Origin: Deltaproteobacteria bacterium
GTDB lineage: Bacteria; Myxococcota_A; Polyangia; Haliangiales; Haliangiaceae
Length of the DNA stretch: 44,507 bases
Reading direction: 5' to 3'
Assembly: GCA_019237945.1 (NCBI GenBank)
Contig: JAFAOG010000409.1
Coordinates: forward strand, 1-44,507
In this document: piece after piece, positions 1 through 44,507 of the stretch
Layout: the number at the start of each line of letters is the position of its first letter
How positions within the stretch are numbered: the stretch's first letter is position 1
The notes under the pieces: model-generated
What the model was told of the DNA's origin: nothing
The model's database searches: none
What the model saw: only the letters and a program-made list of their open reading frames with translations
Position numbers and translations under genes: made by a program

Positions 1-372
1 TGTCCTCCTCACTGTCTTGCGCCTCGAGCGCGTTACACGTTGAGGCACGGTAAACCGCGACCTCGTTAGCGAGGAGGCCAGCCGCTTTTTCGGAATCCGC
101 GTTCTCGCCCGCCACTACATCCATTCTTGTGGTGGCGCAGGTGGACTTGTGACCGGCCGCGCGCGTTCGCGAGCGTCACCAGTACGCGGCCGCTCACAGG
201 GTCCACTGCGCCCGACCCTTGAGCGAGCGCTCCGTTTCGGAGATCTACACAAACAAGAGAGAGAAGAGCGCCTGCGCGCACGATCAGGAGAGCGCGTGCG
301 TTGGTGTCTGAGCTGTCGCGCAGATAGCGATCACTGCCGCGCGTTCCAACGGCCTCTGCTCGCGGTCGCGAG
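1..372. other. Intergenic stretch with no supported gene
   Basis: Short open frames exist on both strands, but their translations are Arg/Ser/Gly-rich. They lack the codon periodicity of neighbouring genes and resemble no family I know. An imperfect dyad (GCCTC at 21-25 with GAGGC at 42-46) and a small hairpin (CCTCG-TTAG-CGAGG, 61-74) are visible. The 3' end of a gene to the left may lie just outside the window. The purine-rich stretch around 250-290 looks non-coding. Confidence 0.5.
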
Positions 373-373
373 C
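358..373 (-). terminator. Hairpin abutting the stop codon of the dehydrogenase gene
   Basis: A near-perfect palindrome (GCTCGCG-GT-CGCGAGC) touches the TAG stop of the minus-strand gene that ends at 373. The stem is strong but no T-tract follows, so intrinsic termination is only a possibility. Confidence 0.3.
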
Positions 374-1638
374 TAGGCGAGGTCGCCCGCGAAGTCGAGG
401 AACGTGTAGCGGTTGCGCATCATGCGCGCGTGGCCGCTCGCGCGGTCGACGAGCGCCGGCGGCCAGCCGAGCTCCTCGGGCGTCGACGGCGCGGCGGCGG
501 CACGCAGCGCGGCGGCCATGCGGACCTCGCCGAGCGTGATGCGCGCGATGCGGTCGCGGATCTGCGGCCAGCGCGCGGCGAGGCGCGTGTTGATGTCGTC
601 GGCGAGCGCGGGCGTGATCAGCTTCTGCTCCAGCTCCTGCCAGCAGGTTTCGCCTTGGGAGGGGCCGAAGTGGGCGAGCACCTGGTCGCGCGTGATGCGG
701 GTGGGGTGGAGGCGCGGGGCGTCGAGCGTCAGGATGCGGTCCTGCAGGCGCGCCATCGCCAGCGATGCGACGCCGATCTGCTCGCCGTGGAACGTGTGCG
801 GGACGGACGGCGCCATCAGCTCGACGTAGTGCGAGAGCAGGTGCTCGCCTTGCGATGCGGGGAACGAGCCGCCGACGAGCGTCATGCCGAAGCCGGAGAG
901 CACGAGGGTGCGGGTGAGCGCGCGCATCGCGTCGAGATCGCCGCGCAGCAGGGCGGCGGCGCCATCGAGGAGCGCGGTCTCGTCGCCGGCGAGCATCGCG
1001 AACGGGGCCTCGCGATACGGGCGGTCGAGGAGCAGATGCGAGAGCAGCCAGTCGGCCTGGGCGGTCGGGCGCGCGACCGAATCGCCGAGGCCGGCGCGGA
1101 TCAGGCGCGGTGGCGCGGCGGCGAGCACGCGCAGGTCGAAGAACGCGGCGGTCGGCGTGATCGCGCGGACGGAGCGCTTGAACCCGCGCTCGGTCAGCGA
1201 GGCCGAGACCGACGTGTAGCCGTTCATCGACGGCGCGGTCGCGAACACGATCTGCGGGCAGTTGCGGCCGAGCGCGACCATCTTGCAGATGTCGTTGATA
1301 GTGCCCGAGCCGACCGCGACGATCGCCTCGACCGATGGCTCGACCGCCGCCGCGACGCGCGCGATCGTCTCTTCGTCCGCGACAACGCCGTCGTGCAGCA
1401 CGATCGACTGGCCGGCCAGCGCGCGCACGACGCGATCGCCGAGCGCGACCTGCGTGTTGACGTCGGCGACGACCGCGAAGCGGCGGCCGATGTTCAGCGC
1501 GGCGACGCGGTCGGCCTCGGTGCCGGCGAGCGTTGGCTCGATCGCGATCGCGCGCGCACTCGCCTTGAGCGGCTCGCCGGTTTCGGGATCGGGATAGGTG
1601 CCGGCGAGGAGAAGCGCGAGCGGATCAGGCTGCGGCAT
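373..1638 (-). CDS. sn-glycerol-1-phosphate dehydrogenase-like enzyme (iron-containing ADH superfamily)
   Basis: The 421-residue protein has the layout of bacterial AraM/EgsA-type glycerol-1-phosphate dehydrogenases. These interconvert dihydroxyacetone phosphate and sn-glycerol-1-phosphate using NAD(P)H and a divalent metal. Visible signatures are the nucleotide-binding GSGTINDICK, the substrate-loop TAPSMNGYTS, and likely metal ligands in GLGDSVARPTAQADW, SQGEHLLSHY and HTFHGEQIG. The start at MPQPDP was chosen because the longer frame is only Arg/Ser-rich shadow. This ATG lies 14 bases inside the end of the upstream TIM-barrel gene, so the two are probably translated together. In bacteria the product could feed an archaeal-type or other G1P-linked lipid, or serve polyol metabolism. 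Family call is firm; substrate is inferred. Confidence 0.88.
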   Translation of the reverse strand: MPQPDPLALLLAGTYPDPETGEPLKASARAIAIEPTLAGTEADRVAALNIGRRFAVVADVNTQVALGDRVVRALAGQSIVLHDGVVADEETIARVAAAVEPSVEAIVAVGSGTINDICKMVALGRNCPQIVFATAPSMNGYTSVSASLTERGFKRSVRAITPTAAFFDLRVLAAAPPRLIRAGLGDSVARPTAQADWLLSHLLLDRPYREAPFAMLAGDETALLDGAAALLRGDLDAMRALTRTLVLSGFGMTLVGGSFPASQGEHLLSHYVELMAPSVPHTFHGEQIGVASLAMARLQDRILTLDAPRLHPTRITRDQVLAHFGPSQGETCWQELEQKLITPALADDINTRLAARWPQIRDRIARITLGEVRMAAALRAAAAPSTPEELGWPPALVDRASGHARMMRNRYTFLDFAGDLA

Positions 1639-2305
1639 CGAGGATCGCCTCGAGCTGCGCCCGCAGCGTGCCCTTTCCCGGCGCGAACGAGAGGTCGAAC
1701 GCGGCCGAGCCGACGGTGAACGCATCGGCGCCGGCATCCTCGAGCTCGCGGACGCGCGCGGCGCCGTCGACGGAGCCGGCGACGAGCAGCGTTCCCTTCA
1801 TCACGCGGCGCGCGGCGCGCACGAGGTCGAGCGGCGGCGCCTCGGTCGCGCGATACGCGAGCAGGTCGACGCCCGCGCAGCCCGCCGCCTCGAAGCGCGC
1901 GCAGTCGGCGGCGATGTCGGCCGCGGAGCCGCCGAGCTTGGTCGGATGATCGTGCGGCTTGCCGGGAAACGGCAGGTAGCGCGTCGTCGAGCCCTCGAGG
2001 AGCGGCAGGACCGCGTCGATGTCGGTGCCGCCGAGCAGGCGGTCGATGCCGATGTCGCGGCCGAGCTGCGCGGACTGGATCGCGGTCTCGCGCGACGTCG
2101 ACACGACCTCGAGGTACGTGGTGGCTCCCGTCGCCTTGAGGGCGTGGGCGAGCTCGCGCGCGGCGTCGGGAGCGATGCCGACATCCTTGAAGCCGACGTG
2201 CGTGAGCTTCAGGGGACGGATCTCGTCGAGGACCTCGCGCCAGTTCGCGATCGTGCGGTCGGCGCGGGTGAGCATGAACACGAAGTCCATGCTTCTGGGT
2301 AGCAT
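1625..2305 (-). CDS. Phosphate-binding TIM-barrel protein (HisA/HisF-like fold)
   Basis: This 226-residue protein alternates strand-like segments (MDFVFML, HVGFKDV, TYLEVVS, RLLGGTD, GVDLLAY, TLLVAGSV, AFTVGSA) as a beta/alpha barrel does. The last two carry the pair of small glycine loops that bind a substrate phosphate in HisA, TrpC and PcrB-like barrels. KDVG near residue 40 and GGTD near 93 are likely active-site loops. I cannot name the reaction. It overlaps the glycerol-1-phosphate dehydrogenase gene by 14 bp and starts 2 bp after the cyclophilin stop, so it may use or make a related phosphorylated C3-C5 compound. An alternative ATG at 2290 (MDFVFML) may be the true start; neither has a clear ribosome-binding site. 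Confidence 0.8.
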   Translation of the reverse strand: MLPRSMDFVFMLTRADRTIANWREVLDEIRPLKLTHVGFKDVGIAPDAARELAHALKATGATTYLEVVSTSRETAIQSAQLGRDIGIDRLLGGTDIDAVLPLLEGSTTRYLPFPGKPHDHPTKLGGSAADIAADCARFEAAGCAGVDLLAYRATEAPPLDLVRAARRVMKGTLLVAGSVDGAARVRELEDAGADAFTVGSAAFDLSFAPGKGTLRAQLEAILDAAA

Positions 2306-2307
2306 GC

Positions 2308-2814
2308 TCAGTGGCGGCGGACGCGCTGGATGACCACCATGTCGTCGGGAGCATCCTTTGTGAAAGGACCGTTAGCTCCGGTCTTGACGGCCTTGATCTT
2401 GTCGACCACGTCCATGCCCGCGATCACGCGGCCGAATACGGCGTAGCCCCAGCCGGCCCCGTCCTTCGCCTTGTGGTCGAGAAACGCATTGTCGACCACA
2501 TTGACGAAGAACTGCGCGGTCGCCGAGTGCGGATCGCCGGTGCGCGCCATCGCGACCGTGCCGCGGGTGTTCTTGAGGCCGTTGTCGGCCTCGTTCTGGA
2601 CGGGCGCGCGCGTCTCCTTGCGCTCGTACATCTGATCGTAGCCGCCGCCCTGGATCATGAACGTCGGGATCACGCGGTGAAAGATCGTGTTGTCGTAGTG
2701 ATTGGCGTCGACGTACGCGAGGAAGTTCGCGACCGACTTCGGCGCGCGCGCCGGATCGAGCTGGATCGTGAAGGTGCCGAGATTCGTGGTGACGTCGACG
2801 ACGGGATCCGCCAT
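2308..2814 (-). CDS. Cyclophilin-type peptidyl-prolyl cis-trans isomerase
   Basis: This 168-residue single-domain cyclophilin catalyses cis-trans isomerisation of Xaa-Pro bonds in protein folding. Family motifs are FHRVIPTFMIQGG (catalytic Arg in FHR), GTVAMART, SATAQFFVN and GYAVFGRVIAGMDVVDKI. There is no signal peptide, so it is cytoplasmic like PpiB. ATG at 2814 is preferred over a TTG 15 bases further out because a GTGGGGG stretch sits just upstream. It is first in a tight minus-strand group with the TIM-barrel and dehydrogenase genes, and its start is 21 bp from the divergent lipoprotein gene. Confidence 0.95.
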   Translation of the reverse strand: MADPVVDVTTNLGTFTIQLDPARAPKSVANFLAYVDANHYDNTIFHRVIPTFMIQGGGYDQMYERKETRAPVQNEADNGLKNTRGTVAMARTGDPHSATAQFFVNVVDNAFLDHKAKDGAGWGYAVFGRVIAGMDVVDKIKAVKTGANGPFTKDAPDDMVVIQRVRRH

Positions 2815-2835
2815 GCCCCCACGATACAATGAGTC

Positions 2836-4071
2836 GTGCGCTGGATCTGGCTCGCGCTGCTCGTTGCGTGCGGCGACAACGTCGTGCCGCGCCTCGAGCC
2901 GGTCACCTACGACCTCGCCGGCACGACCTACGAGTCACCGATCTTCTTCCACGATCGCGCGCGCGACGAGAAGTGCCTCGCGGTCCCGTGGGCGGATGGC
3001 GCGACGTACTGCACGCCCGTGCTCCTGCCGGTCGCATTTCTCGACGACGCGTGCTCCGAGCCCGTCGCGCTCGGCACCACCGGCTACGCACCGACGATGT
3101 TCGTGCTCGGCGGCAAGCGCACCGTGCGTCGCGTGCATCCGGTGACGCCGCGCGCCGCGCCCGCGCAGTACTGGACGAGCGCGAATGGCACGTGTACCGG
3201 GCCGTTCACGCCGACCGCAGACATGATGTGGGGCGACCTCGGCGACGAGCTCGACGAGAGCGCGTTCGTGCGGCTGTACCGCTCGGCGCCCGAGGGCCGC
3301 GACCGGCTCCAGGTCATCGCGTACAACACGCTCGACGGGCTTCACGCGCCGCGGTTCCTGCACGATCGCGATCTGCAGGTCGATTGCGTGCTCGCCGACG
3401 GCCGCGATCGCGATCGCGTAGCGTGCCGGCCGCCCGATGCCGTCGAGGCCGCGTACTTTCTCGACGCGAGCTGCACCCAGCCCGCGATCGCGGTGCCCGG
3501 CGACGCGCCGCCGTTCGCCCGCCTCGGGTGCGAGTCGTACGCACGCGTGGGGACCGAGGTTACCTCACCGCTGTACACGGCGGCCGGCGGCACCTGCCAG
3601 CCGCAGGACCTCCCGGGTTGGCATGTCTACCCGGTCGGCGATCCGGTCGAGCTGGCGTACGCGACGAGGGAGCGCCACGGCACCGGCCGCATCCAGCCGA
3701 TCGACGACGTCGCCGGCGAGGCGCACATTCCCGACGGGCTGTTGTACGACGCGGTGCTCGACGCCGACTGCGAGCTCTCGCCGTTCGATGGGCCCGCGCG
3801 ATGCCTGCCCGCGTCGACGGTCCCGACGACCGTCTACTACGCCGACGAGGGCTGCACGACCGAGCGCGACATCGCGGTCCTGTTCACGACCGCCTGCCAC
3901 GCCGCCGAGCGGTTCGCGTACGACACCGGCTTCCGCGCGATCGGCCCCGTCGTGACCGACCCGCTCTACGTACCGAGCACCGGCGACCGCTGCATGTTGC
4001 AGCCACCGGCCGGAGAGCCGCATGACGTCGGTCCGGAGCTGCCGCTCGACACGTTCGTTCCGGCGTTGTGA
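2836..4071 (+). CDS. Predicted Cys-rich lipoprotein of unknown function
   Basis: The 411-residue protein starts at GTG with a short hydrophobic segment and lipobox (MRWIWLALLVACGDN), so mature Cys12 should be lipidated. The rest is rich in regularly spaced cysteines and repeats a loose pattern of the type YFLDASCTQP / YYADEGCTTE / FLDDACSEP, about every 60-100 residues. This suggests a tandem of small disulfide-bonded beta modules on the cell surface. Myxobacteria carry many such orphan lipoproteins. I recognise no catalytic motif. The next gene on the same strand, a coiled-coil protein, begins 19 bp after its stop, so the two are probably co-transcribed. Confidence 0.85.
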   Translation: MRWIWLALLVACGDNVVPRLEPVTYDLAGTTYESPIFFHDRARDEKCLAVPWADGATYCTPVLLPVAFLDDACSEPVALGTTGYAPTMFVLGGKRTVRRVHPVTPRAAPAQYWTSANGTCTGPFTPTADMMWGDLGDELDESAFVRLYRSAPEGRDRLQVIAYNTLDGLHAPRFLHDRDLQVDCVLADGRDRDRVACRPPDAVEAAYFLDASCTQPAIAVPGDAPPFARLGCESYARVGTEVTSPLYTAAGGTCQPQDLPGWHVYPVGDPVELAYATRERHGTGRIQPIDDVAGEAHIPDGLLYDAVLDADCELSPFDGPARCLPASTVPTTVYYADEGCTTERDIAVLFTTACHAAERFAYDTGFRAIGPVVTDPLYVPSTGDRCMLQPPAGEPHDVGPELPLDTFVPAL

Positions 4072-4090
4072 GATACTGATCGGCGGGGAC

Positions 4091-5476
4091 ATGAAGAAGA
4101 TCCGCGATCCGCGGCAGGATCCGCCGACGCCGGAGGAAGTGGCGACGAACTATCGCGTCGATCGCGTGTACTCGCCGCCACAACCTGCGCGCGCGAAGAC
4201 GATCGATCCGAGCCAGGTTGCTTCGGAGTTGCTCGCACGACGGTCGTCGAAGACCGCGCCCCCGCCGATCGCGGGAGCCGGCGAGGACACCGAGCTGGCA
4301 CTGCGCCGGCAGCTATCGCGCCTGCAGCGGCAGCTCGCCGAGGCCCAGCGCGAGCTCGCGAACAAGGATGACGAGCTGGCGGCCGAGGTCGAGAAGCGGA
4401 TGCAGCTCGTCGAGGCGCACGATGCGTCGACCGCCGAGCTCGGCGTCATTCACGCGAAGCTCGCCGAGCTGTCCGCGTACGAGGTGCGCACGCGCGGGAT
4501 GGAGCAGCGGCTCCAGGAAGCGACGGCGACCTCCGACGAGCTGGCCGAGGTGGTCGCGAAGGAGCGCCGCGAGCGCGTGTCGCTCGAGCAGCAGCTCCAG
4601 GACCTGCAGATGTCGCTCGAGGAGACGCGCTCGGTCTGGACGCTCGAGAAGAAGACGCTCGAGGACCGCCTCGCGTCGGAGCTCGCCGAGCTCGAGGCGA
4701 AGCGCAAGGCGGCGGTGGCGGCCGGCGAGGAGGCGCTCGCCCAGGCGACGCAGCGGATGACCGAGGCGCACGAGGCCGAGACTGCGCAGCTGAAGGAAGC
4801 GCACGAGCGATCGGTATCGACGCTGCGCGGGGAGCTCGAGCCCCAGGTGATCCAGGCGCGCACGCTGGCCGAGGAGCGCGAGCGGCTCGCGAGCCAGATC
4901 GAGGCGCTCAAGTCGGAGGCCGTGCGCACCGCGCTCGAGCACACCGACGAGCTGCAGCGGCTGCGCACGCAGCTGACCGAGAAGCACGAGGCGGAGGCGG
5001 CGGCGGCGGCGCGTGCAGCGGCCGCGGAGCTCGCGAGTGAGACCGGCCAGCGCGACAAGCAGATCCTCGAGCTGCAGCAGGCAGTGCGCGCCGCGGAGTC
5101 CCGCGCGCAGACATCGGAAGACGAGGTCGCGCTGCTCCGCGAGGGGCTCAAGAAGACGCAGCGCGAGGCGACCGAGGCCTCCGAGCGCGCGACGCGCCTC
5201 GAAGCCGATACGAAGTCGCTCGACGAGCGGCTGACGCTTGCACTCGCGACGATCGAGAAGCACGTCGAGACGACGCGCGAGCTGCGCGAACAGCTCGAAG
5301 CCCAGGAGCGCGAGACACGCCGCGGCGCGATGGATCGGATGCGCTTCGTCGCCTATCTCGAAGAAGGTCTCGCGATGCTCGGCGCACTGCCGCCCGCCGC
5401 GGAGCCGCCCGAGCCGCCCGAGCTCGAGGTCGAGTCGGATCCCGAGCCGGAGCCCGAGCCCGGCGACGCCGGCTGA
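4091..5476 (+). CDS. Long coiled-coil protein with acidic Pro-Glu tail
   Basis: ATG at 4091 follows GGCGGGGAC, an acceptable ribosome-binding site. The 461-residue product has a polar N-terminus of about 75 residues. It then shows almost unbroken heptad-like Glu/Arg/Leu/Ala sequence (for example LRRQLSRLQRQLAEAQREL) to about residue 425, predicting a long alpha-helical coiled coil. The end is a Pro/Glu-rich acidic tail. There is no signal peptide or membrane segment, so a cytoplasmic scaffold or filament-like role is plausible; myxobacterial cytoskeletal and motility complexes use such proteins, but this is analogy only. The last 124 bases are also coding on the opposite strand. Confidence 0.85.
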   Translation: MKKIRDPRQDPPTPEEVATNYRVDRVYSPPQPARAKTIDPSQVASELLARRSSKTAPPPIAGAGEDTELALRRQLSRLQRQLAEAQRELANKDDELAAEVEKRMQLVEAHDASTAELGVIHAKLAELSAYEVRTRGMEQRLQEATATSDELAEVVAKERRERVSLEQQLQDLQMSLEETRSVWTLEKKTLEDRLASELAELEAKRKAAVAAGEEALAQATQRMTEAHEAETAQLKEAHERSVSTLRGELEPQVIQARTLAEERERLASQIEALKSEAVRTALEHTDELQRLRTQLTEKHEAEAAAAARAAAAELASETGQRDKQILELQQAVRAAESRAQTSEDEVALLREGLKKTQREATEASERATRLEADTKSLDERLTLALATIEKHVETTRELREQLEAQERETRRGAMDRMRFVAYLEEGLAMLGALPPAAEPPEPPELEVESDPEPEPEPGDAG

Positions 5477-6885
5477 ATGCACCCTCGCCCGCCGACGAGG
5501 ATCCGCGAAAAGCCCACGTCGCGCGCGGCCTGCGCGTAGAACAGCAGGTCCCTCGCCGTCACCTTGCCGCCGAGCGTGATCGCGAGCGTGCCGCACGGGT
5601 CGGTCTTGCAGCGCCCGGCGAGCGCGGCCGCGAGCTGCGATGGCGTGCCGGTCGCGAACGCGTCACCGTCGGCACACGCGTGTGGCGTGCCATGCAGATC
5701 GATCGCGATCGGCTCGCCGTCGCCGCGGTTCGCGGTGCGCGCATCGAAGCCGACGCCCATGAATACCGGCGCCCCCGCATCTGCCTTCACGGCGACGACG
5801 ACGGCATTGCGCACCGGCGCGACCTCGATCGCGTCCGAGATCGTCGTCGGCGACGCGTCCGGATCCGCGACGACGAGCACCGAGCTCTCCGCCCCGAGGT
5901 CGCCGTAGCGCGAGATGCCGTTCGCGTGCGCCTCGATCTTCACGCCGTAACCGCCATCCGCCGTCACGCGCCACGGAGCGGGATCGCCGCGCGACAGATC
6001 ACATGCGACCTCGCTGACGATCGGAGGCGCGCCGACCTTGAGGCCGATCAGCGCACTGGCGATGCACGCATCGACCTGGTGATCGCCGAGCCCGCCGACG
6101 CGCGCCGTGATCACGCCGCCATCGAACGCGACGAACAGCATCGCGCGCACCGACCCCGTGCGATCGCCGATGCATTCGTCGAGCTTCGGCAGCTTCGCGC
6201 GGATCGCGGTCTCCAGCTCGGTCGCCGCAGCGGTCGCGATGTCGTTGGGCGCGAGTGCCTCGCTCGCCGCGTACGGCGTCCAGACCTTCGGATCGCTGAT
6301 GTGCGGCGGGACGACCGGCGCCGGTGCCGACGCGCCCCCGTACGTCAGCGCGATGCTCGCTCCGAAGGCCTCCTTCATCGGCGACGGCGTGGCGCGCACG
6401 ACGGCCGCGATGCACGCGTTGTCGGTCTTGACGCTCGTCACCTTGCCGTCGGCGCCGACCGTGATCGCGACCTCGATCGTCGCCTTGCCCGTCTTCACGC
6501 ACGCGTCGAGCTTGCCGCGCTGCCGCGCGAACATCCGCTTGACGATCCTCGGATCGATGCCGGCGCTGCGGACGTCGATCCGCGGGCGCAGCGGCGTGAA
6601 GACGCGCGGCGTATCCGGCGCGTCGGCCACCTCGTCGACGCCGGTGATCGCGATCGCCGAGTCACTGCCGGTGCCGAGAAATCCCGCGCTCTCTGTGCTC
6701 GGCAGATCGATCGCCTCGAACAGCGGCCGCTCGCCTCGCGGCGCGAGCTCCGCCGGCGCGCAACCGACGAGCTTCGTGTGCAACGCCACCGCCGCAACCG
6801 CCGGGGCCGCGCTGCCCGCCGCCGGCGCGGCCGGCTTGTCATGCTTCGCACACGCGACCAGCACCACCGCCCAGGCGACTCTCAT
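5353..6885 (-). CDS. Lipoprotein with two AgmX/PglI-like C-terminal modules
   Basis: The start MRVAWAVVLVACAKHD gives a short signal and lipobox Cys12. Two copies of a TonB-C-like module typical of myxobacterial AgmX/PglI proteins follow. The first is around residues 150-230 (ARQRGKLDACV, then ITVGADGKVTSVK). The second is around 280-350 (LPKLDECIGDRTG, then DGGVITARVGGLGDHQVDACI). A later segment (VVVAVKADAGAPV ... LLFYAQAARDVGFSRILVG) resembles the ExbD periplasmic fold. Together these hint at a part of a proton-driven Exb/Tol-like or gliding-motility envelope machine. The Ser/Gly-rich tail is read antisense to the coiled-coil gene for 124 bp. It lies 13 bp after the next lipoprotein gene, probably in one operon. 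Confidence 0.82.
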   Translation of the reverse strand: MRVAWAVVLVACAKHDKPAAPAAGSAAPAVAAVALHTKLVGCAPAELAPRGERPLFEAIDLPSTESAGFLGTGSDSAIAITGVDEVADAPDTPRVFTPLRPRIDVRSAGIDPRIVKRMFARQRGKLDACVKTGKATIEVAITVGADGKVTSVKTDNACIAAVVRATPSPMKEAFGASIALTYGGASAPAPVVPPHISDPKVWTPYAASEALAPNDIATAAATELETAIRAKLPKLDECIGDRTGSVRAMLFVAFDGGVITARVGGLGDHQVDACIASALIGLKVGAPPIVSEVACDLSRGDPAPWRVTADGGYGVKIEAHANGISRYGDLGAESSVLVVADPDASPTTISDAIEVAPVRNAVVVAVKADAGAPVFMGVGFDARTANRGDGEPIAIDLHGTPHACADGDAFATGTPSQLAAALAGRCKTDPCGTLAITLGGKVTARDLLFYAQAARDVGFSRILVGGRGCIQPASPGSGSGSGSDSTSSSGGSGGSAAGGSAPSIARPSSR

Positions 6886-6898
6886 CGCGCCATCATAG

Positions 6899-7426
6899 CT
6901 AGTGCCGCGGGGCCTTGTCGCTGGCGCACACGCCGACAAACGCGCCGACGAGCACGCGATCCGGATCGTTGAAGTGCACGTCGTACGTCGTCGACACGGA
7001 GAAGCACAGGCCGTTGCGGATCGGCGCGATGCCGACATCGAGCGTCGGCGAGAACGCGGAGAACTTGCGGTCGCCGTCGAGCGTGCGCTGCGAGTTGATC
7101 ACGTCGAACATCACGCGCGCGAACGCGAAGCCCGCGCCGACCGGCACTGCGCCCGCCCACCCGAGCTGCCCCGCCGTCGACATGTGCTCGTCGCCGATCT
7201 GACGCCACGTGACTCCGAATGCATTCGGCATCAGCGGGTTCTTGTCGATCGGTCCCGTCGCGCCGAACAGTCGCACCTCGACGCCCGTCGGCTCGTCGCC
7301 CTTCGTGTAGCTCGCCGCCGCGGTCCCGGCCGGGAGTCCCGCCGTCGTCGGGCCCGTCGGCATCACCGCGCCCGTCGTGAGGCCGCCGACGCAGCCGGTC
7401 GTCGCAAGCAGCAAGAGCACCCGCAT
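6899..7426 (-). CDS. Small lipoprotein, unknown function
   Basis: The start MRVLLLLATTGCVGG gives a 175-residue precursor with lipobox Cys12. An upstream ATG at 7456 in the same frame is possible, but it would place the hydrophobic segment internally. The mature part alternates hydrophobic and polar residues (VGAGFAFARVMFDVI, NGLCFSVSTTYDVHF, VLVGAFVGVCA) like an outer-membrane-associated beta structure. It is flanked by two other lipoprotein genes on the same strand, with 13 bp to the downstream AgmX-like gene. No family recognised. Confidence 0.8.
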   Translation of the reverse strand: MRVLLLLATTGCVGGLTTGAVMPTGPTTAGLPAGTAAASYTKGDEPTGVEVRLFGATGPIDKNPLMPNAFGVTWRQIGDEHMSTAGQLGWAGAVPVGAGFAFARVMFDVINSQRTLDGDRKFSAFSPTLDVGIAPIRNGLCFSVSTTYDVHFNDPDRVLVGAFVGVCASDKAPRH

Positions 7427-7534
7427 CGCCGCTGGTGCATGCAAGCGCGCGCGCATCGGCACATCGCGGCAGATCCGAGCAAGCGGTGGCAAGGCGCGGA
7501 CGCGACCGTGGCGCGCTCGCAACAGCGACGGAGA

Positions 7535-8539
7535 TCAGTGTCGCGCGACGCACCCGGCTTGCATCGCCGCGACCGCCTGCTGGGCACCGCTGCCGAGGCC
7601 CTCGCCCTGGCAGCCGTCCGCCTGCGAATAGCAGTGATAGGCGGTGGTGCTCGTGATCTGCATCTCGTAGAGCTGCGCCATGCCGGTGACCGCGGTCGCC
7701 TGGTTCGTGCAGTCGAAGAACTCGACGCGCGTATTCGGATACGCATACACGCCGCCGACCGCGATCGAGTCGTCTCGCCAGCGCGCGATCTCGGTCGCGG
7801 TGTTCGTCGTCGCGCCGCAGCTGTTCGGCGCCGGGATGTTCTCCCAGCTGTCGAGCTTCGACGGCAGGCGCATCGTCACGCTCGCGCCGCACACTGTCGC
7901 GGTGGCCGCGGCGTTGCCGTCGCAGCCGAGATCGATGCGCGCGAACGGCGGGCCCGAGAGCTCGTTGACGTAATCGAGGACCGCGCCCATCCCGTAGGTC
8001 GCGAGCGCGTAGCCGAGCTGGCCGCTGCCGCCGGAGAAGCCCTGCCCGCAGAAGCCCTTCGTGCGATCGCGGCCGTGCAGCGTGTCGAACGCCCACTGCA
8101 GCACGGTCGCCGGGCGACACGCGGCCGTCTTGATGCCCGCGCTCGTCGTCTGTTCCCAGTCGGTCGCCCACGCGACGAACACCTGGCGAAAGCCGGCGGC
8201 CGCATACGCCTGCGCGCCGGTGTTCTCGACGCCCTCACCGCCTCCGCCGGAGAAATGCACGATCGTCCCCGCGCCGCTGCCGGCGAGCACGCCGACCGTC
8301 GCCGTGATCGACTCGCTCTCGATCCCCGGGCAGTCGGTGACGGTCAGCGTCTGGCACTGCGCGGTTGCCGGCATGCCTTGCGGACACGTCGCGGGCGTCG
8401 CGCTGACCGTGCCGAGCGCCGAGCTCGCCGGTGCATCCGAAACGGCGACATCGCCGGCGGCGTCGCCCGCGGGGGCATCGCTACCGGCGTGTCCACTGCC
8501 TCCGCACGCAGCGAGCGCGGCGAGCAGAGCAGCGCGCAT
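7535..8539 (-). CDS. Secreted lipoprotein with alpha/beta-hydrolase-like nucleophile elbow
   Basis: MRAALLAALAACGGSG gives a lipobox Cys, followed by a Ser/Ala/Asp linker. The 334-residue protein contains GTIVHFSGGGGEG (a candidate oxyanion-hole loop), AGFRQVFVAWATDWEQ, and FCGQGFSGGSGQLGYAL, where GFSGG has the form of a serine-nucleophile elbow. Several cysteines suggest disulfides in the mature protein. A hydrolase or esterase on the cell surface is likely; I do not recognise a specific substrate family, and the acid and His of the triad are not obvious. Its ATG shares one base with the TGA of the upstream gene (TGATG), which implies translational coupling. Confidence 0.8.
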   Translation of the reverse strand: MRAALLAALAACGGSGHAGSDAPAGDAAGDVAVSDAPASSALGTVSATPATCPQGMPATAQCQTLTVTDCPGIESESITATVGVLAGSGAGTIVHFSGGGGEGVENTGAQAYAAAGFRQVFVAWATDWEQTTSAGIKTAACRPATVLQWAFDTLHGRDRTKGFCGQGFSGGSGQLGYALATYGMGAVLDYVNELSGPPFARIDLGCDGNAAATATVCGASVTMRLPSKLDSWENIPAPNSCGATTNTATEIARWRDDSIAVGGVYAYPNTRVEFFDCTNQATAVTGMAQLYEMQITSTTAYHCYSQADGCQGEGLGSGAQQAVAAMQAGCVARH

Positions 8540-9333
8540 CAGTGGCACGCGAGGTTCGCGGTGCCGCTCTTGCCGGTCGACGTGCTCCACTGCGCGACGG
8601 CAGTGCCGTCGAACGTGATCGTCAGCGTCGCGCCGCCGAGGAAGTGGTGCGTGACCATGCCGGTCGGGCAGCCGGTCCCGCAGCGCATCAGGTTGACGTC
8701 GTTGCTGCGCGTCGCCGAAGCGCTGCCATTCGACAGCTCGGTCGACCAGTGACCCGCGATCGAGTGGCACTGCGAGGTCGGGTCCCACGTGATCGTGTAC
8801 TGACCGGTGTGGTCGATGTCGTTGCCGAGCGGGCCGACGCCCGAGCCCTGCGTCTGCACCTGCAGCGTGTGCGTCGAGCCGTTGACCGCGTAGGTCGCGT
8901 CGCTGTCGACGTCGAGCGTCGCGCGGTTGACCATGAGATTTGTCGCCGACGCGTGGACGCTGATCGCGCCCGACAGCGAGACGCTTGCGGTCAGGTCGAG
9001 CTCGCCGGTGACGTGCACGAGGCCGCGCGGGCCGGTGCAGTCGTTCAGCGTCAGCGTGACGTTCGAGCCGGTCGACGTCGCGGTCGCACAGCCAGCCGGC
9101 GTGAAGCGCGCGGGCGCGTTCGCGGCGATGTGCGCGGCGACCTGATCGCCGGTGAGCGCGGTGAGGCCTGACATATCGGCGCCGTCGACGCTCGCGGCCA
9201 TCAGGTTGCCTTCCGACTCGACCGAGTCCGACGAGTCGAGCGCGCTCTCGGCGCTGTCGACGTTGGTACCGGCGTTACGAGCGCAACCGATGAGCGAGGT
9301 GCCAAGCAAGACGAAGAGAGAGAGCTGACGCAT
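8539..9333 (-). CDS. Lipoprotein of unknown function, first gene of lipoprotein operon
   Basis: ATG at 9333 is preceded by a perfect AGGAGG at nine bases' distance, which fixes the start. MRQLSLFVLLGTSLIGCARN supplies a signal peptide with lipobox LIGC. The mature part of about 245 residues is Ser/Thr-rich and strand-like (LTLNDCTGPRG, TGELDLTASVSLSG, HHFLGGATLTITFDG), with a few Cys pairs, probably a beta-sandwich or barrel on the outer membrane. No known domain recognised. The gene ends in a TGATG overlap with the hydrolase-like lipoprotein gene. Upstream lies a 148-bp spacer with GGTACC palindromes. Confidence 0.83.
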   Translation of the reverse strand: MRQLSLFVLLGTSLIGCARNAGTNVDSAESALDSSDSVESEGNLMAASVDGADMSGLTALTGDQVAAHIAANAPARFTPAGCATATSTGSNVTLTLNDCTGPRGLVHVTGELDLTASVSLSGAISVHASATNLMVNRATLDVDSDATYAVNGSTHTLQVQTQGSGVGPLGNDIDHTGQYTITWDPTSQCHSIAGHWSTELSNGSASATRSNDVNLMRCGTGCPTGMVTHHFLGGATLTITFDGTAVAQWSTSTGKSGTANLACH

Positions 9334-9413
9334 GGTGATTTGCCTCCTGGGCGGCGACATCCCCTAGAGCAAGCGGCTTGCCGGCGCTAACGCCGCGAAC
9401 GCGCTCGATCGAT

Positions 9414-9470
9414 GGTACCTGCAGGTACCGGCTCCGCGACGGCACCGGCACCCCGCGGTACCGGCACCGG
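9414..9470. repeat. GGTACC-containing palindromes upstream of the lipoprotein operon
   Basis: A perfect 16-bp palindrome (GGTACCTGCAGGTACC, 9414-9429) is followed by GGCACCGG at 9441-9448 and GGTACCGGCACCGG at 9457-9470. The cluster lies between the 5' end of the lipoprotein operon (ATG at 9333) and the 3' end of the VOC gene (9482). It could be an operator, a terminator or a short repeat family. Confidence 0.55.
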
Positions 9471-9481
9471 TGTCCTACATG

Positions 9482-9832
9482 TCATTCCTCGGTGATCTCG
9501 AGGCGATTGCCGAACGGATCCTTCGTGTGGCCGCGGCGGACGCCCGGCAGGTCGTCGGCGTCGCGCCACTCGCAGCCGGCGGCGACCAGGCGCGCGCGCA
9601 CGCTCTCGACATCATCGACCACCAGCGCCGGGTGCACCTTCACGCTGGGCCGCATGTCGGGCTCGATGCCGAGGTGGATGCCGCCCTGAAACCACATGCC
9701 GCCGCGCGCGCGCATCGCCTCCGGCTTGGGGACCTCGACCAGGCCGAGTACCTCGCCGTAGAAGCGCCGCGCCGCCGCCTCGCCGCCGGGCGGGATCGCG
9801 AGCTGCACGTGATCGATGCGCAGGATCTTCAT
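9482..9832 (-). CDS. VOC (glyoxalase/bleomycin-resistance) family protein
   Basis: This 116-residue single VOC domain has paired beta-alpha-beta-beta-beta modules. His8 (IDHVQLAIP), His53 (GIHLGIE) and Glu112 (FGNRLEITE) are positioned as metal ligands. Such proteins act on 2-oxo or dioxygenase substrates, or epimerise acyl-CoAs. Its ATG overlaps the TGA of the enoyl-CoA hydratase gene by four bases (ATGA), so the two are coupled. An acyl-CoA-linked role (epimerase or thiol-adduct chemistry) is therefore more likely than antibiotic resistance, but unproven. Confidence 0.9.
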   Translation of the reverse strand: MKILRIDHVQLAIPPGGEAAARRFYGEVLGLVEVPKPEAMRARGGMWFQGGIHLGIEPDMRPSVKVHPALVVDDVESVRARLVAAGCEWRDADDLPGVRRGHTKDPFGNRLEITEE

Positions 9833-10590
9833 CGGCCCTTCCACACGGGCTTGCGCTTGCCCAGGAACGCGGCGATGCCTTCCGCCGCATCCTCGAGCTG
9901 TAGCACCCGGCCGAGCTCGCCCTGCAAGTAGCGCAGCGCCGGCTCGAGCTCCATGTCCTGCGACGCGTAGAACGCGTGGAGGCCGAGCGCGATCGCGGCC
10001 GGCGACTTCTCGGCGAGCGACTCGGCGAGCGCGCGCGTCTCCGCCTGCAGCTTGTCGGCCGGGACGACACGCGTGACGAGCCCGCACGCGAGAGCCTCTT
10101 GCGCGTCGAGCTTGCGGCCGGTCAGCATCATGTCGAGCGTCTTCTTGCGGCCGACCGAGCGCGTGATCTCGGCGGTGATCATCATCGGCCACAGCCCGAC
10201 GCTGATCTCGGTCGTGCCGAACACGGCCGTCTCGGCGGCGACGACGATGTCGCACGCGACCATCAGTCCGAGGCCGCCCGCGAGCGCGGGCCCATTGACC
10301 ATCGCAATGATCGGCTTGCCGAGGTCGTGCATTGCGAGCAGCAGCTCGGGGAGCGTCGCGACCGGGCCGCCGCCCTGCGTTTGCATCGCGGACAGGTCGC
10401 CGCCCGCCGAGAACACCGGGCCCGCGCCGGTGAGCACGACGACGCGGTTGCCGGCGTTGGCCTTGATCGCCGCGAGCGCCGCGACGAGCTCGCCGCAGGT
10501 CGACGGGCCGATCGGGTTGCGCTTGTCGGGACGGTTCAGCGTGATCGTCGCGATCGGACCGGCGTCATCGACGAGGATCGTCTCGGGCAT
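9829..10590 (-). CDS. Enoyl-CoA hydratase/isomerase (crotonase) family protein
   Basis: The 253-residue product is of standard crotonase length. It has the CoA-binding and oxyanion loops FSAGGDLSAM and NGPALAGGLGL, and the active-site TTEISVGLWP with Glu128 matching the second catalytic Glu of hydratases. The position of the first catalytic Glu is Gly108, so simple hydratase activity is doubtful; isomerase, dehydratase-like or other crotonase chemistry is possible. ATG at 10590 is chosen because MPETILVDD matches the family N-terminus; no ribosome-binding site is obvious. It is divergent from an outer-membrane protein gene starting about 45 bp away. Confidence 0.93.
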   Translation of the reverse strand: MPETILVDDAGPIATITLNRPDKRNPIGPSTCGELVAALAAIKANAGNRVVVLTGAGPVFSAGGDLSAMQTQGGGPVATLPELLLAMHDLGKPIIAMVNGPALAGGLGLMVACDIVVAAETAVFGTTEISVGLWPMMITAEITRSVGRKKTLDMMLTGRKLDAQEALACGLVTRVVPADKLQAETRALAESLAEKSPAAIALGLHAFYASQDMELEPALRYLQGELGRVLQLEDAAEGIAAFLGKRKPVWKGR

Positions 10591-10635
10591 GGCGCGTGTG
10601 TAACATGCAACCAGATGCGTGTTACGCTCGCGGCC

Positions 10636-11586
10636 ATGCGGGGGTTCATCGCGCTCGCGATCGTCGCGGCGACAGCGGCACCGGCGGCCGCTGATCCGAA
10701 CGATCTCGTGCTGTCGCGCCTCGGCACGCGCATCACCGATACGAACGGGATGCTGACCGGCGTCGTCGGCGAGAACCTGGAGTTCCGCGAGCTCTCGAGC
10801 CAGCTCGGCGTCGTGCTCGCCCCGCACCTGCTGACGCCCGCCGATACGAACGGCTTCGGCGGCTTCCAGATGACGGTCGATTACGCGTCGACGACGATCG
10901 ATGCGAGCGCCCCGTACTGGCGCGTGCGCGACGGTGGCACCGCCTCGTCGATGACGACGATCGGCTTCTTCGCGCGCAAGGGCATGTGGTTCCCGGTGCC
11001 GTCGTTCGAGGTCGCCGCGGGCGCCGTGCACCTCGTCGAGTCGCACACGTGGGCCGCGCAGCTCTACGCGAAGCTCGCCCTGCACGAGGGCTATCACGAC
11101 CTCCCGCTGCCATCGCTCGCGGTGCGCGGCGGCGTGTCGCGCATGATGAACCAGCGCGAGCTCGACCTGACCGTCGCGTCGGTCGATGCGATCGTCTCGA
11201 AGCACATCGGCGTCGGCGGCACGTGGCGCTTCGATCCGTACGCGGGCTGGAACGTCCTGTTCATCATCCCGCGCTCGCAGGTCCTCGACCCGACGCCGAA
11301 CATCGACTCGACGCAGCCCGGCCAGAACAACGACTCGCTGCTCAACTTCACGTTCAAGGATCAGCAGGACATCATCCGCCAGCGCTTCTTCGCCGGCGCG
11401 AAGCTGCAGTACTACATCTTCCAGTTCACGCTCGAATTCCAGTACGCGCTCAAAGGCAGCTCGGTCGATGACCGCGCGGGCACGAACATGCCATGCGTCG
11501 AGAATTCGACGACCAGCGTGTGCGACGCGAAGGATGCCGCGAAGGCGCAGCGCACGCTCGCGCTGTCCGCCGGCTTCGAATTCTAG
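10636..11586 (+). CDS. Predicted outer-membrane beta-barrel protein
   Basis: MRGFIALAIVAATAAPAAA is a clean Sec signal peptide ending in an AAA cleavage motif; an in-frame ATG at 10615 would add seven residues. The mature part of about 297 residues alternates polar and aromatic/hydrophobic residues in strand-like blocks (FGGFQMTVDYAS, TIGFFARKGMWF, KLQYYIFQFTLEFQYAL). It ends in LALSAGFEF, with the C-terminal Phe typical of BAM-assembled barrels. Substrate or role unknown. The stop codon lies within a perfect 8-bp hairpin. Confidence 0.85.
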   Translation: MRGFIALAIVAATAAPAAADPNDLVLSRLGTRITDTNGMLTGVVGENLEFRELSSQLGVVLAPHLLTPADTNGFGGFQMTVDYASTTIDASAPYWRVRDGGTASSMTTIGFFARKGMWFPVPSFEVAAGAVHLVESHTWAAQLYAKLALHEGYHDLPLPSLAVRGGVSRMMNQRELDLTVASVDAIVSKHIGVGGTWRFDPYAGWNVLFIIPRSQVLDPTPNIDSTQPGQNNDSLLNFTFKDQQDIIRQRFFAGAKLQYYIFQFTLEFQYALKGSSVDDRAGTNMPCVENSTTSVCDAKDAAKAQRTLALSAGFEF

Positions 11587-11600
11587 CCTCACGGCTAGAA
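11581..11600 (+). terminator. Hairpin at the end of the outer-membrane protein gene
   Basis: TTCTAGCC-TCAC-GGCTAGAA forms a perfect 8-bp stem with a tetraloop and includes the TAG stop. CTTCTC follows instead of a full T-tract, so termination is likely but may be partial. Confidence 0.5.
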
Positions 11601-11619
11601 CTTCTCATCCTGGAGTTTC

Positions 11620-11630
11620 GCCCTTCGGGC
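11620..11630 (-). terminator. Hairpin downstream of the FHA regulator gene
   Basis: GCCC-TTC-GGGC sits directly beyond the TGA of the minus-strand regulator gene. Read on that strand it is followed by GAAACTCC. It lies between two convergent genes and may stop transcription from the right. Confidence 0.35.
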
Positions 11631-12467
11631 TCACGGGTCTCGCGGCACGACGCGCAGCCGATACCCGACGCCGCGCTTGACCTCGATCAGGTCGCCGATG
11701 TCCGCCTTGAGCAGCGCGCGGCGCACGCGGCGCACGAGCTGGCGCACGTGATCGTCGCCGGGATCCGAGACGTCGAGCGACAGCCGCATCAGCTCGTTCA
11801 TCGCGACGTAGCCGCGGTCGCCCTCGGGCTTGCCGGCGTCCTCGCGCATTCGCTGGACGAGCAGCGCCATCAGCTCGTACTGCGGCGTCGTCAGCTGCAC
11901 GGGGCGCCCCGCGATCACGGCCACGCCGCCGCCGCCGCCGCGCGGCGCTTGCAGCTCGATCGAAACCGTCGTGCGGCGCACCGGCAGTGGCTGCGTCGTC
12001 GCGGCCGGCGCACGCAAGGTCGGCACGTCGATGCGCTCCGGCTGCGGAGGAAGCGGCACCTCGGTCGTCACGAAGAAGAACTCGATGTCGCCGAAGCGCA
12101 CGCGGTCGCCGCTCGCGAGTGGCTGCTCGAGCACCGGCTTGTCGTTGACGAAGGTGCCGGAGCTCGACTCCGCATCCTTGACGTACCAGCGGTCGCGCTT
12201 CTCGAGCTGCGCATGGGCGCGCGAGACGCTGGGCTCGACGATGACGAGGCCGTGCGAGATGTCGGCGCGGCCGATCGGCGTGCGGGGTGCATCGAGCTGA
12301 TGGGCCTGTCCCCACACGTCGATCAGAGCGGCATCGCCGGTGCGCTTCGTGCGGAGCTGGAGCTGCTGCGGCGCGATCGCGACCGAGCTCTCGAGCTGCT
12401 CGCTGCACGTCTCGCACAGGACGCCCGCGGTGGCGCCCCGTACCCGGCAGATGACACACGACGTCAC
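11631..12467 (-). CDS. Zinc ribbon - FHA - winged-helix transcriptional regulator
   Basis: Starting from GTG, the 278-residue protein begins with a four-cysteine motif (C4-x2-C7-x10-C18-x2-C21) like a small zinc ribbon. A forkhead-associated domain follows at about 60-130 (PIGRADISHG, SVSRAHAQLE, SSSGTFVNDK), which recognises phosphothreonine. An OmpR/PhoB-type winged helix lies at about 185-275 (LTTPQYELMALLVQRM, DDHVRQLVRRVRRALL, EVKRGVGYRLR). This would couple Ser/Thr kinase output to promoter binding, and three such kinases lie in this window. A receiver domain is absent. The domain order is rarely seen in textbook regulators. Target unknown. Confidence 0.9.
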   Translation of the reverse strand: MTSCVICRVRGATAGVLCETCSEQLESSVAIAPQQLQLRTKRTGDAALIDVWGQAHQLDAPRTPIGRADISHGLVIVEPSVSRAHAQLEKRDRWYVKDAESSSGTFVNDKPVLEQPLASGDRVRFGDIEFFFVTTEVPLPPQPERIDVPTLRAPAATTQPLPVRRTTVSIELQAPRGGGGGVAVIAGRPVQLTTPQYELMALLVQRMREDAGKPEGDRGYVAMNELMRLSLDVSDPGDDHVRQLVRRVRRALLKADIGDLIEVKRGVGYRLRVVPRDP

Positions 12468-12523
12468 TGAGGCCAGTGTCGCACGACGCGTACGTCCAGA
12501 GGCATGGTTGGTGGGGTAGCTAC

Positions 12524-12907
12524 CTAGTTGACGATCACGGTGCCGTTGAAGCCGTGCGGCACGCAGTGGAAGCCGTACATGCCGGTCTGCGTGAACATCA
12601 GGCACGTCGTCGCGCCGAACGTCACGTTGAGGCCCGGATCCGCGATCGTCGAATCGGTCGGGTTGTGACCCGGCGCGACGTTGTGATCGACCGCGGGCAT
12701 GAACTTCACGACCTGCCCCTGATTGATCGTGACCATCTGCGGCGAGTACATGAAGCCGCTGGTCGTCACGGTCGCCGCGGGCGTCGCCGGGCACGACACC
12801 ATCTGCACCGTCGCGGCCGCCCCGTCGTGCGACGACGACGCGTCGGGAGTCTTCGAGTCGCCACCACAGGCCGCCAGCGCCACCGCGCACAGAACGAATC
12901 GCATCAT
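12524..12907 (-). CDS. Cupredoxin-like lipoprotein
   Basis: A 127-residue precursor with MMRFVLCAVALAACGGDS; the last Cys of this segment is the likely lipidation site. The mature part carries plastocyanin-like features: INQGQVVKF, His75 in AVDHNVAPGH, and YGFHCVPHGFNGT near the C-terminus with Cys115 and His118. These are the usual type 1 copper ligands, but no axial Met follows the last His, so the site may be altered (green/red type) or non-metallated. It could carry electrons or store copper on the envelope. It is 13 bp downstream of the lytic transglycosylase gene and 56 bp upstream of the FHA regulator on the same strand. Confidence 0.85.
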   Translation of the reverse strand: MMRFVLCAVALAACGGDSKTPDASSSHDGAAATVQMVSCPATPAATVTTSGFMYSPQMVTINQGQVVKFMPAVDHNVAPGHNPTDSTIADPGLNVTFGATTCLMFTQTGMYGFHCVPHGFNGTVIVN

Positions 12908-12920
12908 GCGCGCCAGCCTA

Positions 12921-14903
12921 TCACTCGACCTGCGACGGGTGTGTGACGGGCGCCCCACCGCCGTTGCTCGACCCGGCGTCGCCGGTGCGCGGCGGAACCG
13001 GCTTGCCCCGGCGGGCGCGCGGCGTCTTCTTCCACTGCTCGTCGGCACGCGCGGAGCGGCCGGGGTCGCTCACCGAGTACACGATGATCTTCTGACCGGG
13101 CTCGAGCGTCGTGTCGTACGAGATCTGGTTGATGCGCGCGAGGTCGTGCGACGTCATGCCGTACTTCTTCGCGACGTCGGCGAGCTTCTCCTTCGCCTTG
13201 CAGATGTACTCGCTGCGCACGCGGCCGGTACGCGCCTCGGCGAGGTCGAGGTGCTCCTCCGAGCCGCGCGTCACGACGACCAGCTGTTCATCGTCGAGCA
13301 GCGACACGTGGTGCTTGTCGGCGTCGAAGTCCTCGGCGACGAACGCCTGCAGCACCATCTTCGCGTGCAGCTTGCCGCCGTCGTCGAGCGCGTTCCACGC
13401 GATCAGGTCCGCCTGCTTTGCCCCGAGCGCCTTCGCGACGCTCGCGAGCGTGTCGCCGGCGACGACGCGATAGAACACGCGCTTCTTGCCTTCGACGACG
13501 AGATCCTTTTCGGGCACGGCGACGATCAGCTGCTCGCCGTCCTTCTGATCGATCCCCGAGCCGAGCAGCTTGGCCTTCGCCTTCGCCTTGTTCTTTGCGC
13601 GCTGCTCCTCGGAGATCCGCGGCACGACCAGCACGGTCCCGCCTTCGAGCTCGCTCTCGCGCGCGACGTCGTTGAGCTTGCGCAGCTGGCCGAGCGAGAT
13701 GCCGAACGTCGTCGCGACATCCTCGAACCGCTCGCCGTGCGCCATCACGTAGGCGTCGTAGCCGTCCCAGTCGGTCTGCAGCTCGACGAGCTTGCGCCCG
13801 AAATCGGCCTTGCTGCCGACCGGCACGCGCACGGTATAGCCCTGCTCGCCCGGCGGCGTGCGGCCGTGGCGCAGCTGCGGATTGAGGCGCTTGATGTCGG
13901 CCTCGTTGCAGCCGGCCGCGCGCGCGATCACGGCGAGCGACATCGACGTCGGCACGGTGACCTCGTCCCACGCCTCGGGCGTCGACTCCTTGACCTTGTC
14001 GTAGCCGAACAGCGCGCGGTTGTGGCCGACGATCGCGGCCGCCAGCACCTTCGGCGTGTACAGGCACGTCTCCCACGGCAGCCCGTTCTCGTACTCGCAC
14101 AGCGCGTAGTAGTCGTTCGTGTTGTAGCGAGCGATCGAGCGCAGCGCGGCGCCGTAGCCGACGTTGAACGCGGCCAGCGCCATCTCCCAGTTGCCGAACC
14201 GCTGGTAGAGATCGGCGAAGTAGTCCATCTGCGCGATCGTCGAGCGCAGCGGATCGCGCCGCTCGTCGACCCAGTGGTCCTCGCGCAGGCCGTAGATCTT
14301 CCCGCCCTGCGGCATGAACTGCCAGATGCCGAGCGCACCCGCACTCGACGAGTCCCCCGGATCGTAGGAGGACTCGATCATCGAGTCGTACAACAGATCT
14401 TCCGGCAGGTGCGCGGCGCGCAGGTGCGAGATGATCATGTCGCGATAGCGGCCCTGCGCCTCGAGCCAGCTCGTCATGATCGAGCGGCCGCGCGGATCGT
14501 CCTTGTAGAACACGAGGTAGTCGATCAGCCGCGGTGACCACGTCACGGGCAGGTCGGGCATCTCGAGCTTGTCGAGCCACGGCAGATCGGGACGCAGCTC
14601 GGTGCCGCGCGTCGGCTTTCTGTGCACGCTCGCCTCGACGCGACTCGGTGCCGGCTGGCGCTCGTCGAGCCACGGCGACTGGCCGGGCTTGGGGAACAGC
14701 TCGAGATCGATCTCGCGCATCTGATCGGCGGGCCGCTCGCACGACTCGCCGACGCCACAGCCGCGGATGTTCCGCCGCGCGTCCTGATCCTGCTTCAGCA
14801 CCGGCTCTTCCGCGGGGACTGGCGGCGCCGGCTGGGTGCCCGGATGCACGGGCTGAGCGAAGGCTTGCGTCGTGAACACGGCCACGAAGGCGAGCGCGCG
14901 CAT
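12921..14903 (-). CDS. LysM-containing membrane-bound lytic transglycosylase (MltD-like)
   Basis: MRALAFVAVFTTQAFA is a signal peptide on a 660-residue precursor. The SLT domain is around residues 170-310: DLLYDSMIESSYDPG holds the catalytic Glu, then SAGALGIWQFMP, NWEMALAAFNVGYG and TCLYTPKVLAAAIVGHN. Such enzymes cleave the MurNAc-GlcNAc bond to give 1,6-anhydro ends. LysM-like peptidoglycan-binding modules follow: MAHGERFEDVATTFGI, RVVAGDTLASVAKALGA and CKAKEKLADVAKKYGM. The tail is basic and Pro/Gly-rich. A role in wall remodelling for growth or predation is plausible. It is divergent from the tatA-like gene across a 106-bp spacer. Confidence 0.93.
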   Translation of the reverse strand: MRALAFVAVFTTQAFAQPVHPGTQPAPPVPAEEPVLKQDQDARRNIRGCGVGESCERPADQMREIDLELFPKPGQSPWLDERQPAPSRVEASVHRKPTRGTELRPDLPWLDKLEMPDLPVTWSPRLIDYLVFYKDDPRGRSIMTSWLEAQGRYRDMIISHLRAAHLPEDLLYDSMIESSYDPGDSSSAGALGIWQFMPQGGKIYGLREDHWVDERRDPLRSTIAQMDYFADLYQRFGNWEMALAAFNVGYGAALRSIARYNTNDYYALCEYENGLPWETCLYTPKVLAAAIVGHNRALFGYDKVKESTPEAWDEVTVPTSMSLAVIARAAGCNEADIKRLNPQLRHGRTPPGEQGYTVRVPVGSKADFGRKLVELQTDWDGYDAYVMAHGERFEDVATTFGISLGQLRKLNDVARESELEGGTVLVVPRISEEQRAKNKAKAKAKLLGSGIDQKDGEQLIVAVPEKDLVVEGKKRVFYRVVAGDTLASVAKALGAKQADLIAWNALDDGGKLHAKMVLQAFVAEDFDADKHHVSLLDDEQLVVVTRGSEEHLDLAEARTGRVRSEYICKAKEKLADVAKKYGMTSHDLARINQISYDTTLEPGQKIIVYSVSDPGRSARADEQWKKTPRARRGKPVPPRTGDAGSSNGGGAPVTHPSQVE

Positions 14904-15009
14904 GGCCCGAACATAGGTGCCAATCGCCGCTTTCACCAAGTTTTCAGGGAGTTTTTCGGGCGCCGGGCCATTCGGTGCTACAGTCGCTGGCACCTAAAGG
15001 AGACCTGTC

Positions 15010-15264
15010 ATGCCCGGTATGGGCGAGCTCATCGTGATCCTCTTGATCGTCCTCGTCGTGTTCGGCGCCAACAAGCTGCCGGGCATCGGCGATGCGCTCG
15101 GTCGCAGCATCAAGAACTTCAAGAAGGCGTCGGCCGGCGACGACGAACCGGCCACCAAGCAGGTCTCCAGCGGCGCGGCGCAGAAGCAGATCGAAGGCGC
15201 GGGTGATGACGACGAGGAGTGGGAAGAGGTCGTCGTCCGGCGCAAGAAGAAGAAGGAAGCCTGA
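15010..15264 (+). CDS. tatA: Twin-arginine translocase subunit TatA/TatE family
   Basis: The 84-residue protein has the TatA plan: an N-terminal membrane helix ([15 protein letters not shown]), the hinge FGANKLP, an amphipathic helix with [14 protein letters not shown], and a charged tail ending in KKKKEA. TatA oligomers form the pathway for folded proteins. An AAGGAG lies a few bases before the ATG. No tatB or tatC is nearby, so the rest of the Tat system must be encoded elsewhere, as is common for stand-alone tatA copies. Confidence 0.95.
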
Positions 15265-15274
15265 ACCCTCTGGC

Positions 15275-15301
15275 CTTTGGGCCCTTTGGGCTCTTTGGGG
15301 C
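15275..15301. repeat. Three 9-bp tandem repeats between convergent genes
   Basis: CTTTGGGCC, CTTTGGGCT and CTTTGGGGC follow each other directly after the tatA stop. GCCC-TTT-GGGC within them can fold, so the block may act as a terminator for tatA and for the convergent gene ending at 15314. Confidence 0.6.
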
Positions 15302-15313
15302 TAACCTTCCGAG

Positions 15314-16075
15314 CTAGGCGCGCGGTCGCGTCGAGACGTTCGCGAGCACCTCGGATGCGTGCTTGCGCAGCGGCTCCGGCAGCGAGTGATCCGCCGCGAT
15401 CTCGTTCAGATCGGGTGCGCGCAGCGTCGTCGCGATCCGGATCGCGTCGGCGAGCGGCGTCGCGGGGTTGAGCACGAGCGCGCGCTTGACCGCGTGGCGC
15501 ACGGACCACCGCGGGTGCGCGGCGATCTTCGCGAGCGACTCCGGCACCGCCGGCCGCATCGACGCCATCTTCATGACGTCCTGCTCGGTGACGTGCGGGT
15601 TGTCGAGCAGGATCGCGACGACCATCGGGTGCGGATCGCGCAGCAGGAGCAGCAGCTTGTCGCGGCGGTTCGTGCGGGCAAGCGCCTTGCGCTCCCCGAG
15701 CGTCAGCGGCCGGTCGGCCGGGCGCAGCGGGCGCTCCGCCCCGAGCTGCTTTTCGAGCTGGGCGGGGAGCTGGCCCTGCGGCGACGCGCTGAGGAACAGC
15801 CGTGCGACCGCCGGCAGGCCGCGCTCGGTGGCCGCCTCGTACAGGCGCTTCTTGGTCTCGTAGGAGAGTCCCGGATCTGCGACGGCGTGGGTGATCGTCT
15901 CGACGGCCTCCACGGCGTCCGCATCGTCGACGGCATGGACCCGCGCGATGATCGCGGCCAGGGCCTCGACCCAGGCGGCGGGTTCCCCCTGACCCAGTGC
16001 GGAGACCAGCGCGAGGACGCGCATCCGGGGTTCGCGGATCGCACGCAGGCGCGCGATGATCAGGTCCGGCCCCAC
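15314..16075 (-). CDS. Helical-repeat (HEAT/LRV-like) protein, unknown function
   Basis: From GTG at 16075 the product is 253 residues, mostly helical, with no signal peptide. The C-terminal half repeats a unit of about 24-25 residues (ILLDNPHVTEQDVMKMAS, SLAKIAAHPRWSVRHAV, LVLNPATPLADAIRIA, EIAADHSLPEPLRKHA). This recalls leucine-rich-variant or HEAT arrays. These usually bind proteins; no enzyme motif is seen. The start region is GTG-only because the longer frame runs into the shared promoter of the divergent PhaR-type gene. An internal ATG (MRVLALVS) is also possible. Confidence 0.8.
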   Translation of the reverse strand: MGPDLIIARLRAIREPRMRVLALVSALGQGEPAAWVEALAAIIARVHAVDDADAVEAVETITHAVADPGLSYETKKRLYEAATERGLPAVARLFLSASPQGQLPAQLEKQLGAERPLRPADRPLTLGERKALARTNRRDKLLLLLRDPHPMVVAILLDNPHVTEQDVMKMASMRPAVPESLAKIAAHPRWSVRHAVKRALVLNPATPLADAIRIATTLRAPDLNEIAADHSLPEPLRKHASEVLANVSTRPRA

Positions 16076-16097
16076 ACGAGCATTGTGGCACGTTGAG

Positions 16098-16120
16098 GTT
16101 ATTACGCGCTGCGTGATAAC
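16098..16120. promoter_or_regulatory. Dyad in the PhaR-type promoter region
   Basis: GTTATTACGC-GCT-GCGTGATAAC has 10-bp arms matching at nine positions. It overlaps a second dyad (TGATAAC...GTAATCA, 16114-16130). TTGAGG at 16093 and GATAAC at 16115 could form a sigma-70-type promoter with a 16-bp spacer reading toward the ATG at 16143. PhaR proteins often repress their own gene, so an operator is likely; the binding protein is inferred. Confidence 0.6.
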
Positions 16121-16142
16121 GTTGTAATCATTAAGGAGAGTC

Positions 16143-16745
16143 ATGCCGGAAACGCGGATCATCAAGCGCTACGCGAACCGCAAGCTCTACGATACAGAGC
16201 ACAGCCGGTACGTCACGCTCGACCAGATCAGCGAGATGATCCGCAACGGAGATGACGTCAAGATCGTCGACAACAAGACGAAAGAAGATCTGACGACCGT
16301 CACGCTCGCGCAGATCATCTTCGAAGAAGAGAAGAAGCAGCGCAGCTTCCTGCCGCTCGGTGCGATGCGCAACATCATCCAGAGCGGCGGCGAATGGTTT
16401 GCGGAGGCGCAGCGCCGCGTGCAGAGCATCCTGCCCGGCAAGCTCGGCAAGCACGACGAGGCGAGCGGCGAGGCGCCGCCGACCGAGGACACCGCCGATG
16501 CAGGCGACGAGGCCGCGCAGAAGAAGAAGAGCCTCGCCGCGCTGCGCGAGTGGGTCGACCACAGCAAGCACCGGCTCGAGGAGTGGCAGAAGCAGGTCGA
16601 CGCGAAGGTCCGCGGGACGATCGAGACGGTGCAGCACGCGGTCAACCCGCTGTCGGCCGTGCACAAGGACGTCAAGGTGCTCAGCGAGCGCATCGCCGAG
16701 CTCGAGACGAAGCTCCGCGAGCTAGAGACGCACGAGGAAAAGTAA
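16143..16745 (+). CDS. phaR: Polyhydroxyalkanoate synthesis regulator PhaR-type protein
   Basis: Residues 5-68 form the conserved PhaR/PhbF DNA-binding domain (RIIKRYANRKLYDTE, SRYVTLDQISEMIRNG, VDNKTKEDLTTVTLAQII). Family members bind both DNA and PHA granules and repress phasin genes. The C-terminal 100 residues are charged and coiled-coil-like (EEWQKQVDAKVRG, IAELETKLRELETHEEK), as in phasin-like tails. TAAGGAGAG gives a good ribosome-binding site. No phaC, phaA/B or phasin gene lies in the window, so the target is elsewhere or the protein has another role here. It converges with the large kinase gene at a 5-bp gap. Confidence 0.93.
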   Translation: MPETRIIKRYANRKLYDTEHSRYVTLDQISEMIRNGDDVKIVDNKTKEDLTTVTLAQIIFEEEKKQRSFLPLGAMRNIIQSGGEWFAEAQRRVQSILPGKLGKHDEASGEAPPTEDTADAGDEAAQKKKSLAALREWVDHSKHRLEEWQKQVDAKVRGTIETVQHAVNPLSAVHKDVKVLSERIAELETKLRELETHEEK

Positions 16746-16760
16746 CCTGCTTACTGCAGG
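16746..16760. terminator. Small hairpin between phaR and the kinase gene
   Basis: CCTGC-TTACT-GCAGG spans the gap between the two convergent stop codons (TAA 16743-16745 on plus; TAA read from 16753 on minus). A bidirectional weak terminator is possible; there is no T-tract. Confidence 0.3.
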
Positions 16761-19756
16761 TCCTTCGACATCGTCTCGGTCGACCCGGCCTTGATCGTCG
16801 TCGGGTACGTGAAACGGTCGTCGCCGATGACGAACGTGATCTTGTGCTTGCCCGGCGACAGCGCCAGCGCGTGGCCCGAGATCGGCGTCTTCATGCCGCT
16901 GTCGACGCCGTCGACGAGGATCTTCGCCGGCGGCTTGCTGAACACCTGCAGGTAGCCCTTCGTCGGATCGGCGGCGCCGGTATCGGTCGCCTTCGTCGTA
17001 TCGGTCGCCTTCGTCGTGTCGGGCGCCTTCGTCGTCGTCTTCGTCGTGTCGGTCTTGGTGACCTTCTGCGTCGTGTCGGGCGACTTCGTCGGCGTCTTCG
17101 TCTCCGGCGTCTTCGTCGTATCGGTCGCCTTCGTCTCCGTGGCTTTCGTCTCCGGCGTCTTCGTCTCCGGCGTCTTCGTCTCGGGCGTCTTCGTCGCGGT
17201 GGTCGTGGTCGTCGTCTTGTCGACGGTCGACGTCTTGGTGCTCGCCGAGCCCTTCGTGTCGGGCGGCTCGATGGCCGTCACCGATGCCGAGCCCTGACCC
17301 TCGGGCGCCTTCGTCGGCGTATCGGGCGCCTTGACCTCGGGCTTGGCCGCGGCGGAGCCGGCCGCGAGCTGCGGCGTCGTCGCCGAGCCTTGCGCGGTCG
17401 CGGATCCGGCGGCGCTGCCGGTGGCGGAGGGCGCGGCGGCGAGCACGCAGTCGAGCGTGGTCGTCTTGCCGCCCTCGAGCTGCACGATCGTGTCGCACGC
17501 GTTGACCGGGCCGACGATCTTGATGTGGTGCTTGCCCGCGCTGACGGGGACGTCCTGGCCGTCGGAGACGGTCATCGAGTCCTTGTCGTCGATCGCCATG
17601 CGGCCGCTGACGCCCGCGGTCATCTTCAGATGCACGGTCGCGATCGTCGACGGCGGCTGGTCCTTGTTGTCGCCCTTGTCGAGCACGAACATCTTGACGA
17701 CGAGGAACGCGACCAGCACGAGCGCGGCGATGCCGACGCCGATGCCGATGTCGCGCGCGAGCGTCGACTTCTTGCCCTCACCGACCTGCTGCTCGAGCGG
17801 CGGCGCCGACATCGGACCGCTCGAGTACCCGCCGTACGGCTGCTGCGGCTGGCCGTAGGCGCCGGGATACGGTTGCTGCGGGTAGCCCGGGTTCGCCGGG
17901 TACTGCTGCGGCTGTTGCTGCTGCCAGCCACCGGACGCCGCATTTTGGTGCATCGGCATCGGCTGGCCCGGATACGACTGATCGTTCGGGTTTGGCGACG
18001 GGCGATAGCCCTGCTGCGGGCCGCTGCCGTAGTTGCCGAGGCCGGGAGGCGCTTGCACGCCGAGCACGGTCTTGGCCGGCGCGTTGTTGTTCGCGAGCGC
18101 GTTCTGCGCACCGACGGCGACGGCGCCTGGCGTGCCCATCGCCATCTGCGTCGGCTGCGAGGCGTTGAAGCCGGGCTGCTGGCCATACGGCGGCGACGCG
18201 ACGGCCGGCTGATACGCGGGCACGTCGTTCGCGGTCTGCGCGTTCGGCGACGACGCCGGTGCCATCGGCATCGGATGCGGCCGGCTCTGCTGCGACGGCC
18301 CGCTGTGCGCGGAAGCCGCCATCGGCGCGGGCACCCCCGACTCGCCGGGACGCTGCGTGCTCGGCCGGCCGGGCGGCGGCTTGGGAGGCGCCTTGCCGAG
18401 AGGCTGCTGCAGATCGCGAACGCTCGCCGGGGAAGCCGCACGCGGGGGCGCCGGCGCGGGCGGCATCGTCGCCGGATCGTCGCCGAAGATCTCGGTCGGC
18501 TGTTCCTCGCCGAAGTCGCCGCTGTCGTCGTCATCCTTGACGGTCCCCGCCCTCGCGGCGGGCAGATTTGTCGGCGGCGTGGTCGTCGCTTGCGACGCGG
18601 CGGATTTGCGCGCGTTCGACGGCGCCTGCGAGACGTCGGGCGCGGCGTTCATCGCCGCTTCCATTTCTTCGAAGCTCGGGCCGCCGAGCATCGTCGAGTC
18701 GCCTTCCGGCGCGCCGGCCTCGCCGAGGTGCTCGACGACATCGAGCTTGGCCTCCGCGGCTGGCACGCCGGCGATCAGACCATCGCGGCCGACGCGCTTG
18801 TACTGCTCGAGCTGACCGCGCTCGCGCTCGATCTCCGCAGCGAAGATCTCCTTGAGCCAGCTCGACAGCGACTTCGCCGTGAACACGACGTCCTGGCCCA
18901 TCAGGTACTGCTGCAGGTCAGCGAGCATCTCGCTGCACCACTGGTAGCGATCGTCGACGTCCTTCGCGAGCGCCTTGAGGATCACCTTCTCGACCTGCTC
19001 GGGGATCGCGGGATTGACGGCGCGCGGCGGCTGGATGTCGACGTTGCGGACCTTCTCCAGCGTCGAGAAATCGGTCTCGCCCTGGAACAGACGCTCGCCG
19101 GTGAGGCACTCGTAGAGCATCGTGCCGAGCGCGAAGATGTCGCTGCGGCGATCGAGCGGCAGGCCGCGGACCTGCTCGGGCGACATGTACCCGAACTTGC
19201 CCTTGAGCACGCCGGCCATCGTGCGCGAGTTGCGGCTCGTCGCCTTCGCGATGCCGAAGTCGATGACCTTGACCTCGCCCTCGTAGCTGACGAGCACGTT
19301 TTGCGGCGAGCAATCGCGGTGCACGATCTCGAGCGGGCGGCCGAGCGGATCGCGCTTGCGGTGCGCGTAGTCGAGACCCTCGAGGACCTTCGCGATCGCG
19401 AAGCACGCCATCGGAATCGGGATCTGCTGCTTGAGCTTGCGGACGCGATTCTGGATCTGGAGCAGGTCCTTGCCCCAGATGTATTCCATCGCGATGAAGT
19501 GAGAGCCGTCGATGCGGCCGAGCTCGAAGATCTGGCAGATGTTCGCGTGGGCGAGCTGCCCCGCGATCTTCGCTTCATCGATGAACATCTTGATGAAGTC
19601 GCGGTCCTCGCCCATCGTCGGGAGGATCCGCTTGATGGCGATGATCTTCTCGAAGCCTTCGACACCGTAGGACTTCGCCTTGAAGACCTCGGCCATGCCG
19701 CCGACCGAAATGCGGTCCAGCAGCAGGTATTTCCCGAAGGGAACGGGTTGCCTCAC
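16751..19756 (-). CDS. Membrane-anchored Ser/Thr protein kinase with PEGA-like extracytoplasmic tail
   Basis: This 1001-residue protein starts at GTG (KYLLLDRISVGGMAEVFKAK). The N-terminal Hanks-type kinase (about 8-290) has Lys42 (AIKRILP), the catalytic loop IVHRDCSPQNVLV (Asp148), DFG at 166-168 and the GKFGYMSPEQ activation segment, so it should be active. A Pro/Gln/Gly-rich linker with FHA-bait-like Thr residues runs to about 660, then one membrane helix at about 669-692. Outside the membrane lie beta-rich PEGA-like parts (one near 710-760 and one at the C-terminus, with PPAKILVDGVDSGMKTPISG). A Thr/Lys/Pro repeat stretch separates them. It would sense an envelope signal. No ligand can be named. 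Confidence 0.93.
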   Translation of the reverse strand: MRQPVPFGKYLLLDRISVGGMAEVFKAKSYGVEGFEKIIAIKRILPTMGEDRDFIKMFIDEAKIAGQLAHANICQIFELGRIDGSHFIAMEYIWGKDLLQIQNRVRKLKQQIPIPMACFAIAKVLEGLDYAHRKRDPLGRPLEIVHRDCSPQNVLVSYEGEVKVIDFGIAKATSRNSRTMAGVLKGKFGYMSPEQVRGLPLDRRSDIFALGTMLYECLTGERLFQGETDFSTLEKVRNVDIQPPRAVNPAIPEQVEKVILKALAKDVDDRYQWCSEMLADLQQYLMGQDVVFTAKSLSSWLKEIFAAEIERERGQLEQYKRVGRDGLIAGVPAAEAKLDVVEHLGEAGAPEGDSTMLGGPSFEEMEAAMNAAPDVSQAPSNARKSAASQATTTPPTNLPAARAGTVKDDDDSGDFGEEQPTEIFGDDPATMPPAPAPPRAASPASVRDLQQPLGKAPPKPPPGRPSTQRPGESGVPAPMAASAHSGPSQQSRPHPMPMAPASSPNAQTANDVPAYQPAVASPPYGQQPGFNASQPTQMAMGTPGAVAVGAQNALANNNAPAKTVLGVQAPPGLGNYGSGPQQGYRPSPNPNDQSYPGQPMPMHQNAASGGWQQQQPQQYPANPGYPQQPYPGAYGQPQQPYGGYSSGPMSAPPLEQQVGEGKKSTLARDIGIGVGIAALVLVAFLVVKMFVLDKGDNKDQPPSTIATVHLKMTAGVSGRMAIDDKDSMTVSDGQDVPVSAGKHHIKIVGPVNACDTIVQLEGGKTTTLDCVLAAAPSATGSAAGSATAQGSATTPQLAAGSAAAKPEVKAPDTPTKAPEGQGSASVTAIEPPDTKGSASTKTSTVDKTTTTTTATKTPETKTPETKTPETKATETKATDTTKTPETKTPTKSPDTTQKVTKTDTTKTTTKAPDTTKATDTTKATDTGAADPTKGYLQVFSKPPAKILVDGVDSGMKTPISGHALALSPGKHKITFVIGDDRFTYPTTIKAGSTETMSKDLQ
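16978..17240. repeat. Coding tandem repeats in the kinase tail
   Basis: Degenerate 15-bp units encode a Lys/Thr/Pro/Glu/Asp-rich stretch (KTPET, TKATD) at about residues 839-926 of the kinase. Three near-identical copies of TTCGTCTCCGGCGTC run at 17145-17189 (plus strand). The number of units could change by slippage, altering the length of the periplasmic stalk. Confidence 0.75.
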
Positions 19757-19849
19757 CTGAACGAAATCGTACTCAAAAACGAGGGCACCTGGCCACAGGT
19801 TTGCGACGACAACTCGGCTCTGGCCACGCGTCCAGTGGACTTCAAACCA

Positions 19850-19864
19850 GGGGCTGTAGCCCCC
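19850..19864 (-). terminator. GC hairpin after the 245-residue membrane protein gene
   Basis: GGGGC-TGTA-GCCCC lies four bases beyond the TGA of the gene ending at 19868. On the minus strand the sequence that follows is CTGGTTTGAAG, with only a short T run. It probably ends the six-gene signalling-envelope unit before the kinase gene. Confidence 0.45.
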
Positions 19865-19867
19865 GAT

Positions 19868-20605
19868 TCAGAAAGATCCTGCGATCCCGAATGTCGTGGA
19901 GCCATCACCGCCGGGCGCGACGTACGGCTCGAGTGAGAGCGCGCGCGTGCGGCGACGATAGCCGACCACTCCGTCGTACATGCCGTACGCGAGCACCGCG
20001 ATCGCGCCGATACCCGACGCGATGTTCACGCTCTGCAGCCGCTGCGCGGCGCGGTAGTGATTCGTGCCCGACGCGTCGCACGTCGAGCCGACGTCGTGGC
20101 ACCACGAGCGCAGCACGAGGTAGCTCGTGACGTTCGTGATCGCGAACGCGCCGAACAGCGAACCGATCACGATCCCCTTCGTCGTCTCGCCATTCTGCAG
20201 CTGCGACGCGACGGGAATCGGCGCGATGTACCAGCGCAGCTTGCCGCGCGTGTGCGTGCGCAGCTCGGCGGCATGGCTCGCGCGCACGCCGTCGAAGAAG
20301 CTGACGACCTCGGGCGGATAGAGCGCCGGATCGAGGTGGCCTTCGAGGTCGATGCGCAGGTACGCGAGGAAGTGAAACTCGGCGGCGTTCTTGTCGCCGT
20401 GGAAGAACGCGGCGAGGCCGGCCAGCCGGTGCGCCTCCGCGAGATCCGCAGGCTGCAGCGAATTCGCGAGCAACGGAGCGACGGCCGCCGAGACCTTGTC
20501 CCAGTCGCCCTGCGTCGCGGCGGTGTTCGCGTCGCGCAGCGTGCTTGCCGGATCCGCGGCGGCGACGGCGGTGAGCAGCGCGAGGATCGCGAGGGCCTTC
20601 ACCAC
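19868..20605 (-). CDS. Signal-peptide protein with TPR-like region and two membrane segments
   Basis: From GTG, 245 residues begin with VKALAILALLTAVAAA, a signal peptide. Residues 20-115 look like helix pairs (LRDANTAATQGDWDKV, EAHRLAGLAAFFHGDKNA). Two hydrophobic segments (GIVIGSLFGAFAITNVTSYLVL and ASGIGAIAVLAYGMYDGVVG) follow, and the end is FGIAGSF with a final Phe. Short TPR-plus-membrane proteins of this kind are common and uncharacterised in myxobacteria. It starts seven bases inside the end of the preceding secreted-protein gene, so it belongs to that operon. Function unknown. Confidence 0.82.
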   Translation of the reverse strand: MVKALAILALLTAVAAADPASTLRDANTAATQGDWDKVSAAVAPLLANSLQPADLAEAHRLAGLAAFFHGDKNAAEFHFLAYLRIDLEGHLDPALYPPEVVSFFDGVRASHAAELRTHTRGKLRWYIAPIPVASQLQNGETTKGIVIGSLFGAFAITNVTSYLVLRSWCHDVGSTCDASGTNHYRAAQRLQSVNIASGIGAIAVLAYGMYDGVVGYRRRTRALSLEPYVAPGGDGSTTFGIAGSF

Positions 20606-21465
20606 GACGGGATCGCCTTCTTGAGATGCGGCGTGACGATCGCGAAGACCTCACGCGCGGTGCGGGCCGCGAGCGCATCGGACGCGATGCCCTTGTCGCC
20701 GACGACGGTATCGGTGCGCACGACGCGGTCGAACACGACCTGCCCCTTCGCGAGGATCCGCACGCGGACACGAGCGCGCGCCGACGGGATGTTACCGGGC
20801 AGCGTCGTGTAGCCGAGCACCTCGAAGCCGAACGCGACGTCGTAGCTGTTCGCGTTCGTCGGGCCGAGCATGTCGACGAGCGTGTTCGGCAGCGGGCGGA
20901 CCGCGCGATGCGCCCACGGCTGGAATTCCGTCGACAGCGCGCCGGCGAGCGGATCGGTCGACGCGCCATGCACGACCAGCAGCACCGGCGACGGCTCGGG
21001 CTTCGGCCGCGGCAACCGGTGGTCGACGCGCGGCGGCGTGGTCGTCGTCGCGGGGGGTGGCTCGACATGCAGCGCATCGAGCTGCGCGCGCACGGCCGGC
21101 AGCACCTGGCTCGACAGCTGCTCGGTCGCGTCGCTGACACTCGCGGCGGTCGCGGGCAGCGTCGCGAGCACGGTGCCGGCGCGCGCGTCGCGGATGCGCA
21201 GCGTCAGCGTGATGTGATCGCCCTTGCCGGTGATCGTACCGTCGACGATCAGCCGCGCCTTCGTCGGTACCGCCATCTTCGGGCCCACGACGACGACATC
21301 GATCTGTCCCGCGGCGAGCGCGCGCGAGACCTCGCTCGCGACCGACTGGCTGTACAGCTCGAGCTTCGCGTCGGCGTCGAGCGGCAGCAGCGCGACCGCA
21401 TCGTCGTCGGCACGTGCCGGGCGAACGAGCCCGAGCAGCAAGACGAAGGCGACGAGCCAGCGCAT
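20599..21465 (-). CDS. Secreted/periplasmic protein with TolB-N/CsgG-like N-terminal half
   Basis: A 288-residue precursor with signal peptide MRWLVAFVLLLGLVRPARA. The first half (DAVALLPLDADAKLELYSQ, SRALAAGQIDVVVVGP, LIVDGTITGKGDHITLTLRIRDA) resembles the alpha/beta domain found at the N-terminus of TolB and in CsgG-like lipoproteins, which assemble in the envelope. A Pro-rich hinge follows, then a second beta-rich half (SYDVAFGFEVLGYTT, ARARVRVRILAKGQVVFDRV). It begins 9 bp after the previous gene and overlaps the next by 7 bp. The similarity is by pattern only and would need a profile search to firm up. Confidence 0.8.
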   Translation of the reverse strand: MRWLVAFVLLLGLVRPARADDDAVALLPLDADAKLELYSQSVASEVSRALAAGQIDVVVVGPKMAVPTKARLIVDGTITGKGDHITLTLRIRDARAGTVLATLPATAASVSDATEQLSSQVLPAVRAQLDALHVEPPPATTTTPPRVDHRLPRPKPEPSPVLLVVHGASTDPLAGALSTEFQPWAHRAVRPLPNTLVDMLGPTNANSYDVAFGFEVLGYTTLPGNIPSARARVRVRILAKGQVVFDRVVRTDTVVGDKGIASDALAARTAREVFAIVTPHLKKAIPSW

Positions 21466-21474
21466 ACGGCGATC

Positions 21475-23211
21475 CTACATCGCCCCGGGATCGGGGATGC
21501 CGACCGCGTACGTGCTCGTCTGCGTCGAGGCGGTCTCGCCGAGCGGCCGCGTCGACGGGCCGGCGGTCAGCGGGAAGACCTGGATCGACGCACCGATCAC
21601 GGGATTCGCGTTGCCGATCACGCTGACGCCGCCCGACAGCTTGAGCGCCTTGCCGAGCAGCGCGGTCGTCGGCACGCCACCGGCCGTGACATCGGCCAGC
21701 GACAGCGGCGCCGAGTGCGCGTGCGGATCGCTGAACGTGACGTCGTAGTGGCCGCCGGTCGCGAGCTGCAGCGAGTAGGCGCCGTTGCCGCCCGACAGCG
21801 TCACGAGCTGCGGCACGCCGGCAACCGCGAGGTCACCGACGGGCGTCGCCTCGACGAGGCCGCCGACCAGCGTCGCACCGCTGCCGTCGACGATCGTGCC
21901 GCTCACCACCGACGGCGTCGGCGCATTGATCGTCTGCGCGGGGCACGCCGACGTATCGAGCGCGCTGAGCGACAGGTCGCCGCCACCGAGATCGACGACC
22001 GCCGACAGCGCGCCGCGCGGCACGAGCACGGCTCCCAGCTTGCCGGTTCCGTCGGCGGTCGCGGCGATCCGCACGGTGCCCTGCGCAGCGGCGCCGCCGA
22101 TCGTGCCCGCGCTCGCGAGCGTGCCGACGACGGTGACCGCGGCGCCAGGCTCGGCGGTCGCGCCGCGCTTGACGGGTGTGTTCGCGAGCGAGCACGCCGC
22201 GGTGTTCGCATACTGGATCGTCACGTTCGCGCCAAACGCACCGGTCGCCGTCAGCGTTGGCAGGCCGCGGCCGGACGGCGGGGCGACGGTGACATCGAAC
22301 GTCGCGCTCGTCGCGAGAGAGGTGCGAACCGTGAAGCTGCCGTCGGCGGCGGTCGTCGCGAGCGTCGACGGAACTCCGTTGCTCGTGAATTGCACCTGCG
22401 CGCCGGCGAGCGCGGCGCCGCTGCCGTCCTTGACGATGCCGGCGATCGCGTTGCCGGCGCTGACGTCGAGCGTCGTCGTCTGCACGGTCCAGTTGAGCAG
22501 CGCGGGCGCGAGCCCCGGCACCATCGGCACGACGAGCACCTGGTGGTTCTGGCCGAGCAGCTCCGTCGAGAACCCGCCACCGGCGCCCGAGAACACCTCG
22601 ACGTAGCCCGTCGGCGACGACACCGGCATGAACCGCAGGTACGCCGCGACGCCGGTCGCGCCGTTCTTGACGCTGCCGTTGATCGCGAGCCCCGGATCGA
22701 GCACGAGATCGCGCGTGACGTCGGCGCCGCCCATCACCTGGATGATCGAATCCTGCGGCGGCGCGCCGGCACCGCTCGGCGGCGTGATGCGAACACGATA
22801 ATCGGCGGTGTGCGCGCCGGGCTGCGAGACGTGCAGCATCGTGGTCAGATCGGGACACAACGTGCCGGAGCTGACCTGCACGACGACCGGATAATCGCCG
22901 GGGACCGGAACGAGAAAGTCGACCATGCTGCCGTCGGTTGACTCGGGCGTCAGCGTGACCGGCTGCCCCGTCGGATCATGGACCGTCCACGTGAACATCG
23001 GCACGCCCGCGTTGCCGAACACATGCGCTTCCGCGCGGACGGGTGCGGTCGCATCGGCGACTGGGTGCGGCGGGTTGAACACCGGAACGATCTGGCAGCC
23101 GGCGCCGTCGCCGGGCGCCGCGTCGTTGCTCGCGTTACCATCGGGCTGGATCCCGTGGCTGTCGCCGCCGGCGCCACACGCGGCGAGCAGGACGAGCGCG
23201 AGCCGCTTCAT
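21475..23211 (-). CDS. Large lipoprotein with carboxypeptidase-regulatory-like domains
   Basis: MKRLALVLLAACGAGG gives a lipobox Cys12, and GGAGGTG supplies a ribosome-binding site. The 578-residue protein is almost wholly beta-sandwich-like. An Ig-like N-terminal part is followed by at least two modules of the carboxypeptidase-regulatory type (IVKDGSGAALAGAQVQFTS ... ADGSFTVRTS; TIVDGSGATLVGGLVEATP ... GNGAYSLQLATGGHYDVTF). Such modules are structural or adhesive and carry no catalytic residues. The ATG overlaps the TGA of the preceding Ig-like lipoprotein gene by four bases, so the two are coupled and likely form a surface pair. Confidence 0.85.
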   Translation of the reverse strand: MKRLALVLLAACGAGGDSHGIQPDGNASNDAAPGDGAGCQIVPVFNPPHPVADATAPVRAEAHVFGNAGVPMFTWTVHDPTGQPVTLTPESTDGSMVDFLVPVPGDYPVVVQVSSGTLCPDLTTMLHVSQPGAHTADYRVRITPPSGAGAPPQDSIIQVMGGADVTRDLVLDPGLAINGSVKNGATGVAAYLRFMPVSSPTGYVEVFSGAGGGFSTELLGQNHQVLVVPMVPGLAPALLNWTVQTTTLDVSAGNAIAGIVKDGSGAALAGAQVQFTSNGVPSTLATTAADGSFTVRTSLATSATFDVTVAPPSGRGLPTLTATGAFGANVTIQYANTAACSLANTPVKRGATAEPGAAVTVVGTLASAGTIGGAAAQGTVRIAATADGTGKLGAVLVPRGALSAVVDLGGGDLSLSALDTSACPAQTINAPTPSVVSGTIVDGSGATLVGGLVEATPVGDLAVAGVPQLVTLSGGNGAYSLQLATGGHYDVTFSDPHAHSAPLSLADVTAGGVPTTALLGKALKLSGGVSVIGNANPVIGASIQVFPLTAGPSTRPLGETASTQTSTYAVGIPDPGAM

Positions 23212-24332
23212 CGCACCTCCACGCGCCACGTCTGGCGCTGGATGCACGCGTCACCGGTCAGGCTGCAGGTCGGCGCGTTCGCGGCGCAGCCGGCGAGGCT
23301 GCGGTTGTTGCGATCGTTGACCTCGACGCGCACCTCGACAATATCGCCCGGCGCGTAGCTCGCCGGATCGACGAGCACGTGGTTCGTCGTCGAGACCGGG
23401 ACGCGCGTCGTGCCGCCGGGCGGCAAGATCGTCCACGAGAACGTCGTCAGGCCGGTGATCGGATCCCCGCTCGCGGGGTAGACGTCGAGGTCATCGTCGA
23501 CGACGAGCGCCTGGAACTGGGTCGCCTGATCGAGCGGATACGTCTGGCCGGTCGGCGGCACGATCGGCGCGACCTGCTCGAGGCATGGCGGGCGATCCGC
23601 GAACACGTCGATCGGCACGTCGGTCATCGCCGTCATGCCGAGCGGATCGGTCGCGACGATCTGGACGTCCCAGCTGCCGGCGCCGTGCGGCACGAGCACC
23701 TTGCCGAACTGCGCGAGCTCGGGGTGCATCGGATCCGCGGGCACGTTCGCAATGTCGGTGAGCGTGAACGCGGGCTGGCTCGCCGGCGAGAACACGGTCC
23801 ACGCGAGCGCGGGCGGCGGCATGATGCCGTCGTCGGGATCGCCGACCGCCGCGAAGATGTTCACCGGCTGATCGACGACATACGCGCGATGAAACGCCTT
23901 GCTCGCGACGACCGTGGGCCCGCGATCGCCGAGCGGGATGATCAGCTGCTGGATCGGCTTGGCCGTCGCCTCGTGCGTGTCGGAGACCTCGAGATCGACA
24001 AGCACGCTCTGCGCCGGATCGCCGGTCGCGCGCAGCCGCGGCACGTCGAACGAGAACGTCTTCAACAGGCCCTGCAGATACGGCACCTGATCGCAGCCGC
24101 CCGCCGCGCCGACGCCGAGTTGCGCATCGGTGCATGCGTAGGCGCGCCACTTGTACGCGAGCGGGTCGTTGTCGGGGTCGTTCGACTCGGCGCTGAGGTC
24201 GACATGGTCGCCGCGATAGACGACCGCGCTCGGCTGGCCGTCGATGCGCGCGCTCGGCCGCTGGTTCAGGGGCTCCGTGTAGAAGCACCCGGGCACCAGA
24301 CCGGCGACCGCGACGACAGCAGCGAGCCTCAC
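23208..24332 (-). CDS. Ig/PKD-like surface lipoprotein
   Basis: I chose GTG at 24332 because GGAG lies four bases upstream. It gives the signal MRLAAVVAVAGLVPGCFY with lipobox Cys16; a longer frame would bury the signal behind about 55 polar residues. The 374-residue product contains PKD-like repeats: RIDGQPSAVVYRGDHVDLSA with DPDNDPLAYKWRAYAC, AAVGDPDDGIMPPPALAWTV, and a third with LVVDDDLDVYPASGDP / FSWTILPPGG. These are protein-protein or carbohydrate contact domains. Its stop overlaps the next lipoprotein start. It lies 91 bp downstream of the Ser/Thr kinase gene. Confidence 0.84.
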   Translation of the reverse strand: MRLAAVVAVAGLVPGCFYTEPLNQRPSARIDGQPSAVVYRGDHVDLSAESNDPDNDPLAYKWRAYACTDAQLGVGAAGGCDQVPYLQGLLKTFSFDVPRLRATGDPAQSVLVDLEVSDTHEATAKPIQQLIIPLGDRGPTVVASKAFHRAYVVDQPVNIFAAVGDPDDGIMPPPALAWTVFSPASQPAFTLTDIANVPADPMHPELAQFGKVLVPHGAGSWDVQIVATDPLGMTAMTDVPIDVFADRPPCLEQVAPIVPPTGQTYPLDQATQFQALVVDDDLDVYPASGDPITGLTTFSWTILPPGGTTRVPVSTTNHVLVDPASYAPGDIVEVRVEVNDRNNRSLAGCAANAPTCSLTGDACIQRQTWRVEVR

Positions 24333-24423
24333 GAGGCTCCATCGTTCTGCAACCGCCCTGCCACGCGCAAGTGCTGGAATCACGAAGCGCCGCGGCACGG
24401 ACCCTGACAGGGTTGTCGCGTTT

Positions 24424-26307
24424 TTACGGTACGTAGCACTCCAGGGGTTCTCGCACGATGCACGGCTTTCGAAGGCTCGGATAGGCCGTCGCGCCACCGG
24501 CGGCGAGGGTATGAGCGCCGGCCTTGACCTCGACGACCTCGCCCGCGCGATGAGGCTTGCCGTCCAGGCTCGCGTCGATCTGGAACGTCACCTTGACCAT
24601 GCCCAGCAGCTCCGCGTTCAGCGCGAGTTGCTCGCCGGGGTGCACGTTGACCTCGCGCGACCATGACAGCCCGGTGCCTGCCTGTGCGCACGTGATCAGG
24701 TGATTGCCGGGCGGGACCTCGAACGGCTTCTTGTCCCAGCGCCGCTTCTCGGTGCCGTCGATCGACACGACGCACCACACATCCGCGGTCACGACGATCG
24801 AGCCGGGCGCCGGCGCATCGACCGGCACTGCCGCCTCCGCCGGTACATCCGGCGCCGCGTCGATCGGCGGCACGACCGCGGCGGCAGCCGCATCGACGAC
24901 CATGCGCACGCGTGCATCGACTCGCGCGCCATCGATCGGGCTCGCATCGACGGCGGCAACGATCGCAGCGTCGACGGCCGCGTCGAACACCGGCGCCGCA
25001 TCGATCGCGCGCGCATCCACCGGACGCGAATCGATCGCGGCATCGACCGCCACCGCGCGATGCGACATCAGGTGCGCCGCCGCGAACGCGCCTCCGCCGG
25101 CGATCGCGGCGCCCGCGAGCACGCCGAGCGCGAGTTTCTTGTTGCGCGAGCTGCGGCCGCCGGCGGTCACCGCATCGACGAGCGTCTTGACGCTCGGGTC
25201 GTCGGGGGCCAGCGCGCTCGCGCGATCCGCCAGCGCCATCGCGCGCGGCAGCTTGGACTCGCCGAGCGACTGCTTCGCCGCCGCGACGATCGCGGACACG
25301 ATCTTCGGCATCCGCTCGCGCACGAACGCCTCGGGGTCCTTGAAGTACGCCGCGACCTCGTCGGCGGGCTCGCCGAAGCCGGCGCTGGCCGTGATCGCAC
25401 GCAGCTCGCGAGCGACCTCCGCCGCCGACGCGGTGCGCGCATCCGGCTCGCTCTGCATCATCTGGCCGATCGCGCGCGACAGATCCGGCCCGACCGCGCT
25501 GCGCCGCTTGACCGCCGCAACGAGCGAGCCCGTCGCGATCTGCGCGAGCACCTTCGCCGGCGGGCCCGCATACGGCAGCGCGCCCGTCGACAGCTGGTAG
25601 AGCGTCGCGCCGAGCGAGTAGAGGTCGCTCTTCGCGGTCGCGGTGTCGCCGCTCGCCTGTTCGGGCGACATGTACGCCGGCGTGCCGAGCAGCGAGCCGG
25701 TCTTGGTGACGAGCGAGTCCTCGGTCTCGAGCCGCGCGACGCCGAAGTCGGCGAGCAGCACGCGGCCGTCGTTGCCGATCATCACGTTCGCCGGCTTGAC
25801 GTCGCGATGGATGATGCCCGCCGCGTGCGCGGCGCCGAGCGCCTCCGCGAGCAGCACACCGATGCACGCGACGACCTCGGCGAGCAGCGGTCCCTTCTGC
25901 TCGAGCTCGCCGAGCAGCGAGCGGCCGCGGATCAGCTCCATCACGATGTACGGCGGGTCGTCGCCTTCGCCGCCGCCGACGTCGTAGACGCGCAGGATGT
26001 TGCGCTGCTCGAGCGTCGCGGCCGCGCGCGCCTCGCGCTGGAAGCGCCGCACGATCTCGGGGCGTCGCGCGAGGTGCGGGAACAGGACCTTGACCGCGAC
26101 CTCGCGACGCAGCTCGCGATCGCGCGCGCGATAGACGCTGGCCATGCCGCCCTCGCCCACTTCCTCGACGAGCTCGTAGCGGCCGAGCACGTCTCCGACA
26201 TGCACCGCGCGCTTCTTCGACGCCGCCGCCGGGGACGAATCAGCGTCCGACGCGTGGGTGTCGGCCAGCGGATCGGTATCGTTGGCGTCGGACGGTCGGT
26301 CCGCCAC
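24424..26307 (-). CDS. Membrane-anchored Ser/Thr protein kinase with Asp/Ala-rich periplasmic stalk
   Basis: The 627-residue protein starts at GTG, five bases after the preceding gene. The Hanks-type kinase (about 42-310) has GEGGMASVYRA, Lys73 (VAVKVLFP), GIIHRDVKPANVMI (Asp169), DFG at 187-189 and GTPAYMSPEQASG, so it should be active. After helical linker sequence comes one membrane segment at about 389-414 (LALGVLAGAAIAGGGAFAAA). An extracytoplasmic stalk made of VDA/IDA repeats follows, then a beta-rich PEGA-like C-terminus (SIVVTADVWCVVSIDGTEK, FEVPPGNHLITC). The upstream response-regulator gene and the downstream lipoprotein genes suggest a shared envelope pathway. Confidence 0.93.
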   Translation of the reverse strand: MADRPSDANDTDPLADTHASDADSSPAAASKKRAVHVGDVLGRYELVEEVGEGGMASVYRARDRELRREVAVKVLFPHLARRPEIVRRFQREARAAATLEQRNILRVYDVGGGEGDDPPYIVMELIRGRSLLGELEQKGPLLAEVVACIGVLLAEALGAAHAAGIIHRDVKPANVMIGNDGRVLLADFGVARLETEDSLVTKTGSLLGTPAYMSPEQASGDTATAKSDLYSLGATLYQLSTGALPYAGPPAKVLAQIATGSLVAAVKRRSAVGPDLSRAIGQMMQSEPDARTASAAEVARELRAITASAGFGEPADEVAAYFKDPEAFVRERMPKIVSAIVAAAKQSLGESKLPRAMALADRASALAPDDPSVKTLVDAVTAGGRSSRNKKLALGVLAGAAIAGGGAFAAAHLMSHRAVAVDAAIDSRPVDARAIDAAPVFDAAVDAAIVAAVDASPIDGARVDARVRMVVDAAAAAVVPPIDAAPDVPAEAAVPVDAPAPGSIVVTADVWCVVSIDGTEKRRWDKKPFEVPPGNHLITCAQAGTGLSWSREVNVHPGEQLALNAELLGMVKVTFQIDASLDGKPHRAGEVVEVKAGAHTLAAGGATAYPSLRKPCIVREPLECYVP

Positions 26308-26312
26308 GCGGC

Positions 26313-27215
26313 TCAGCCGCCCGAGTCAAACTGGACGTGACCGGTCTTGCCCGCGGCCTTGGCCTTCTTCATCGCCTTGCCGAGACGGCGGCCGAGCTCG
26401 TCGGCCCCGCCGTTGAGCGTGAGCCCGTTGGTGTTCGTGATCGCGAGGACGAGGCCGAGCGCCTTGGCATCGCCGGGGAGCGTGGCGCGGTGGCCTTCGA
26501 ACGCGCTCTCGGCCTGCGCGACGAACACGTCGCAGTGGTCGGGCGAGAGCACCGCGATGAAATCGCTGCCGCCGATGTGGCCGATGAACGCGCCACCGCC
26601 GGAGGCCTTGCGCGCGCCCTCGAGCAGCCACGCCCCGAGGTTCCGGACGGTGTCTTCCGAGCGCGCGATGCCGATCGAGTCGGCGTACGAGTCCCAGTTG
26701 AGGATGTCGATGTGGACGACCGCCGTCGGCTTGCCCGACTTCAGCGCGCCCTCGATCTCCTCGTCGATCGCGCGCGATCCGGGGAGGTTCGTCGTCGGAT
26801 TGCGATCGCGCTCGCGGCGCGACGCGCGGATCAGCGCCTTGCAGCGCGCGCCGAACTCGCGCAGGTCGAACGGCTTGCTCATGTAGGCGTCGGCGCCGGC
26901 CTCGAGGCCCGTGACCTCGTTGTCGACGCCGGCGAGCGCGGTCAGCATCAGGATCGGCGTGCGCGACCACATCACGTCCGCCTTCAGGCGGCGCGCGACC
27001 TCGTGGCCGTCGACGCGCGGCATCATGACGTCGAGCACGAGGAGGTCTGGATCGTGCGCCTTGACGAGCTTCAAAGCCTCGTCGCCGTCGCGCGCGCGCA
27101 GGCATAGAAAGCCCGCATCCCCCAGCGCCATGTTGACCATGTGCGCGATGGCGTCGTCGTCTTCCGCGATGACGATCTTCTTGAGCAGCACGGGATCGTC
27201 CTGGTGATACCACAT
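26313..27215 (-). CDS. Response regulator with degenerate GGDEF domain
   Basis: The 300-residue protein begins with a full receiver domain: acidic pocket AEDDD, phospho-acceptor Asp62 (LLVLDVMMPRVDG), Thr in LMLTAL and Lys114 (MSKPFDL). The second half has the length and fold of a GGDEF domain, but the signature is GGSDF at 215-219, so diguanylate cyclase activity is unlikely. It may bind GTP or c-di-GMP, or act as a partner-binding platform. An ATG at 27215 is preferred; GTG at 27191, with AGGA upstream, is an alternative. It is first in the signalling-envelope unit, 5 bp before the kinase gene, and divergent from the M16 peptidase gene by 14 bp. Confidence 0.9.
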   Translation of the reverse strand: MWYHQDDPVLLKKIVIAEDDDAIAHMVNMALGDAGFLCLRARDGDEALKLVKAHDPDLLVLDVMMPRVDGHEVARRLKADVMWSRTPILMLTALAGVDNEVTGLEAGADAYMSKPFDLREFGARCKALIRASRRERDRNPTTNLPGSRAIDEEIEGALKSGKPTAVVHIDILNWDSYADSIGIARSEDTVRNLGAWLLEGARKASGGGAFIGHIGGSDFIAVLSPDHCDVFVAQAESAFEGHRATLPGDAKALGLVLAITNTNGLTLNGGADELGRRLGKAMKKAKAAGKTGHVQFDSGG

Positions 27216-27229
27216 GGTAAGCCTGCAAG

Positions 27230-28513
27230 GTGGATCCACGCGTCGAGACGACGACCCTCGACAACGGTCTCGCCGTGACGACCGTCGCGCTGCCCCACCT
27301 CCACACGGCGGTGTGCGCGCTGTTCATCAAGGTCGGCTCACGGTTCGAGACTCCCGCCGACAATGGCCTCTCGCACTTCACCGAGCACATGCTGTTCCGC
27401 GGCACGGAGCAGTTCCCGACCTCGCTCGCGCTCAACACCGCCGTCGAGCGCCTCGGCTCGACCCTGCATGCCGAGACCGGCCGCGACTACTCGCTGTTCC
27501 AGCTCGCGCTCGAGCCCGAGCTGCTGCCCCAGGCGATCGCGGTGCTCGGCGAGCTGCTCGCGCGCCCGCGCTTCTCCGACATCGAGCTCGAGCGCGCGCT
27601 GATCCTCGAGGAGATCAACGAGGACTACGACGAGCAAGGCGTCGAGATCAACGCCGACGACATCGCGCGCGGCCTCGCCTTCGACGCCCACCCGCTCGGC
27701 CAGCGCATCATCGGCCCGCGCAGCAACGTCGAGCGCTTCTCGCTCGCGGACGTCCGCCGCCACTTCACGACATTCTACGGCGCCCGCAACGCGAACCTCT
27801 GCTGCACCGGCCCCATCGATCACAACGCTGTCGTCGAGGCTGCCGCGAAGGCCCTCTCCGCGATGCCCGCCGGCCAGCGCGCCGACGTGCTCGCCGCGCC
27901 GCCGATGCCCCCGGGACCGCTGCTCCAGCACGTCAAGGACGCCGGCTCGCAGACATCGCTGTCGATCGTGTTCCGCGCCATCCCCGAGCTCGACCCCGCC
28001 TACGTCGCGCTGATCGCGCTGCTCCGCGTCCTCGACGACGGCATGTCGACCCGCCTCCACTACACGCTCGCCGATCAAAAAGGCCTCGCGTACTCGATCC
28101 ACGCGGCAATCGAGCCGCTCGCCGACGCAGCCCTCTTCGAGATCGCCGGCGCCACCGCGAACGCCAAGGTCCCCGCGCTCGTCCGCGAGCTGCTCGCGCT
28201 CCTCGACGGCCTCCGCAAGGGCCAGGTCACCGACGACGAGCTGGCGAAGGCGCGCGTCCGCTATCGCTACGAGACGCTCGCCTCGATCGACGACGCCTCC
28301 GCGATGGCGGGCTGGTTCGGCGGCACCGCGCTCTACTACCCGCCGCCGACGCTCACCGAGCGCCTCGCGCAGATGGCGGCCGTCACCGTCGACGATGTCG
28401 TCCGCGTCGCATCGCAGGTGCTCGCCCCGGAGAACCTCGCGATCGCCGCGGTCGGCTCGCTCAGTCGCGCGCGCCTCGGCGAGCTACGCGAAACCGTCAC
28501 GGCCTGGCGCTAG
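27230..28513 (+). CDS. M16 family zinc peptidase (PqqL/mitochondrial processing-peptidase-like)
   Basis: Starting from GTG, the 427-residue single-chain M16B protein has the inverted zinc motif HFTEH (SHFTEHMLFRGTEQ) near residue 50 and the third ligand Glu in ILEEINEDYDEQG. Both metal and catalytic residues are therefore present. The C-terminal half is the non-catalytic M16 repeat (SIVFRAIPELDPAYVAL, DDGMSTRLHYTLADQKGLAYS). No signal peptide, so it probably degrades peptides in the cytoplasm. The partner non-catalytic subunit often found beside such genes is absent. Its stop overlaps that of the convergent gene by 4 bp. Confidence 0.93.
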   Translation: MDPRVETTTLDNGLAVTTVALPHLHTAVCALFIKVGSRFETPADNGLSHFTEHMLFRGTEQFPTSLALNTAVERLGSTLHAETGRDYSLFQLALEPELLPQAIAVLGELLARPRFSDIELERALILEEINEDYDEQGVEINADDIARGLAFDAHPLGQRIIGPRSNVERFSLADVRRHFTTFYGARNANLCCTGPIDHNAVVEAAAKALSAMPAGQRADVLAAPPMPPGPLLQHVKDAGSQTSLSIVFRAIPELDPAYVALIALLRVLDDGMSTRLHYTLADQKGLAYSIHAAIEPLADAALFEIAGATANAKVPALVRELLALLDGLRKGQVTDDELAKARVRYRYETLASIDDASAMAGWFGGTALYYPPPTLTERLAQMAAVTVDDVVRVASQVLAPENLAIAAVGSLSRARLGELRETVTAWR

Positions 28514-28929
28514 AAGCTCGTCGAGTAGCCGACGAATCCGCCCTGCGGCGTCACCGACGCGCGAAAGCGCGGCTCCGTGCGGCTCCACATGTAGCCGGTC
28601 ACCGCGCCCGACACGACCATCAAGCCGCCGAACACGAGCGTCATGTGGAACCAGTGGTCGGTCGCATTGTTGGCGGCCGTCCACTCGGCGGCCTCGCCGT
28701 TCGACCACAGCACGTGGTCCGCGTGATCCGATGACTCCTTCATGCGGAGGATCGAGTACGCGCCCAGGCCGATGATTCCGCCCGTGATCACGCTCGCGAC
28801 GATTGCCTCCGCGCGCGCGTTCGGATCCGGCGGCACGCGCTCGATGCTGGGCGGCGGCGGGGGCGCCGTGGCCGCCGGGTCGGCATGCGCGACCGTCGCC
28901 GCGAGCATGAGCGCGACGACCGCCTTCAC
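28510..28929 (-). CDS. Small exported membrane protein, unknown function
   Basis: GTG at 28929 overlaps the TGA of the chitinase-like gene (GTGA), so the 139-residue protein is coupled to it. The signal VKAVVALMLAATVAHA is followed by a Pro-rich stretch. Two hydrophobic segments (AIVASVITGGIIGLGAYSIL and MTLVFGGLMVVSGAVTGYMW) come next, and the end is a polar FVGYSTSF with a terminal Phe. The pattern matches other small myxobacterial two-helix proteins in this window (for example the gene at 19868). Function unknown. Confidence 0.8.
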   Translation of the reverse strand: MKAVVALMLAATVAHADPAATAPPPPPSIERVPPDPNARAEAIVASVITGGIIGLGAYSILRMKESSDHADHVLWSNGEAAEWTAANNATDHWFHMTLVFGGLMVVSGAVTGYMWSRTEPRFRASVTPQGGFVGYSTSF

Positions 28930-30083
28930 TTGAATGCCGCCCCGAGCGCGGTCGTCGTCGCCGGCGATAGCTCTTCGATGGTCCATACGATCACTCCTCC
29001 ATAGCCATGCTGTTTGCTCCACGCGCCCTTGGCCGCGATCGATTGCGCGTCCTCGTACGCGATGTACCGTACGCTCGTCCCGCAGTGCGCATCCGCGGTC
29101 GCCGCGGCGAACGTCAGGTACGGCTGCTGCGCGGTCGTGTCGTACTGCCGCGCGCCGCTGGGCACGGTCAGCGCGCGCAGCGGATATGCGTTGTCACCGC
29201 CGACGATGCTCACGCCGTTCGCGGTCGACTGCCGCGGCCCGCTGATCCCGCCGGTGTAGCAGATCGCGTACGCGCCGATGCCGATGCCGAGCTTGGCGTG
29301 CGGCACGCCGGCCGTCTCGTAGCGCATCAGCGTGTCGTCGACCGCGATCGGCGTCGACCCACTCACGCCGGACAGCGGCGCGACGAACCACGAGTCCCAG
29401 CCCTGCCCCGCGACCGCCGTCGACGGGTAGTACGTCTGCACCATGAACCGATCGAGCGACGCCGCGAGCTGCGCGAACCGCGAATCGACCGTCTGGAAGT
29501 TGCCGTTGATCGCGCCGGCCGGGTAGCTCAGCACGATGTCGGGCTTCGCGGCCCGCAGGTCCGCCGCGAGCGCGACCAGCTCGTCGAGATCGACGCTGTC
29601 TTCCCAGTCGAGATCGATGCCGTCGTATCCGAGCGTGCCGAGCGCGCTCGTGAGGCGCCCGACGAACGCCGCGCGATTTGCATTGCTCGCCGCGGTCGCG
29701 ATGTTCGCACCGGCGCCCGCGCCGCCGAGCATCAACAGCGCCTTCACGCCGTGCGCGTGCGCATCTGTCGCGAGCTCGATCGCGTGCGCCATACCCATGC
29801 CGTCCTGATCGTCGAACGTGAAGTCGAGGGTCAGGTCGTTCTTGACGACCATCGGCGCGAACGCGATGTGCGTCAGCGCGCTCCAGTCGATCGAGCCGAT
29901 CGGCAGCGAGTGCTCGTCGTAGCCGACGTAGTACCCGAGCACCCACTGCCCGCTGCTCGAGCCGCTGCCGCTGCCCGCCATGTCGTTCGGCGCGTCGCAC
30001 ACGCAGGGCGTGCCATCGGGCATCGCGTGCGAGCCGCCGCCGCCGCATCCGACGACCAGCGCGAGCGCGACGACCCACCTCAT
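28926..30083 (-). CDS. GH18 chitinase-like lipoprotein
   Basis: MRWVVALALVVGCGGGG gives lipobox Cys13, followed by a Gly/Ser linker. The 385-residue protein folds as a GH18 barrel: VLGYYVGYDE, LTHIAFAPMVVKND, KALLMLGGAG, and YDGIDLDWEDS. The last matches the DxxDxDxE catalytic signature with the proton-donor Glu intact. Later strands (FMVQTYYPS, KLGIGIGAYAICY, YGGVIVWTIEEL) complete the barrel. It should hydrolyse beta-1,4-GlcNAc polymers such as chitin or peptidoglycan-like glycans on the cell surface, which suits a degradative or predatory lifestyle. Confidence 0.92.
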   Translation of the reverse strand: MRWVVALALVVGCGGGGSHAMPDGTPCVCDAPNDMAGSGSGSSSGQWVLGYYVGYDEHSLPIGSIDWSALTHIAFAPMVVKNDLTLDFTFDDQDGMGMAHAIELATDAHAHGVKALLMLGGAGAGANIATAASNANRAAFVGRLTSALGTLGYDGIDLDWEDSVDLDELVALAADLRAAKPDIVLSYPAGAINGNFQTVDSRFAQLAASLDRFMVQTYYPSTAVAGQGWDSWFVAPLSGVSGSTPIAVDDTLMRYETAGVPHAKLGIGIGAYAICYTGGISGPRQSTANGVSIVGGDNAYPLRALTVPSGARQYDTTAQQPYLTFAAATADAHCGTSVRYIAYEDAQSIAAKGAWSKQHGYGGVIVWTIEELSPATTTALGAAFK

Positions 30084-30117
30084 GCGCGAATGATACGCCG
30101 GCTCGACGGCGCGCGGC

Positions 30118-30636
30118 TCACGAATTCGCGAGCGCCTCGCGCAGGATCTCGGCCGCCGGCTCGTCGTATGCACACAGCACGACCTGCCGCGGCATCGCGT
30201 GCGCCACGAGCTCCGCGCACACCGTTCGCACCGCGATCGCGGCGGCCTCACGCGGCGGAAACCGAAAGATTCCCGTCGAGATCGCGGGGAACGCGATCGT
30301 CGCGATGCCGTTGTCGCGCGCGACCTCGAGGCTGCGCCGGTAGCAGGACGCGAGCAGGTCGCGCTCGCCCGCGCCGCCGCCCTGCCACACCGGGCCGACG
30401 GTGTGGATCACGAACTTCGCGGGCAACCGGTATCCTTTCGTCAGCTTCGCATCGCCCGTCTTGCAGCCGCCGAGCAGCCGGCACTCCGCGACCAGCTCCG
30501 GCCCCGCCGCGCGATGGATCGCACCATCGACGCCCCCGCCGCCGAGCAGCGACGAGTTCGCCGCGTTGACGATCGCGTCGACCTTCAGCTTGGTGATGTC
30601 AGCTTGCACGACATCGATTCGCGCTTGCGGCTTCAT
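30118..30636 (-). CDS. Macrodomain O-acetyl-ADP-ribose deacetylase (MacroD/YmdB-like)
   Basis: The 172-residue stand-alone macrodomain has the ADP-ribose-binding signatures [36 protein letters not shown] and [11 protein letters not shown], and the MacroD-type [12 protein letters not shown] / VIHTVGPVW. Such enzymes remove the acetyl group of O-acetyl-ADP-ribose and can remove mono-ADP-ribose from proteins. It is divergent from a sirtuin gene with only 27 bp between start codons. Sirtuins make O-acetyl-ADP-ribose, so a shared regulation would match producer and remover. Confidence 0.95.
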
Positions 30637-30663
30637 ATTGTCAGTATTACACTATCACGGGTC
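30637..30663. promoter_or_regulatory. Compact divergent control region of macrodomain and sirtuin genes
   Basis: The 27 bp between the two ATG codons are AT-rich compared with all around. They contain an imperfect dyad AGTATTACACT at 30643-30653, and on the minus strand TAATAC seven bases before the macrodomain ATG. Any promoter must overlap the dyad, and transcripts would be almost leaderless. The AGT-N-ACT outline loosely recalls dyads of NAD-homeostasis repressors such as NrtR; that link is speculation. Confidence 0.45.
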
Positions 30664-31332
30664 ATGCGCTACCGGAACATCGTCGTGCTGACCGGGGCCG
30701 GCATCTCGCAGGCCGCAGGGTTGCCGACGTACCGCGGGCCGGGCGGGCTGTGGACGAACGCGGATCTTGCCGCGCTTGCCGATGTCAGCGCGCTCGCGAC
30801 GCGCCGCGAGGAGGCGTGCGCGATGTTCTGGCAGTTTCACCAGCAGATCGCGAACGTCGAGCCGACCGCCGCGCATCGCGCGCTCGCGCAGTACGAGCTG
30901 ACGATCATCACGCAGAACGTCGACGGGCTGCACCAGAAGGCCGGCTCGCGAAACGTCGTCGAGTACCACGGCAGCCTCGCGCGCTGGCGGTGCGAGCGCT
31001 GTGGGCACGAGGACGCGCCGGCGGGCCCCGCGCAGCCGCGGCACTGCGGTGAGGCGATGCGACCGTCCGCCGTGCTGTTCGGCGAGCTGATCCCGGCGGA
31101 GGCCGAGCATGCGGCGAAGCGCGCGCTGCGCGACTGCGATCTGTTCGTGGCGATCGGCACGAGCGGCACCGTGTGGCCGGCGGCCGGGTTCGTGCGCAGC
31201 GCGCAGTACGCCGGCGCGCACACGGCGCTGCTCAACCTCGAGATCGACGACGAGGCGACCGAGCACTTCGCCGAGGTCCGCGCCGGCCGCGCCGATGAGG
31301 TGGTGCCGGCGTTCTTCGCCGCGCTCGCCTAG
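30664..31332 (+). CDS. SIR2-family NAD-dependent protein deacylase
   Basis: The 222-residue sirtuin has the NAD site [32 protein letters not shown] and the catalytic His102 (VEYHGSL), plus FGE and GTSGTVWPA. It should remove acyl groups from lysine, giving O-acetyl-ADP-ribose and nicotinamide. The zinc module is incomplete: Cys110 and Cys113 pair, and Cys128 is present, but the expected third Cys (about residue 125) is Pro. The Tyr/Arg pair that marks desuccinylases is not apparent. It overlaps the stop of the convergent helicase gene by 4 bp. Confidence 0.94.
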
Positions 31333-32567
31333 CGGTGGTGATGGCGGCGCGGATTGCTGCGCCGGTGCTCGCGACCGCGGTCCTGGACCTTCTTCTGAGC
31401 GGTGCCCGCGGCCGGCACGACGTTCATCGGGACCGTCGACTCGTACGGGTGGCCCTCGACGACCGGGATGTCCTGCTTCGTCAGCTTGACGATCGCGCGC
31501 CAGTCGCCGCGCTCGTCGACCTCGACGAACGTCATCGCCATGCCGGACGCGCCGGCGCGCGCGGTGCGGCCGATGCGGTGGACGTAGGTCTCGGGGACCT
31601 CGGGGACGTCGAAGTTGATCACGTGCGTGACGTCGTCGATGTCGATGCCGCGCGCGGCGATGTCGGTCGCGACGAGGACGCGGGTCTTGCCGGCCTTGAA
31701 GTCGGCGAGCGCGCGCTCGCGAGCGGACTGGCTCTTGTTGCCGTGGATCGCAGCGGCGCCGATGCGCTCCTTGTCGAGATGCTCGACGATGCGGTTCGCG
31801 CCGTGCTTGGTGCGCGAGAACACGAGGACGCGCTTCATCGCGGTGTCGCGGAGCACGTCGACGAGCAGCGCGCGCTTGTCGGACTTCTCGACGAAGAAGA
31901 CTTCCTGCTCGACGCGCTCGGCCGTCGTCGACGGCGGCACCACGGCCACCGTCTCCGGCTTGTAGAGCAGGCGATCGGCGAGGTCCTGCGCCTCGCGCGG
32001 CATCGTCGCCGAGAAGAACAGCGTCTGGCGGCGCTGCGGCAGCATCGCGATCACGCGCTTGACGTCGTGGATGAAGCCCATGTCGAGCATGCGATCCGCT
32101 TCGTCGAGCACGAACACTTCGAGCTGCTTGAGGTTGATGAAGCCCTGGTTCGCGAGGTCGAGCAGGCGGCCCGGCGTCGCGACGAGGATATCGATGCCGC
32201 GCTCGAGCGCCTGCTTCTGCGACAGCTCGCCGACGCCACCGAAGATCACGGTCGTGCGCAGCGGCAGGTGCGCGCCGTACGTGTGGAAGCTGTCGCCGAT
32301 CTGGGCGGCGAGCTCGCGCGTCGGCGTCAGCACGAGGCAGCGAATGTGTCGGTGGCCCTTGCCCGGCGCAATGTGCGCGAGGCGCTGCAGGATCGGCAGC
32401 GCGAACGCCGCCGTCTTACCGGTGCCGGTCTGTGCGAGGCCCAGCAGGTCCCGGCCGGCGAGCACATGAGGGATTGCTCGCGCCTGGATCGGCGTCGGGG
32501 AGATATACCCCTGCGCCGCGACCGCCTGCGCGATAGGCGGAATCAAACCCAACTGCTGAAACTCCAT
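31329..32567 (-). CDS. DEAD-box RNA helicase (RhlE-like)
   Basis: All helicase motifs are present in order over the 412 residues: Q motif ([10 protein letters not shown]), [28 protein letters not shown] in [38 protein letters not shown] and [11 protein letters not shown] short basic tail ([15 protein letters not shown]) would help RNA binding. RhlE-like helicases act in ribosome assembly and RNA decay, often at low temperature. The ATG is conventional and no operon partner is obvious. Confidence 0.96.
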
Positions 32568-32590
32568 CGCGGCGACTTAGCACAAATCGC

Positions 32591-33706
32591 CTATTTCAGC
32601 TCTTTTTCCAGCGTCGACTTGACGGCCGTATCAAAGCCATCCTTACCCGCGGTTCCGTGCGTCTTCAGGAACTCAGCACGTTGCTTCGTGAGCTCGGTAA
32701 TTTCCTTCTGCGCCTCGGCGCGGGCCTTCGCCTTCTCGGCGATTTGCTGGGCGATCTGGGCCTTCGTCTCGCCGCGCATCGTCTCGGGAAGCTTGGCCTG
32801 GTCGATCGCGTCGATGTTCGCGCTGCCCGAGGCGACGGCGCCGACGAGGTCATCCGCAGGCGCGCCACCCTTGGCAATGTACGCCGCACGGTCCGCCTTC
32901 GCGGGGGCCGGCGCGGCAGCCGCGACCGCCATCTTGCCTTCGTAGGCGCGGTGGACGCGTTCGTCGCCGTAGACGATCGTCGTCTCGTCGACCTTGCGCG
33001 CGAGCTCGGCGAGCTTGTCGTCGTAGGGCGTCGCGATCTGCTGGACGCCGCCGTCCTCCGCGATCGATGAGAACTCGCCGTGCGCGATCGACGCGATCTG
33101 CTGCCAGGTCGTCTGGGTCTCGGAGTCCATGCCGCAGCGCACGGTGTTGATCGTGATCTGATGATTCGCCGCAACGCGCGCGGTCTCCTCGTAGCGAGGG
33201 ACCTCGCCGCGGCTCGCGGGCGGCGCATCTCCGACGAGGAAGATCATCTTCTTCGCGCCGTCGCGCCACTGCATCTTGTGAACGGCGTCGTAGAGCGCCG
33301 CATCGACGTCCTCCGGCGTGTCGCCTCCACCGCCGGCGTAGTAGCTCGACAGCTCGGCGAACACGCTGTCGAGGTCGCTCGTCAGCGCGAAGTCCTTGGT
33401 GACGTACTCGTCACCGAGATCGCGATACGCGACCAGACCGACGTGCAGATCCGCCTGCGGATCGATGTCCTTGATGTGGCTCGCGATCGACCACACGGTG
33501 CGCTTGGCGCCGTCCAGCAGGCCGCCCATCGAGCCGGTGGTGTCGACGGCGAACACGACGTCGATGCGATGGCCCGCGACCGGCGGCGGCTTCGGCGCGT
33601 CGGTGAGGCTGCCGCCGGCCCAGGGCTTCAGCCAGAGGGCGAGCGCGATGGTGGCGGCGGCGGTGGTCGAGATTCCGTAGGTGGCGATGCGCTGGCGGTC
33701 GATCAT
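32591..33706 (-). CDS. Membrane-anchored VWA-domain protein
   Basis: The 371-residue protein begins with an uncleaved-looking signal anchor (ISTTAAATIALALWL). The von Willebrand A domain (about 47-240) has a MIDAS loop DTTGSM, Thr in GGGGDTPEDVDAAL and later GDAPP, so it probably binds a divalent metal and a protein partner. The C-terminal third is helical and charged (AQIAQQIAEKAKARAEAQ). Placement facing the periplasm is likely. A role in complex assembly is typical, but the partner is unknown. It lies 52 bp downstream of a small secreted protein gene on the same strand. Confidence 0.88.
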   Translation of the reverse strand: MIDRQRIATYGISTTAAATIALALWLKPWAGGSLTDAPKPPPVAGHRIDVVFAVDTTGSMGGLLDGAKRTVWSIASHIKDIDPQADLHVGLVAYRDLGDEYVTKDFALTSDLDSVFAELSSYYAGGGGDTPEDVDAALYDAVHKMQWRDGAKKMIFLVGDAPPASRGEVPRYEETARVAANHQITINTVRCGMDSETQTTWQQIASIAHGEFSSIAEDGGVQQIATPYDDKLAELARKVDETTIVYGDERVHRAYEGKMAVAAAAPAPAKADRAAYIAKGGAPADDLVGAVASGSANIDAIDQAKLPETMRGETKAQIAQQIAEKAKARAEAQKEITELTKQRAEFLKTHGTAGKDGFDTAVKSTLEKELK

Positions 33707-33758
33707 GCCTGCTACCGACGCACGGCCAACTGCTCGGATCTACGACCCAAGAAACCCG

Positions 33759-34157
33759 TCAGGGTGGTGTCGCGGCGACCGCGATCGCGACGGTGCGGCG
33801 TGCGTCGATCGGCTTGCAGACCTTCGGGCCGCACAACCAGAAGCGCAGGTGCAGCCTGACGGTGAAGTCACCGGCGGCGTCCGCACGGATCGGGACGGCG
33901 AAGCGCGGCGCGTCCGCATCGGGATCGACGGCATCTGCACGAGATAGCCGCTTCTTCTTCACGCCGACGCCGTCGGTCGCGAGGTCGACGATCACGCCGC
34001 CGTCCTTGCTGATCGACTGCCCGCGGTCGACCGCGATCGCGATCGGCAACGTGCCACCACTCCCTACCTGCATCTCGACGCGCTCGGGAACGCGTAGCTC
34101 CCAGCCGGCCTCGGCGTATGCCGTCGAAGCAACGAGCAGTGGGAGCAACCACTTCAC
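33759..34157 (-). CDS. Small secreted protein with CxxxxC motif
   Basis: GTG at 34157 overlaps the TGA of the PhoH gene (GTGA), so it is translated after it. The 132-residue precursor has signal MKWLLPLLVASTAYA. A beta-rich domain with a late FWLCGPKVCKPIDAR follows, where two Cys four apart and a Pro recall the N-terminal domain of DsbD-like thiol proteins. Role unknown; a redox or disulfide-stabilised periplasmic protein is plausible. Confidence 0.78.
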   Translation of the reverse strand: MKWLLPLLVASTAYAEAGWELRVPERVEMQVGSGGTLPIAIAVDRGQSISKDGGVIVDLATDGVGVKKKRLSRADAVDPDADAPRFAVPIRADAAGDFTVRLHLRFWLCGPKVCKPIDARRTVAIAVAATPP

Positions 34158-35464
34158 AGGATCTGCGTCGCGAGCTCGGCCAGCGGCGAACGCTCGCCCT
34201 TCGTCAGGATCACGTGCCCCGCGATCGCTTCGTTCTTGAAGCGCTCGGCGACGGTCGTGAGGCCGTTGTTCGACGAGTCGAGGTACGGGTGATCGATCTG
34301 ATACGGGTCACCGGTCAGGATGATCTTCGTGCCCTCGCCCGCGCGCGTGATGATCGTCTTGATCTCGTGCGGCGTCAGGTTCTGCGCCTCGTCGACGATC
34401 ATGTAGACGTTAGGCAGCGAGCGGCCGCGGATGTACGTCAGCGGCTCGATCTCGACGAAGCCGAGGTCGACGAGCTCCGCATACGAGCGGCCGTCCTTCT
34501 TGTCGGTCTTGTTGAGACCGAGGAGCAGCTCGAGGTTGTCGTAGATCGGCTGCATCCAGGGATTGAGCTTCTCCTCGATGTCGCCGGGCAGGTAGCCGAT
34601 GTCGCGACCGAGCGGGAAGATCGGGCGGCTGACGAGCAGCTTCGCGAACTGCTGCTCCTCGGTGACCTTCTGCAGGCCCGCCGCGATCGCGAGCAACGTC
34701 TTGCCCGTACCGGCCTTGCCGACGAGCGTGACGAGCTTGATGTCCTCGTTGAGCAGCAGATCGAGCGCGAAGTGCTGCTCGCGGTTGCGCGGCTTGATCC
34801 CCCACACGCCCTCGCGCAGCTTCTTGATCGGCACCGCCTTGCCGACGTTCTTGTCCCACCGCGTGAGCGCCGACTTGCCAGACTCGTCCTTGAGCGTCAG
34901 GAACTCGTTGGCGTAGAGGCCCGGCGCATCGACGACGACGCTGCCTTCCTTGAAGAACTCGTCGATCACGTGCGACGGCACGAGCAGCTCGCGGTTGCCC
35001 GAGTACAGCTCGTCGACGCTGATCCGCTCCGGCTCGAAGTCGGCCGTGAGCAGGCCGAGCGCGTCGCCGCGGATCCGCATGTTCACGTCCTTCGTGACCA
35101 TGACGGTCGGGATCTTCGGATCCTGATCGCGGACTTCGAGTGCGAGCTCGAGGATCCGCTGATCCATCGAGCGCGAGTCGTAGCTCGGGTTCTTGATCGG
35201 ATTCTTCGACAGCGCGACGCGCACCGTGCCGCCGTTCTCGAGCTTCTGAGGCGTCGAGAGGCCACCGGCTGCGTTGCGATACTCGTCGAGCAGGCGCGCG
35301 ATCTGGCGGGCGTTGCGGCCGAGCTCCGACTGATCCTTCTTGAACGTGTCGATCTCCTCGAGCACGTAGATCGGAATCACGACGTTGTTGTCGGCGAACG
35401 CGAAGATGGCACGCGCATCGTGCAGCAGCACGTTCGTGTCGAGGACGTAGTTCTTGACCGCCAC
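34154..35464 (-). CDS. PIN-domain/PhoH-like ATPase
   Basis: The 436-residue protein begins at GTG behind GGAG. The first 150 residues are a PIN nuclease-like domain (NYVLDTNVLLHDARA, VVIPIYVLEEIDTFKKD, PTVMVTKDVNMR) with the acidic residues expected for RNA cleavage. The second half is PhoH: Walker A GKAGTGKTLL, SRPIFPLGRDIGYLPG, Walker B MIVDEAQNLTPHE and ILTGDPYQID. PhoH-PIN fusions (PhoH2 type) unwind and cut RNA in some bacteria. The gene heads a short run with the secreted CxxxxC protein. Confidence 0.95.
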   Translation of the reverse strand: MAVKNYVLDTNVLLHDARAIFAFADNNVVIPIYVLEEIDTFKKDQSELGRNARQIARLLDEYRNAAGGLSTPQKLENGGTVRVALSKNPIKNPSYDSRSMDQRILELALEVRDQDPKIPTVMVTKDVNMRIRGDALGLLTADFEPERISVDELYSGNRELLVPSHVIDEFFKEGSVVVDAPGLYANEFLTLKDESGKSALTRWDKNVGKAVPIKKLREGVWGIKPRNREQHFALDLLLNEDIKLVTLVGKAGTGKTLLAIAAGLQKVTEEQQFAKLLVSRPIFPLGRDIGYLPGDIEEKLNPWMQPIYDNLELLLGLNKTDKKDGRSYAELVDLGFVEIEPLTYIRGRSLPNVYMIVDEAQNLTPHEIKTIITRAGEGTKIILTGDPYQIDHPYLDSSNNGLTTVAERFKNEAIAGHVILTKGERSPLAELATQIL

Positions 35465-35511
35465 TCAACGAGACTCCGATTGTCGGGAGTCCCATGTCAA
35501 ACGCTCTCGTC

Positions 35512-36459
35512 TCAGAACGTGCCGGACAGCGTGATCCCGCCACCCTGGGCGCCGACCGCGGGAGCGACCACGAGCTCCTTCGGAGCGGTCAGGTAAACGA
35601 CCCCGCCCGCGACCGCAGCCGCCAGCCCGACGATGCCGACGACCGTCGCGACATTCGCGAGGCTGCGAGCATCATTGACCTTCGCGAAGCCGGTCGCGTT
35701 GCAGTGGACCGTCGGGTCGCAATCCTTGCCGGGGCCGACCTCGGCATCCCAGTGCGACTTCGCGACGAACGCCATCGCCCCGCTCGTGATGATCAGCGCG
35801 CCGCCGCCGATGCCGAGACCGGCCGCGAGCACGACCCGGCTGTGCACGCGGTGCTCGACGGAGTGCGTCTCCTCCGGCGGCGGGGCCTGATCGACCGGAT
35901 GGGGCGGCTCGACGGCGGCAGGCGCGCCGAAGTCGAACGTCACCGACTCGCCGGCCTTCGCCGGCCGCGACCGTGTCTCGGGAGGGCGGCCCGGCACGTC
36001 GAGCTCGACCTGCACCGTGCCCGGCTCGACGCGCGTCGTCACCTCGGCGGCCGGTGGCACGAGCTGACCGCCGACCTTGAGCACGAGGCCGACGGTGCTC
36101 GCATCGGGCAGCTTCACCACGGCCGACGCGAGCTTGGCCGTCAGCGCATCGGCGCGACCGCGCGCGAACTTGCCGCGATCCGGATCGGTCTCGCGCTTCG
36201 CGGCGTCGTCGAACAGGTGCCACGCGAGCGCGGTGTGCCCGAGGTGCTCCTGGCAGTCGGCGAGGTTGAGCTCGGTGCCGATGCCGGGGTCGAGCGCGTA
36301 GCTCTTCGTGAAGTCGTCGCACGCGGGCGCGTACTTGCCGTCGGTGGCGAGCTTGCGGCCGTCCTCGAACAGCCGCTTCGCCTCGACGGCCTGATCGGGA
36401 CTCGGCTGCGCGGGCGCGATCGCCTCGAGTCCGACGACGAACGCCACGACGCGCCACAT
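35512..36459 (-). CDS. TPR-like protein with two membrane segments
   Basis: From the start MWRVVAFVVGLEAIAPAQP, 315 residues carry an export signal. Helical repeat pairs follow (AKRLFEDGRKLATDGKYAPA, TELNLADCQEHLGHTALA), then a beta-rich PEGA-like segment (TVGLVLKVGGQLVPPAAEV). A Pro/Glu hinge leads to two hydrophobic stretches (VVLAAGLGIGGGALIITSG and ATVVGIVGLAAAVAGGVVYL), and the end is GITLSGTF with terminal Phe. Such proteins are numerous beside Ser/Thr kinase genes in myxobacteria. It starts 23 bp beyond the stop of the kinase gene and is probably its operon partner. Confidence 0.85.
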   Translation of the reverse strand: MWRVVAFVVGLEAIAPAQPSPDQAVEAKRLFEDGRKLATDGKYAPACDDFTKSYALDPGIGTELNLADCQEHLGHTALAWHLFDDAAKRETDPDRGKFARGRADALTAKLASAVVKLPDASTVGLVLKVGGQLVPPAAEVTTRVEPGTVQVELDVPGRPPETRSRPAKAGESVTFDFGAPAAVEPPHPVDQAPPPEETHSVEHRVHSRVVLAAGLGIGGGALIITSGAMAFVAKSHWDAEVGPGKDCDPTVHCNATGFAKVNDARSLANVATVVGIVGLAAAVAGGVVYLTAPKELVVAPAVGAQGGGITLSGTF

Positions 36460-36482
36460 ACATCTATCGTCACCGAACCGGA

Positions 36483-38318
36483 CTAGTGCTGGCAAGCCAT
36501 CGGATCGCGCTTGCAGTCGGGCTGCGCCGGCGCCAGCGCCGGGCACACCGACAGCACATCCTTCTTGCGCGCCGCGGGCACCGCCGGCAGCCACTTCCGG
36601 GCCTTCGCGAGGTCCTTGCTCCGACAGGCGAGCAGCGTGCACGAGAGCGGATTGGCCGCGAGCACGGTCGGCGTGTTGCAGCTCGCGAGCGTGAGCTCGT
36701 CGGCCGGCCTGTCGACGGGCTTGTCGGTGTGGTGGTGCTTCTCGGCAACCGCGGCATCGACCGGCACGGCCGCATCGATCGCGACGGTGGCGACCGGCGC
36801 GGCCGCATCGACGAGCGGCACGGACGCATCGACCGGCGCGGCGACCGCGGCATCGACTGCGGCATCGACTGCGGCATCGATCGACACCATCGCGACGGCG
36901 GAGCCTTCGGCCGGCGGCGGCGCGTGCTTCTTCTTGCCACCGAGCCCGAACACGAGGCCGAGCACGATGCCGATCAGCACCGCCGGCACGAGCACGAGCA
37001 CGATGCGCGGCAGCTTGCGCGGCTCGGCGAACGGGGCCTGATGTGCGCTGACGGAGCCGGTCGAGCCGAACGGCGGCGGATTCGAGCCGCTCGTCGAGAA
37101 CGGGTTCGATCCCGACGGCGGCGTCGCGAACGGGCTGTGCGGCGGCGGCGGTGCGCTCGCCATCAGCGTCTGCGTCATCGGCACCGGCAGCGAAGGATCG
37201 ACGGCGGCGAGCGGCGCGGTCGGCACGCCCTCGAGCACGTCGCCCTGGACCGACGGCCGCAGGTCATGCTGCGCGAGCGACGGCACGCGATCGAGGCCGA
37301 GGTCCGGCGGCACCGGCTCGCTCGTCACCGTCACGATCTCCGGATGATGCTCGGCCGCGCGCAGCTCGACCCACGGCTCGGGCCGCTGGCCGAACAGCTC
37401 GCGCACGAACCGGCCGAGCGCGGTTGTCGACAGCGTCGCGTGCGCCTGCATCGCGACCTGCTCGATCGCCTCGAGCGTCTCGTCGGCGCTCTGGAACCGC
37501 TCCTCCGGCGTCTTCGCGAGCAGGCGCAGCACGAGCGCGTCGAGCTCGGGCGTGACATCGGACCGGCGCGTCGACGGCGGCGGCGACGGCTCGTTGACGA
37601 TCGCGGCCATCGTCTCGAAGTCGCTCGGCTGCCGGAACAGCCGCTCGACGGTCAGCATCTCCCACAGCACGATGCCGAGCGAGAACAGGTCACTGCGCCG
37701 ATCGACGCCGCGTCCGCGACACTGCTCCGGCGACAGATACGCGATCTTGCCCTTGACCGTCCCCGAGCGCGTTTCGACGCTCGCGTTCGCCGCCTTCGCG
37801 ACGCCGAAGTCGACGAGCTTGACGTGTCCCTCGTAGCTGACCATGAGGTTCGACGGCGACACGTCGCGGTGCACGATGCCGAGCGGCCGCCCATCGATGC
37901 CGATACGCTCGTGCGCGTGATGGAGGCCGGCCGCCGCGCCCGCCGCGATCGTCAGCGCCGTCGCGATCGGCAGCGGCTTGCGCAACGCGTGCGAGCGATG
38001 CAGCAGCGCGCGCACCGTCTCGCCGTGCACGTACTCCATCGTGAAGAAGTACGAGTCGCCGAGCTTTCCGATGTCGTAGACCTGCGCGATGTTCGGGTGC
38101 TGCAGCTGCGACGCGAGCTTCGCCTCGTCGAGGAACATCCGCACGAACGCCGCATCGGTCGCGCGCTCGCGCAGCACGCGCTTGAGCACGACGTAACGCT
38201 CGACCCCGGCCGCGTTCGCATGACGCGCGAGAAAGATCTCGGCCATGCCACCCGTCGCGAGCTTCGCGAGGATCTCATAGCTGCTGGCGGTCGACCCGAC
38301 TTCGGCCTGAGGCACCAC
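36483..38318 (-). CDS. Membrane-anchored Ser/Thr protein kinase with VDAA-repeat stalk
   Basis: About 611 residues from GTG at 38318; an in-frame TTG at 38348 would add ten. The Hanks-type kinase has LATGGMAEIFLA, VVLKRVLRE, GIVHRDVSPSNLMV (catalytic Asp), VDFGVAKA and GKIAYLSPEQCRG. A Pro/Ser linker follows, then one membrane helix (IVLVLVPAVLIGIVLGLVFG). The periplasmic stalk is made of VDAAVDA-type repeats, with a Cys-rich C-terminal end (LASCNTPTVL, CTLLACRS). It resembles the kinase at 16751 in its catalytic loop and should be active. It is divergent from a small exported protein gene starting 75 bp away. Confidence 0.92.
   Translation of the reverse strand: MVPQAEVGSTASSYEILAKLATGGMAEIFLARHANAAGVERYVVLKRVLRERATDAAFVRMFLDEAKLASQLQHPNIAQVYDIGKLGDSYFFTMEYVHGETVRALLHRSHALRKPLPIATALTIAAGAAAGLHHAHERIGIDGRPLGIVHRDVSPSNLMVSYEGHVKLVDFGVAKAANASVETRSGTVKGKIAYLSPEQCRGRGVDRRSDLFSLGIVLWEMLTVERLFRQPSDFETMAAIVNEPSPPPSTRRSDVTPELDALVLRLLAKTPEERFQSADETLEAIEQVAMQAHATLSTTALGRFVRELFGQRPEPWVELRAAEHHPEIVTVTSEPVPPDLGLDRVPSLAQHDLRPSVQGDVLEGVPTAPLAAVDPSLPVPMTQTLMASAPPPPHSPFATPPSGSNPFSTSGSNPPPFGSTGSVSAHQAPFAEPRKLPRIVLVLVPAVLIGIVLGLVFGLGGKKKHAPPPAEGSAVAMVSIDAAVDAAVDAAVAAPVDASVPLVDAAAPVATVAIDAAVPVDAAVAEKHHHTDKPVDRPADELTLASCNTPTVLAANPLSCTLLACRSKDLAKARKWLPAVPAARKKDVLSVCPALAPAQPDCKRDPMACQH
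36847..36882. repeat. Three 12-bp tandem units in the kinase stalk
   Basis: GCGGCATCGACT (plus strand) occurs three times in direct tandem, the last differing at the final base. The units encode VDAA-type steps of the periplasmic stalk and could change number by slippage. Confidence 0.7.
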
Positions 38319-38392
38319 CTGGGATTGTACCCGTTCTCCCGTGGCCAAAAGCCACGGCGTCTCGTGTCAACGTGCGCGCCAAGGAGACCCAA

Positions 38393-38650
38393 ATGACCAA
38401 GCTGAAGACCATCGTGATCACGGCCGCCATCGCATTCCCCATCGGCATCCTCGCCGCCGGCCCGATGAAGGGCCACCCGAACATGCAGGCCGCCGACAAG
38501 GCGCTCGCCACCGCGTGGGAGAAGATCACGGCCGCGCAGAAGGCGAACGAGTTCGACTTGGACGGCCACGCCGCCAAGGCGAAGGACGCGATCAAGCTCG
38601 CCGTCGACGAGCTCAAGCTCGCCGCCGAAGCCTCGAACGCGAAGAAGTAA
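38393..38650 (+). CDS. Small exported helical protein
   Basis: AAGGAG before the ATG at 38393 fixes the start. The 85-residue precursor has signal TIVITAAIAFPIGILAAG. The mature part is a single amphipathic helical region rich in Ala/Lys/Asp (MQAADKALATAWEKITAAQK, AKDAIKLAVDELKLAAE), like small periplasmic chaperone or stress proteins. No family I can name. It converges with the cNMP/DUF1003 gene at a 5-bp gap. Confidence 0.85.
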   Translation: MTKLKTIVITAAIAFPIGILAAGPMKGHPNMQAADKALATAWEKITAAQKANEFDLDGHAAKAKDAIKLAVDELKLAAEASNAKK

Positions 38651-38655
38651 CGACG

Positions 38656-39492
38656 CTAGTTGCCGAGCCGCTTCTCGAGTCGCTCGAGTCGGCCAGCAGT
38701 CTCCGTGCGCAGCTCCCCGAGCTCGCGCAACAAGGTCTCGATGTTGACCTCGTTCTTGAGATTGACCTGGAAGTCGGTTTCGGCCTGCGCGCGGTCCTTG
38801 ATCGCCGAGCGGTTCTGACTCATCACGATGAGCGGACCCTGCAGTGCGACGAGGATCGCGAGCAGCAGGTTGAAGAACACGTACGGGTACGGATCGAACG
38901 CGCCCGTCTTGATCGCGGCCGAGTTGATCGTGAACCACAGCGCGGTCGTGCCGAGCAGGATCAAGATGAACGCCCAGCTGCCGTTGAGCTCGGCGACCTT
39001 GTCCGCGAGCTTCTGCGACCACGTCAGCTTGCTCTCGACCTCCTGCACGGCGTTCTTCGCGGCGCGCTGCGACAGCATCTCGTTCGTCGCGCGCAGCCGG
39101 GCGGCGAGCGTCGAGAGCAGCACGATCGCGGCGTGCGGGCGCGATTGCAGATAGGCCGAGAGCGTCTTGCGATCGAGCTCGAGCAGCTTGGTGTCGGTCG
39201 TCGCGACGGCGCTCGCCGAGCGAGGCTTGTCGTCGAACAGCGCGAGCTCGCCGAAGTACTCGCCCGCCGCGATGTCCTTGAGCGAGATCCGCCGCGACTG
39301 CTCGCCGGGCAAGTGAATGTTCACGTTGCCGTCGACGACGATGAACATCGACGTGCCCGCCTCGCCCTGATGGATGATCATCTGGCCTGCGCTGAACTGC
39401 CGCGGCACGACGGCCTTCGCGAGCGCCGCGACATCGTCGGGCCCGAGGTCCTCGAACATCGGAATCGCCGACAGAAGCTCCACGTGGTCCAT
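38656..39492 (-). CDS. Cyclic-nucleotide-binding domain fused to DUF1003 membrane domain
   Basis: The 278-residue protein starts with a CRP-like cNMP-binding domain (about 8-125). Its phosphate-binding cassette (GEYFGELALFDDKPRSASAV) keeps the Glu and Arg that contact cAMP or cGMP. A DUF1003 domain with two membrane helices follows (WAFILILLGTTALWFTI; YVFFNLLLAILVALQGPLIV) and the family signature IVMSQNRSAIKDRAQAETD. A coiled coil ends it. It is a nucleotide-gated membrane sensor by architecture, with unknown output. It lies 14 bp after a diguanylate cyclase gene on the same strand. Confidence 0.92.
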   Translation of the reverse strand: MDHVELLSAIPMFEDLGPDDVAALAKAVVPRQFSAGQMIIHQGEAGTSMFIVVDGNVNIHLPGEQSRRISLKDIAAGEYFGELALFDDKPRSASAVATTDTKLLELDRKTLSAYLQSRPHAAIVLLSTLAARLRATNEMLSQRAAKNAVQEVESKLTWSQKLADKVAELNGSWAFILILLGTTALWFTINSAAIKTGAFDPYPYVFFNLLLAILVALQGPLIVMSQNRSAIKDRAQAETDFQVNLKNEVNIETLLRELGELRTETAGRLERLEKRLGN

Positions 39493-39506
39493 CGACCACG
39501 ACTGTA

Positions 39507-41711
39507 TCAGCTCGCCTTTTTCGTTTTCGCGGCCTGGGCCTCGGCCCACGTGACGACTCGGTTACGACCCGTGTGCTTCGCGTGGTAGAGCGCGAGGTCT
39601 GCACGTTCGATCAGGGTCGCGCGGTCGCGGCCGTCATCGGGGAAAGCTGCCACACCGACCGACTCCGTCACGCTGAGCGGCCCCTTGTCGGTATCGACGA
39701 CCACCTTGCTGATCTCGATGCGAATGCGGTCGGCAACGGCCTTCGCCTGCGCGACGTCGACGTTGTCGAGCAGCACCGCGAACTCCTCGCCGCCGTAGCG
39801 CGCGGGGATGTCGATCTTGCGCGGCACTTCCTGCAGTACCTTGGCGACGCGGCGAAGCACCTCGTCACCGATCGGGTGGCCGTAGGTGTCGTTGACCTTC
39901 TTGAAGTGGTCGACGTCGCACAGCAGAAGCGCGACCTTGTGGTTGTGGCGCTGCGCGCGCTGAAGGAGATCCTCGAAGCGCGCCTGGAACGTGCGATGGT
40001 TCGTCAGGCCGGTGAGGCCGTCGGTCGTCGCCATCGTCTCCATCTTCTTGTAGAGGAAGCCGTTCTGGAGCGCGATCGCGACCTGGTTCGCGATCACGGC
40101 GAGCATCTCGCGCACGTCGGAGGAGAAGCGCTTCTCGGCGCGTGCGACGAGCGTCAGCGTGCCGATCGCCTCGTCGGCGGACAGCAGCGGCAGCACGAGC
40201 AGCGACTTCGCATCGTCGACCTTGACCTTGCGCGTGTAGATCGGCGCCGAGACCTCGCGCGGCTCGCCGCCCGCCGGCAGGTAGTGGCGGTTCTTGACGA
40301 CCATCGATGCGAGCCCGGCGTTGTCGCGGAACTCGAGGTCCTTGAGCTGCGCGGGATCGACGAGCCCTTCGCCGCCCGGCGCGACGCGCACCGCCGCGAT
40401 GCGATGCTTGGCGCGATCCTTGTCGTACAGCGCCATCGCCGCGACATCGAACGTCGCGATCGCCGCGCACGCGTCGAACGCGGTCTCCATCACCTGCTCC
40501 GGCGTCAGCGCGCGACCGAGCAGCGCGGTCGCCGAGTAGAACCGCTCGTGCTCGTACTTCGCGCGCTCGACGGCGCGGAACACCTGCTCGGCCTGCACGG
40601 CGCGCAGCACCTGACCGCCGGCGTCCGCGAGCAGATCGCGATCGGCCTCGGTGAACGGCGCGTCGCGATCGGCGGCGAGGATTCCGCGCAGGTGGCCGCC
40701 CTCGCTGATCGGCACGGCGACGAGCGCGGTGCCGGCGCGGCCGCCGTCATAGTAAGGAAGCTGGCCGGGCTTGGTTGCGGCGACGAGCAGCGGCTGGCGA
40801 TCGCGCAGCACGGCCCCGAGCACGCCGGCGCTCGCGAGACGCGGGGCCTCGGTGATGTCGTCGGCATCGCTCGCGACGTCCTTGAGCTTGACGCGCTCGC
40901 CGTCGTCGTCGACCCAGAGCAGCGCGACCGTGCGCGCACCGAGCGAGCGCTTGAGCGTGCCGAGCACCCAGCTCGTCGCGTCGCCGATCATGCCGACGCC
41001 GCCGATCGCGAGCAGTCGCTCTTCCTCGTCACGCGGCCGCGGTGCGCGCGAGCCCGGCCCGAGCGCGGCGGCGATCAGCCGGTAGTCGCGCGCGGAGTCG
41101 CGCAGCGCGGTCAATTCGTCCTCGAGCCGCTTCGCGCGGCGAGCGCGGTAGCGCGAGGTCAACCCGCGCACGAGCACCGCATGCGCGACCGCCGCGCCGG
41201 CGAGGAACACCGCGTGCAGCGATGCCGAGATGACGTGGCCCTCGCTCATCCCGCTGCGCACGAGCAGCGCCGCCTCGAGGCACGCCGCCGCGCCGAGCGT
41301 CGCGATCGCACCGGGCCTCGCGAGCACCGTCATCGCGAACGCGACCAGCCCGTAGAGCAGCGGATACGCGGGCGAGCGCAGCCCGCCGGTCACCGCGATC
41401 ACGACGTGCATGCCCGCGACGAGCGACAGCGCGAGCTCGAGATCGGCGAGGTCCGACGCGGCCGCGAGCCACACCGACACCCGCTGCGCACGCGCGCTCG
41501 GCGGCGCGAACTGCATCCGCCGGATCACGCTGGTGACGACGAGCGCGAGCACCGCCGCCGCCGCCATCGCCTGTGGCAGCTGCACGCGCTCGCCGAGGAT
41601 CTGCGCGCCGTCGACGCCGCCGATCGCGACGGTCACGCACGCGAGCGCCCCCGCGACCGCGCCCACGCTGACCTTCGCCGCTCGCCGCGCGGCCCGCCGC
41701 CACTTCGCCAT
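39507..41711 (-). CDS. Membrane GAF-GGDEF diguanylate cyclase
   Basis: The 734-residue protein has about six hydrophobic segments in the first 190 residues, then two GAF-like domains (about 220-370 and 390-560). A C-terminal GGDEF domain shows LTGLTNHRTFQARFEDLL, the signature RYGGEEF near residue 640, and an I-site RxxD (RKID) five residues before it. It should make c-di-GMP and be feedback-inhibited. The ATG shares one base with the TGA of the upstream ftsB-like gene (TGATG). An envelope or redox signal is the likely input. Its neighbours suggest a link between division and c-di-GMP. Confidence 0.94.
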   Translation of the reverse strand: MAKWRRAARRAAKVSVGAVAGALACVTVAIGGVDGAQILGERVQLPQAMAAAAVLALVVTSVIRRMQFAPPSARAQRVSVWLAAASDLADLELALSLVAGMHVVIAVTGGLRSPAYPLLYGLVAFAMTVLARPGAIATLGAAACLEAALLVRSGMSEGHVISASLHAVFLAGAAVAHAVLVRGLTSRYRARRAKRLEDELTALRDSARDYRLIAAALGPGSRAPRPRDEEERLLAIGGVGMIGDATSWVLGTLKRSLGARTVALLWVDDDGERVKLKDVASDADDITEAPRLASAGVLGAVLRDRQPLLVAATKPGQLPYYDGGRAGTALVAVPISEGGHLRGILAADRDAPFTEADRDLLADAGGQVLRAVQAEQVFRAVERAKYEHERFYSATALLGRALTPEQVMETAFDACAAIATFDVAAMALYDKDRAKHRIAAVRVAPGGEGLVDPAQLKDLEFRDNAGLASMVVKNRHYLPAGGEPREVSAPIYTRKVKVDDAKSLLVLPLLSADEAIGTLTLVARAEKRFSSDVREMLAVIANQVAIALQNGFLYKKMETMATTDGLTGLTNHRTFQARFEDLLQRAQRHNHKVALLLCDVDHFKKVNDTYGHPIGDEVLRRVAKVLQEVPRKIDIPARYGGEEFAVLLDNVDVAQAKAVADRIRIEISKVVVDTDKGPLSVTESVGVAAFPDDGRDRATLIERADLALYHAKHTGRNRVVTWAEAQAAKTKKAS

Positions 41712-42028
41712 CACGGCCGGCGCACCTCGAACACGACCTCGTCGGGGTAGACCATCCCGAGGTCGGCACGCGCGCGGTCCTCGACCGCCCGCACATCGGA
41801 TTGCAGCGCCTCGACATCGCGCGCGAGCGCCGCGTTGCCGGCGGCGAGCTCACGTGCATGTCCGCGCAACTCTTCGAGCTGTTGCTCGAGCTTCATCGCG
41901 CGCGGATCGCGTCGCAGCACCTGGCCCGGCAGGTAGCCGATCGCGATCGCGACGATCACGGCCAGTCCCAGCCGCACGGCCCAGCGGCGGAGCGCGGGCG
42001 CCTCGTGCATGTCGGCCAGATGCTTCAT
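41711..42028 (-). CDS. ftsB: FtsB/DivIC-type septum formation initiator
   Basis: The 105-residue bitopic protein has one membrane helix (RLGLAVIVAIAIGYLPGQVL), then a coiled coil (AMKLEQQLEELRGHARELAAGN cut short here), and the family end RARADLGMVYPDEVVFEV. FtsB bridges FtsL and FtsQ in the divisome. The rest of the division genes are not beside it. Its stop codon overlaps the diguanylate cyclase start. Confidence 0.93.
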   Translation of the reverse strand: MKHLADMHEAPALRRWAVRLGLAVIVAIAIGYLPGQVLRRDPRAMKLEQQLEELRGHARELAAGNAALARDVEALQSDVRAVEDRARADLGMVYPDEVVFEVRRP

Positions 42029-42085
42029 CCCCTGGCCCGACGTTACGGACGCCGCGCGACCGGGGCCAATTTTCTCCCGATCCGA

Positions 42086-42113
42086 TTGTGGTGGAGTTTC
42101 GCCCGTCTATGTG
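42086..42113 (+). promoter_or_regulatory. Candidate promoter of the permuted-esterase lipoprotein gene
   Basis: TTGTGG (42086-42091) and TATGTG (42108-42113) are separated by 16 bp and lie 14 bp before the ATG at 42128. The boxes are weak matches and the leader would be very short. This is the only plausible sigma-70-type pair in the 99-bp divergent spacer. Confidence 0.3.
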
Positions 42114-42127
42114 TACGCTGCGCGCAC

Positions 42128-44473
42128 ATGAGGGGGATCGTCTGTCTATACGTCTGCGCCGCGCTCGCCGCGTGCGGTGAAGACCACTCCACGACCATCA
42201 AGTGCGGCGCCGGAACGATGGGCACGCTGACCCAAGGCGGGTCGGTCGAAGTGATGAACGGTCAAGATCTGACCGGCGCCGCGATCGCCGCAGACGCGCA
42301 CGTCACGCTGCCGACCGCCGCCGTCTCGATCGCGTGCACCGACGACATCGCACCGACCGGCTTCACCGCGCTCGGCCCCGCCGTCACGTTCGGCGCCGAT
42401 GGCACGTGGTCGGATCGCCCGTTCGATCTGACGCTCCCCTACAAGGCCGCGCGCCTGCCGAAGAACGCACCGAACGGCGCCGTGCGGATCGTCGCGAAGC
42501 CGGCGAACGGCCCCGCGTTCTTCCCGGCCGTCACCAACCGCACGCTCGACGACAAGGACGCCTACGCGTCGCGCGCCGCGTTCCGCGCCAGCGAGCTGAT
42601 GACGTATCAGGTCGTCGCGGCGACCGATGCCGGCACCGCGCGCATGGAGACGTTCGGCGGTAACGCGATCATCGGCGTGTCGATGGGCGGCAACGCCGCG
42701 ATGACGATCGGGCTCAAGCACCCCGACAAGTTCGACGTGATCGTCGACCTCGGCGGCGAGCCCGGCCCGTCGATGATCTACTCGCTCGACATGGTCCGCA
42801 CGTTCCTGTTCGGCGGCTTCTGCACGAAGGACGACGAGGCGGCCGGCCGCGGCATGGTCGGTCAGCTGTGCCCGGCGAAGACGAACAAGCCCGAGCAGCA
42901 CGAGATCGAGTCCGACTACGAGCACATGGTCTATCAGATGGGCGATGGCGTCGGCCTGACGCTGTCGCGCAACCTCTACATGAAGGCGTCGCGCGATCTC
43001 GGCCGCGCGCTCGGCAACCCGGCGCTCTACAACCCGCAGAACGCGTACGCGCCGCCCGGCGTCGACTTCTCGTTCTTCGCGCAGGATGCGGCGACGCGCT
43101 GCGCGAACCCGGTCGTGCTCCGAGACTTCCACGATCGCGAGTTCAACCCGGATGGCAGCAAGCCCGTGATCACGTTCTGCGACGGCGGCGACATGTCGCC
43201 CGCGCTCGGCGTCTTCAACCCGCAGGTCGCGCAGACGAACCCCGCGGAGCTGCTGCTCGCGGTCGATCTCAACAACAACGGCAAGCGCGACTCCGGTGAG
43301 CCGGTGATCACGAACGCGTACGAGCCCTTCAGCGACGTCGGCACCGACGGCAAGGCCGACAAGGACGAGCCCGGCTACGACCCCGTGACGAACCCCGACC
43401 CGAACCACGACGACTATCACTATCTGAAGAACCCGCTCGGCACCGAGGGCAACGGCAACTACGACATGGGCGAGCCGTATGAAGACGTCGGCATCGACGG
43501 CGTCGCGTCGACGTGCCAGGCCGGCTCGACTCCGCCGACCGGCGTCGCCGGTTGCTACGACTACGGCGAGGGCAACGGTCACTGGGACCTCTCGCCGAAC
43601 GTCAAGCGCTGGTACGACTCCGACCTGCAGGTGCGGCTCGCGGCCTTGACGTCCGACCAGCGCCGCCACGTCTCGATGTGGTTCGACGCCGGCATCCGCG
43701 ACTTCCTCAACGCCGGCGTGTCCGCGAACCAGGCGGTCGGCCAGGCGATGGCGACCGGCGAGCTGCCGTTCTCGGTCTACGACACGTTCGGCGGGATCAA
43801 CCCCGGCTCGACGGAAGCGACGTACGACTTCACCGAGACCGACTGGAAGGGCATCGCGCAGAACGGCTTCCTCCGCTACGGCAATCCCGACGCCTCGGCG
43901 AGCGACATCATGAACGGCGACGGCCGCCACGTCGGCACCGCGAACGAGATCATCTATCGCATCGAGACCGGCTTCTCGTTCATCGATCACCGCCTCCCCG
44001 ACGGCGATCGCGATGACGCCCTCGACGGCGGCGTCCTGATGAAGGGCCTGACGTTCACGTCGCCGCATACGGGCCGCATGTCGCCGTACGCGCTCTCGCT
44101 GCCGCCCGGCTACAACGATCCGGCGAACGCGAACAAGCGCTACCCGGTCGTCTACGTCCTCCACGGCTACGGCCAGCAGCCCGACGATCTGATCGCGCTC
44201 TCCGCGATCATCGCGAACCACATGATCGCGACCGAGCCGCTCGCGACGCGCATCCAGAAGCTGATCATCGTCTACGTCGACGGTCGCTGCCGCCCCGATG
44301 CCAACGGCGTGCCCGTGCCGACCGGCGGCGACGGCTGCGAAGGCGGCACGTTCTATCTCGACACGCCGCTCGGCGGCACCGCGCAGATGGAGACGAACCT
44401 GCTCGATCTGATGGCGTACATCGACGCGACCTACCGCACGCGCGGCACGACGCAGAGCTCCGTCAGCTACTGA
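42128..44473 (+). CDS. Lipoprotein with circularly permuted esterase-D-like hydrolase and Ca-binding-like insert
   Basis: MRGIVCLYVCAALAACGED gives lipobox Cys16; the 781-residue protein is anchored outside. Residues 60-165 form a beta-sandwich-like domain (FDLTLPYKAARLP, ELMTYQVVAATD). Then the nucleophile elbow of an esterase appears: IIGVSMGGNAAMTIGLKHPD with Ser185, followed by an acidic stretch (DLNNNGKRD at 380, DVGTDGKADKDE, GNGNYDMGEPYED, GEGNGHWD near 480). The Asp loop WFDAGIRDFL (Asp525) and His candidates near 602-621 come next. Only at the end come KRYPVVYVLHGYG (His679-Gly680), IIVYVDG and TPLGG...YIDATYRT, which normally precede the elbow. The protein stops where the elbow strand should start. 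Substrate unknown. Confidence 0.88.
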   Translation: MRGIVCLYVCAALAACGEDHSTTIKCGAGTMGTLTQGGSVEVMNGQDLTGAAIAADAHVTLPTAAVSIACTDDIAPTGFTALGPAVTFGADGTWSDRPFDLTLPYKAARLPKNAPNGAVRIVAKPANGPAFFPAVTNRTLDDKDAYASRAAFRASELMTYQVVAATDAGTARMETFGGNAIIGVSMGGNAAMTIGLKHPDKFDVIVDLGGEPGPSMIYSLDMVRTFLFGGFCTKDDEAAGRGMVGQLCPAKTNKPEQHEIESDYEHMVYQMGDGVGLTLSRNLYMKASRDLGRALGNPALYNPQNAYAPPGVDFSFFAQDAATRCANPVVLRDFHDREFNPDGSKPVITFCDGGDMSPALGVFNPQVAQTNPAELLLAVDLNNNGKRDSGEPVITNAYEPFSDVGTDGKADKDEPGYDPVTNPDPNHDDYHYLKNPLGTEGNGNYDMGEPYEDVGIDGVASTCQAGSTPPTGVAGCYDYGEGNGHWDLSPNVKRWYDSDLQVRLAALTSDQRRHVSMWFDAGIRDFLNAGVSANQAVGQAMATGELPFSVYDTFGGINPGSTEATYDFTETDWKGIAQNGFLRYGNPDASASDIMNGDGRHVGTANEIIYRIETGFSFIDHRLPDGDRDDALDGGVLMKGLTFTSPHTGRMSPYALSLPPGYNDPANANKRYPVVYVLHGYGQQPDDLIALSAIIANHMIATEPLATRIQKLIIVYVDGRCRPDANGVPVPTGGDGCEGGTFYLDTPLGGTAQMETNLLDLMAYIDATYRTRGTTQSSVSY

Positions 44474-44507
44474 CTGACGAGCGTCAGGCTCGACGGCCCG
44501 CGCGCCC

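Follow-up and report, generated by a model that had tools for sequence, protein, structure and literature searches.

The fold of the type-2 PHB depolymerase 2D80 has been described as a circular permutation. In type-2 PHB depolymerases the oxyanion hole lies C-terminal to the catalytic triad (PMC2666664), and in the Penicillium funiculosum enzyme 2D80 the residues concerned are Ser39, His155 and, for the oxyanion hole, Cys250/Leu251 (PMC7034887). Permuted or reversed edge strands have been found in SE_1780, Pseudomonas lipase 2z8x and Rhizopus lipase 1lgy (PMC11878206). Esterases of the Pfam family PF00756, by comparison, usually carry the oxyanion strand first, followed by nucleophile, Asp and His. 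The window analysed here, a whole contig of 44,507 nucleotides, contains a gene in which this order is changed to nucleophile, Asp, His and oxyanion strand. With a probability of roughly 0.9, we read its predicted product as a naturally circularly permuted PF00756/CE1 (feruloyl-esterase-like) serine esterase that is exported as a lipoprotein.

The protein resembles the type-2 extracellular short-chain PHB depolymerases in general order, with the oxyanion residues C-terminal to the triad, but its family groups with PF00756 and has no sequence relation to 2D80: the family profile did not match 2D80 even at E=10, and the type-2 NCBIfam did not match the family. Because of this grouping and the lack of a 2D80 relation, the permutation probably arose independently of the type-2 PHB depolymerases. 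SE_1780, 2z8x and 1lgy likewise show natural strand rearrangement within the same fold; however, only beta1/beta2 moved in these proteins, and in reversed direction, whereas in the window family the whole beta1-beta4 half moved and kept its original direction. Permutation as such therefore has precedent. In the open-access literature, we found no paper on this family and none reporting that a feruloyl esterase or a myxobacterial esterase is permuted.

Translation of the window gave an uninterrupted gene of 781 codons at 42128-44473 on the + strand, on which all features described below lie, and homologues have an equal extent. The motif order from which the permutation had originally been predicted was confirmed in this translation: GVSMGG (Ser185) and GIRDFL (Asp525) come first and YPVVYVLHGYG (residues 672-682) and IDATYRT (765-771) last, with a stop after ten further residues. 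The protein starts with a predicted lipoprotein signal peptide (42128-42175), in which a lipobox LAAC was recognized by inspection at residues 13-16, ending in Cys16; a lipobox-like motif is present within the first 40 amino acids of 56/129 homologues, many of which have uncertain start codons. An N-terminal domain (residues 20-164, 42185-42619), likely beta-rich and delimited by Pfam search and homologue comparison, is followed by a short segment (residues 167-178, 42626-42661) leading into the elbow strand and by strand beta5 with the nucleophile elbow GVSMGG (42662-42691; Ser185 codon, 42680-42682). After beta6, an acidic insert of about 290 amino acids (42773-43645) leads to beta7 and the catalytic acid (43670-43705; Asp525 codon, 43700-43702) and then to His601 (43928-43930). 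A short linker (residues 624-640, 43997-44047), located between the profile blocks, connects the helix that was C-terminal in the ancestor with the strand that was N-terminal there. The ancestral N-terminal half (residues 641-770, 44048-44437) contains beta1-beta4, PPGY, HGYG (679-682), Cys721/Cys737 and the YRT helix, and only a tail of residues 771-781 plus the stop codon (44438-44473) comes after it. Searched on their own, the N-terminal domain, the insert and the Asp-His block matched no Pfam family.

PF00756 matched the ORF in two stretches (E=4.9e-10) with a score of 40 bits, above the curated cut-off of 22, and matched 47/48 family members at E<=0.01. The nucleophile elbow corresponds to profile positions 116-143 and the ancestral N-terminal half to positions 2-115. 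Placed back in the usual order, the two halves gave one continuous match from 2 to 149. Profile searches against the PDB led to the same picture: residues 640-715 and 179-213 match chain positions 34-104 and 147-181 of the XynZ feruloyl esterase 1jjf, that is, in reversed order. Similarly, with almost no gap or overlap, the family profile aligned 659-774 to 28-130 and 176-208 to 132-164 of 8z91, and 657-775 to 43-144 and 167-213 to 135-183 of 7xrt. Both parts are present once, swapped and free of duplication, as a circular permutation demands and as the original prediction of complementary halves had held. The original prediction had named the protein esterase-D-like; the PF00756 and PDB profile matches place the nearest solved relatives among feruloyl/CE1 esterases, not esterase D proper, and CE1/PF00756-type is the better name. 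With CE1/feruloyl esterases such as the XynZ esterase domain, 7xrt and 8z91, the window family shares the sequence family of both halves together with the GxSMGG elbow, Asp/His, HG oxyanion, PPGY and YRT motifs. It differs from them in the swapped halves, and the window protein also adds the N-terminal domain, the acidic insert after beta6, a longer Asp-His segment and a strand-like C-terminal tail.

Unpermuted esterases from the same taxonomic order were compared with the family by hhalign. The natural arrangement gave two matches (148.5 and 78.6), whereas reordering gave a single match of 222.7. When the core was rotated computationally, chains starting anywhere in 560-640 reached a best-match score of about 213; the natural start scored 142, and cutting the chain within 680-760 lowered the score to 108-132. 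These scores therefore place the join of the ancestral ends between His601 and beta1, at about residues 620-640.

To see whether the two pieces coevolve, we performed mean-field DCA over 316 core columns in 165 members, a shallow set with an Neff of 129. Out of 48,265 pairs, the one with the strongest coupling, T175-Q776 (z 10.5), links the pre-elbow segment to the C-terminal tail. M173-Q776, M173-S778, A171-S778, G178-T775 and F176-V779 were also in the top 20 couplings, and V184-V677 (beta5-beta3), V204-M517 (beta6-beta7) and L658-I713 were among the top 45. Row-shuffled controls, which destroy phylogeny and are not a strict null, reached 3.1-5.3 for pairs with one residue in each piece. Among 39,770 windows of the real matrix, an antiparallel ladder of 169-177 with 773-781 ranked first with a score of 1.90, and the best window that did not overlap it had 1.02. 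T175-Q776 was still the top pair in an alignment-free repeat with sequences anchored at Ser185 and R770, in which 63 of its residue combinations carried opposite charges and 0 like charges. The data thus support a C-terminal tail that forms a strand antiparallel to the segment entering the elbow, as the permutation requires, through a contact that covariation would show equally within one chain or between two.

This last property is also what a domain-swapped dimer would exploit, in which the order along the chain is the same and the halves complete each other across two molecules. AlphaFold models of the mature protein and of the catalytic part, computed from two input sequences only, the window protein and a homologue from a Myxococcales MAG (L002), had a pLDDT of 32, owing to this small input, and were discarded. 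Against a dimer, the new termini are predicted to be adjacent, the linker between the old termini is short and closure within a single chain is simpler, and we regard the dimer as quite unlikely. We infer the fold of the permuted esterase from homology and covariation.

The putative active site is highly conserved. Ser185 is present in 128/128 members with sequence at this position, Asp525 and His601 in 129/129, and Gly680 and His679 of the oxyanion motif in 128/128 and 115/128, respectively. In the remaining 13/128 members, His679 is replaced by Pro and Gly680 is retained. The Asp525 region aligns with the acid of the unpermuted YLDCGTED motif in hhalign. The triad His had originally been left open; invariance now points to His601, in GDGRHVG. 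This assignment was made mainly by conservation because the Asp-His block alone aligns weakly with ordinary esterases (probability 4%) and its Asp-to-His spacing is about 40 residues longer than theirs, a difference that accounts for the lack of a clean alignment of His601. Ser185, Asp525 and His601, together with the HG oxyanion loop, would constitute an ester-hydrolysing site that uses the usual acyl-enzyme route. The weak alignment of the His block could also be expected if two unrelated partial domains had fused by chance into a protein with no single active site, such as a pseudo-enzyme or binding protein. Yet the pieces complement each other with almost no gap or overlap, the nucleophile, acid, His and oxyanion Gly are invariant and the two pieces coevolve, which makes a chance fusion highly improbable. 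Cys325/Cys351 and Cys721/Cys737, which vary hardly or not at all among members, may be linked as disulphides, as would suit an exported protein. Most likely, the protein is an outer-membrane or surface lipoprotein esterase with a normal Ser-Asp-His mechanism, and its predicted substrate is most likely an extracellular ester of the acyl or feruloyl-type polymer class.

In many alpha/beta-hydrolases, a lid follows beta6 and precedes the next helix (PMC11878206), and the insert of the window family (residues 216-506) occupies this position. It contains a dozen invariant Asp/Glu residues (D380, E391, E399, D403, D407, E414, D424, D428, E449, D453, D457 and D478) in D-x-N-x-G/DxGxDG-like repeats, as well as the invariant C325 and C351. 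By analogy, the insert is likely a Ca2+-binding lid, which may be stabilised by Ca2+ above the pocket. Acidic repeats with 48-57% identity to part of the insert are also present in long proteins that lack the permuted core (L226 in genome G363, L227 in G503 and positions 3001-3189 of L195 from the Candidatus Manganitrophus plasmid CP114559.1); the acidic repeat is thus a module with uses elsewhere too. No unpermuted protein with the same insert, a possible ancestor, was detected among 361 sampled genomes, in which other matches shared the repeats only.

Full-length homologues with the same order were found throughout the taxonomic family and order; the identities of such homologues range from 70% down to about 31%. 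At E<=1e-12, homologues were present in 136/318 genomes searched from the class, and a sample drawn from the whole phylum, with other classes represented, had them in 100/379 genomes. About 165 sequences, all within the phylum, were extracted as members, and 129 of these entered the residue-conservation alignment. The permuted order is found in all extracted members. Those that reach a stop codon end 0-23 residues past the YRT arginine, most often 11 residues past R770 (97/129 members), and several sit on long or near-complete contigs. As the contig ends 34 nucleotides after the stop codon, a truncated gene, broken tandem or assembly artefact that lost a second nucleophile elbow just past the stop had to be considered, but homologues from independent genomes that share order, end point and a strictly conserved triad make its probability practically negligible. 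A frameshift at this site, which could have undone the preference of the original prediction for permutation over a broken tandem, is ruled out by the stop at the same place in these homologues. Together, the profile, rotation, conservation and coevolution tests uphold the circular permutation as originally proposed and strongly support a real rearrangement, predicted to be functional, rather than a broken gene.

In several other classes, many members have no N-terminal domain and start shortly before the elbow, which makes this domain an optional extension of the permuted core. Most genomes with the gene have one copy, and two copies on different contigs were seen in G138, G144, G145, G370 and G502. 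No copy was detectable in G001, G008, G015 and G026, which are close relatives of the window's genome and include some incomplete assemblies; even in the genus or family, therefore, not every genome carries the gene. Among the plasmids searched there was no full-length member, and viral contigs yielded two distant matches to the C-terminal half, which were left out of the member set.

The sequence shows how the esterase was permuted. Downstream of the helix behind the catalytic His, the short linker joined the ancestral N- and C-termini, and the chain was opened between the helix ending in DxxYRT and the nucleophile strand. Antiparallel pairing of the C-terminal tail with the elbow-entering segment, as supported by covariation, would then restore a single sheet from both halves. 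Most likely, the permutation arose by tandem duplication, after which the outer halves were lost. Far more tentative, and less likely than not, is a broader model of an independently evolved, phylum-wide family of permuted CE1-type enzymes, in which an acquired antiparallel strand pair would hold the termini and a Ca2+-controlled lid and the N-terminal domain ahead of the nucleophile would regulate the active site.

It is uncommon to find a well-supported natural circular permutation in an enzyme family that is large and well studied, and this one offers a system for studying how a fold survives permutation and what holds the new termini together, here the covarying tail. The moved termini also permit an N-terminal domain to adjoin the nucleophile, an arrangement that can be studied directly because the family is conserved in several classes and many ordinary relatives exist in the same genomes. 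Annotation that depends on order sees a permuted esterase as merely two weak esterase fragments, and similar permutations have therefore probably been overlooked.

Among the homologous loci, we found no operon partner conserved across the phylum. In the window, the divergent neighbours at 39507-42028 on the - strand encode a GGDEF-domain protein and a small protein that, by eye, resembles an FtsB-like coiled coil. A GGDEF-type gene is the commonest neighbour, found at 15 homologous loci.
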